IMG/VR virus record: IMGVR_UViG_3300020160_000423
Location: 1-34,748 of that record
Reading direction: 5' to 3' (one strand)
Source: a virus
Length of the DNA stretch: 34,748 bases
Within the stretch, counting starts at the first letter, position 1. Every line of letters starts with the position of its first letter. Position numbers and translations under genes: made by a program. Of the stretch, positions 1-34,748 are shown one piece after another. The notes beneath the pieces were generated by a model. It worked only from the letters and a program-made list of their open reading frames with translations. It made no database searches and had not been told where the DNA came from.

Positions 1-74
1 ATTATAACAATTAGGTAACGATTTAGTAAATACCTGGTTTTATACGTAAATCATTAATTATACAAATAATAAGA

Positions 75-138
75 TATAATCAAAGAGTTAGTCCCTAGGT
101 TGCTACCCCCACCCCACCCACTGCTCCTAGGGGCTAAC
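75..138 (+). promoter_or_regulatory. 5' stem-loop element with its own -10 box
   Basis: TATAAT at 75-80 (no TG extension) is followed 7 nt later by a long inverted repeat. The left arm at 87-99 (GTTAGTCCCTAGG) pairs with the right arm at 126-138 (CCTAGGGGCTAAC) over 13 bp with one G-U pair. The 26-nt loop at 100-125 is very C-rich. If transcription starts about 7 nt after the -10, the RNA would begin at the first base of the stem. No U-tract follows, so it is not a classical terminator. It could be a small structured RNA, a 5' leader or a processing site. The opposite strand of the loop has three G-runs (3, 4 and 5 G) and could be quadruplex-prone. Confidence 0.45.
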
Positions 139-149
139 CTTATTAAATA

Positions 150-158
150 TGGTATAAT
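150..158 (+). promoter_or_regulatory. Extended -10 promoter, leaderless type
   Basis: TGG TATAAT ends 7 nt before the ATG at 166. No Shine-Dalgarno lies between, so the transcript probably starts at or next to the start codon. No convincing -35 is seen. Confidence 0.6.
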
Positions 159-165
159 CATTGAT

Positions 166-561
166 ATGTGCTCTCCTACAATCGAAAAATTTGGTGCCAC
201 ACCAGCAAATATACAGTGGACAGTGGTTCGTGGAGACTCCGCCTCATTTACCGTATCCCTTCTTGAGAACGATGAAGTTACAGAGTTTGATACTGAGGGT
301 TGGACATTCTCTGCAACAGCCTATGATCCAGTTTTTAACTTTTTAGATGATCTTCCAGTAACCGTTGATGGAAGCGTAATAACAGTTACCGCTCCATCCG
401 AAACAACAGCACTCTGGGGTGCTCAATTTAAGTCTGTAGTTGCCGAACTGTCATTTGATTTACAAGCAATTGTCCCAGACGGATCATCTACAATTACTTG
501 GACTCCCGTTATAGGAACTATATGTGTTCTTGGAGATGTTACCCCTGGATGCAGTTTATGA
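166..561 (+). CDS. Beta-sandwich minor tail/fibre-associated protein (GD-motif family)
   Basis: 131 residues, predicted to be all beta. A WTVVRGDSASFTV stretch near the N-terminus is shared with two other genes in this window: 1398-1742 (YYRGDTCQFVA) and 13285-13689 (WTVVKGDTAAFRV). The proteins are 114-134 residues long and end in a similar IxVLGDVT / IxVIDDVT / IIIEDVT strand. The family resembles small LtfC/BppU-N-like beta-sandwich proteins of phage tail tips, an assignment from memory of the fold rather than a search. The reading frame is open from 100, but the ATG at 166 is preferred because it sits 7 nt after TGGTATAAT with no Shine-Dalgarno. The stop overlaps the next small ORF in an ATGA. 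Likely a virion adaptor or fibre base component. Confidence 0.65.
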   Translation: MCSPTIEKFGATPANIQWTVVRGDSASFTVSLLENDEVTEFDTEGWTFSATAYDPVFNFLDDLPVTVDGSVITVTAPSETTALWGAQFKSVVAELSFDLQAIVPDGSSTITWTPVIGTICVLGDVTPGCSL

Positions 562-641
562 TAATTAAAGTTAATGATAAAAATTCTAAACTCCCACCAG
601 TTATTAAAATAAATGGGACCATATTTAAAGTAAAGAAGTAG
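558..641 (+). CDS. 27-residue overlapping small ORF
   Basis: The ATG at 558 overlaps the upstream stop as ATGA, so translation could be coupled. The ORF runs 27 codons (begins MIIKVNDKNSKLPPV, ends FKVKK) to a TAG at 639-641, 4 nt before the next GTG start. It fills the whole gap between two structural genes. The peptide is basic (7 Lys) with beta-prone segments and no recognisable domain. The equivalent position after the other two GD-motif genes also holds a directly overlapping ORF (1742 and 13689), which supports this one being real. The function is unknown. It may serve mainly to carry ribosomes to the weak start of the collagen-like gene. Confidence 0.45.
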   Translation: MIIKVNDKNSKLPPVIKINGTIFKVKK

Positions 642-645
642 TTCT

Positions 646-1374
646 GTGGCTATATCAAAAAGCATGGACTCTCCAGTTAAAAAATCTAATTATGCTGAGC
701 AGGTAAGTCAGTCTCAAGTTCAAGATAACACTTTATCTTTTCTTCCAGTTCCAGGACCTCAAGGACCGCAGGGGTCTCAGGGAGAAAGAGGATCTCAAGG
801 ACCTCAAGGGCCAAAGGGTGAACAAGGTGAAAAGGGTGATTCAGGCAAAGATGGAAAAAATGGAAAAAATGGTTTAGATGGCAAGAGTGTCTTATCTCCT
901 TCAGGACAGCAGATTGGCTGGGGATATTATCAAAACAAATTATTAAAACAAACAAGAACAGGAATAGACCAAGGAGAAGATGGTTGGGCAACCTTAGTGA
1001 TTTCTGGCGCTGGACCAAAGACCAATGAGAAATATCTACCAAGAGGACATGTTTCTTTGTGGAATGACAATACTAAAAGACTAAATTTTAAAACCCTTGA
1101 GATAGGCTCTATTGTAACGGTTCGTTATAATATTTCTTTAACGACATATGCTAACAATACTGAGGTTTGGATGAGAACCTTAATGTCAGATGAGGATGAG
1201 TGCCCCACTCAATATATAGGAAATTTAAAGTATCAATATGACTATGACTTTTCTGTAAACCAGCAACTCTTTGTAAATGGTCCAGAGTCTCAAAATTTTG
1301 GTGGGATACCACAAATAAGAACAGATAATCCCTGCGAAGCAATCATTAAGTCTATCTACATATCTGTTTCGTGA
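646..1374 (+). CDS. Collagen-like tail fibre/adhesin protein
   Basis: 242 residues. Residues 37-81 form 15 uninterrupted Gly-X-Y triplets (GPQGPQGSQGERGSQ, then GPK, GEQ, GEK, GDS, GKD, GKN, GKN, GLD, GKS), typical of trimeric collagen-like rods in phage fibres. A Ser/Gln-rich N-terminus precedes them. A roughly 160-residue C-terminal domain rich in Trp, Tyr and Asn looks beta-structured and is probably the globular tip. Pro occurs only in the X position; Lys occurs in Y in two triplets. The start is GTG at 646, 4 nt after the stop of the 27-residue ORF, with no good Shine-Dalgarno (coupling likely). ATG at 664 is an alternative. Its stop TGA doubles as the TGA of the next extended -10. It is a candidate substrate for the hydroxylase-like enzymes downstream. 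Confidence 0.7.
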   Translation: MAISKSMDSPVKKSNYAEQVSQSQVQDNTLSFLPVPGPQGPQGSQGERGSQGPQGPKGEQGEKGDSGKDGKNGKNGLDGKSVLSPSGQQIGWGYYQNKLLKQTRTGIDQGEDGWATLVISGAGPKTNEKYLPRGHVSLWNDNTKRLNFKTLEIGSIVTVRYNISLTTYANNTEVWMRTLMSDEDECPTQYIGNLKYQYDYDFSVNQQLFVNGPESQNFGGIPQIRTDNPCEAIIKSIYISVS

Positions 1375-1380
1375 TATAAT
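1372..1380 (+). promoter_or_regulatory. Extended -10 promoter, 17-nt class
   Basis: TGA TATAAT, where the TGA is also the stop codon of the collagen-like gene. It ends exactly 17 nt before the ATG at 1398. The gap contains AGGAGGA, so a transcript starting 7 nt after the -10 would have an 11-nt leader that is little more than the ribosome binding site. Confidence 0.6.
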
Positions 1381-1397
1381 AAAGCAGGAGGATTTCT

Positions 1398-1742
1398 ATG
1401 GCTTTTCCAAGCACCTATAATTTTACTTACTATCGTGGTGACACATGTCAGTTTGTTGCCCGTCCCAAAAACTCAAACGACAACTCTTCTTTTGATTTAA
1501 GTGGATACGATGGACTTTTTACAATAGCAAACCAAAGAGGTTCTGCTGGAACTCAGTATGAGGCAGATGCCGTAGTAAACGAAACAACCGATATTGTTAC
1601 ATGTACAATTAGCCCATCTGTAGGAAGATCTCTTGCTCCAGGATCATATGTCTATGACGTTCAAATTGACAACGGCATTCAAATCTATACACTATTAAAT
1701 GGATCTATAACAGTTATTGACGATGTTACTGGTGCAGTATAG
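1398..1742 (+). CDS. Beta-sandwich minor tail/fibre-associated protein (GD-motif family)
   Basis: 114 residues, the second member of the family that includes 166-561 and 13285-13689. It begins MAFPSTYNFTYYRGD, with the GD motif at residues 14-15, and ends SITVIDDVTGAV, matching the closing strand of its paralogues. AGGAGGA lies 7 nt upstream. The stop TAG overlaps the next gene's GTG by one base, so the two are translationally coupled. Most likely a small virion protein at the tail tip or fibre base; function inferred from context. Confidence 0.65.
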   Translation: MAFPSTYNFTYYRGDTCQFVARPKNSNDNSSFDLSGYDGLFTIANQRGSAGTQYEADAVVNETTDIVTCTISPSVGRSLAPGSYVYDVQIDNGIQIYTLLNGSITVIDDVTGAV

Positions 1743-2326
1743 TGACAGATGTTTGGTTAAATACCGAAGATATTACAGTTTTAGGTCCACCAGAGGTCGT
1801 AGAACTCCTTGTTGACATTGGTCCAAAAGGAGATAGAGGAAGCCAGGTATATGTTGGATCGGGAGATCCAAACTCACTGATGTCTGGAACAACTCTTTTT
1901 GGAAAGCAAATATTACTAAACGATCTTTATATAAATACATCACCTGGATCAGATTACGGATACATGTATCAGTATGTTTCACAGCCTGGGTCAAATTTGT
2001 GGATTCAGATCCTAGAAATTAATCCTACAATATATTCTAAGTCTTTTCTTACAACATATACTGGCGGTACGGCATCTATAACAATACCGATCTCAAATAT
2101 AGTTACCGTATCTGGAACTCCCTTAACTGCTCAAAACTTTAGTGTTCAATACAGCATTGCCCATACAAACCCAGTTGCTACATCTATGCAGATTCCATCA
2201 TTGGCTGGCTCTGGAACACAGTTGGTCATTAATTTTTCTGGAGTTGAGTATGTCGACAATGCTTGGTCAAATATAGCAAGTTCATTAACTACTCACATTT
2301 TTATAACAATCGTTGGCTCAGCATAA
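1742..2326 (+). CDS. Fibre/baseplate-associated structural protein with a short GPKGDRG segment
   Basis: 194 residues, starting at a GTG that overlaps the previous stop by 1 nt. Residues about 8-28 (ITVLGPPEVVELLVDIGPKG) lead into two Gly-X-Y-like triplets (GPKGDRG), a pattern common just after the N-terminal anchor of actinophage fibre proteins. The next 60 residues include YGYMYQYVSQPGSNLWIQIL, typical of a repeated phage fibre segment that reads as a descriptive tag followed by a Trp. The remainder is beta-rich and ends HIFITIVGSA. Its pairing with the GD-motif gene parallels the 13285/13689 pair. Exact role unknown. Confidence 0.6.
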   Translation: MTDVWLNTEDITVLGPPEVVELLVDIGPKGDRGSQVYVGSGDPNSLMSGTTLFGKQILLNDLYINTSPGSDYGYMYQYVSQPGSNLWIQILEINPTIYSKSFLTTYTGGTASITIPISNIVTVSGTPLTAQNFSVQYSIAHTNPVATSMQIPSLAGSGTQLVINFSGVEYVDNAWSNIASSLTTHIFITIVGSA

Positions 2327-2347
2327 CATTCTTACTATAGTTAAATA

Positions 2348-2356
2348 TGGTATAAT
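2348..2356 (+). promoter_or_regulatory. Extended -10 promoter, 17-nt class
   Basis: TGG TATAAT ends exactly 17 nt before the ATG at 2374. AGAGGTGA in the gap is the ribosome binding site. It has the same geometry as the sites at 1372, 4774 and 20992. Confidence 0.6.
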
Positions 2357-2373
2357 TCTAAAGAGGTGAAAAC

Positions 2374-3102
2374 ATGGCAGCAGAAAATATAGGAGAGTTA
2401 GTTCCAACAAAAGTTCCAGGGTATGCAGACTCTGCCGACATTCAGGCAGCCCTTAGACTTTATCATTACGGGTCATACACCTTTGATATTAATGAAGACG
2501 ATCCCGCACAACTTGTTAACCCGTCTATAGCATATAAACTTAACAGTTTAGAAGATCAGATTGACAACATTGATCTTACTTCAGCAATCTTGAAGACAAA
2601 TTTAAATGCAAAGGGAGATATTATCTCTGCTTCTGCAAATGACACATTATCAATTTTGTCTTTAGGAACTAATGGACAGGTTTTGTCAGCAAATTCTGCA
2701 ACAGCAAATGGTCTTGAGTGGTCAACACCAGACGTTACACTTTTAAATACAGTAACATTAGTAAATAAAACGTTAACATCTCCAGTAATAAATGTTTCAT
2801 TTAACCAACAAACTGCAACATCTTATAGTTTGGCTTTATCTGATAATGGTAAAATTATTGAAGTTTTAAACTCTTCACCAATCACAGTTTCAGTTCCAAC
2901 AAATTCAACTGCATTTCCAATTGGTGCACAAATAACAGTTATTCAAACTGGTACTGGACAAATTACCTTTGCAGCAACCACACCAGGAACAACTACTGTA
3001 AATGCAACACCAGGTTTAAAATTGAGAGCACAGTGGTCATCTGCAGTATTGATTAAGCGTGATACAGAGCAGTGGGTAGTTCTTGGAGACTTAGTTGCCT
3101 AA
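2374..3102 (+). CDS. Short tail fibre with conserved C-terminal head domain
   Basis: 242 residues. Residues about 1-65 look like an attachment segment, followed by fibre-type repeats (DTLSILSLGTNGQVLSANSA, TLVNKTLTSPVINVS) of the kind that build trimeric beta-helical shafts. The last 90 or so residues (TSYSLALSDNGKIIEVLNSS through AQWSSAVLIKRDTEQWVVLG) match the C-terminus of the 638-residue fibre at 16872-18788, including PIGxxIxVxQTGxGQ, TPGLKxRAQWSxxxLxKR and a terminal GDLxA. That end is probably a receptor-binding or trimerisation head. The stop overlaps the following ATG by one base. Confidence 0.75.
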   Translation: MAAENIGELVPTKVPGYADSADIQAALRLYHYGSYTFDINEDDPAQLVNPSIAYKLNSLEDQIDNIDLTSAILKTNLNAKGDIISASANDTLSILSLGTNGQVLSANSATANGLEWSTPDVTLLNTVTLVNKTLTSPVINVSFNQQTATSYSLALSDNGKIIEVLNSSPITVSVPTNSTAFPIGAQITVIQTGTGQITFAATTPGTTTVNATPGLKLRAQWSSAVLIKRDTEQWVVLGDLVA

Positions 3103-3566
3103 TGTCAAAAATTGGACCAATATCATCTTCTGACGGGCGCAAGCCAGGAACACCAACAATTGGAACTGCTGTTGCAGGTACAAACGAAGCAAGTATTACT
3201 TTTACATCACCAGCATATACTGGTAAACCAAATACTTCTTTAACATATACCGCAAAATCTTCTCCATCAGACATTGTTGCAACGGGTTCATCTTCTCCAA
3301 TTGTTGTAACTGGATTAAATGCAACCACAGCATACACCTTTACTGTTAAACTAAATAACACGGTTATGGACTCAGATTTTTCTTCATCTTCAAACTCAAT
3401 TACACCTACAGCACCAGGACCATTCTTTCCACCCTCATTTGGACCATTCTTTCCTCCATTCTTCCCATTCTTCCCATTCTTCCCTCCATTTTTCCCATTC
3501 TTCCCATTCTTCCCTCCATTTTTCCCATTCTTCCCATACTTTGCATTTGAAGCAACTAGAAGATAA
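3102..3566 (+). CDS. Fn3-domain protein with C-terminal Phe-Phe-Pro repeat tail
   Basis: 154 residues. The start is the ATG at 3102 (TAATG overlap with the fibre gene). Residues about 15-103 form a fibronectin type III-like domain (GRKPGTPTIGTAVAG, IVVTGLNATTAYTFTV, SNSITPTAP). From about residue 106 the chain is almost entirely Phe and Pro in PFFP/PPFF units and ends YFAFEATRR. At DNA level the tail includes two and a half copies of a 30-nt unit around 3460-3540. The protein at 3615-4142 has the same architecture and the same final motif. Fn3 domains are common accessory folds on virions; the Phe-Pro tail is not a known domain to me. It could be a hydrophobic anchor or an extended rod, and its Pro residues are conceivable hydroxylation sites. 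Confidence 0.7.
   Translation: MSKIGPISSSDGRKPGTPTIGTAVAGTNEASITFTSPAYTGKPNTSLTYTAKSSPSDIVATGSSSPIVVTGLNATTAYTFTVKLNNTVMDSDFSSSSNSITPTAPGPFFPPSFGPFFPPFFPFFPFFPPFFPFFPFFPPFFPFFPYFAFEATRR
3454..3540 (+). repeat. 30-nt tandem repeat coding for Phe/Pro units
   Basis: Within the Phe-Pro tail of the first Fn3 gene, a 30-nt unit (three TTCCC-type 9-mers plus TTT, coding FPFFPFFPPF) occurs more than twice with no substitutions. It is built from a 9-nt sub-repeat TTCCCATTC. Perfect repetition suggests recent expansion by slippage or recombination. Confidence 0.7.
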
Positions 3567-3599
3567 TTTTATAGTTTTTTCAAAGTTCTTAACATATTG

Positions 3600-3608
3600 T
3601 GATATAAT
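3600..3608 (+). promoter_or_regulatory. Extended -10 promoter, leaderless type
   Basis: TGA TATAAT ends 6 nt before the ATG at 3615, with no Shine-Dalgarno in between. The predicted transcript start coincides with the A of the start codon. Confidence 0.65.
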
Positions 3609-3614
3609 TCAATT

Positions 3615-4142
3615 ATGCAAAACATAGGAATAACAGACTCCCAAGATGGCCGTAAGCCAGATGCACCAATTATCGGATCAGCAACAGGCGGTAATGCACA
3701 AGCAGAAGTTACTTTTACTGCTCCATCATTTACTGGTAAGGGAACTGGTACACTAACATATACTGCCACATCAAACCCAGGTGGTATTACAGGAACGGCA
3801 TCAGGTTCTCCTGTAACGGTGACTGGTCTTGCAAATGGAACAGCATATACATTTACAGTTACACTAAGTAACGGAACACTTACATCAAATGATTCTTCTG
3901 CATCTAATGCAGTTACTCCAGTTGCTCCTCCATTTTTCCCACCATTCTTCCCAGCATTCGGTCCATTTTTCCCACCATTCTTCCCACCGTACTTCCCGTT
4001 CTTCCCACCGTACTTCCCGTTCTTCCCACCGTTCTTCCCATTCTTCCCGTTCTTCCCACCATCATTCCCGTTCTTCCCACCTTCATTCGGTCCATTCTTC
4101 CCGTTCTTCCCATACTTCGCTTTTGGAGCAACTAGAAGATAA
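3615..4142 (+). CDS. Fn3-domain protein with C-terminal Phe-Phe-Pro repeat tail (second copy)
   Basis: 175 residues, a paralogue of 3102-3566. Both begin with xxIGxxxSxDGRKPxxPxIG, share the Fn3 body (about residues 14-102, ending VTVTGLANGTAYTFTVTLS and NAVTPVAP) and finish YFAFxATRR. The tail from about residue 105 is longer here (about 70 residues against 49), with PFFP, PPYF and PPSF variants. Codon choice differs (CCG/CCA mix), so the tails are expanding independently. The start lies 6 nt after TGATATAAT and has no Shine-Dalgarno, implying a leaderless transcript, whereas the first copy is coupled to the fibre gene. Function unknown; likely displayed on the virion. Confidence 0.7.
   Translation: MQNIGITDSQDGRKPDAPIIGSATGGNAQAEVTFTAPSFTGKGTGTLTYTATSNPGGITGTASGSPVTVTGLANGTAYTFTVTLSNGTLTSNDSSASNAVTPVAPPFFPPFFPAFGPFFPPFFPPYFPFFPPYFPFFPPFFPFFPFFPPSFPFFPPSFGPFFPFFPYFAFGATRR
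3924..4120 (+). repeat. Phe/Pro-coding tandem repeat tract
   Basis: About 200 bp of TTCCC-based repeats, including an 18-nt unit coding FPPYFP that occurs twice near 3985-4020 and several TTCTTCCCACC/TTCTTCCCGTTC variants. It encodes the tail of the second Fn3 protein and is homologous in protein sequence, though not in exact period, to the tract at 3454-3540. Confidence 0.65.
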
Positions 4143-4170
4143 CCAGCAGCAGGTTTAATAAAAGGGGTGT

Positions 4171-4746
4171 TTGTTGAATCATATTAATGTAGTTAAAAAC
4201 TTTCTTGAGCCTGAAGATATTAATAAGTTGATATCTTTTATGGATAACAATATAGAAAAGTTTTTGGTATATCAAAATGATACAAGATATGTCTGGAGAT
4301 TTGGACATGATAACTTTTGGGAAGACTGTAAAAAAGACTTAACTCCAATTGCTGAAATCAAAGATATTCTTGAAACAAAAATTTTTAACAATATGTTAGA
4401 AAAAATAAAAGAATTTTATAACGAAGACAGGGTTATTTCTAGTTTTTGGATATCAAAGCATGAGCCAGGATCTAAAGTTCCTATACATGAAGACACCGAC
4501 GCTGGCAGCAATTCACATTTTTCTCATAGTGCAGTTTTATATTTAACATCTCTTGAAAATGATGGAATTCTTCATTTCCCTTTTGTTAATTTTAGTTATA
4601 CCCCAGTTGCTGGAGAATTATTGCTTTTCCCATCAAAATCTATAGACTTTGATCATCAATTTATGCATGAGGTACAAGAAATAAAAAGCACAAGGTATAG
4701 TATTGCTATTTGGGCATCTACAGAGGAATACTCTTTATATGAATAA
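4171..4746 (+). CDS. 2-oxoglutarate/Fe(II)-dependent oxygenase (divergent, island gene 1)
   Basis: 191 residues, a double-stranded beta-helix dioxygenase of the prolyl 4-hydroxylase-like superfamily. Iron ligands are visible as H106-E-D108 (VPIHEDTD) and H166 (FMHEV), with R175 nine residues later placed to bind the 2-oxoglutarate carboxylate. Unlike the seven other oxygenases here it lacks the YLNDDYEGGE signature and has YLTSLENDGILHFP instead. It is also not overlapped with the next gene, so it stands apart from the main operon. The start is TTG at 4171 or, better spaced from the GGGG of AAAGGGG, TTG at 4174. The substrate is unknown. Confidence 0.75.
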   Translation: MLNHINVVKNFLEPEDINKLISFMDNNIEKFLVYQNDTRYVWRFGHDNFWEDCKKDLTPIAEIKDILETKIFNNMLEKIKEFYNEDRVISSFWISKHEPGSKVPIHEDTDAGSNSHFSHSAVLYLTSLENDGILHFPFVNFSYTPVAGELLLFPSKSIDFDHQFMHEVQEIKSTRYSIAIWASTEEYSLYE

Positions 4747-4773
4747 ATTAAATTTTGCTTAAAATTAGCAATG

Positions 4774-4782
4774 TGATATAAT
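4774..4782 (+). promoter_or_regulatory. Extended -10 promoter driving the oxygenase operon
   Basis: TGA TATAAT ends exactly 17 nt before the GTG at 4800. A TTGCTT at 4755-4760 lies 16 nt upstream as a plausible -35. The gap holds AGGGGGA as ribosome binding site. It is the only extended -10 seen between 4747 and 12026, so it probably serves about 7.2 kb of coupled genes. Confidence 0.6.
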
Positions 4783-4799
4783 TAAAAAAAGGGGGAATC

Positions 4800-5483
4800 G
4801 TGAATTCTTTAGAAGCAAAAGGTATTACTTTCAAAGATCTTGGTAGTGGGATTATTGTGTATAGCAACGTCTTGCCAAGAGGTTTAAATATTCCAGAAAG
4901 ACTAGAAAATGTCCTTGAGGGCAAAGAAAATATGGTCAATGGAAACGCCATTAGATATGCATGGCAGCCAGCATATGTTGGATATCAAGAACTTATGCCA
5001 GATTACAGAGACTGCGTAGACTTTAAGTATAAGAAGAGCGATCTATATGATGATGGAACCGAAGAGTATAAAAAACTTGCCGAAATTTGGGATGACTGTT
5101 ATAACAATCAAAAGGAAGTAGTGGATCATTATTGTGCAAAGTTTAATATTCATAACCTAAGATATTGGGAAGCATTTAATTTTATTAAATATGAAAAGGG
5201 AGATCACTTTCAGTACCATCACGATCATGGTTTTTCATATAACTGTACAGTATCGCTTGTAGGATATCTTAATGATGACTACACTGGTGGAGGACTACAC
5301 TTCCAGCATCAGGATATTCTTTATACGCCAGTTGCAGGGGATGTGGTAATATTCCCATCAACATACATGTATTCACATAGAGCAATGCCAGTAAATGATG
5401 GAACTAAGTATTCTCTAGTTACAATGCTTGATTATAGTGATAAATATCATAACCCTAAGTTTTATCAAGAAACTGGATCATGA
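4800..5483 (+). CDS. 2-oxoglutarate/Fe(II)-dependent oxygenase (P4H-like, module copy 1)
   Basis: 227 residues. The iron site is H140-H-D142 (YHHDHG) and H193 (YSHRAMP); K203 takes the place of the usual Arg that anchors 2-oxoglutarate, as in prolyl 4-hydroxylases of the collagen type. The strand signature is GYLNDDYTGGGLHF. It is clearly paralogous to 6208-6927: both have RDCVDFKYK, a YxEAFNFxKYE strand, HG-x-x-YNCTVS and IFPSxYxYxH. The GTG start follows AGGGGGAATC. The stop overlaps the next gene's ATG (ATGA). It is the first gene of the operon and pairs with a DUF6065-like protein. Probably hydroxylates a protein or small-molecule substrate; the substrate is not deducible. Confidence 0.85.
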   Translation: MNSLEAKGITFKDLGSGIIVYSNVLPRGLNIPERLENVLEGKENMVNGNAIRYAWQPAYVGYQELMPDYRDCVDFKYKKSDLYDDGTEEYKKLAEIWDDCYNNQKEVVDHYCAKFNIHNLRYWEAFNFIKYEKGDHFQYHHDHGFSYNCTVSLVGYLNDDYTGGGLHFQHQDILYTPVAGDVVIFPSTYMYSHRAMPVNDGTKYSLVTMLDYSDKYHNPKFYQETGS

Positions 5484-6208
5484 GCAATATAATTAGATTT
5501 GTTTCTAATAAGCCTGGTCTAACAAATGAGTCTACATCTGTTCCATCTCCAATAATGAAAACTATTCCAGAATGGTATAGGAAAGCAGACAGATTTGCTA
5601 AAAAGTTAGATGGGACATTTTGGAAGGGACCAGACAATGGAAAAGTTCCTACCTGGAAAGCATGTCCAGCAATCTTTGATATTATGGGCACAGGATATAC
5701 ACTAAAAACTCCATGCGATATAGAGTTTATAGAAAAAGATTCTAAAACACTTTCAGTTACAATATATGATTCACAGTATAAAGAGTTTTGTACTCCAAGA
5801 CAAAAAATGCCTCAGTTTGAAAACCCTGCAGGCTATCATGAAAGTCATTTTGCTTGGTTTCCAGACTGGGGGATTGAAACTCCAGAAGGGTATAGTGTAT
5901 TGTATTCACAGCCATTCAATAGGTTTGAACTCCCTTTCCTTACAACATCTGGAATTATAGATAATGATACTGTCAACCTTTTGGGATCAATGCCATTTTT
6001 TATAAGAAAAGGTTTTTCTGGAGTAGTACCAGCAGGAACCCCATTTGTTCAGTTAATTCCTTTTAAAAGAGAAGATTGGTCATCTGAGATTGTTATTGAA
6101 GATGAAAAAATAATGTATAATAAAAATAAAACAAACTCTATGAAGTATAGGGTGCCTGATGGCGGAGTATATAAAAATGAAGTATGGAAACCTAGGAGGT
6201 ATGAATAA
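5480..6208 (+). CDS. DUF6065-like protein (module copy 1)
   Basis: 242 residues. A distant paralogue of 6924-7667: both have a W(Y/M)-containing N-terminal strand (IPEWYRKA versus KRDWMDET), then C-P...GY/W-S/T-L-x-x-x-x-D-I-x-F (GYTLKTPCDIEF versus GWSLSCTEDIRF), then a C-terminal AGTxxxxxIP strand (PAGTPFVQLIPF versus KAGTVIATIIPI). The second copy looks closer to what I recall of DUF6065, so this assignment is by analogy. It is beta-rich, with no signal peptide or membrane segment and no obvious catalytic triad. It overlaps the oxygenase before it by 4 nt and the one after it by 1 nt, with AGGAGGT ahead of the next start. It may be a partner or substrate-presenting protein for the oxygenase. 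Confidence 0.6.
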   Translation: MSNIIRFVSNKPGLTNESTSVPSPIMKTIPEWYRKADRFAKKLDGTFWKGPDNGKVPTWKACPAIFDIMGTGYTLKTPCDIEFIEKDSKTLSVTIYDSQYKEFCTPRQKMPQFENPAGYHESHFAWFPDWGIETPEGYSVLYSQPFNRFELPFLTTSGIIDNDTVNLLGSMPFFIRKGFSGVVPAGTPFVQLIPFKREDWSSEIVIEDEKIMYNKNKTNSMKYRVPDGGVYKNEVWKPRRYE

Positions 6209-6927
6209 TGAATGTTTACGATGAAAATGATAATCACTGGTTTACAAAAGATAGATCAGAAACTACATCAACTAGAGTCGGTAGATCACTTAATGAAAAG
6301 GTAACTGTTGAAAACCCAGGTCTTGGGTTAAATATATATAGAAACACATTTTCTTCTGAAGATGCAAAAAGATATATAGATACACTTGAGTCAAACTTAT
6401 CACAAAATAAAAAGTATAACTGGTCCGAAGCAAAAGTTACTAATTCTGATGTTGCAATTAAAAAAGCAAGAGATTGTGTAGATTTTAAATATAAGCAAGA
6501 AAATTTAGGACCAAGAGACGAAACAAATTCAGAACTCATAGATTTGCATCAAGAGATATACGAAAAACTAAAGATGTGCATAGATGATTATGCCAGATAT
6601 TGGGGAATAGAAGTTGTTTATTACGAAGCCTTTAACTTTGTAAAATATGAGGGAGAAGGAACACACTTTAATATCCATGCAGACCACGGTCCAGCATATA
6701 ACTGCACAGTTTCTGCTGTTATATATATTAACGATGATTATGAAGGTGGAGAAATCAAGTTCCCAAGACTAGATAATTACGTTCATACGCCAAGAGTTGG
6801 AGATATTGCAGTATTTCCTTCAAACTATATTTATGAACATGCATCTCTTCCAATGAAGTCTGGCACAAAGTATTGTGTTGTAATTATGACTGATATTAAT
6901 AAGTTAGGGCATAGAGATCATCAATGA
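6208..6927 (+). CDS. 2-oxoglutarate/Fe(II)-dependent oxygenase (P4H-like, module copy 2)
   Basis: 239 residues, homologous to 4800-5483 over nearly the whole length but with a 30-residue N-terminal extension. Iron ligands are H157-A-D159 (NIHADHG) and H211 (YEHASLP); K221 (GTKYCV) is the 2-oxoglutarate anchor. The strand signature is YINDDYEGGEIKFP. It has an excellent AGGAGGT 7 nt upstream and a 1-nt TAATG overlap with the preceding gene. It ends in an ATGA overlap with its own DUF6065-like partner, repeating the gene order of the first module. Confidence 0.85.
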   Translation: MNVYDENDNHWFTKDRSETTSTRVGRSLNEKVTVENPGLGLNIYRNTFSSEDAKRYIDTLESNLSQNKKYNWSEAKVTNSDVAIKKARDCVDFKYKQENLGPRDETNSELIDLHQEIYEKLKMCIDDYARYWGIEVVYYEAFNFVKYEGEGTHFNIHADHGPAYNCTVSAVIYINDDYEGGEIKFPRLDNYVHTPRVGDIAVFPSNYIYEHASLPMKSGTKYCVVIMTDINKLGHRDHQ

Positions 6928-7667
6928 TTAATTTATCCGTTGAAAAAATGATGGGATGTCCAATTATAATTTCACCAATGTCTATTAAGAGAGACTGGAT
7001 GGATGAAACTCCACAGGGCCATGCCTATAGATGCTTTCCAGTAGGACAGGCAAATATGGTTGGCTGGAGTCTTTCATGTACAGAGGATATTCGTTTTATT
7101 TGGAACGGAATAAATGACACAAGTTCTGAGACAGTTAAGATTCTAGATGAAAAGCAATACCTATATACTGGTCGTGGGCAATCTACAATAAGTTTTAGTA
7201 CTGGACTAGTGTTTAGATCAGAAGAAGATATTAGTTTGCTTACTATCAATCCAGTAAATTCTTTTAATGAAGATTTTGAAACAATGTCGTCATTAATTAG
7301 TACATCTTTTTATGATAACCCAATTCCTTTAGCAATTAAGGCAAGGGTGCCAAATAAAGAGGTTATTATAAAGGCAGGAACGGTTATCGCAACCATAATT
7401 CCAATATCCCTTACAATGCTAAATAATACTGCAATTGACATTATTGACTACACTGACATTGACCAGAAACGTCAAACAGCAAACAAGGAGTATGGTGAGG
7501 CAGCACAGGTTATTAATCAGACTGGAAAGTGGACCGATTGGTATAGAGATGCAGTAAATGAAAAAGGGGAGTCGATTGGTCGACATGAAGCAAAAGCCTT
7601 AAAGTTATCAGTTATAGATAATACATCATTTCAAAACAACTACATCCTAGAGAAAAAAGAGATATAA
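6924..7667 (+). CDS. DUF6065-like protein (module copy 2)
   Basis: 247 residues. The N-terminal half has KRDWMDETPQGHAYRC followed by N-x-x-GWSLSC, the pattern I associate with DUF6065 family proteins (R-x-W-M-D-x-TP, AYRC-P, N, GW). Residues about 145-165 hold KAGTVIATIIPI, and the last 70 residues are charged and helical (QKRQTANKEYGEAAQVINQT). It overlaps the upstream oxygenase by 4 nt and is followed 4 nt later by the next oxygenase. It is a distant paralogue of 5480-6208. The biochemical role is unknown. The repeated pairing with a P4H-like enzyme is the main clue. Confidence 0.65.
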   Translation: MINLSVEKMMGCPIIISPMSIKRDWMDETPQGHAYRCFPVGQANMVGWSLSCTEDIRFIWNGINDTSSETVKILDEKQYLYTGRGQSTISFSTGLVFRSEEDISLLTINPVNSFNEDFETMSSLISTSFYDNPIPLAIKARVPNKEVIIKAGTVIATIIPISLTMLNNTAIDIIDYTDIDQKRQTANKEYGEAAQVINQTGKWTDWYRDAVNEKGESIGRHEAKALKLSVIDNTSFQNNYILEKKEI

Positions 7668-7671
7668 TGTT

Positions 7672-8352
7672 ATGATGAATACTAATCAAGAAATGAAAGT
7701 TGTAAAAAGAACAGCATCACTTACCCCATCTGGATTTTTTGGCAACAGTCCAGACATGATTGTTGAATTAGAGAACTTCATGACTCAAGAAGAGATTGAG
7801 TTTTTAGAGGCTGCTGCCAAATCAATTACTATCTGGGATGTCACAGAAAGCCATGTTAATGAAAATGGCACTGTTGTCTATGATGCTGGATACTGGAAAG
7901 ATCGTGTTGCATCACAACCTTCTTTAGATAAAAATGATCCAGCAATCTCTCCAGTAATTGCAGGTTTGTTTAAAAGACTTCAGCCAATTGTTGAAGAGTT
8001 TTATAAGGTTAAGGTAGTCCCAACTGGAACGACTATTGTTAAGTGGCTTCCAGGACAATTTCAAAATCCACATGCAGACAAAGAACTTCACGAAGGTCCA
8101 GATGCTGGAACACCTAATGATTTTCCCAACTACGATCTTTCAAGTTTGTTTTATTTAAACGATGACTATGAAGGTGGAGAACTATATTTCCCATTGCAGG
8201 GCGTACAGTTTAAGCCAAAGAAAGGCGCTGCATATTTCTTCCCAGGAGACAAAAACTATATTCATGGAGTCACAGAAATAAAGAGTGGACTCAGATTTAC
8301 ATGTCCGTTCTTTTGGGAAATTACAGAACATACAGGTGATAGAAAGCCATGA
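7672..8352 (+). CDS. 2-oxoglutarate/Fe(II)-dependent oxygenase (Arg type)
   Basis: 226 residues. HxD is H134-A-D136 (NPHADKE), the distal ligand is H198 (YIHGVTE) and R208 (SGLRFTC) binds 2-oxoglutarate. The core signature YLNDDYEGGELYFP is intact. A charged insert between the HxD and the next strand (KELHEGPDAGTPNDFPNYD) may shape substrate entry. Starts at 7672 and 7675 are both possible. The second is 6 nt after a TATAAT at 7663-7668 that lacks the TG extension, so a secondary leaderless start cannot be excluded. It ends in an ATGA overlap with the next gene. Confidence 0.85.
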   Translation: MMNTNQEMKVVKRTASLTPSGFFGNSPDMIVELENFMTQEEIEFLEAAAKSITIWDVTESHVNENGTVVYDAGYWKDRVASQPSLDKNDPAISPVIAGLFKRLQPIVEEFYKVKVVPTGTTIVKWLPGQFQNPHADKELHEGPDAGTPNDFPNYDLSSLFYLNDDYEGGELYFPLQGVQFKPKKGAAYFFPGDKNYIHGVTEIKSGLRFTCPFFWEITEHTGDRKP

Positions 8353-9221
8353 CAGAAAGAGTCCTAGAGGCAGTTGAAATATATCCGAATATTCTTGTAT
8401 ATAAGAATATGTTTAAGGATATATCAAAATCCTATAAAGTTTTAACAGATTCTTTGGTTGAAACAGAAGATAGAGTTTTTAGTCCTTGGAGTCAGTGGTC
8501 TATTTTTGGAGAGTATCTAGATCCAATAACACCAACATTTGGTATGAACGATAAATATGGAAACTTACAAAATATTCAAACAAATACCCCAACCCAAGAA
8601 GATCAAAAACAATTTGGTCTAGAAATGATGGAAAACTTTCATTTAGTTACAGAAGACTACATCAAAAGGCATAATGTAGAAGTAGATTTTGATGCAAGGT
8701 TTCTTGACGAACACGACTACTCTCTTCCAGTATGGCGATGGTCTGGCGGAACAATTGGAAAGTATCATGTAAGCACTGACACGCAAGAGCATGGAATGAG
8801 ATACCATTCAGACTATATGGCAGAGCAGGCAGATGCTCCAGGATACAAGTTCGTAATAACTTGCACTATCTATTTTAACGACGACTATGAAGGCGGGGAA
8901 GTTGATTTTGTAATGGGGGACAAACTTGTAAAATATAAGCCAGAAGCAGGAGACATGCTTGTTTTCCCATCAGGACATCCAGACTACTTAACAGAAGATG
9001 GAAAACCATACCTACATGGTGTAATGCCAGCATATAAGAAAAATAAATTTTTAGCAAGAATGTACTGGCAGAAATACCAAAGAGGAACAGATGAGTGGTA
9101 TGAAAAAGAAAAAGAGTTTGGAAAAGATGTTTGGGCCAAGATGCAGCCAGAACTAGAAAAAGCATTTAGAGCAAAATATCCACAAAGAAACGAAATAAAA
9201 AATGGAGTGAGACTACGATGA
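8349..9221 (+). CDS. 2-oxoglutarate/Fe(II)-dependent oxygenase (Lys type, long form)
   Basis: 290 residues, the longest of the set. The iron site is H153-S-D155 (RYHSDYM) and H223 (YLHGVMP), with K233 at the anchor position. The signature is YFNDDYEGGEVDF. An N-terminal region of about 130 residues with many aromatics (FSPWSQWSIFGEYLDP) and a roughly 50-residue charged helical tail (DEWYEKEKEFGKDVWAKMQP) extend beyond the usual domain. It overlaps both neighbours by 4 nt (ATGA), so it is tightly coupled in the operon. Substrate unknown. Confidence 0.85.
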   Translation: MTERVLEAVEIYPNILVYKNMFKDISKSYKVLTDSLVETEDRVFSPWSQWSIFGEYLDPITPTFGMNDKYGNLQNIQTNTPTQEDQKQFGLEMMENFHLVTEDYIKRHNVEVDFDARFLDEHDYSLPVWRWSGGTIGKYHVSTDTQEHGMRYHSDYMAEQADAPGYKFVITCTIYFNDDYEGGEVDFVMGDKLVKYKPEAGDMLVFPSGHPDYLTEDGKPYLHGVMPAYKKNKFLARMYWQKYQRGTDEWYEKEKEFGKDVWAKMQPELEKAFRAKYPQRNEIKNGVRLR

Positions 9222-9964
9222 ATCTAAAAAATAAAAAGAGAATTACTAAAGATATCGTTATATACGAAAACTTCCTTAGTGATGAAGACTGCCAAAAAAT
9301 GATTAATGCATTGGATGCACAGGCAGAAAATGGAAAAATTTCTTGGATGCCAATATCGTTTTATGAGTCATACTCTTCTGTTTTGCCACAAGACAACGAT
9401 CAGGAAATCATTGATGCTGGATTAGCACCAACAATTTTTTCAGATATTGAAAACACTATGCCAGAAGCAATTGCCTCAGTTCATGATCTAGACCCAAAAA
9501 CAATTTCTAAGATTGGGTATCATACTCAAAAATGGGAGCCAGGGGCATATGCAAGAGTTCATTCAGATAACACAGATGAAAAGGGTAACTCTGGAGCATT
9601 TACAAGAAGTAGATATGCAGGGTTTTTATATTTAAACAATAACTTTGAGGGTGGTCTTCTTAGGTTTCCAGACCAAGATATAGAAATTCAACCGCAAACT
9701 GGAATGCTTGCTGTTTTTGACGGGGGATTTAGTAATATGCACGAAGTGACAATGATTACAAGTGGTGTAAGATACACAATTGGCTCATTCTGGGATGACC
9801 GTGAAGAAGATGCCTATCCAGAAGAACTCAGAGCACAGTGGAAAGAAGAAATGCAAAAGATTAGAGATGCTCAAAAGGTTGAAAAAGAAGAGTGGCAAAA
9901 ACTTCTAAAAGATGGATATAAGTTGGATCTTAATGGCAAACCATATAAGGTTGAGGAGTTATAA
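9218..9964 (+). CDS. 2-oxoglutarate/Fe(II)-dependent oxygenase (Arg type)
   Basis: 248 residues. HxD is H115-S-D117 (RVHSDNTD), the distal ligand is H175 (NMHEVTM) and R185 (SGVRYTIG) binds 2-oxoglutarate. The signature is altered to YLNNNFEGGLLRFP but is still recognisable. The last 55 residues are a highly charged helix (EELRAQWKEEMQKIRDAQKV) that could be a coiled coil or an interaction tail. The start overlaps the previous stop by 4 nt. GAGGAG near its end serves as the ribosome binding site of the following gene. Confidence 0.85.
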   Translation: MNLKNKKRITKDIVIYENFLSDEDCQKMINALDAQAENGKISWMPISFYESYSSVLPQDNDQEIIDAGLAPTIFSDIENTMPEAIASVHDLDPKTISKIGYHTQKWEPGAYARVHSDNTDEKGNSGAFTRSRYAGFLYLNNNFEGGLLRFPDQDIEIQPQTGMLAVFDGGFSNMHEVTMITSGVRYTIGSFWDDREEDAYPEELRAQWKEEMQKIRDAQKVEKEEWQKLLKDGYKLDLNGKPYKVEEL

Positions 9965-9967
9965 TAA

Positions 9968-10627
9968 ATGGAAACTTTTTTAAAAAAGCAACTAGAGGAT
10001 AATGGGTTTAAGGTTGAAGAGCCAGTAGATCAAGTCATTATTGTAGAAGACTTTTTATCTAAGGATGAACTAGATTCTTTGCATAGCATTATTAACAGTC
10101 TGTCGGAAGACGACTGGATGATAGAATATACAAAAAATCTTAAAAGGTTTTGTATGGAAAAGTTTGGAAGAGATGATGTTGAAAATCTTGTTGCTGAAGG
10201 AAAGTTTGAAATAACTCAAGGATGGCAAGATAAAAATTATGATCTTGCGTCAGAGCCAGTTACTAGAAATGTTATAGAAAGACTAGATAATTTAGTTGCA
10301 TTAGTAGACCCAAAATTAGAGGCAAGTGGGCTAAAAACTTTTCAAAGAATGCAAGACGGGGTTGAACTAAAAGCCCATACAGACCAGCATACCGATCCAT
10401 CTATTAATTATGCAACTATTATTTATCTAAATGATAACTATAATGGTGGAGAACTATTCTTTAGCAATAAGGACTTACAGTTAAAGCCAAAGCCAGGATC
10501 TTTAGTTATTTTTCCTGGGACAGATGAGTTTAATCATGGAGTAAGACATGTAGAGCCAGGACCAATTAGATATGTGCTGGTTGGATTTATAAAAGTTAGA
10601 AATTTTTATGAAAAGAATAAATACTAG
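9968..10627 (+). CDS. 2-oxoglutarate/Fe(II)-dependent oxygenase (Arg type)
   Basis: 219 residues. HxD is H137-T-D139 (KAHTDQH), the distal ligand is H190 (FNHGVRH) and R201 binds 2-oxoglutarate. The signature is YLNDNYNGGELFF. It has a second HTD at 141-143 directly after the first, so the ligand pair could be read as either; alignment with the paralogues favours the first. The N-terminal 60 residues are helical and acidic. It lies 3 nt after the previous stop and 15 nt before the next start, with a GAGGAG Shine-Dalgarno. Confidence 0.85.
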   Translation: METFLKKQLEDNGFKVEEPVDQVIIVEDFLSKDELDSLHSIINSLSEDDWMIEYTKNLKRFCMEKFGRDDVENLVAEGKFEITQGWQDKNYDLASEPVTRNVIERLDNLVALVDPKLEASGLKTFQRMQDGVELKAHTDQHTDPSINYATIIYLNDNYNGGELFFSNKDLQLKPKPGSLVIFPGTDEFNHGVRHVEPGPIRYVLVGFIKVRNFYEKNKY

Positions 10628-10642
10628 GAGAGTGGAGACAAA

Positions 10643-11347
10643 ATGAATAAGCAGATAATCGAAGAAAAGATCTACTACTATGAAGATGGTGTTAAGAATT
10701 TTGATACACTAATGCAGACAATTGATGAACTTGACGCTCTTGATAAGGAGTATGGCAAGGAGTCTTGGCTAGACTGGACAGCATCAAACGATAAAAACTT
10801 TATTTATGGTAAAACAAAAAGTTTTGATATTGATCAAATTAATAATATAACTTTGGATTCAGACTATAAGGCAAAAATGAAATATGTGTATGACACTATC
10901 ATGGAGTCTTTCTATGAGGTTTCTTCAGACTATGCCAAGTCAATTGGTGATAATGATGAGCCAAGACTATTTCCAACCTTTAATATTAAAAAGTATAATT
11001 CTGGAATTGGGATGGGGTCTCATTTTGACCAACTAGACGGAGATAAAACTCTTAGATACTCTCTTGTTATGTATTTAAATGATGATTTTGACGGAGGAGA
11101 AATATCTTTTGCACTATCAGACTATGAGGATGTTAAGAAGGTTGCCTCTCCAGACCTTGACTATGATGTTGCAGTTAACAATGGCCAGATAGCGTTTGGT
11201 CTAAAGCCAAAGGCAGGAAGCGTAATAATCTTCCCATCGTCAGCGCCATATTATCATACAGCACATGTTGTTAAGACTAACTTCAAGTATATGGTTCCTG
11301 GACACTGGATTCATAACGATATGGCACTACACCAGTCATCGATGTAG
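10643..11347 (+). CDS. 2-oxoglutarate/Fe(II)-dependent oxygenase (Lys type)
   Basis: 234 residues. HxD is H127-F-D129 (GSHFDQLDG), the distal ligand is H205 (YYHTAHV) and K215 (TNFKYMV) is the anchor. The signature is YLNDDFDGGEISF, followed by an insert of about 30 residues (DYEDVKKVASPDLDYDVAV) before the strand that leads to LKPKAGSVIIFPS. The Shine-Dalgarno AGGAGAGTGGAG precedes the start. It is the last oxygenase of the array and is followed after 10 nt by the dehydrogenase. Confidence 0.85.
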   Translation: MNKQIIEEKIYYYEDGVKNFDTLMQTIDELDALDKEYGKESWLDWTASNDKNFIYGKTKSFDIDQINNITLDSDYKAKMKYVYDTIMESFYEVSSDYAKSIGDNDEPRLFPTFNIKKYNSGIGMGSHFDQLDGDKTLRYSLVMYLNDDFDGGEISFALSDYEDVKKVASPDLDYDVAVNNGQIAFGLKPKAGSVIIFPSSAPYYHTAHVVKTNFKYMVPGHWIHNDMALHQSSM

Positions 11348-11357
11348 TCTATAGTTT

Positions 11358-12026
11358 ATGAAAACGGCAGTAGTAACTGGGGCAAGTAAGGGTGTTGGTA
11401 AAGCAACCGTTAGACTTTTATCAAGTAATGGGTATAAGGTAATTGCAGTATCTAGAAATTTAGAAAAAATGCTTGAGTTGGAATCTGACAATGTTGATAT
11501 TTATCAACTTGATATAACAGACTCAGCACAGGTTAAAAAGTTTTTTGAAAAATATCAAGATATCACGTTAGACCTTCTTGTTAATAATGCTGGTGGTGGA
11601 GCAAGTCCTACACACATTATTAATGAAACCCCTGAAAATTTTAGGACAGCGTATGACATCAATGTAACTGGACCAATGTACATATCTCAACTATTTGTTC
11701 CTTGTCTACAAAGATCAACCTCACCAACTATTGTATTTGTAACTTCAATAGGAGGAAATGTACCCTATCCAGGTGGTGGAAACTACACAAATGCTAAAAG
11801 AGGAGAAATAGGTCTTATCGAAACAATGAGGCTTGAGTTTCCTTTATATGGAATAAAAATAACAGAAATATGTCCAGGAACTATTGATACCCAAGAAGAA
11901 AAAAAAGACAATGCCTTGAGTGCTGAGGACTTGGCTCAATCTATACTTTGGGTGTCTTCTTTGCCAAGTCACTTTAATGTTAATAGCCTAAACATTAGTC
12001 ATATCAATAACTCAGTTTTTAGGTAA
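11358..12026 (+). CDS. Short-chain dehydrogenase/reductase (SDR)
   Basis: 222 residues, a classical SDR. The nucleotide-binding motif TGASKGVG is at residues 7-14, NNAG at 76-79, and the catalytic residues are S130 (VTSIGG), Y143 and K147 (YTNAK). SRN at 32-34 after the second strand suggests NADP(H). It has PG (ICPGTIDT) and ends without a membrane segment. It is somewhat short for the family (usually about 250), lacking part of the C-terminal substrate loop. It is the last gene of the oxygenase operon, before a bidirectional terminator. It may oxidise or reduce a hydroxylated product made by the upstream enzymes. Confidence 0.85.
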   Translation: MKTAVVTGASKGVGKATVRLLSSNGYKVIAVSRNLEKMLELESDNVDIYQLDITDSAQVKKFFEKYQDITLDLLVNNAGGGASPTHIINETPENFRTAYDINVTGPMYISQLFVPCLQRSTSPTIVFVTSIGGNVPYPGGGNYTNAKRGEIGLIETMRLEFPLYGIKITEICPGTIDTQEEKKDNALSAEDLAQSILWVSSLPSHFNVNSLNISHINNSVFR

Positions 12027-12030
12027 AAAA

Positions 12031-12060
12031 AATACCCCCTAACTAAAGAGGGTATTCTTT
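12031..12060. terminator. Bidirectional intrinsic terminator between convergent genes
   Basis: AATACCC at 12031-12037 pairs with GGGTATT at 12050-12056. An A-run precedes (12025-12032) and a T-rich stretch follows, so it can terminate both the plus-strand oxygenase/SDR operon and the minus-strand lysozyme-like gene. Confidence 0.75.
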
Positions 12061-12066
12061 TATAAT

Positions 12067-12618
12067 TTATTTTGGAAACTTCTGCATCCAAGCCTTAGTC
12101 TTTGGAGTCAAGCCTTTCCATGCAGACCAATCTGTTCCGCCGTCACTCATGTAATATGCAATTTCAGCGTTAGTTACTGGATTTAATAGATCAAAGTTTG
12201 TTCTAAGATTAAACTTATCACGACGATCTGGACCTAGGTCATCAATCATATTGATCTGGAATAACCCATAGGAGTTATCGCCTGTTTTTGTATTTCCGTT
12301 AAATCTAATAGGTTGGCCATTAGACTCTTTCTTTGCTATCGCCCATGCCTCAATTAGGTCACGACCTTCGAAGCCCACTGCCTTTAGAACCAACACCAAA
12401 TCCATATCGGATAGGGTTGGGGCATTTGAATACTTATCTAGTATTTTTGTCTTAGAAACCAAAAAAGCCGACTTAGGGTCGGCAGGGGTTGTCAAGGACT
12501 TTTCACTTAGTAAGTTATTATCAGTTGTAGTTGTTAGCGCATTGGCAGAATTACTTACAGGTGCAAGCAATCCAACTAATGATAGGATTCCAATCCAAGC
12601 CATCTTGTCTCTTCTCAT
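12067..12618 (-). CDS. Secreted lysozyme/transglycosylase-like cell-wall hydrolase
   Basis: 183 residues, the only minus-strand gene in the window. A Sec-type signal peptide covers residues 1-27 (MRRDK, hydrophobic core, then ANA before the cleavage site). Residues about 65-183 resemble lytic transglycosylase/lysozyme-like folds: E98 in AIAKKESNG fits the catalytic Glu, followed by NSYGLFQIN (115-123) and a terminal DWSAW (163-167). An AGGAGGT ribosome binding site lies at 12625-12632 on the complement. It has its own promoter and terminator, so it is expressed separately from the structural genes. Possible roles are lysis, modification of the wall of an infected cell, or a lysogeny-type moron; a holin is not seen nearby. 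Confidence 0.75.
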   Translation of the reverse strand: MRRDKMAWIGILSLVGLLAPVSNSANALTTTTDNNLLSEKSLTTPADPKSAFLVSKTKILDKYSNAPTLSDMDLVLVLKAVGFEGRDLIEAWAIAKKESNGQPIRFNGNTKTGDNSYGLFQINMIDDLGPDRRDKFNLRTNFDLLNPVTNAEIAYYMSDGGTDWSAWKGLTPKTKAWMQKFPK

Positions 12619-12642
12619 AAAATATACCTCCTAGAGAACAAT

Positions 12643-12660
12643 TGCTACCGTCTGGTAGCA
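12643..12660 (-). promoter_or_regulatory. Perfect inverted repeat in the lysozyme-gene leader
   Basis: TGCTACC and GGTAGCA (7-bp arms, 4-nt loop GTCT) lie 2 nt downstream of the predicted transcript start of the minus-strand gene and 10 nt before its ribosome binding site. It could be an mRNA 5' stem-loop or a repressor operator. Confidence 0.55.
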
Positions 12661-12668
12661 TAGTTCAA

Positions 12669-12697
12669 GTATAACATGTTTTTGCCCTAAAAGGCAA
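12669..12697 (-). promoter_or_regulatory. Promoter of the minus-strand lysozyme-like gene
   Basis: On the complement: a -35 TTGCCT (12697-12692), a 17-nt spacer and a -10 TATACT (12674-12669) preceded by TGT. This is the only promoter here with a good -35 at ideal spacing as well as the extended -10. Confidence 0.65.
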
Positions 12698-12742
12698 CTT
12701 TTTGTAATATTTTTTTATTTTATTTATTTTGCGGGATTCAAG

Positions 12743-12751
12743 TGGTATAAT
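12743..12751 (+). promoter_or_regulatory. Extended -10 promoter, near-leaderless type
   Basis: TGG TATAAT ends 9 nt before the ATG at 12761. Only AGAAAG lies between, which is a weak Shine-Dalgarno at best and too close to be useful. Confidence 0.55.
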
Positions 12752-12760
12752 AGAAAGACT

Positions 12761-13285
12761 ATGGCTACAGGCTCAACTACAGCGTACGATTTACCATATC
12801 CTCTAATAACTGATCCAGTTAATGTACATGAGGATGTACAGTCATTGGCTGAACAAATTGAGTTAGTCCTAGTAAGTTTTGGATTATCGACACACACAAT
12901 AGAAGTTAAAAATGTAAGCGGAGCAAGCATAACAAAAGGAGATCCAGTTTATGTAACTGGTTTTAATGTTAAGACTACCGTTGCAAAATCACAATCAAGT
13001 AATCTAGACACATTGCCCTTTATTGGCTTGGCACAGTCAACCATGGCTAATAACTCAGAAGGTGTAGTAGTAATATCTGGTGTATTTAGTAATATAAACA
13101 CAACATCATATACAAATGGTGACATACTGTATTTGGGTTCTTCTGGAGGCCTAACAGCAACACAGCCAGCATCTGGTTCTGGAGCAGTAGCAGTTGTTGC
13201 CAAGTCTGGTTCTGCTGGAATTTTAATTGTTGGACAGGTAAAAGGCAATGGCACTTGGGGATCACTGAAAGCAGGTTTATCATAA
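12761..13285 (+). CDS. Phage structural protein, tail-fibre cluster
   Basis: 174 residues. The N-terminal 40 residues (GSTTAYDLPYPLITDPVNVH followed by a short helix) resemble the start of many phage fibre and capsid-associated proteins. The rest is a beta domain with ITKGDPVYVTG, a Val-rich strand GVVVISGVFS and NGDILYLGSSGGLTATQPAS, a pattern of virion proteins whose last repeat ends VVGQVKG. There are no catalytic motifs. The stop overlaps the next ATG by one base (TAATG). Likely a virion surface or fibre-associated protein. Confidence 0.6.
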   Translation: MATGSTTAYDLPYPLITDPVNVHEDVQSLAEQIELVLVSFGLSTHTIEVKNVSGASITKGDPVYVTGFNVKTTVAKSQSSNLDTLPFIGLAQSTMANNSEGVVVISGVFSNINTTSYTNGDILYLGSSGGLTATQPASGSGAVAVVAKSGSAGILIVGQVKGNGTWGSLKAGLS

Positions 13286-13689
13286 TGGCTACTTATAGAG
13301 GACAAGAATCAAAGAGTTCTTACGATGTTGGATTGCGACCACCAATGGTAAGTTGGACGGTAGTTAAAGGCGACACAGCAGCATTTAGAGTTTATACAAC
13401 GGATGACAACAAAGATCCACTAGTTATTGCTGACTGGGATATTCGTTGTGAGTTCCGTCGCCCAGATGTTGCTAATAACATAAATCAAGATTCTGCTGGT
13501 ACTATTTTTACTATTATTCCTGCACCCACTCCTAACGATGGTGTTGGAGAGTTTACAGTTCCTCTTACCAAAGAGCAGACAATTCAGTTGCGTACTGGAG
13601 ATGTCTTTGACGTAGAGTTAAGCGATGCTGATAGAGTCTGGACAGTTTGCCAGGGCAAAATGATAATTATTGAGGATGTAACTGACTAA
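13285..13689 (+). CDS. Beta-sandwich minor tail/fibre-associated protein (GD-motif family)
   Basis: 134 residues, the third member of the family at 166-561 and 1398-1742. It has PPMVSWTVVKGDTAAFRV near residues 25-42 and a closing strand KMIIIEDVTD. The frame is open further upstream (13255), but the TAATG overlap at 13285 is the natural start (MATYRG). The stop overlaps the 74-residue gene that follows by one base. It shares WTVVxGDxAxF with the first member more closely than with the second. Probably occupies the same structural niche in a second fibre assembly. Confidence 0.65.
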   Translation: MATYRGQESKSSYDVGLRPPMVSWTVVKGDTAAFRVYTTDDNKDPLVIADWDIRCEFRRPDVANNINQDSAGTIFTIIPAPTPNDGVGEFTVPLTKEQTIQLRTGDVFDVELSDADRVWTVCQGKMIIIEDVTD

Positions 13690-13913
13690 TGGCAAATGCT
13701 GTAATTATTGATGATTACAGTAAGAGGGTAGCAATTCCTAGTACCGTTAATTATCCAATAACACAAATAGAATACTCTGCACCACTAACTATGGTTGAGT
13801 CTATACTCCCATTCAGAGTTAGGTTTAGCACCATTATTGTTGAGGGTTATTCTTCTTCAAATCCCCCAGGAATTGGCATCCAAATTATTGGTTTCTCCAA
13901 CTGGATCATTTAA
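13689..13913 (+). CDS. Small hypothetical protein paired with the GD-motif gene
   Basis: 74 residues, beginning at an ATG that overlaps the previous stop (TAATG). The sequence is beta-prone and hydrophobic towards the end (IVEGYSSSNPPGIGIQIIGF), with no signal peptide. No family recognised. Its position directly behind a GD-motif protein matches the small ORFs behind the other two copies. Confidence 0.5.
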   Translation: MANAVIIDDYSKRVAIPSTVNYPITQIEYSAPLTMVESILPFRVRFSTIIVEGYSSSNPPGIGIQIIGFSNWII

Positions 13914-13929
13914 TATTTATAATTAATTA

Positions 13930-13938
13930 TGCTATAAT
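13930..13938 (+). promoter_or_regulatory. Extended -10 promoter, leaderless type
   Basis: TGC TATAAT ends 6 nt before the ATG at 13945, and there is no Shine-Dalgarno. The predicted transcript start is the A of the start codon. Confidence 0.65.
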
Positions 13939-13944
13939 ACATAC

Positions 13945-14391
13945 ATGGCAAATGTATCAATTCCAACGGTAAAGACTAAGTTTGAGACTGGGGACCGCCC
14001 AAGTCAACAAGACTATATAGATTTAATTGACACTACCGCAGGTCAGGCAACAAACCTTGGCTCTTTCGGTAACAACGATAACTCAATCAGTGATATCACT
14101 AACGTAACTGTATTTGATAACTTTGATGCCACAACATGGAGAATGGTAAAGTACATTATCTCCATAGCAAAGACTTCTGCTGGTGATAATAAATTTTACG
14201 CCACAGAGATGACTATCCTTGTTGACGGAGAAGATGTTTCTGTCAGCGAGTATGGAACTATAGACACCGATGGGAATATTGGCACCATTAGCGTCTCCAG
14301 GGTTAGCAATACAGTTGCCCTTACTGTAACGCCTGCCCTAGGAATAACCCCTATCACCCTACGTTATGCACGTATTGGGTTGAAGGCTTAA
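13945..14391 (+). CDS. Short tail fibre protein with shared C-terminal domain
   Basis: 148 residues. The N-terminal 55 residues (IPTVKTKFETGDRPSQQDYI through FGNNDNSIS) look like an attachment region. The C-terminal 90 residues (WRMVKYIISIAKTSAGDNKF, MTILVDGEDVSVSEYGTIDT, VALTVTPALG) form the repeated fibre domain also found at the end of the 649-residue fibre that follows (YRSAKFLVKTA, ELSEVLITLDTSDNIAITEY, DVRLRVTP). This domain is well known from marine phage short fibres as a W/Y-R-xx-K-Y module with a terminal LRVTP strand. A leaderless start is likely. Confidence 0.7.
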   Translation: MANVSIPTVKTKFETGDRPSQQDYIDLIDTTAGQATNLGSFGNNDNSISDITNVTVFDNFDATTWRMVKYIISIAKTSAGDNKFYATEMTILVDGEDVSVSEYGTIDTDGNIGTISVSRVSNTVALTVTPALGITPITLRYARIGLKA

Positions 14392-14407
14392 CTAAAGGAG
14401 ATAAAAA

Positions 14408-16357
14408 ATGGCAACAGTAGTAAAAGATTTTAAAGTAAAAGCAGGGCTCGTAGTTGAAGGTGCAACAGCAACCGTTAACGGCAAGAACATTCTTAGAGAA
14501 GACGATTCAGATCAGTACATTATTGACCTGATTGGTGGAGAGACACTTGTAACATCTGTTGAAGCAACACAGATGGAAGTTATTGCTGGTGAACTTAACA
14601 TTAAGTCAGGTGTATTTGATGCTTATGGCGCAGCAGCACAGGCTCTTACAGATGCAGAAGCATACGCAGACGCTCTTACAACTTCAGACATTGCAGAAGG
14701 CACAAATCAATACTTCACTAACCAGCGTGCACTTGATGCAACCGCAGCAGCATACGACGCAGCAGGCGCTGCAGGTGATGTAGCAGCAGATCTTACAACT
14801 CACGAAAATGATACAACTGCACACGGTGCAACTGGTGCGGTAGTTGGAACAACCAATACACAAACATTAACAAACAAGACTATTGGAGATACACTTAACT
14901 TCACTGGCGCAGGAGCAATGACAATCAACTCTGATTCTCATATCGTTCTTACTCCAGCAGGAGGTTCTTCTGTTAAATGGGGATCAGATATCCTTGCAAC
15001 ACAGGGTTATGCAGATCAGGCAGAAACTGATGCAAAGGCTTATACAGATACTCGTGAAGGCTTAATCACTACTGCTTACGAAGCATACACAGACCTTCTT
15101 CTTGGAGATGCAACAATTGATGGTACTGGTGGAAACACAGTAACAGACAGAATTGCTACAGCAATTTCTGACCTTGTTGACTCAGCCCCAGGAACACTAG
15201 ACACACTTAATGAACTTGCAGCAGCACTTGGTGACAACGTTGATGGCGCAACAGGTCTTGCAACAGCAATTGGAAATAAACTTCCACTAGCAGGTGGCAC
15301 AATGACTGGTGCTATTGCAATGGGTACAAACAAGATCACTGGTCTTGGAACTCCTACAGCAAATGCAGATGCAGCAACTAAGTCTTATGTAGATGGAGAA
15401 ATTTCAACTCTTGATACAGCAGCACAAGGTTATGCGGATGCAGTAGCAGATGATCTTGAAGATCACGAACTACTTACTTCTGTAGTACACGGAGTAACTG
15501 GTTCAGTAGTAGGAACAACTGATACACAGGATCTTTCAAACAAGCGCTTTATTGATACAACATACTTCACAGATGGAGCAACAGTTGCAAATGAAGGCGA
15601 AATTGCAGTTCTTGCTGGAAGCCATGAGTTTGAAATTCAGGCTAACAGTGGAGATCTTGGTCTTAAATCTGTAGCAGACCACGTTATTCTTACACCAGGT
15701 TCTGGCAAGTCTGTTAAATGGGGTGCAGATGTTCTTGCAACTCAGAACTATGTTGATAACCAAACAACATCTGATGTAGCAGAAGGTACAAACCTTTACT
15801 ATACAGATGCTCGTGCAAAGGCAGAGGCAGCAGCGCTTCTTACAAGTGCAACAAAGACAAACATCACAATAACTGCAGATGGAAGCAATAATCTTACAAT
15901 CACCGCAGAAAACGGTGTAGCAGATTCTGATACTGATGATCTTGACGAAGGTACAACAAACCTTTACTTCACAGATGTTCGTGCAGTAGATGCTCTTGAA
16001 GCAGTTGTTCCAAACTTCACAGCAGTTGAGGTTAACTCACTTGCTAAGCAGATTGCAGCAACAGTATCTGCCCCAACAGGTGGATCACAGGTTACTGCTT
16101 ATGCGTTTGCTAAGGCAACTTATCGCTCAGCAAAGTTCCTTGTAAAGACTGCATATGGAACACACACAGAACTTTCTGAAGTTCTTATCACACTTGATAC
16201 ATCCGATAATATTGCTATCACAGAATACGCAATTGTTGGAACAAACGGTTCATCATCAACCATAACAGCAGATGTATCTGGTGCAGATGTAAGACTTCGT
16301 GTAACACCAACTAACAACACTTCAACAATCACCGTTGTTGGAACACTACTAGCATAA
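14408..16357 (+). CDS. Large tail fibre protein
   Basis: 649 residues. It begins MATVVKDFKVKAGLVVEGA, nearly the same anchor as the gene at 16375. The shaft has many fibre repeats: TSDIAEGTNQYFTNQRA, THENDTTAHGATGAVVGTTN, LPLAGGTMTGAIAMGTNKIT followed by the classic A-D-A-A-TKSYVDG helix, and two VKWGxDxLATQ segments. The last 115 or so residues are the domain shared with 13945-14391. It is Ala/Thr-rich with Arg encoded mostly by CGT, suggesting high expression. It has the strong Shine-Dalgarno AAAGGAGAT. Probably a main receptor-binding fibre. Confidence 0.85.
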   Translation: MATVVKDFKVKAGLVVEGATATVNGKNILREDDSDQYIIDLIGGETLVTSVEATQMEVIAGELNIKSGVFDAYGAAAQALTDAEAYADALTTSDIAEGTNQYFTNQRALDATAAAYDAAGAAGDVAADLTTHENDTTAHGATGAVVGTTNTQTLTNKTIGDTLNFTGAGAMTINSDSHIVLTPAGGSSVKWGSDILATQGYADQAETDAKAYTDTREGLITTAYEAYTDLLLGDATIDGTGGNTVTDRIATAISDLVDSAPGTLDTLNELAAALGDNVDGATGLATAIGNKLPLAGGTMTGAIAMGTNKITGLGTPTANADAATKSYVDGEISTLDTAAQGYADAVADDLEDHELLTSVVHGVTGSVVGTTDTQDLSNKRFIDTTYFTDGATVANEGEIAVLAGSHEFEIQANSGDLGLKSVADHVILTPGSGKSVKWGADVLATQNYVDNQTTSDVAEGTNLYYTDARAKAEAAALLTSATKTNITITADGSNNLTITAENGVADSDTDDLDEGTTNLYFTDVRAVDALEAVVPNFTAVEVNSLAKQIAATVSAPTGGSQVTAYAFAKATYRSAKFLVKTAYGTHTELSEVLITLDTSDNIAITEYAIVGTNGSSSTITADVSGADVRLRVTPTNNTSTITVVGTLLA

Positions 16358-16374
16358 TTAACGAGGAGTAAGAG

Positions 16375-16827
16375 ATGGCAACAGTCGACAAAGACTTTAA
16401 AGTAAAGAATGGCTTAGTCGTTGTAAACGGCGGTTCATTTGGAGGAACAGTCACTGTTGCCACTCCTACCCTTGGTGGTCATGCAACAACCAAGGACTAT
16501 GTAGATTCTCTTCCAGCATCAGTACCTGTTTCTGAAGAATCACCAGTTTCACCATCTAATGGAGACTTGTGGTTTGACAGTGTTACAGAAAGAGTTCATG
16601 TTTATTACGATAGTCAGTGGATGGCAATTGCTACCCTTTCTGATTCAGAAGTTTTGAGGGATCACATTCATGATACTTCAATTGATGGTACAGGACTAAT
16701 AGTAAGTACATTTGTTTCTGGTGGTTCATATGACGAACCAGGAGTTCTTGTAAGTGCTGGAAGTTATAGTACAACAACATGGGAATATGTTTGGAATGGC
16801 GGGGACGCAATAGATAATTTCAATTAA
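16375..16827 (+). CDS. Short tail fibre/adhesin protein
   Basis: 150 residues. The N-terminus MATVDKDFKVKNGLVVVNGG is homologous to the fibre at 14408, so both may share one docking site. A TTKDYVDSLP helix and PSNGDLWFDSVTERVHVYYD (a common fibre segment) follow. The C-terminal half (IDGTGLIVSTFVSGGSYDEP) differs from the neighbours. GAGGAG lies upstream. It may be an alternative or accessory fibre. Confidence 0.65.
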   Translation: MATVDKDFKVKNGLVVVNGGSFGGTVTVATPTLGGHATTKDYVDSLPASVPVSEESPVSPSNGDLWFDSVTERVHVYYDSQWMAIATLSDSEVLRDHIHDTSIDGTGLIVSTFVSGGSYDEPGVLVSAGSYSTTTWEYVWNGGDAIDNFN

Positions 16828-16832
16828 TTATC

Positions 16833-16841
16833 TGTTATACT
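16833..16841 (+). promoter_or_regulatory. Extended -10 promoter, long-leader class
   Basis: TGT TATACT lies 30 nt before the ATG at 16872. The leader carries the hairpin described at 16852-16869. Confidence 0.55.
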
Positions 16842-16851
16842 ATAGTTACTA

Positions 16852-16869
16852 ATATACGGAGGAGTATAT
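16852..16869 (+). promoter_or_regulatory. Ribosome binding site displayed in a hairpin loop
   Basis: ATATAC (16852-16857) and GTATAT (16864-16869) form a perfect 6-bp stem whose loop is exactly GGAGGA, the Shine-Dalgarno of the fibre gene 3 nt downstream of the stem. The stem is weak (one G-C pair), so it may present rather than block the site, or act as a temperature-sensitive switch. Confidence 0.45.
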
Positions 16870-16871
16870 AA

Positions 16872-18788
16872 ATGGCAACAAGAATGCAACAGCGTAAAGG
16901 TACCGCTGCACAATGGATTTCCACAAATGGTGGAGATGGTCCAATCCTTAATGCTGGTGAAATTGGCTATGAGTCAGACACTAACAAGTTTAAGATTGGT
17001 GATGGAATAAACCACTGGGTAGACCTAAACTACTTTGCTGATGTTGTAGAACTAGGTGGCAGCATTGATGACTATATTCCTCTAACACAAAAGGGTGCAA
17101 TTAATGGTGTTGCAACACTTAACGCCTCTGGCGTTATCCCATCAGAGCAGATCCCATCACTAGTAGGTTTAGACACAGAAATTACAACCGCTGTTACCAA
17201 TGCAGTTAATGCACTTGTTGATGGAGCACCTGCTGCCCTCAATACTTTGAATGAACTCGCAGCAGCAGTTAACGATGATGCTGATTTTGCAGCAGAAATT
17301 ATTGCTACAATGAATAATAAGCAAAATATTATTTCAGGTGTTTCTGATACAGAAATTGGATATTTGTCAGCAGTTACTTCAGACATTCAGGCACAGATTA
17401 ACTCAAAGGCTAACTCATCTGAGTTGGCAGAAAATGCCGTAGATGCAGTAGCAACCGCTCTCGCTGCTGGTGATGGACTAGATAAGTCATATGATGACGC
17501 TGCTGGTACACTTACACTTAATATTGACTCAACAGTTGCAACAAAGACCTACGCAGATGGTGCAGTATCAACACACAATAGTGACACAACTCTGGTTCAC
17601 GGCATTGATGATACAGCAGAACTAGCAACTAAGACATTTGCAGCAAACCTCTTGGTTAATGCTACAAAGACTAATATTGCAATCACAGGCGACAAGGATG
17701 GAATTACAATTGTTGCTGAGAATGGTGTAGCAGATTCTACTACCGACAATCTTTCAGAGGGTGCAACAAACAAGTACTTTACAGATGAAAGAGCACAGGA
17801 TGCTATTGGAACAAATGTCGGAACAGGACTTTCATACAATGATACAACTGGTGCAGTCTCTGTAGATCAGACAGTAATGCAGGCTCGTGTAGCAAATGTT
17901 ACAGATGTTGAAATCGGATATCTTGATGGCGTAACATCAGCAATCCAGACTCAAATCAATGACAAGGCACCGATTGCGTCACCTACCTTTACAGGTACTG
18001 TTGCTGGTATTACAAAGTCAATGGTAGGTCTTGGAAATGTTGATAACACATCAGATGCAGACAAGCCAATTTCAACTGCTACACAAGCAGCACTGGATGC
18101 TAAAGCAACACCAGCAAACATTACAACAGCAATAGATAATTTAATTGGTGGAGCACCAGGAGCACTTAATACTCTTAACGAGTTAGCAGAAGCAATTAAT
18201 GATGATGCATCATATGCTGCAGGTATAACAACCGCACTTGGCAACAAGCAAGACAAGGTTGCAGATGTTTCAGATACTGAAATTGGATACCTTAATGGAG
18301 TAACTTCAGCAATTCAAACACAAATTGATGCTAAAGCACCAACTGCTTCACCAACATTTACAGGAACTGTATCTGGTGTTACTGCAACACATGTTGGTCT
18401 TGGCAACGTAGACAATACATCTGATGCTAACAAGCCAGTGTCAACTGCAACACAGACAGCACTTGATTTAAAGGTAAACTCACTTGTTACAATTGATGCA
18501 GAAACTTCATCATATACTCTAGTTCTTGCAAATAAGGATCAAATGGTTGAGATGAATGTCGGTTCTGGAAATACACTTACAGTTCCTACAAACTCAAGCG
18601 TAGCATTCCCAATCGGAACAAGAATTCACGTAGTTCAAACAGGCTCAGGACAAACCACAATTACCCCAGCAGGTGGAGTAACTGTTAACGGTACACCTGG
18701 TCTAAAGACTAGAGCACAATGGTCTGCAGTAACTCTTGTAAAGCGAGCAACAGATACATGGGTTGCTTTCGGAGACCTAACAGCATAG
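16872..18788 (+). CDS. Large tail fibre with Mtd_N-type anchor and repeated shaft
   Basis: 638 residues. Residues 4-50 (MQQRKGTAAQWISTNG, NAGEIGYESDTNKFKIGDG) match the N-terminal domain of phage tropism/hyaluronidase-like fibres (Mtd_N type). The shaft repeats three DTEIGYLxxVTSxIQxQI-like units, two SPTFTGTVxGxT plus VGLGNVDNTSDADKP units and two GAPxALNTLNELAxAxNDDA units. The last 90 residues are the head domain shared with the fibre at 2374-3102, ending WVAFGDLTA. It is the last gene of the right cluster, followed by a strong terminator. Confidence 0.85.
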   Translation: MATRMQQRKGTAAQWISTNGGDGPILNAGEIGYESDTNKFKIGDGINHWVDLNYFADVVELGGSIDDYIPLTQKGAINGVATLNASGVIPSEQIPSLVGLDTEITTAVTNAVNALVDGAPAALNTLNELAAAVNDDADFAAEIIATMNNKQNIISGVSDTEIGYLSAVTSDIQAQINSKANSSELAENAVDAVATALAAGDGLDKSYDDAAGTLTLNIDSTVATKTYADGAVSTHNSDTTLVHGIDDTAELATKTFAANLLVNATKTNIAITGDKDGITIVAENGVADSTTDNLSEGATNKYFTDERAQDAIGTNVGTGLSYNDTTGAVSVDQTVMQARVANVTDVEIGYLDGVTSAIQTQINDKAPIASPTFTGTVAGITKSMVGLGNVDNTSDADKPISTATQAALDAKATPANITTAIDNLIGGAPGALNTLNELAEAINDDASYAAGITTALGNKQDKVADVSDTEIGYLNGVTSAIQTQIDAKAPTASPTFTGTVSGVTATHVGLGNVDNTSDANKPVSTATQTALDLKVNSLVTIDAETSSYTLVLANKDQMVEMNVGSGNTLTVPTNSSVAFPIGTRIHVVQTGSGQTTITPAGGVTVNGTPGLKTRAQWSAVTLVKRATDTWVAFGDLTA

Positions 18789-18809
18789 TACTTAATAAAA
18801 AGTAAAGCA

Positions 18810-18832
18810 CTTAACCTAAACTTAAGGTTAAG
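18810..18832 (+). repeat. Inverted repeat upstream of the fibre-cluster terminator
   Basis: CTTAACCT (18810-18817) pairs with AGGTTAAG (18825-18832) across a 7-nt loop. It sits 22 nt after the fibre stop and 6 nt before the terminator, and could stabilise the 3' end or serve as a protein binding site. Confidence 0.5.
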
Positions 18833-18837
18833 AAGTT

Positions 18838-18868
18838 AAAGCCCCGCATAACAGCGGGGTTTTTTCTT
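18838..18868 (+). terminator. Strong intrinsic terminator
   Basis: CCCCGC (18842-18847), loop ATAACA, GCGGGG (18854-18859), then a run of T. It closes the right tail-fibre cluster. Confidence 0.9.
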
Positions 18869-18878
18869 TGTAAATCTA

Positions 18879-18887
18879 TGATATACT
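18879..18887 (+). promoter_or_regulatory. Extended -10 promoter of the ribonucleotide reductase gene
   Basis: TGA TATACT, 61 nt before the ATG at 18949. The predicted start, about 18894, is the first base of a perfect stem-loop. Confidence 0.55.
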
Positions 18888-18893
18888 TAACAC

Positions 18894-18914
18894 TACTTTG
18901 GAAATTACAAAGTA
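18894..18914 (+). promoter_or_regulatory. 5' stem-loop in the ribonucleotide reductase leader
   Basis: TACTTTG (18894-18900) pairs with CAAAGTA (18908-18914) over 7 bp, with loop GAAATTA. The stem begins at the predicted transcript start. Not a recognisable cobalamin riboswitch: the leader of about 55 nt is far too short. Confidence 0.5.
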
Positions 18915-18948
18915 CTCAATTAATTTTGCTATGAAAGGTAAATAATAA

Positions 18949-20982
18949 ATGTCAGAAACCGTATTCTCTTTTCGTCTTTCAGATGAATTTGTAAATAAAT
19001 ATAACAACACTCCAGCCCCATTTGGATTCTCAGATGCAGGGTCTAACTCATTAGGAGAGATTACTTTTATTCGTACATATTCTCGTGTTAAGGAAGATGG
19101 AACTAAGGAACGCTGGCATGAGGTTTGCCGTCGTGTAATCGAGGGTATGTATTCAGTACAGAAGAATCATGCTAAGGATAATCGTCTGCCATGGAATGAT
19201 AACAAGGCACAGAAGTCTGCTCAAGAAGCCTTTCAAAGAATGTTTGAATTAAAGTGGACTCCCCCAGGTCGTGGTCTCTGGGCATTTGGAACTCCTATGA
19301 CTATGGAGAAGCGTAACTCTGCTTCCCTACAAAACTGTGCTATGGTCTCTACTCGTGACATTGATAGAAACGATCCAGGAGCCCTTTTTGCCTGGGTGAT
19401 GGATGCTTTGATGCTGGGTATTGGAGTAGGCTTTGATACCCTTGGACAAGACAAGCAGATGTCTATCTATGCACCTACAGAGCCAGTCTCAGTCTACGAA
19501 ATCCCTGATACTCGTGAGGGATGGGTAGAGTCTGTTCGTATTTTGATCAATTCATTTTTGCGTCAGAATCAACCAATTCAAGAGTTTACCTATGACCTTA
19601 TCCGCCCTCTAGGAGCCCCTATTAAGGGCTTTGGAGGCGTTGCAAGCGGTCCAGCACCACTTATTGATCTCCATACACGCATCCGTAATGTAATTGGCTC
19701 TAGAGCAGGAGATGCCCTTGATAGCCGTGCTATTGTAGACCTTGTTAATCTTATTGGTACCTGTGTGGTATCAGGAAATGTTCGTCGTTCTGCAACCCTT
19801 GCATTAGGTACTGCAGAAGATGATGGTTTTATTAATCTTAAGAACCCAGAAGTATTTCCAGAGCGTAACTCATATGATCCAGCAAAACCAGGTTGGGCAT
19901 GGATGAGTAATAATTCTATTTCTGCTGAAGTTGGAACAAAGTATGAAGACTATGTTGATCTAATTGCAGATAATGGTGAGCCAGGTTTTATTTGGCTTGG
20001 AGTTGCTCGTGACTATGGTCGCCTTGCAGATGCACCAGACTATAAAGATGCTCGTATCATGGGATTCAATCCATGTGCAGAGCAACCGCTTGAATCTTAT
20101 GAACTCTGCACACTAGTAGAAGTTCACCTTAATCGTCATGAGTCAAAAGAGGATTTCTTAAAGACTCTTAAGTTTGCATATTTGTATGGCAAGACTGTGA
20201 CTCTCATGCCAACACATTGGCCAATTACAAACGGCATTATGCAACGTAATCGTCGTATTGGTACATCACTTACAGGTATTGCTTCATTTGCAGACGAGAA
20301 CGGCCTTCCAGTTATTCGTGAATGGATGGATGAGGGATATAGCACAATTCGTAAATATGATCATTCATATTCAGAATGGCTTTGTGTTCGTGAGTCAGTC
20401 CGTGTAACAACAGTTAAGCCATCAGGATCTGTTTCACTTCTTTCTGGTGCTACTCCTGGAGTTCACTGGGGACCTGGAGGAGAGTTCTACCTTCGTGCTA
20501 TTCGTTTTGGTAATACAGACCCAATGATGCATTTATTTAAAGCAGCGGGATATAAAATTGAAGACGATTTAGTATCAGCAAATACCTCAGTAGTATATTT
20601 CCCAGTAGCATCAGGACATAAGCGTTCTGAAAAGCAGGTTAGCCTATTTGAAAAGATTGGTTTGGCAGCAACTGCTCAGAAGTACTGGTCAGATAACGGT
20701 GTTTCTGTAACGCTTTCATTTGATAAAGAAACTGAAAAGAAGTTTATTGCTCCTGCCCTAAATATGTACGAAGGACAACTAAAAGCAGTTTCATTCCTAC
20801 CAATGGGAGACAAGGTTTATCCTCAGCAACCATACTCAGAAATCACAAGAGAAGAATATAACGCATATGTAGGTAAGATTGGTAAGATTGACTGGTCTGC
20901 TATTTATGACGGTATAGAAAATCTTGAGGCTGCTGGAGAAGCATACTGCTCAACTGATGCTTGTGAGATTAAGTTTTATTAG
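18949..20982 (+). CDS. Adenosylcobalamin-dependent ribonucleoside-triphosphate reductase (class II, monomeric)
   Basis: 677 residues; reduces ribonucleotides to deoxyribonucleotides with vitamin B12 coenzyme. The active-site layout matches the Lactobacillus leichmannii enzyme: C130 (LQNCAMV) and C387 as the redox pair, C376 as thiyl-radical residue and E378 in NPCAEQPLESYELC (spacing 2 and 11, as in C408/E410/C419), and a C-terminal shuttle pair C667-x4-C672 (YCSTDACEIKFY), as in C731/C736. It has TPPGRGLWAFGTP and VSGNVRRSA as further family motifs. It is somewhat shorter than the 739-residue reference. Arg is mostly CGT, unlike the oxygenase island. It stands alone between a terminator and the LamG-like gene with its own promoter, and ensures a dNTP supply independent of oxygen. 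Confidence 0.95.
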   Translation: MSETVFSFRLSDEFVNKYNNTPAPFGFSDAGSNSLGEITFIRTYSRVKEDGTKERWHEVCRRVIEGMYSVQKNHAKDNRLPWNDNKAQKSAQEAFQRMFELKWTPPGRGLWAFGTPMTMEKRNSASLQNCAMVSTRDIDRNDPGALFAWVMDALMLGIGVGFDTLGQDKQMSIYAPTEPVSVYEIPDTREGWVESVRILINSFLRQNQPIQEFTYDLIRPLGAPIKGFGGVASGPAPLIDLHTRIRNVIGSRAGDALDSRAIVDLVNLIGTCVVSGNVRRSATLALGTAEDDGFINLKNPEVFPERNSYDPAKPGWAWMSNNSISAEVGTKYEDYVDLIADNGEPGFIWLGVARDYGRLADAPDYKDARIMGFNPCAEQPLESYELCTLVEVHLNRHESKEDFLKTLKFAYLYGKTVTLMPTHWPITNGIMQRNRRIGTSLTGIASFADENGLPVIREWMDEGYSTIRKYDHSYSEWLCVRESVRVTTVKPSGSVSLLSGATPGVHWGPGGEFYLRAIRFGNTDPMMHLFKAAGYKIEDDLVSANTSVVYFPVASGHKRSEKQVSLFEKIGLAATAQKYWSDNGVSVTLSFDKETEKKFIAPALNMYEGQLKAVSFLPMGDKVYPQQPYSEITREEYNAYVGKIGKIDWSAIYDGIENLEAAGEAYCSTDACEIKFY

Positions 20983-20991
20983 TCTCTAGCC

Positions 20992-21000
20992 TGCTATAAT
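20992..21000 (+). promoter_or_regulatory. Extended -10 promoter, 17-nt class
   Basis: TGC TATAAT ends exactly 17 nt before the ATG at 21018, with AGGAG in the gap. Confidence 0.6.
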
Positions 21001-21017
21001 AAGGGTATAGGAGAATA

Positions 21018-24000
21018 ATGTCTAACCCGTCAAATTTATATGCAGAAAAGATCTATAGTGAGCACCCACTAGTTCTTTGGGCTCTAGATGATCAAGCAGA
21101 CTATGTTAGCCTAATCTCAGAAAATCAAAGAAACATCCAGACTCTTTGGGATAACTCTGGAGCAACTATCATAAGTGGATCAGGCAGCAATGCTCCTACT
21201 CCCCCATTTGCTAATAGCCTGTCTACTTTGGTTTCTGCAAATGTTCCATCTGGGCTATCGGGAGAGTTTGTCTTAATAAGTCCAGAACTTACAAATTTTC
21301 AAGATTTAAATAATTCATTTGGTACATTTTGTATAGGGACATATTTTTACTCAACATCATCATTGATAACATCTATATCAATTGGCTATGAATATACAGA
21401 CACAACATCCTCTCAAATTGTTCAAAAACTTGAAACATTTAATGAACCTATAACATCAAATTGGACCTTTGTATCTGGAACATTTGACATTCCAAATGAA
21501 AGCACAACTTTTAGAATTGTAATCAAAGCAACAACTATTCCTGGCGGTGCATCCACTGAAGACTATAAACTATACATAAATGGTTTAAGTTCTGGTCAGT
21601 GGTCAGAAGAATTTAATGTAAAATCGCTTGGTATAAACCCAGAAGTATTTCCTGCAAGCATAGGTTTACAAACAGAAAACCTTGTTGTTAAGGCAGATGC
21701 TTACGGTTTAGCAGAAGAAAATGGGTACTACTTTGTTGACAATAATTTCTTAGTTGCTAGAAATACATCTATACCTTTGGTTTTTGGAGCATCTGGAGTT
21801 ACAAAAATAGTTCCTAATTCAGGAAACAATCCATCTTTAATCGTTCCAGGAAAAGGATTCCTAAATAATTCTGGAAGATATCAAGATTATACGGTTGAGT
21901 TCTGGGCAAGAATTAACTCTGACGCATCAATAGCAAAGAGAATCTTTGGTCCAATATCGTCTTTAGATGGCCTATATGTTGATGGAGCGTTCTTAACACT
22001 TAAAGTTGGAGATAATTTTAAATCTCATTTTGTTGGTGAATGGTTTAGGCCAATTTTAGTTCACATCCGAATAGTAGAAAATACTGCTAGCCTATTGATT
22101 AATGGAGAAGAGGTTTTATCTTTTACAATTAATACAAAAGAATTAATTTTGCCAGAACAATCTTCAGCAGAAGGATCTCTTGATTGGCTAGGATTTTATT
22201 CTTATGCTGATGTTAGTCCAATAGAAATTGATTGCGTTGCTATTTATCCTTATCAAGTTCCAGTTACCGTAGCAAAAAGACGATGGGTTTATGGGCAAGG
22301 AGTGTTGTCTCCAGAAGGAATTAACTCTTCATACGGAGGAACAACTGCATTTATTGATTTTCCATTTGCAGAATATACAGCAAACTATTCTTACCCAGAT
22401 TTTGCAGAATGGCAACAAGGAAGTTTTGATAATTTAGTAACAACATCATCCTCTTTAAAAACACCAGAATACTCTTTGCCATCAATTTTTTTAAATTCAA
22501 AAAGTGTAAAATCGTTATATGACGATTGCAAAGAGATACAGTCTGGACCATATAAATTCATAACCTTTAGACCAAACTCTTCTTGGAACCTAGACCAATG
22601 CTACTTTAATTTTAATAATTTAAATGTTATAAACAATAAAGTTAAATCTATCTATGCTGTTTTTAGCACAGACAACATTAACCTAGACGAACCACAGACG
22701 CTAATAAAAATTTATAGTCAAAACAGTTCTGATTATTTCTTAATAAAACAAGATCAAGATAAAGTGGTTTATTTATTAAACTATAGTGGTGAGAATCAGA
22801 TATTGTATACAAGCCCATCTATTGAGTTAGACCAACTCTTTTCAGTTGGTATTGATATAGATGCTATATCCAATTCTTTTGGTCAAAACACTTCTTCATT
22901 TTTTGGAAATCAGGGATCACTAAAGTTATATGTTGGTGGAGATCAAAATACCGATAACACCTTTACTGGAAAACTTTATACAGTTGGTTTTTCTACAGAC
23001 TCAAACTATAAAGAAATAGAAAACAGGTATGACGAAGATGGATTTATTATATTTGATGATCTGTCTTTGCCAGGATCAACAGAGGCAGTTTCTATATCAC
23101 TAATAGAGCATACAGCAAGTTATACATTATTGCCAACAGATTCTTATGATTTGTTTTTCTTAGACATAGGTACATCGGGATATTGGGAAGACTACTTACC
23201 ACTTTCTTATTTTGCCCAGTATGTAAAAAATGATATTGGAAATGAGTTTTATGATTTAGATTTTCTTCAATTTAATGTTGGATACCCATCACCATCAAGA
23301 GTAATTGAATCAGATCAGGAGTTAGAATCTTGGACATATGGAGATTTATATAATGCTTATTCTAATCCAGTACAGGAAACCTATCAGCAACTAGAGAACT
23401 CACTGCTTACTGACTGGAATGATTACGATGATATGACAACAAAAACTCAAAAAGTTTATGAGTATGATACAGAAAATTCATCTATTAGAAGTTATGTAAC
23501 ATTCCAGTATATTGAAGATGGTGCAAATGCGCTCCAGTCATCTTTTACAAGATTAGAAAAAGCAAGACAAGGTAAAATAATTGACATAGACAGCCACCCG
23601 CTATGGAGCACAACAAAGTTTGAAGTAGTTGACAATACAATTCTTTATCCTACTAAATCTATTAATTTTGATAATCTTGCTATTGTTTACAGACTAGAGT
23701 TTATAAGTAGGTCAACAATATCAAAGCCAGTATCACTAAAGCAACTAAGCCTATCTTCTCAAGTTTTTAACGATAACTCATTTAATCCAATTGGAACAAG
23801 ATTTGGAACGCAGATATTTCCTTATACAAGGTCAGGAATTTACTATGACTATAAAACAAAAAATCCGTTTACCATTTATAAGGGAAGCACTCCATATTTA
23901 TACATGACAAGAAATTCTGGAATAGAATTAAAAGGCACTTTTGATGGATCCGTAGATCGTGGATTGTCAATACCAGTTAATTCACAAATTTCAGATAGTT

Positions 24001-24647
24001 ATAAAATTAATGCTATGCAACTATGGTATAGGCACGATGATCTTAAATTCCCTGGATCACCAGTCCAACTATTTGAGATTAACTATAAGGGTGAAACCAT
24101 AAAGTTTTTTATGGTCACAAACAATGACCTTGGAAATAGGGCAAGAATTTTTGCACTAGATGCAAAAACTGGTCAACAGTATAATGGAGTATCTTATTTC
24201 TTAAATGGCAAACTAGTAAGAGAGCCAGTCCTTACAGTTAAGGAATGGTCAGTAATCGGATTAAGATTTTCAAACTCTCTAAACTTTGACTCTTACTCTG
24301 GATCCATCAACCTTACTGGCCCAGGGGTATTTAATAATGTATCCTACTATCAATCAACAGACTTGCAGCAGGTACAAAGAACTATTACAAGGCCTTGGCT
24401 TAATGTAAAGAGTGAGGGGCTGATTGACTACGAATGGCAGTACTGGTTTGATAATTATGTATGGGACGGAATGCTGTCAATTTCTACATCAGAAATATAC
24501 GGAGTTAACCCAGAAAATGTATATAAGTCGTACTCTGGAACAAATAAGATTATTATTGATGACCTAAAGGGATTAACTGTTGATGCAGATGCTTTAAGAA
24601 TATATAATGCCGTCTCATGGTCATCAGAAACCGTATCTCCAGTGTAA
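21018..24647 (+). CDS. Large LamG/ConA-like virion protein
   Basis: 1209 residues. It begins SNLYAEKIYSEHPLVLWALD, a pattern I associate with large actinophage minor tail proteins. Residues about 100-200 look like a carbohydrate-binding beta-sandwich (WTFVSGTFDIPNESTTFRIV, DYKLYINGLSSGQW). Residues about 285-420 form a LamG/ConA-like domain (YTVEFWARINS, ASLLINGEEVLSF). Residues about 990-1110 form another (MQLWYRHDD, SYFLNGKLVREP, EWSVIGLRFS). There is no catalytic signature. It is rich in Ser, Asn and Tyr with AGA-type Arg codons. It is separately transcribed and is probably a host-surface glycan-binding component. It takes the place where a terminase would often lie upstream of the portal. 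Confidence 0.75.
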   Translation: MSNPSNLYAEKIYSEHPLVLWALDDQADYVSLISENQRNIQTLWDNSGATIISGSGSNAPTPPFANSLSTLVSANVPSGLSGEFVLISPELTNFQDLNNSFGTFCIGTYFYSTSSLITSISIGYEYTDTTSSQIVQKLETFNEPITSNWTFVSGTFDIPNESTTFRIVIKATTIPGGASTEDYKLYINGLSSGQWSEEFNVKSLGINPEVFPASIGLQTENLVVKADAYGLAEENGYYFVDNNFLVARNTSIPLVFGASGVTKIVPNSGNNPSLIVPGKGFLNNSGRYQDYTVEFWARINSDASIAKRIFGPISSLDGLYVDGAFLTLKVGDNFKSHFVGEWFRPILVHIRIVENTASLLINGEEVLSFTINTKELILPEQSSAEGSLDWLGFYSYADVSPIEIDCVAIYPYQVPVTVAKRRWVYGQGVLSPEGINSSYGGTTAFIDFPFAEYTANYSYPDFAEWQQGSFDNLVTTSSSLKTPEYSLPSIFLNSKSVKSLYDDCKEIQSGPYKFITFRPNSSWNLDQCYFNFNNLNVINNKVKSIYAVFSTDNINLDEPQTLIKIYSQNSSDYFLIKQDQDKVVYLLNYSGENQILYTSPSIELDQLFSVGIDIDAISNSFGQNTSSFFGNQGSLKLYVGGDQNTDNTFTGKLYTVGFSTDSNYKEIENRYDEDGFIIFDDLSLPGSTEAVSISLIEHTASYTLLPTDSYDLFFLDIGTSGYWEDYLPLSYFAQYVKNDIGNEFYDLDFLQFNVGYPSPSRVIESDQELESWTYGDLYNAYSNPVQETYQQLENSLLTDWNDYDDMTTKTQKVYEYDTENSSIRSYVTFQYIEDGANALQSSFTRLEKARQGKIIDIDSHPLWSTTKFEVVDNTILYPTKSINFDNLAIVYRLEFISRSTISKPVSLKQLSLSSQVFNDNSFNPIGTRFGTQIFPYTRSGIYYDYKTKNPFTIYKGSTPYLYMTRNSGIELKGTFDGSVDRGLSIPVNSQISDSYKINAMQLWYRHDDLKFPGSPVQLFEINYKGETIKFFMVTNNDLGNRARIFALDAKTGQQYNGVSYFLNGKLVREPVLTVKEWSVIGLRFSNSLNFDSYSGSINLTGPGVFNNVSYYQSTDLQQVQRTITRPWLNVKSEGLIDYEWQYWFDNYVWDGMLSISTSEIYGVNPENVYKSYSGTNKIIIDDLKGLTVDADALRIYNAVSWSSETVSPV

Positions 24648-24649
24648 TA

Positions 24650-24658
24650 TGGTATACT
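24650..24658 (+). promoter_or_regulatory. Extended -10 promoter, leaderless type
   Basis: TGG TATACT ends 7 nt before the ATG at 24666, with no Shine-Dalgarno. Confidence 0.6.
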
Positions 24659-24665
24659 GGTTGTT

Positions 24666-25052
24666 ATGGATGCATTAATTAACCCAAAAACTGGTAAACC
24701 CCTTGTAAAAAATGTACGTCGTCAAGTTATTGAAAAGAAGTACAATTGGGGCCTATATGTTTATAAGAAGTCAAACGGCAAGTGGTTTACTGATGGAGAG
24801 GGCAATGTCCTTAACATTGAGTCTATGAGAGGCGATCTTTCAAAGATGTCACAACTAAAAGATGCTGCAAAGTATTATGGCGATCCAGGTGACGGAGACG
24901 CAATTTTTGTTCCAGGGCTGACTAGAGTCACTGATGAAGAATACTCTGAGCAATTAGATAGAATGCAGCAAGGGCTAATCCCATCTATGAATGACTTGGG
25001 TGCATGGCATGCAGCACAACAAACTCACGATAGGTATGGCAGCGATGAGTAA
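24666..25052 (+). CDS. Conserved-type head gene upstream of portal, function unknown
   Basis: 128 residues, mixed alpha/beta and rather basic at the N-terminus (NPKTGKPLVKNVRRQVIEKK), with YNWGLYVYKKSNGKWFTDGE and an acidic C-terminus (GAWHAAQQTHDRYGSDE). No family recognised. It overlaps the portal start by 8 nt. As the first gene of the head operon it may be a small head-assembly or packaging accessory. A leaderless transcript is likely. Confidence 0.55.
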   Translation: MDALINPKTGKPLVKNVRRQVIEKKYNWGLYVYKKSNGKWFTDGEGNVLNIESMRGDLSKMSQLKDAAKYYGDPGDGDAIFVPGLTRVTDEEYSEQLDRMQQGLIPSMNDLGAWHAAQQTHDRYGSDE

Positions 25053-26637
25053 CGAATATCCAATTTTTGCAAAGTTAAACACACAAGAAAAAGAGCCAGA
25101 TCCTTTTGTTGCTCAAGACCCATTTAATAAAAACTGGGAAGACTTAAAAGACCTTAGCGGGATAAATCAAAATTTTAAACGCAGAACAAGTCGTGTAGCA
25201 AACAAGGCTGTTGGAGATCCTGCATATTTAGATTCAGCAAACGCTATGCCAGCAGGAGATAGTTCTGCATCAAAGCAAATCAATCCTGGAACGGTATATC
25301 GTAATGGATACGGACTATTTGATGTTATTACACCACCATATAACATGTATGAGTTGGCTAACTTTTACGATACATCTTTTGCTAACCATGCTGCTATTGA
25401 TGCCAAGGTAGAAAATATTGTTGGCTTAGGCTATAGGTTTGACCTAACAGATACTACTTCACTTCGTTTTGAAAGCAGCGATGATCAAGAAAAGGTTGGT
25501 CGTGCTCGCAAGCGCATTGAACGCATGAAGATCGAAATTCGTGACTGGTTAGAAAATTTAAATGATGAAGATTCGTTTACAAAAATTATGGAGAAGGTTT
25601 ATACAGACCTTCAAGCAACTGGTAATGGTTTTATCGAAGTAGGAAGAAACATAGAAGGACAAATAGGATATATCGGACACATACCAGCAACAACAATTCG
25701 TGTCCGTAGACTACACGATGGTTTCTTACAGATTATTGGAAACAAGATTGTTTACTTTAGAAATTTTGCAGCGAAGAATCCAAACCCTGTAACAGCAGAT
25801 CCAAGACCAAATGAGATTATTCATATCAAGGAATACTCACCATTAAATACATTCTATGGTGTGCCAGATATTGTTTCTGCACTGCCGTCTTTGGTTGGAG
25901 ATCATTTAGCATCTCAGTATAATATTGACTATTTTGAAAACAAGGCTGTTCCAAGATATATCATTACTCTTAAGGGCGCTCAACTTAGTGGAGACTCAGA
26001 AGACAAGATGTTTAGATTCCTACAAACAGGACTTAAGTCTCAGTCACACAGAACCCTATACATTCCTCTTCCTGGAGACACAGACCAGAATAAAGTTGAG
26101 TTTAAGATGGAGCCAATTGAGAATGGTGTTCAGGATGGATCATTTAAGGAGTATCGCAAGCAAAATCGTGATGATATTCTAATTGCTCATCAAGTTCCTA
26201 TTTCAAAACTTGGTGGATCAGAATCGGGTCTTGCAGCAGCACTCTCACAAGACAGAACCTTTAAAGAGCAGGTTGCACGACCAGCACAGCATCATCTTGA
26301 GAAGGTAATCAGCAAGATTATTAAAGAGCAAACAGATATTCTTGAACTTAAGTTTAACGAACTTACTCTTACAGATGAGATTGCACAGGCTCAAATTCTT
26401 GAAAAATATGTTAAGTCTCAGATTATGCTTCCAAATGAGGCTCGTGAAATTCTTGATCTTCCTCAAAGAGAAGGTGGAGATGAGCCACTAGAGTTAAACG
26501 CAAGAGCAGCAGCAGACGCAAGGGCTAATACTGCGGGGAACAGAGCAAGAGATACCGAAAGAACAAACAATCAGTCAGACAGCACAACTACGGTATCTGG
26601 AAGAAATGCACAGGGTCAGGGTCGTTCGTCTCAATAG
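25045..26637 (+). CDS. Portal protein
   Basis: About 530 residues. Forms the dodecameric DNA entry channel at one capsid vertex. Family features in order: an N-terminal arm, YNMYELANFYDTSFANHAAI near residue 100, LQATGNGFIEVGRN, IGYIGHIPATTIRV, NEIIHIKEYSPLNTFYGVPD, an RDDILIAHQVPISKLGG helix-loop and a long C-terminal helix followed by a disordered Gln/Arg/Asn-rich tail. This resembles PBSX/HK97-type portals. Candidate starts are 24991, 25036 and 25045; MSNEYPIFAK at 25045 is preferred because it minimises overlap with the previous gene, though no good Shine-Dalgarno decides it. Confidence 0.88.
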   Translation: MSNEYPIFAKLNTQEKEPDPFVAQDPFNKNWEDLKDLSGINQNFKRRTSRVANKAVGDPAYLDSANAMPAGDSSASKQINPGTVYRNGYGLFDVITPPYNMYELANFYDTSFANHAAIDAKVENIVGLGYRFDLTDTTSLRFESSDDQEKVGRARKRIERMKIEIRDWLENLNDEDSFTKIMEKVYTDLQATGNGFIEVGRNIEGQIGYIGHIPATTIRVRRLHDGFLQIIGNKIVYFRNFAAKNPNPVTADPRPNEIIHIKEYSPLNTFYGVPDIVSALPSLVGDHLASQYNIDYFENKAVPRYIITLKGAQLSGDSEDKMFRFLQTGLKSQSHRTLYIPLPGDTDQNKVEFKMEPIENGVQDGSFKEYRKQNRDDILIAHQVPISKLGGSESGLAAALSQDRTFKEQVARPAQHHLEKVISKIIKEQTDILELKFNELTLTDEIAQAQILEKYVKSQIMLPNEAREILDLPQREGGDEPLELNARAAADARANTAGNRARDTERTNNQSDSTTTVSGRNAQGQGRSSQ

Positions 26638-26668
26638 TTGAGAAAACCCTATAAACGTTTGGTATAAT
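26638..26668 (+). promoter_or_regulatory. Extended -10 promoter with -35-like box, near-leaderless
   Basis: TGG TATAAT (26660-26668) ends 9 nt before the ATG at 26678. TTGAGA at 26638-26643 could be a -35 at a long 19-nt spacing. No Shine-Dalgarno is present. Confidence 0.55.
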
Positions 26669-26677
26669 AGATACGCT

Positions 26678-27988
26678 ATGAAAATTAACAAGGCTTCCTG
26701 GATTACGGAAGGCGACAACGTTCGTCTATCAATGCCTTTCGGAAAAGTGGATTTAGAGCGCAGAATCGTTTCAGGTTTTGCATCCCTTGACAACCTAGAC
26801 AAGCAATATGACATTGTAACAACAGAGGCTTCTATGGAAGCATTTGCTAAATTCCGTGGGAACATTAGAGAAATGCATCAGCCATCTGCAGTAGGAAAAA
26901 TGATTTCATTTAAAGAAGAAAAGTATTTTGATCCAGAGTCAAAGAAGTTCTACAAGGGTGTTTATGTTTCTACCTATATTTCCAAGGGTGCACAGGATGC
27001 ATGGGAAAAGGTTCTTGACGGAACGTACACAGGTTTTTCAATCGGGGGACGTATGAACAAGTGGGATGATGCTTATGACGAAAAAGCGGATAAGCAAATT
27101 AGAATTATTAAAGACTATGACCTAATCGAACTTTCATTAGTTGACAGCCCAGCAAATCAGTTTGCAAGCATTGTGTCAGTTGAGAAGGTTGACGGCGTTG
27201 ATGTAATTAAGGCTGACGAGACAGTTTTAGAAAATGTATTTTATGATAAGCAATCTGGCCTCATTGTCACATCAGAAGAAGAAACACATGTAAGTCCAGT
27301 TTCTGGAGAAGAAATGAAGAACATTGGTTTTGTTGAAAAAAATGATAAAGATAAAGCAGATATGATAAAGTTCTTAGTTGATAGTGCTAAAGGCATTAGT
27401 ACAATTAAGATTACAAAGGAGGTAAACCCTATGTCAGAAACAACAGAAGCAGCAGTTGATGTTGCAGTTGAAAATGCAGAGGTTGCTCCAGAGGCACAGC
27501 CAACTGAAGTTGAAAAAACAGATGTAGTTGCTGATGAAGCAGTGGTTGTCGATGAGGCACCAATTGAAAAGTCAGTTGATGGTGGTGCAGATTCTACAGT
27601 TGCAGATGTAACAGTAGAAGAAGAGACTAATAAGGAAGCATCAGATACTGTAAATGAAGTTTCTGTAGCACTTAACGAAGAAGTTGCAAAAGCAGTTTCA
27701 GAAATTAAAGAGTCTCTTACTAATGCCTTTGGCGATCTTGCTGCCACTATCAAGTCTCTTAACGAGCAGATAGCAGTAGTAACAAAGTCCGTTGATAGTG
27801 TAACAAGTGAGGTTAACAATATCAAGGGTAACTTTAATGAGTTTGGCAAGCGTGTCGATGCCGTAGTTGCAGACACCGCTTTCCGCAAGTCTGGCGATCT
27901 AGGCGAGATCGTGCAGTTTGAGCCTGTGAAGGTTCAGAAATCCCTATGGGGCGGACGTTTCCTCACAAATTCCGACCTATTAAGTTAA
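26678..27988 (+). CDS. Prohead protease fused to scaffold domain
   Basis: 436 residues. Residues 1-170 form a phage capsid-maturation serine protease of the prohead/XkdF type: H67 (REMHQPSAVGKM) and S121 (TGFSIGGRM) are the likely catalytic pair, followed by YDLIELSLVDSPANQFA, the usual end of the domain. Residues about 250-430 are acidic and Ala/Val/Glu-rich and then coiled-coil (VSVALNEEVAKAVSEIKESL), typical of a scaffold, ending in a basic aromatic segment VQKSLWGGRF that could bind the capsid protein. A full in-frame ribosome binding site and ATG lie inside at 27431. The start is near-leaderless. Confidence 0.85.
   Translation: MKINKASWITEGDNVRLSMPFGKVDLERRIVSGFASLDNLDKQYDIVTTEASMEAFAKFRGNIREMHQPSAVGKMISFKEEKYFDPESKKFYKGVYVSTYISKGAQDAWEKVLDGTYTGFSIGGRMNKWDDAYDEKADKQIRIIKDYDLIELSLVDSPANQFASIVSVEKVDGVDVIKADETVLENVFYDKQSGLIVTSEEETHVSPVSGEEMKNIGFVEKNDKDKADMIKFLVDSAKGISTIKITKEVNPMSETTEAAVDVAVENAEVAPEAQPTEVEKTDVVADEAVVVDEAPIEKSVDGGADSTVADVTVEEETNKEASDTVNEVSVALNEEVAKAVSEIKESLTNAFGDLAATIKSLNEQIAVVTKSVDSVTSEVNNIKGNFNEFGKRVDAVVADTAFRKSGDLGEIVQFEPVKVQKSLWGGRFLTNSDLLS
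27431..27988 (+). CDS. Nested scaffold protein from an internal in-frame start
   Basis: 185 residues, identical to the C-terminus of the protease-scaffold protein from M252 (MSETTEAAVDVAVENAEVAP). AAAGGAGGT lies 7 nt before the ATG; it is one of the best Shine-Dalgarno sites in the window and has no other reason to be inside a gene. Lambda C/Nu3 has the same layout, where the protease and an excess of free scaffold are made from one message. The protein is acidic with a C-terminal coiled coil. Confidence 0.7.
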   Translation: MSETTEAAVDVAVENAEVAPEAQPTEVEKTDVVADEAVVVDEAPIEKSVDGGADSTVADVTVEEETNKEASDTVNEVSVALNEEVAKAVSEIKESLTNAFGDLAATIKSLNEQIAVVTKSVDSVTSEVNNIKGNFNEFGKRVDAVVADTAFRKSGDLGEIVQFEPVKVQKSLWGGRFLTNSDLLS

Positions 27989-28017
27989 TATATATAAATC
28001 ACTAGGAGGTGAACAAT

Positions 28018-29160
28018 ATGTCAGAACAAAATACAGATATCGTAAAGAACTATCCAGGTTCTCCAACTGAAACACACGCTCACAATGGCGACGGTGCATT
28101 CGCATCAGGCGCAATCGGCGGTGCAACAGTTACAGGTCCAGATGGTAACCTTACTCCAGCGGCTTCTCTTGGTAACATTGCCACAGCAGCCTTTGGTACA
28201 TACGGTGCAAACTCTGTAAACCCAACTGGTACACCAGGTGGTATTTTAGCACCAGAGCAGGCTCGTCGCTTCATCGACTACGTGTGGGATGCAACAGTTC
28301 TCGCCAAGGATGGCCGTAGAGTCACAATGCGTGCAAACACAATGGAACTTGAAAAAGTTAACGTTGGTGAGCGTGTAATCCGTGCTGCTGCACAAGCACA
28401 GCCAGATTTCACAAACGCAGGTGCTACATTTAGCAAGGTTGAACTTACTACAAAAAAGATTCGTCTTGATTGGGAAGTTTCAACTGAAGCGCTTGAAGAC
28501 AATATCGAAGGTGGAGCACTTGAAGATCATCTAGTTCGCTTGATGACAAATGCTTTTGCTAACGATATCGAAGATCTTGCAATCAACGGTGATGGTACAA
28601 CATCACCATTCCTTTCAATCATGGAAGGTTTCGTAACAAAGGTTACAGACGGTTCAGATGCTCACGAAGCAGCAGTAACTGTCTCTAGCAACGAATGGAC
28701 TCCAAACGTTATGCAGGACATCATCTTGGCAATGCCACGTAAGTACCGTGCACTTAAGTCAAACCTTAAGTTCTACGCAGGTACAGACGCATTCCAGGGT
28801 ATCGTCAAGAATAACGGTACACTTGCTGATGCAATTGCTGAAGCAGTTTCAGGCCAGATTCCAGGAAGCACACAGTCTAACCGACAGGCTTACCTCGATG
28901 GCGCAGGACAGACATTCGGCGATGCTCGTACAACTCGTGTACTTGGCATCACAGTCCAGGAAGTTCCTTACTACCCAGCAGGTTATGTCGATTTGACATT
29001 CCCAGCAAACCGTGTATGGGGATTCCAGCGAGATATCACAGTAAACCGTGAATATGTTGCTAAGAAGGACACCATTGAATACACAGTATTCGTTCGCTTT
29101 GGTCTTCAGTGGGAAGAGTTGGATGCAGTTGCTTACGCAGATGCAGCCTCAGATTCCTAA
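28018..29160 (+). CDS. Major capsid protein (HK97 fold)
   Basis: 380 residues. The ATG at 28018 follows AGGAGGT by 7 nt. An N-terminal region of about 84 residues rich in Gly, Ala and Thr (YPGSPTETHAHNGDGAFASG) precedes the core. The core has RRFIDYVWDATVLAKDGRRV, VELTTKKIRLDWEVSTEALE, NDIEDLAINGDGTTSPFLS, MPRKYRALKSNLKFYAGTDA and the C-terminal strand VFVRFGLQWEELDAVAYADA, all typical of HK97-fold capsid proteins. Arg codons are mostly CGT, as expected for the most abundant protein. Its N-terminal 70 residues recur as a separate gene at 29228. Confidence 0.93.
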   Translation: MSEQNTDIVKNYPGSPTETHAHNGDGAFASGAIGGATVTGPDGNLTPAASLGNIATAAFGTYGANSVNPTGTPGGILAPEQARRFIDYVWDATVLAKDGRRVTMRANTMELEKVNVGERVIRAAAQAQPDFTNAGATFSKVELTTKKIRLDWEVSTEALEDNIEGGALEDHLVRLMTNAFANDIEDLAINGDGTTSPFLSIMEGFVTKVTDGSDAHEAAVTVSSNEWTPNVMQDIILAMPRKYRALKSNLKFYAGTDAFQGIVKNNGTLADAIAEAVSGQIPGSTQSNRQAYLDGAGQTFGDARTTRVLGITVQEVPYYPAGYVDLTFPANRVWGFQRDITVNREYVAKKDTIEYTVFVRFGLQWEELDAVAYADAASDS

Positions 29161-29181
29161 TTAATACTAAGCAATGATCTA

Positions 29182-29207
29182 GGGGGGCAGCGTAAAAACT
29201 GCCCTCC
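29182..29207 (+). terminator. Strong hairpin after the capsid gene, without U-tract
   Basis: GGGGGGCAG (29182-29190) pairs with CTGCCCTCC (29199-29207) over 9 bp with one G-U pair and an 8-nt A-rich loop. ACTAAG/CTTAGT can extend it outside. No T-run follows, so it more likely protects the 3' end of the capsid message or attenuates readthrough than fully terminates. Confidence 0.55.
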
Positions 29208-29227
29208 TTAGTCATATAAGGAGAAAA

Positions 29228-29443
29228 ATGTCTTATCCAGGAAGTACACCAGAAGAACATAACCACCGTAGTGGTGGATGCATTGTAGCAGGGGGAGTTA
29301 CTGGAACAGTCATATCTGGACCTAACGGAATCATATCAGAGTACAATGCTTTGGGATGTATACCTACTGCTAATTTTGGTGAGAACATAGTCATGTCTGG
29401 AACTCCATCAGGAATTAGAAGAGCACAGACCCTAAGAAGATAA
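29228..29443 (+). CDS. Stand-alone homologue of the capsid N-terminal arm
   Basis: 71 residues, AAGGAG upstream. Residues 2-71 align along their whole length with residues 11-84 of the major capsid protein 5' of it: YPGSTPEEHNHRSGG versus YPGSPTETHAHNGDG, then TVISGPNG versus ATVTGPDG, LGCIPTANFG versus LGNIATAAFG, and SGTPSGI...RR versus TGTPGGI...RR. It ends at the point where the capsid core begins. It could be a decoration or minor head protein that uses the same binding surface, or a free competitor during assembly. Confidence 0.7.
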   Translation: MSYPGSTPEEHNHRSGGCIVAGGVTGTVISGPNGIISEYNALGCIPTANFGENIVMSGTPSGIRRAQTLRR

Positions 29444-29446
29444 CTC

Positions 29447-29455
29447 TGGTATAAT
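29447..29455 (+). promoter_or_regulatory. Extended -10 promoter
   Basis: TGG TATAAT ends 23 nt before the ATG at 29479. AGGGAGA in the gap is the ribosome binding site. Confidence 0.55.
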
Positions 29456-29478
29456 TACAGTAAGTATAGGGAGATCAA

Positions 29479-29829
29479 ATGAATTCTACAATGGAAGATT
29501 TAGCAACAAAGACTGTTATGGAACTAAAGTCGTACGCTAAAAAAAATAACATTGATCTATTTGGGGTAAAGACTAAGTTAGAAATATTAGAAGTAATAGC
29601 AAGTTTTCATCCAAATGACAATAAAATTGAAAGCGTAAAACAAGGCAAAGAGCAGCCTAAAGAAGAAAAGATTGCTCTTTACTCAACTAGAAATATCCAC
29701 TGGAATGGCTTGGGGTCTCTTGCAGTAGGATACAACATCGTCTCAAAGGAGGCATCGGAAAAGATGGTTACCCATAAGGCAGTACGCATAGCGTCTCCAG
29801 AAGAGGTAGCATCATACTACGGTAAATAA
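29479..29829 (+). CDS. Head-region protein with SAP/Rho-N-like N-terminus
   Basis: 116 residues. Residues about 8-42 (LATKTVMELKSYAKKNNIDL followed by TKLEILEVIASF) look like a SAP or Rho N-terminal helix-extended-loop-helix, common in small phage head proteins. A Lys/Glu-rich linker leads to a C-terminal beta segment (LGSLAVGYNIVSKEASEKMV, IASPEEVASYYGK). Its place after the capsid genes suggests a head accessory or connector role. DNA binding is possible but unproven. Confidence 0.6.
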   Translation: MNSTMEDLATKTVMELKSYAKKNNIDLFGVKTKLEILEVIASFHPNDNKIESVKQGKEQPKEEKIALYSTRNIHWNGLGSLAVGYNIVSKEASEKMVTHKAVRIASPEEVASYYGK

Positions 29830-29831
29830 TT

Positions 29832-30830
29832 ATGCAGATTCTAAGACTCCCACCATACCCACTTTCTGTTACATATACAGTTCCTGATTCCAGCACAGGC
29901 TATGTTTTAGTTATTGAAGATACTTTAGAGCAAGCAGAGGTTGTTGTATATCTTACATCAAGCCCTACTTCCGAAGTAACCTATACACTAGACAATGATT
30001 TTATAAAATATGATAAGTCATACTCGCTAACTATATATGAGGACTTAGAGGAATCTGGAAATGTTTACGCAGATCGTGGAGACATTGTTGTTCAAGATAA
30101 CCTAGAAATTGCTAGACCATATGTAAATGCAAGAGAGTTAGCAGCAAGCCACGGACTAACAACTGCAACCGATATTGCAAAGTATGTAGAATATGAAAAC
30201 TTAGCCAGAATACTTATAGATAGTATTACTGGTGGATTTTATTACAAGAGAAAATATGTTGAGCCAGTTGGACAAGAGACTGACTACATGCCAGTTTGGG
30301 ACAAAGTTGAAAAACTCGTAAAGGTTTATGAAAACGCAATTCTTGTTTATGATATTTATTCTGTAGATGGTCCAGCACTAGGTGAGTGGAACTACATGCT
30401 TACAAAAGATAAGAGTGCAATCATTAAAGATCCAGTTGCAGCAACAGACGGATACAATAGATCAGAGCGCAGACCAGCAAGAGTTCCTCTAGCAGCATCA
30501 GACTCTTTGTCACTGTTTGATACAGATGACAGTGGAAATGTTGCAACGATTACTCCTGGAGTTACATTCCCAGAAGGAACTGATTATATTTTCTTGGCTG
30601 AGGTTGGGTATAAAGTTGTTCCATATGATATTCAAGATGCAACAAAGATGCTTATTGAAGATATTAAGTGTGGCAAACTAGATTACTACAAGAGATATGT
30701 AAAGAACTATAGCACTGATCAGTTTAAGATTGAGTACGACAAGCAAATCTCAAGCGGTACTGGAAACATTATTGTAGATAAGATTTTATCAGGATACACC
30801 AATAAGATTACACGTATTGGAATTTTATAG
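29832..30830 (+). CDS. Head-tail connector/adaptor protein
   Basis: 332 residues, between the capsid genes and the tail genes. The N-terminal 90 residues are beta-rich (YPLSVTYTVPDSSTGYVLVI). The rest includes an adaptor-like helical part (ARPYVNARELAASHGLTTAT, YENLARILIDSITGGFYYKR) and LIEDIKCGKLDYYKRYVKNY near the C-terminus, as in gp6/gp15-type connector proteins that extend the portal. It starts 2 nt after the previous stop with no clear Shine-Dalgarno. It overlaps the next gene's GTG by one base. Confidence 0.65.
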   Translation: MQILRLPPYPLSVTYTVPDSSTGYVLVIEDTLEQAEVVVYLTSSPTSEVTYTLDNDFIKYDKSYSLTIYEDLEESGNVYADRGDIVVQDNLEIARPYVNARELAASHGLTTATDIAKYVEYENLARILIDSITGGFYYKRKYVEPVGQETDYMPVWDKVEKLVKVYENAILVYDIYSVDGPALGEWNYMLTKDKSAIIKDPVAATDGYNRSERRPARVPLAASDSLSLFDTDDSGNVATITPGVTFPEGTDYIFLAEVGYKVVPYDIQDATKMLIEDIKCGKLDYYKRYVKNYSTDQFKIEYDKQISSGTGNIIVDKILSGYTNKITRIGIL

Positions 30831-31279
30831 TGGATACATGTGAAGTTACTGACTTCATGTATCCTATGAAGGCCGATATTTATTATGCACAGATAAAGCA
30901 GAATGAGTATGGACAAGCACAAAAGAGTTGGATTTATGATAGAAGTATTATCTGCAATGCTACTCCTATAGGCGGTGCTTCTAAAGAAGAGATCAAGCCA
31001 GAAATATTTTTACAAAATAACGGACAACTAATAGCAAGAACAAAATCAGATCCACGAGTATCTTCTCAAAGTTCTGACAGTGCGATGACAAACATTTTGG
31101 TAACTAACATACGTAATGCAAATGATACTATTATCTACAGAGAAACATCAGGACCAAGATCAGGTAGAGCAACAATCTATGAGTTTGCTACTGTAGAACC
31201 ATTCGTTAGCCCATTCGGAGATATCGAATACTACAAGATTCTTTGGCGTAGAGCAGAAAACCAGTCTGTAGGTGACTAG
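30830..31279 (+). CDS. Probable head closure (stopper) protein
   Basis: 149 residues, GTG start overlapping the preceding TAG by one base. All-beta character: MYPMKADIYYAQIKQNEYGQ, SWIYDRSIICNATPIGG, TNILVTNIRN, FGDIEYYKILWRRAE. The size, fold type and place after the connector match stopper proteins that seal the head before tail joining. No specific family motif seen. Confidence 0.55.
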   Translation: MDTCEVTDFMYPMKADIYYAQIKQNEYGQAQKSWIYDRSIICNATPIGGASKEEIKPEIFLQNNGQLIARTKSDPRVSSQSSDSAMTNILVTNIRNANDTIIYRETSGPRSGRATIYEFATVEPFVSPFGDIEYYKILWRRAENQSVGD

Positions 31280-31953
31280 TGAGAGTAACTACCACAACTA
31301 AAAGTTTTGAAAAACAAATGAATAATATTGTAAATTATTCTATGGGTTTTATTGATGGAGTACAAAAAGGAAAGACTGAATTTTTAAAGGCTCTAGGGCA
31401 AGCAACAATAACATCTATGGGCCAGTATATAGATGCTCAAGCAAGATCTAACCCTGCAGCACTACATCATATTTATGAGTGGAATAAGACTGGTAGCCCC
31501 AGCGCAAGATTGTTTGATCTAGATTATACTATTAGCAACCTAGGTCTATCAGTTAGAGGAACATTTACACAATCAGAAACATTAAAAAAGGGATCAACTG
31601 TTCCATTTTATGACAAAGCAAAGATTATGGAAAATGGTGTTCCAGTTACAATTAGACCAAAGAAAAGAGTTCTTGCTTTTACAATTGATAATGAAGAAAT
31701 CTTTACCTCAAATGATGTAACCGTTTCAGATCCTGGAGGAACTCAAGTTCAAGGATCTTTTTCAAAAACAATAGATAACTTTATGTTATTTTATTTTAAG
31801 CAATCATTTTTACGAGCATCTGGTATTTATAACTATATTCAAAATCCAACTGTATTTAAAAAAGATATTAATCAAGGCTCAAGGCTTGGCAAAAACAAGG
31901 GTATCCAGACTGGATTCAGATGGATAGCAAATTTAAAGATTGGTGTAGAATAA
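31279..31953 (+). CDS. Probable neck/tail-completion protein (gp10-like)
   Basis: 224 residues, GTG start overlapping the preceding stop by one base. Long helices in the first half (KQMNNIVNYSMGFIDGVQKG, ALGQATITSMGQYIDAQARS) and a beta part (VRGTFTQSETLKKGSTVPFY, KKRVLAFTIDNEEIF). Order and length fit the HK97 gp10-type protein that joins head and tail. Assigned mainly by position. Confidence 0.55.
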   Translation: MRVTTTTKSFEKQMNNIVNYSMGFIDGVQKGKTEFLKALGQATITSMGQYIDAQARSNPAALHHIYEWNKTGSPSARLFDLDYTISNLGLSVRGTFTQSETLKKGSTVPFYDKAKIMENGVPVTIRPKKRVLAFTIDNEEIFTSNDVTVSDPGGTQVQGSFSKTIDNFMLFYFKQSFLRASGIYNYIQNPTVFKKDINQGSRLGKNKGIQTGFRWIANLKIGVE

Positions 31954-31957
31954 GATT

Positions 31958-32524
31958 ATGGATAAAGAACTAGTAGGTCAGCAAACATACTATCCAGGCT
32001 TTGCGCTTAATGGATATCTTGAAAAGCAACTTAAGTTGTTTGATATTGTTCCAGCCTCACAAACATTCAGCCCTTTTATTCCAGTATCAGCAACTAGCAT
32101 AGATGACCTCTATTCAGAACTAATATCTACAGATTCTTCGCTTCCAGTCCTTATAGCATTTGACACACTATCAAGATTTAGACCAAGCCCTTTTTATAGG
32201 CACAAAAGAGAACAAATGATGTATACAGTTCACGGACCACTTGAAAAGGTTTTGGCAACTATTCGTATTATTAATGCTGCCCTTGACAGAGAAGACTCAT
32301 CTGCACAAGATCTCAACTCCTGGTCTGCTGCTAATCAGGACTCTATTGGCACTATTTCACAGCCAGTATTTTTCCACAATACTAAGACTTTTCAGGTAGA
32401 CGAGTCTAGAGACCTTCTAGAATTGCAGTCTGCCCAGGGGTCAATGAGAATGATTTATAGAAATAAAGTGATTGTTCAGTATGACTATCACACGAATGAC
32501 CCACTAGACGCATTATACACTTAA
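31958..32524 (+). CDS. Probable tail terminator protein
   Basis: 188 residues directly before the tail tube gene. YDLY-like helix-strand pattern (SIDDLYSELISTDSSLPVLI), KREQMMYTVHGPLEKVLATI and a central helix, then FHNTKTFQVDESRDLLELQS and MRMIYRNKVIVQYDYHTND. The size and position are those of a tail terminator, the hexamer that caps the tail tube. No unique motif; by synteny. Confidence 0.55.
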   Translation: MDKELVGQQTYYPGFALNGYLEKQLKLFDIVPASQTFSPFIPVSATSIDDLYSELISTDSSLPVLIAFDTLSRFRPSPFYRHKREQMMYTVHGPLEKVLATIRIINAALDREDSSAQDLNSWSAANQDSIGTISQPVFFHNTKTFQVDESRDLLELQSAQGSMRMIYRNKVIVQYDYHTNDPLDALYT

Positions 32525-32529
32525 AAGGC

Positions 32530-32538
32530 TGTTATACT
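32530..32538 (+). promoter_or_regulatory. Extended -10 promoter of the tail tube gene
   Basis: TGT TATACT, with a predicted leader of about 59 nt. A small hairpin (ATCTAT 32571-32576, ATAGAT 32580-32585) lies in the leader, before AGAGGTGA. Confidence 0.55.
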
Positions 32539-32603
32539 TAGGTTGAGGAAACAAGCGCCAACAACTTAATATCTATTCTATAGATTACAGAAAGAGGTGA
32601 AAA

Positions 32604-33239
32604 ATGGCATATAGTCGTGGTTCGTCAACCAACATCATCGTTGGAGCAGCAGCACTTTTCGTTGCAGATACAACACTAGCAGCAGATACCCTAGAGGCAT
32701 TTGATGGTACAGAGTCTTTTAGAGAGACACTTGCAGATGATGCAGGTTATACAAACGTAGGTTACACCATGAACGGTCTTGAATTGCAGTTCCAGCCTGA
32801 CTTCGGCGAAGTACAGGTTGACCAGATTCTTGACGTTGCTAAACTTTACAAGCAGGGTATGCAGGTAAATCTTGCAACTGCTTTTGCTGAGGCTACACTA
32901 GAAAATCTTCTACTTGCTTTAGCATTCAGCGATTCACAATTAACAGGCACAAAGTCAACATCTAACGGACAGGTTCTTAACCTTTCTGCTGGTGAACTTG
33001 GCGAATGTCCAGTTGAGCGTGGTATCGTTGCAATCGGTCCTGGTACAGGTGATTGCGTAGACTCTGCAACAGTAGAGCGTGTCTACACAGCATACCGTGC
33101 ACTCTCAATTGAGAATGTAACAGTATCTGCAAAGCGTGATGAGGCTTCAATGTTTGAAGTATCATTCCGTCTCCTTCCAGAGGACACATCTGGTTCATAC
33201 GGTAAGATCGTAGATCGTACCTTCGATCCAGCATCATAA
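32604..33239 (+). CDS. Major tail (tube) protein
   Basis: 211 residues. It begins MAYSRGSSTNIIVGAAALFV, with an FRETLADDAGYTNVGYTMNG strand pair and ENVTVSAKRDEASMFEVSFR, then DRTFDPAS at the end. This layout is characteristic of siphovirus tail tube proteins that stack around the tape measure. Arg and other codons (CGT, GGT) match those of the capsid gene, in line with high expression. It is flanked by its own promoter and a UUCG-capped terminator, so it is a single-gene unit. Confidence 0.8.
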   Translation: MAYSRGSSTNIIVGAAALFVADTTLAADTLEAFDGTESFRETLADDAGYTNVGYTMNGLELQFQPDFGEVQVDQILDVAKLYKQGMQVNLATAFAEATLENLLLALAFSDSQLTGTKSTSNGQVLNLSAGELGECPVERGIVAIGPGTGDCVDSATVERVYTAYRALSIENVTVSAKRDEASMFEVSFRLLPEDTSGSYGKIVDRTFDPAS

Positions 33240-33260
33240 TTTAAACAATTATACGACTTG

Positions 33261-33293
33261 GCCCATCTCTTCGGAGGTGGGCTTTGTTGTTTT
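33261..33293 (+). terminator. Intrinsic terminator with UUCG tetraloop
   Basis: GCCCATCTC (33261-33269), loop TTCG, GAGGTGGGC (33274-33282): 9 bp with one G-U pair, followed by a T-rich stretch to 33293. It separates the tail tube gene from the chaperone genes. Confidence 0.88.
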
Positions 33294-33294
33294 G

Positions 33295-33303
33295 TGATAG
33301 AAT
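33295..33303 (+). promoter_or_regulatory. Extended -10 promoter, near-leaderless type
   Basis: TGA TAGAAT ends 9 nt before the ATG at 33313; no Shine-Dalgarno. It lies directly behind the terminator. Confidence 0.5.
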
Positions 33304-33312
33304 AGAATCTCT

Positions 33313-34002
33313 ATGGCAACCACAGTATATAATAGTGATTTTATTACACTAGTAAATAATAAAATAGTTGAAGTTACTCCACTTAAGATTAAATATCTTC
33401 GTGAGTTTATGATTGCTTTTGATAAAATTAAAGACACACACACCGATGATGAATCTATAGTTGTTCTTGTTGAGTGTGCAAGAATTTGCATGAAACAATA
33501 TTGTCCAGAAATATCTTCTACTACAGAAGATGTAGAAAATAATCTTAATTTGCCAACAATATATAAAGTACTAGAGGTTGCTGCAGGCATAAAGATAAAC
33601 AAGTCATCTGAAGAGCCAGTAAAAGAGCAAGCAGAAAAAGGAAATACTTGGGCTGATCTAGACCTTGCCAAGTTAGAAGCAGAGGTATTTTTGCTGGGAA
33701 TTTGGAAAGATTATCAAGAACTAGAACTATCACTATCTATGCCAGAGTTAATGGCAACACTAGATATAAGCAGAGAGTTAGATTATTCAGAAAAAAAGTT
33801 TTTGGCTGCCATTCAGGGTGTTGACTTAGATGCTGAGTCTGGCAAAGGCAAGGGGCAACAAGAATGGGAAGATATGAAGGCTAGAGTATTTAGTGGTGGT
33901 CAAACAAGTGATTCAAATGATGTGTTATCTCTTCAAGGACCAAAGGCTAAGCAACTTGGGTTTGGTATCGGTATGGGTTTAGATTACGAAAATCTAACAT
34001 AA
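33313..34002 (+). CDS. Tail assembly chaperone, long form (G plus T-like domain)
   Basis: 229 residues. Residues 1-95 are homologous to the whole short chaperone at 34053: MATTVYNSDF versus MATTVHEGKE, VTPLKIKYLREFM versus VRPLKISLLRPFM, LVECARICMKQYCPE versus LMECVQIAMEQFNPE, LPTIYKVLEVAAGIKI versus LPTVYEIIEAASGVKL. Residues 110-229 are an additional domain (LDLAKLEAEVFLLGIWKDYQ, LSMPELMATL, KKFLAAIQGVDLDAESGKGK, MKARVFSGGQTSDSNDVLSL). This corresponds to the frameshift-extended GT form of lambda-like phages, but here it is a normal gene. No Shine-Dalgarno, so weak leaderless expression is likely. Confidence 0.75.
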   Translation: MATTVYNSDFITLVNNKIVEVTPLKIKYLREFMIAFDKIKDTHTDDESIVVLVECARICMKQYCPEISSTTEDVENNLNLPTIYKVLEVAAGIKINKSSEEPVKEQAEKGNTWADLDLAKLEAEVFLLGIWKDYQELELSLSMPELMATLDISRELDYSEKKFLAAIQGVDLDAESGKGKGQQEWEDMKARVFSGGQTSDSNDVLSLQGPKAKQLGFGIGMGLDYENLT

Positions 34003-34017
34003 AAATAGGCTTGTTTG

Positions 34018-34026
34018 TGCTATAAT
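34018..34026 (+). promoter_or_regulatory. Extended -10 promoter of the short chaperone
   Basis: TGC TATAAT ends 26 nt before the ATG at 34053. The leader carries AGGAGG overlapping the palindrome CCTATATAGG (34035-34044). Confidence 0.55.
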
Positions 34027-34052
34027 TGAGGAAGCCTATATAGGAGGAAAAA

Positions 34053-34385
34053 ATGGCAACAACAGTGCATGAGGGTAAAGAACTTATCCTGATGGACGGA
34101 ACAAAGATTAGCGTTAGACCGCTTAAGATTTCTTTGCTTCGCCCATTCATGAGTAAGTTCGAAAAGGTAGCAGATGTGGCAGAGGATAATGAAAAGTCTA
34201 TGGCTCTTCTTATGGAATGTGTACAGATTGCTATGGAGCAATTTAATCCAGAACTTGCAAAAGATAAGGATAAACTAGAAGACATTCTTGATCTTCCAAC
34301 AGTTTATGAAATTATTGAAGCAGCCTCTGGAGTTAAACTATCAGATGCAAATGCTTTGTTAAACACAGTACTTGCAAACAATTAA
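34053..34385 (+). CDS. Tail assembly chaperone, short form (G-like)
   Basis: 110 residues, consisting of the N-terminal domain only. It binds the tape measure during tail assembly by family analogy. The strong AGGAGG and own promoter suggest much higher expression than the long paralogue. Only 22 nt separate its stop from the tape measure start, so there is no room for an overlapping frameshift extension. Confidence 0.75.
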   Translation: MATTVHEGKELILMDGTKISVRPLKISLLRPFMSKFEKVADVAEDNEKSMALLMECVQIAMEQFNPELAKDKDKLEDILDLPTVYEIIEAASGVKLSDANALLNTVLANN

Positions 34386-34407
34386 ACAATAGAAAAGGTG
34401 CTAGTTA

Positions 34408-34748
34408 ATGGCTGACGTAAATGCTAATATTGGCGTACATATTGATGCGTCTGCAGCACTTGCGGAACTAAAAAATCTACAGCGTCAACTAGCCACCTTT
34501 CATGCGTCCATCGCTAAGGGCAGTGCTGCTAGTGCTATGGCACAAAAGAATTTACAGACTAACCTCTTAAATTCTATAAATGCTACAGGACAGTTCACTG
34601 CCCAGATGGGCCTTGTAAGAACATCGACAGAATCATTTACTCATGCCTTAGAAAAAAATAAGTTAGGCATGAAAGAGTACTTCCGATATGCTGGAGGTGC
34701 TACAAAAACTTTTGGTAGATTATTTAAGCAAGAGTTTGACACCATTGA
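34408..34748 (+). CDS. Tape measure protein, N-terminal fragment
   Basis: The frame is open from the ATG at 34408 (AAGGTG 7 nt upstream) to the window end, 113 codons. It begins MADVNANIGVHIDASAALAE and continues with long amphipathic helices (LKNLQRQLATFHASIAKGSA, KNKLGMKEYFRYAGGATKTF). The position after the chaperones and the helical N-terminus are those of a tape measure protein, which sets tail length and is injected with DNA. The rest lies outside the window. Confidence 0.8.
   Translation, partial: MADVNANIGVHIDASAALAELKNLQRQLATFHASIAKGSAASAMAQKNLQTNLLNSINATGQFTAQMGLVRTSTESFTHALEKNKLGMKEYFRYAGGATKTFGRLFKQEFDTI

Follow-up and report, generated by a model that had tools for sequence, protein, structure and literature searches.

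Marine phages with many diverged 2-oxoglutarate/Fe(II) (2OG-Fe(II)) oxygenase genes per genome are already known. T4-like cyanophages have up to 5 such genes (PMC3037559), pelagiphages of the HTVC023P type carry eight non-orthologous ones that are not adjacent (PMC9599517), and cyanophage S-SCSM1 has 24 open reading frames (ORFs) of this kind, whose scattered numbering differs from the ordered block described here (PMC9602691). The last study, from 2022, stated that the functions of viral 2OG-Fe(II) oxygenases had not been specifically investigated. S-RIM50, another marine phage of this sort, resembles our locus in a short tandem run adjoining tail fibres but differs in that no proline-phenylalanine repeat tract was found in the stretch examined.

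Prolyl 4-hydroxylases (P4Hs) acting on proline-rich repeats form a second comparison set: collagen P4H, Chlamydomonas P4H-1 with (Ser-Pro)5 (3gze), PBCV-1 vCPH (5c5t), and B. anthracis P4H (3itq/5hv0). The locus shares with them the fold (modelled for one enzyme, B), the Fe/2OG ligand set, and a repetitive proline-rich partner, but it has seven or more distinct orthologues where those systems have one or few enzymes, its partner carries x-F-(P)-P in place of G-X-Y or Ser-Pro, and DUF6065 and short-chain dehydrogenase (SDR) partners are added. Giant-virus collagen hydroxylases pair with the virus's own collagen. The Mimivirus lysyl hydroxylase (6ax6/6ax7) is likewise virus-encoded and of the same superfamily, but it comes from a giant virus rather than from tailed bacterial phages, and collagen is not the linked partner here.

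The window (the whole stretch of viral DNA analyzed, 34,748 nucleotides) contains eight oxygenase genes between positions 4171 and 11347. An earlier note, made from the sequence, had called eight in tandem in one phage extraordinary; high copy number has precedents, but an ordered, coupled, and widely conserved block is unusual, and neither this ordered array nor its repeat partner turned up in the papers searched. We conclude from the comparisons below that the cassette probably hydroxylates a tail protein of the virion at its repeat tract. Oxygenases of the 2OG-Fe(II) type abound in aquatic phages. A defined candidate partner now makes the substrate question testable.

Organization and conservation of the oxygenase block

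The block and its surroundings comprise the following features.

646..1374, + strand: collagen-like tail fibre (PF01391, 5.4e-9; tail-fibre PHROGs), nearby but not the array's consistent partner
3072..3566, + strand: repeat protein 1, a weak FN3-like domain (fn3 E=0.0021, below the Pfam cut-off), then an (F/Y)F-P(P) tract
3615..4142, + strand: repeat protein 2, a weak FN3-like domain (fn3 E=7.5e-4, below the cut-off), then a 69-residue P/F/Y-rich tract
4171..4746, + strand: oxygenase A, TTG start (PF13640, 2.6e-8; HxD/H/R)
4800..5483, + strand: oxygenase B, core member kept even in small cassettes (PF13640, 9.6e-13; AlphaFold2 model)
5480..6208, + strand: DUF6065-like protein C (phrog_7084, 4.7e-36; halovirus homologues)
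6208..6927, + strand: oxygenase D, paralogue of B (PF13640, 1.7e-10; grouped with B in the tree)
6924..7667, + strand: DUF6065 protein E, core member (PF19541, 3.5e-27; AlphaFold2 model)
7672..8352, + strand: oxygenase F, core member (PF13640, 1.4e-8)
8349..9221, + strand: oxygenase G (PF13640, 2.1e-9; relatives in viral stretches)
9218..9964, + strand: oxygenase H (PF13640, 4.2e-9)
9968..10627, + strand: oxygenase I (PF13640, 5.4e-14)
10643..11347, + strand: oxygenase J (PF13640, 2.0e-9)
11358..12026, + strand: SDR, usual cassette-final gene in relatives (PF00106, 7.6e-42; conserved position)

The array is real, all eight oxygenase ORFs exceeding the PF13640 (2OG-FeII_Oxy_3) gathering score (35.1-53.4 bits against a cut-off of 27) with HxD, distal His, and Arg/Lys kept. 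They had been described as lying in a row with seven in a coupled operon. The eight are indeed clustered, but the two DUF6065-type genes are interleaved and make the array non-contiguous; neighbouring genes from B to J either overlap, by 1-4 bases, or lie at most 15 bases apart, and this coupled run continues past J into the SDR gene. The two DUF6065-type genes and the SDR are parts of the block. Gene A stands apart, with a 53-base gap, and almost no relative has it; it is confined to the window's own lineage (L008, L070, L179/L458, L139, and L163). A promoter scan yielded no more sites than shuffled sequences.

Relatives of gene G are encoded in 137 uncultured viral stretches, and most of the fetched loci hold 5-11 such oxygenase genes in conserved order. 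The earlier note had proposed searching related genomes for the array: it was found there, a second contig, L008, being 100% identical to the window from A into H and the gene order recurring in scores of other contigs. These contigs rule out an assembly artefact. A near-DNA search with the array gave no match. The cassette genes evolve under purifying selection (dN/dS 0.01-0.27), which together with the Pfam scores rules out chance.

Family and fold of the encoded proteins

Alignment of the eight oxygenases revealed 11 invariant columns, including the H and D of HxD and the distal H, and the 2OG anchor read from it is R or K in each. That the copies are diverged rather than identical is confirmed by the tree, where they form eight separate orthologous groups. 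A profile built from all eight matched B. anthracis P4H (4e-15) and also P3H1, algal P4H, and EGLN1. The double-stranded beta-helix had been expected in every protein; it is seen in the AlphaFold2 model of B (pLDDT 89.8), the one oxygenase of the eight whose structure was predicted, and its best PDB fold matches are prolyl hydroxylases with this helix (P. putida P4H, PHD2, and algal P4H with (Ser-Pro)5). By profile and, for B, by fold, the cassette oxygenases are closest to prolyl hydroxylases among 2OG enzymes of known structure, and the P4H-like identity suggested earlier is borne out by Pfam as well. No NCBIfam model reached its cut-off for the oxygenases.

Protein E scores 95.8 bits against PF19541 (cut-off 26.6), whereas C has no Pfam match and joins the DUF6065 group through phrog_7084. 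The AlphaFold2 model of E (pLDDT 92.6) has a dUTPase-like beta-clip fold; this fold offers no hint of peptide handling. The likeness to dUTPases is by fold only, the best match of a DUF6065 profile against the PDB being Wsv112 (E=0.095). E-type DUF6065 proteins had no match in 50,697 phage records, and literature searches returned no function on record for DUF6065.

Among the alternatives to hydroxylation of a tail protein, the likeliest, though still improbable, is that these are host-directed metabolic genes which lower 2-oxoglutarate or hydroxylate host proteins, since the enzymes of cyanophages have been proposed to play a 2OG/NtcA role (PMC3037559). EF-Tu can serve as a substrate of bacterial P4Hs, 4iw3 being a complex of the two. 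That seven orthologous enzymes keep their order and stay tied to a single repeat protein, however, is hard to account for by bulk 2OG use. Moreover, NtcA is a cyanobacterial regulator, whereas the hosts of these freshwater phages are probably actinobacterial, as indicated by WhiB genes, which 7 of the 12 long contigs carry.

Slightly less probable is a TET/JBP-like modification of phage DNA or nucleotides, with the dUTPase-fold DUF6065 proteins handling nucleotides and a nearby ribonucleotide reductase (RNR) supplying them. An RNR gene does follow the cassette in many relatives, and F and I match Tet_JBP weakly (2.1e-4 and 0.14), but their scores (21.0 and 11.9 bits) lie below the PF12851 cut-off of 34.9, and TET structures score far below P4Hs. 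Furthermore, no Pfam dUTPase family was detected on the DUF6065 proteins, the cassette is located among tail genes, and the RNR adjacency differs between genomic settings, whereas the repeat protein is constant.

Linkage of the block to proline-phenylalanine repeat proteins

Two repeat proteins, built of x-F-(P)-P units in which x is mostly F or Y, precede the cassette. Repeat protein 1, whose translation more likely begins at an in-frame ATG at 3102, is also found ahead of the cassette in relatives; repeat protein 2 stops 28 bases before oxygenase A, and most relatives have a homologue of it immediately ahead of the cassette. We propose repeat protein 2 as the candidate substrate. In the window both have only weak fn3 and weak tail PHROG matches. 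Across relatives, the second domain varies (FN3, PASTA, or S74 tail-spike chaperone) while the tract is constant. Literature searches for phage hydroxyproline or the x-F-(P)-P repeat found nothing.

Of 52 loci collected with the repeat only and no enzyme in the query, 44 have an oxygenase on the same strand no more than 3 kb downstream, and the other 8 have none nearby on that side. Conversely, the repeat protein stood beside 41/41 cassettes found from gene G and 44/45 found from gene B. Seven of the B-found loci were first scored as repeat-less; six of these hold variants of the repeat (FCPSFCP, for example), and in L466 no repeat protein was recognised beside the cassette. These counts are not fully independent, as certain loci overlap or come from the same contig. 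The link between repeat protein and cassette holds in two genomic settings. This linkage shows a shared function of the two; the tract as substrate goes beyond it.

A fibre or tail substrate, as the earlier note supposed, is likely, but the partner is the proline-phenylalanine repeat protein and not the collagen-like fibre. P4Hs and lysyl hydroxylases modify collagen in other systems, and here a collagen-like ORF is present 2.8 kb upstream, with others near many relatives' cassettes, so that the fibre at 646-1374 could be the main substrate and the repeat protein a mere neighbour. We regard this as quite unlikely: only 1 of 41 collagen-repeat loci, controls not matched for phage lineage, had an adjacent oxygenase (Fisher p=6e-17 against the 44/52 above), leaving the fibre unsupported as linked partner. 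The second genomic context also lacks a collagen-like ORF close to the cassette, and L013, L020, L032, and L047 have the repeat protein but no such ORF within 3.6 kb upstream.

RiPP clusters place a precursor gene beside tailoring enzymes, and the many oxygenases next to the repeat protein, some of whose relatives have intein/Hint-like C-termini that could cut, resemble this, but release of the modified tract as a small molecule rather than a virion-bound element is very improbable given the fusion to an S74 tail-spike chaperone in L147, the FN3 or PASTA domains of other repeat proteins in tail modules, and the lack of a recognised exporter or leader-binding domain among the genes examined.

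Proposed modification of the tail tract

By its gene content, the phage makes one or two tail-type proteins with long x-F-(P)-P tracts and, encoded directly downstream in conserved order, P4H-like 2OG/Fe(II) oxygenases, DUF6065-type proteins, and an SDR. From this observed enzyme class and linkage we infer substrate and chemistry. The oxygenases would hydroxylate the tract in the infected cell, most likely on prolines and possibly on the constant phenylalanine, with the enzymes perhaps dividing the work by residue, by register, or by taking units that are already modified. The DUF6065 protein, which adjoins B even in small cassettes, may aid an oxygenase of the B/D type, for instance by keeping the peptide in place, and the SDR may further oxidise a hydroxyl. 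Modification could render the tract, which is very hydrophobic and stiffened by proline, soluble, displayable, or adhesive as a tail element. It had been suggested that each enzyme has its own substrate or acts in sequence on one; a single repetitive substrate receiving several kinds of modification is a better fit than eight unrelated ones.

Repeat grammar tracks enzyme content in one respect: of the 92 loci with D, 91 have single-P units, against 0 of 13 loci lacking D (raw count p=1e-15). The match reflects only 2-3 changes on the tree, and because these give just 2 independent pairs (kinship-corrected p=0.5), it is only suggestive and was rejected as proof.

Tentatively, the locus may represent an undescribed class of phage system, in which a dedicated oxygenase cassette rewrites the tract of a repetitive virion protein while the enzyme set and the repeat grammar co-evolve; the product would be a polymer-like, hyper-hydroxylated element of the tail. 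If so, it would add dedicated structural-protein hydroxylation to phage virion biology, provide a new repeat biomaterial with its own hydroxylase set, and assign a first role to DUF6065.

The repeat also occurs in at least 117 stretches of cellular genomes; among the matches listed, these were single matches and only L421 represents the same system. In this distant case, from a Verrucomicrobiales MAG, a PASTA-repeat protein, F, B, and DUF6065 follow in order, together with three TauD enzymes.

Content and conservation of the oxygenase array

The window, a fragment of an uncultured virus (34,748 bases), carries ten genes on the + strand at 4171-11347, nine of them tightly coupled, with 1-4 base overlaps or gaps of at most 15 bases from gene B to gene J. 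Eight (A, B, D, F, G, H, I and J) matched 2OG-FeII_Oxy_3 above the Pfam cut-off, and the alignment shows the HxD, the distal His and the Arg/Lys anchor kept in all eight. This agrees with the eight intact oxygenases described in the earlier note, but not with its uninterrupted row, as two other genes are interleaved:

5480-6208, + strand: gene C, phrog_7084, related to DUF6065; not an oxygenase
6924-7667, + strand: gene E, DUF6065; not an oxygenase
11358-12026: short-chain dehydrogenase (SDR), after the array

Within 4171-11347, plain 2OG oxygenases are hit by PHROGs named "DNA endonuclease (V)" (phrog_2297, phrog_274) and "ferrochelatase" (phrog_3531); these names look like mislabels carried over into phage annotation. 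A lysozyme-like gene on the opposite strand (12067-12618; SLT_3, 6.3e-14) is kept behind the SDR in one of the genomic settings, and a ribonucleotide reductase (RNR) gene (18949-20982; homology judged by eye) lies within the structural module, with 81-95% identity in relatives.

Queried with gene G, viral sequences yielded 137 stretches encoding a relative, from which 80 loci, some overlapping, were retained; in one of them, L008, identity with the window is 100% from A into H. The array is therefore not an artefact, a possibility that the earlier note had left to a search of related genomes. Almost all retained loci carry several oxygenases in a single run, commonly in the order D-C-B-E-F-G-H-I-J-SDR; in the window lineage B and D are swapped and A is additional. 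Among 79 cassettes, some overlapping, bounded by the upstream repeat protein and an SDR/RNR gene, 43 contain seven oxygenases and 16 contain eight (range 4-11), and PF13640 is matched 13 times over the length of one 114-kb contig. The dN/dS of the cassette genes is 0.01-0.27 per gene. The oxygenase tree resolves eight separate orthologous groups, bearing out the view that the copies are diverged rather than identical, and pairs B with D, consistent with B having been duplicated.

The earlier note called eight in tandem extraordinary, but high copy number alone has precedents: S-SCSM1 has 24 2OG-Fe(II) genes (PMC9602691), T4-like cyanophages up to five (PMC3037559) and pelagiphages eight non-orthologous ones (PMC9599517). 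In cyanophage S-RIM50 (L089:6738-9132), a tandem run of three or four such oxygenase genes sits just before the tail-fibre genes. What does stand out is the ordered array, for which, as for its P/F repeat partner and for DUF6065, no report was found in the literature searched.

Predicted identity of the enzymes and of DUF6065

A profile of all eight oxygenases best matched B. anthracis P4H (4e-15), followed by P3H1, viral and algal P4Hs and EGLN1, with TET-like enzymes far lower than the P4Hs. Structures were modelled for B and E. The B model (pLDDT 89.8), made as the earlier note had suggested, is closest to prolyl-hydroxylase folds, namely P. putida P4H, PHD2 and an algal P4H with bound (Ser-Pro)5. 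The E model (pLDDT 92.6) resembles trimeric dUTPases, of which the sequence gives a marginal hint (Wsv112, E=0.095); E-type DUF6065 matched none of 50,697 phage records. Since DUF6065 also lies beside B in small cassettes, it may assist B/D-type oxygenases.

A proline-phenylalanine repeat protein as putative substrate

Directly upstream of the array, ORFs 3072-3566 and 3615-4142 combine a weak FN3-like domain with a tract such as FFPPFFPAFGPFFPPFFPPYFPFFPP. In relatives, the same protein type precedes the cassette in two genomic settings: one has a collagen-like fibre ahead, the other a different fibre ahead and RNR behind. Scanning viral contigs with a DNA pattern for PFFPPFFP alone gave at least 119 stretches. 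When loci were required to have three or more repeats in frame and 3 kb of downstream room, a same-strand oxygenase started within 3 kb downstream in 44 of 52 repeat loci among the matches listed vs 1 of 41 collagen-like repeat loci (Fisher p=6e-17), the collagen and random control sets being taken irrespective of phage lineage, with some loci overlapping. Comparable DNA (1.05 and 1.08 Mb) held 350 oxygenases at repeat loci vs 10 at collagen loci, and no P/F/Y-rich tract was found in collagen-set or random-set loci.

Conversely, a P/F/Y-rich ORF lies upstream of 40 of the 41 G-found cassettes having 2 kb upstream, and elsewhere on the contig in the 41st (L083). The repeat protein accompanies 44 of 45 B-found cassettes, six variant repeats such as PFFPNFCPSFCP included; L466 alone has none recognised. 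Upstream of the L466 cassette (489-2431) are sulfotransferase, Asp/Asn beta-hydroxylase-like and methyltransferase-like genes. A small cysteine-rich DUF6171 protein lies between repeat protein and cassette at L020:4232-4495, with similar small ORFs in L047 and L054.

Each tract consists of aromatic doublets (FF or YF) spaced by P or PP; YF occurs often and there is practically no FY. The unit across 189 tracts is x-F-(P)-P, with F or Y usual at x and S, H, T or A occasional (~10% of units out of register). Because the second F and the last P are constant, they would be the likeliest modification targets; hydroxylation by the array, its site and a virion location of the repeat protein are putative. 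Junctions are PP only in 13 of 13 loci lacking oxygenase D, and single-P junctions also occur in 91 of 92 loci carrying D. Such a match would be expected of an enzyme that reads the repeat and serves as a lead; on the B+E tree it amounts to only two independent pairs, both in one direction (p=0.5).

Anchor domains and hosts

Most repeat proteins have FN3 as their anchor. Others carry PASTA, are fused to an S74 tail-spike chaperone (L147), contain a putative Ig domain (L193) or have an intein/Hint-like C-terminus (L175:2791-4128; Pfam 7.9e-5, below cut-off), and oxygenases adjoin several of these types. Repeat-protein copies in L012 and L013 end in ..VHNK, which looks similar to the L175 end. 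The contig L421 is binned with a Verrucomicrobiales MAG and, to judge by its fibre genes, is probably viral. On it F (38%), B (42%) and DUF6065 (27%), in that order, come after a PASTA-repeat protein and precede three TauD-family 2OG oxygenases (PF02668; L421:243-2886). Tract and F-B-DUF6065 core thus recur with no fixed anchor domain.

The major capsid protein is closest to those of Streptomyces phages (43%) and WhiB is present on 7 of 12 long related contigs, making actinobacterial hosts likely; low GC and the phage group suggest a freshwater habitat.
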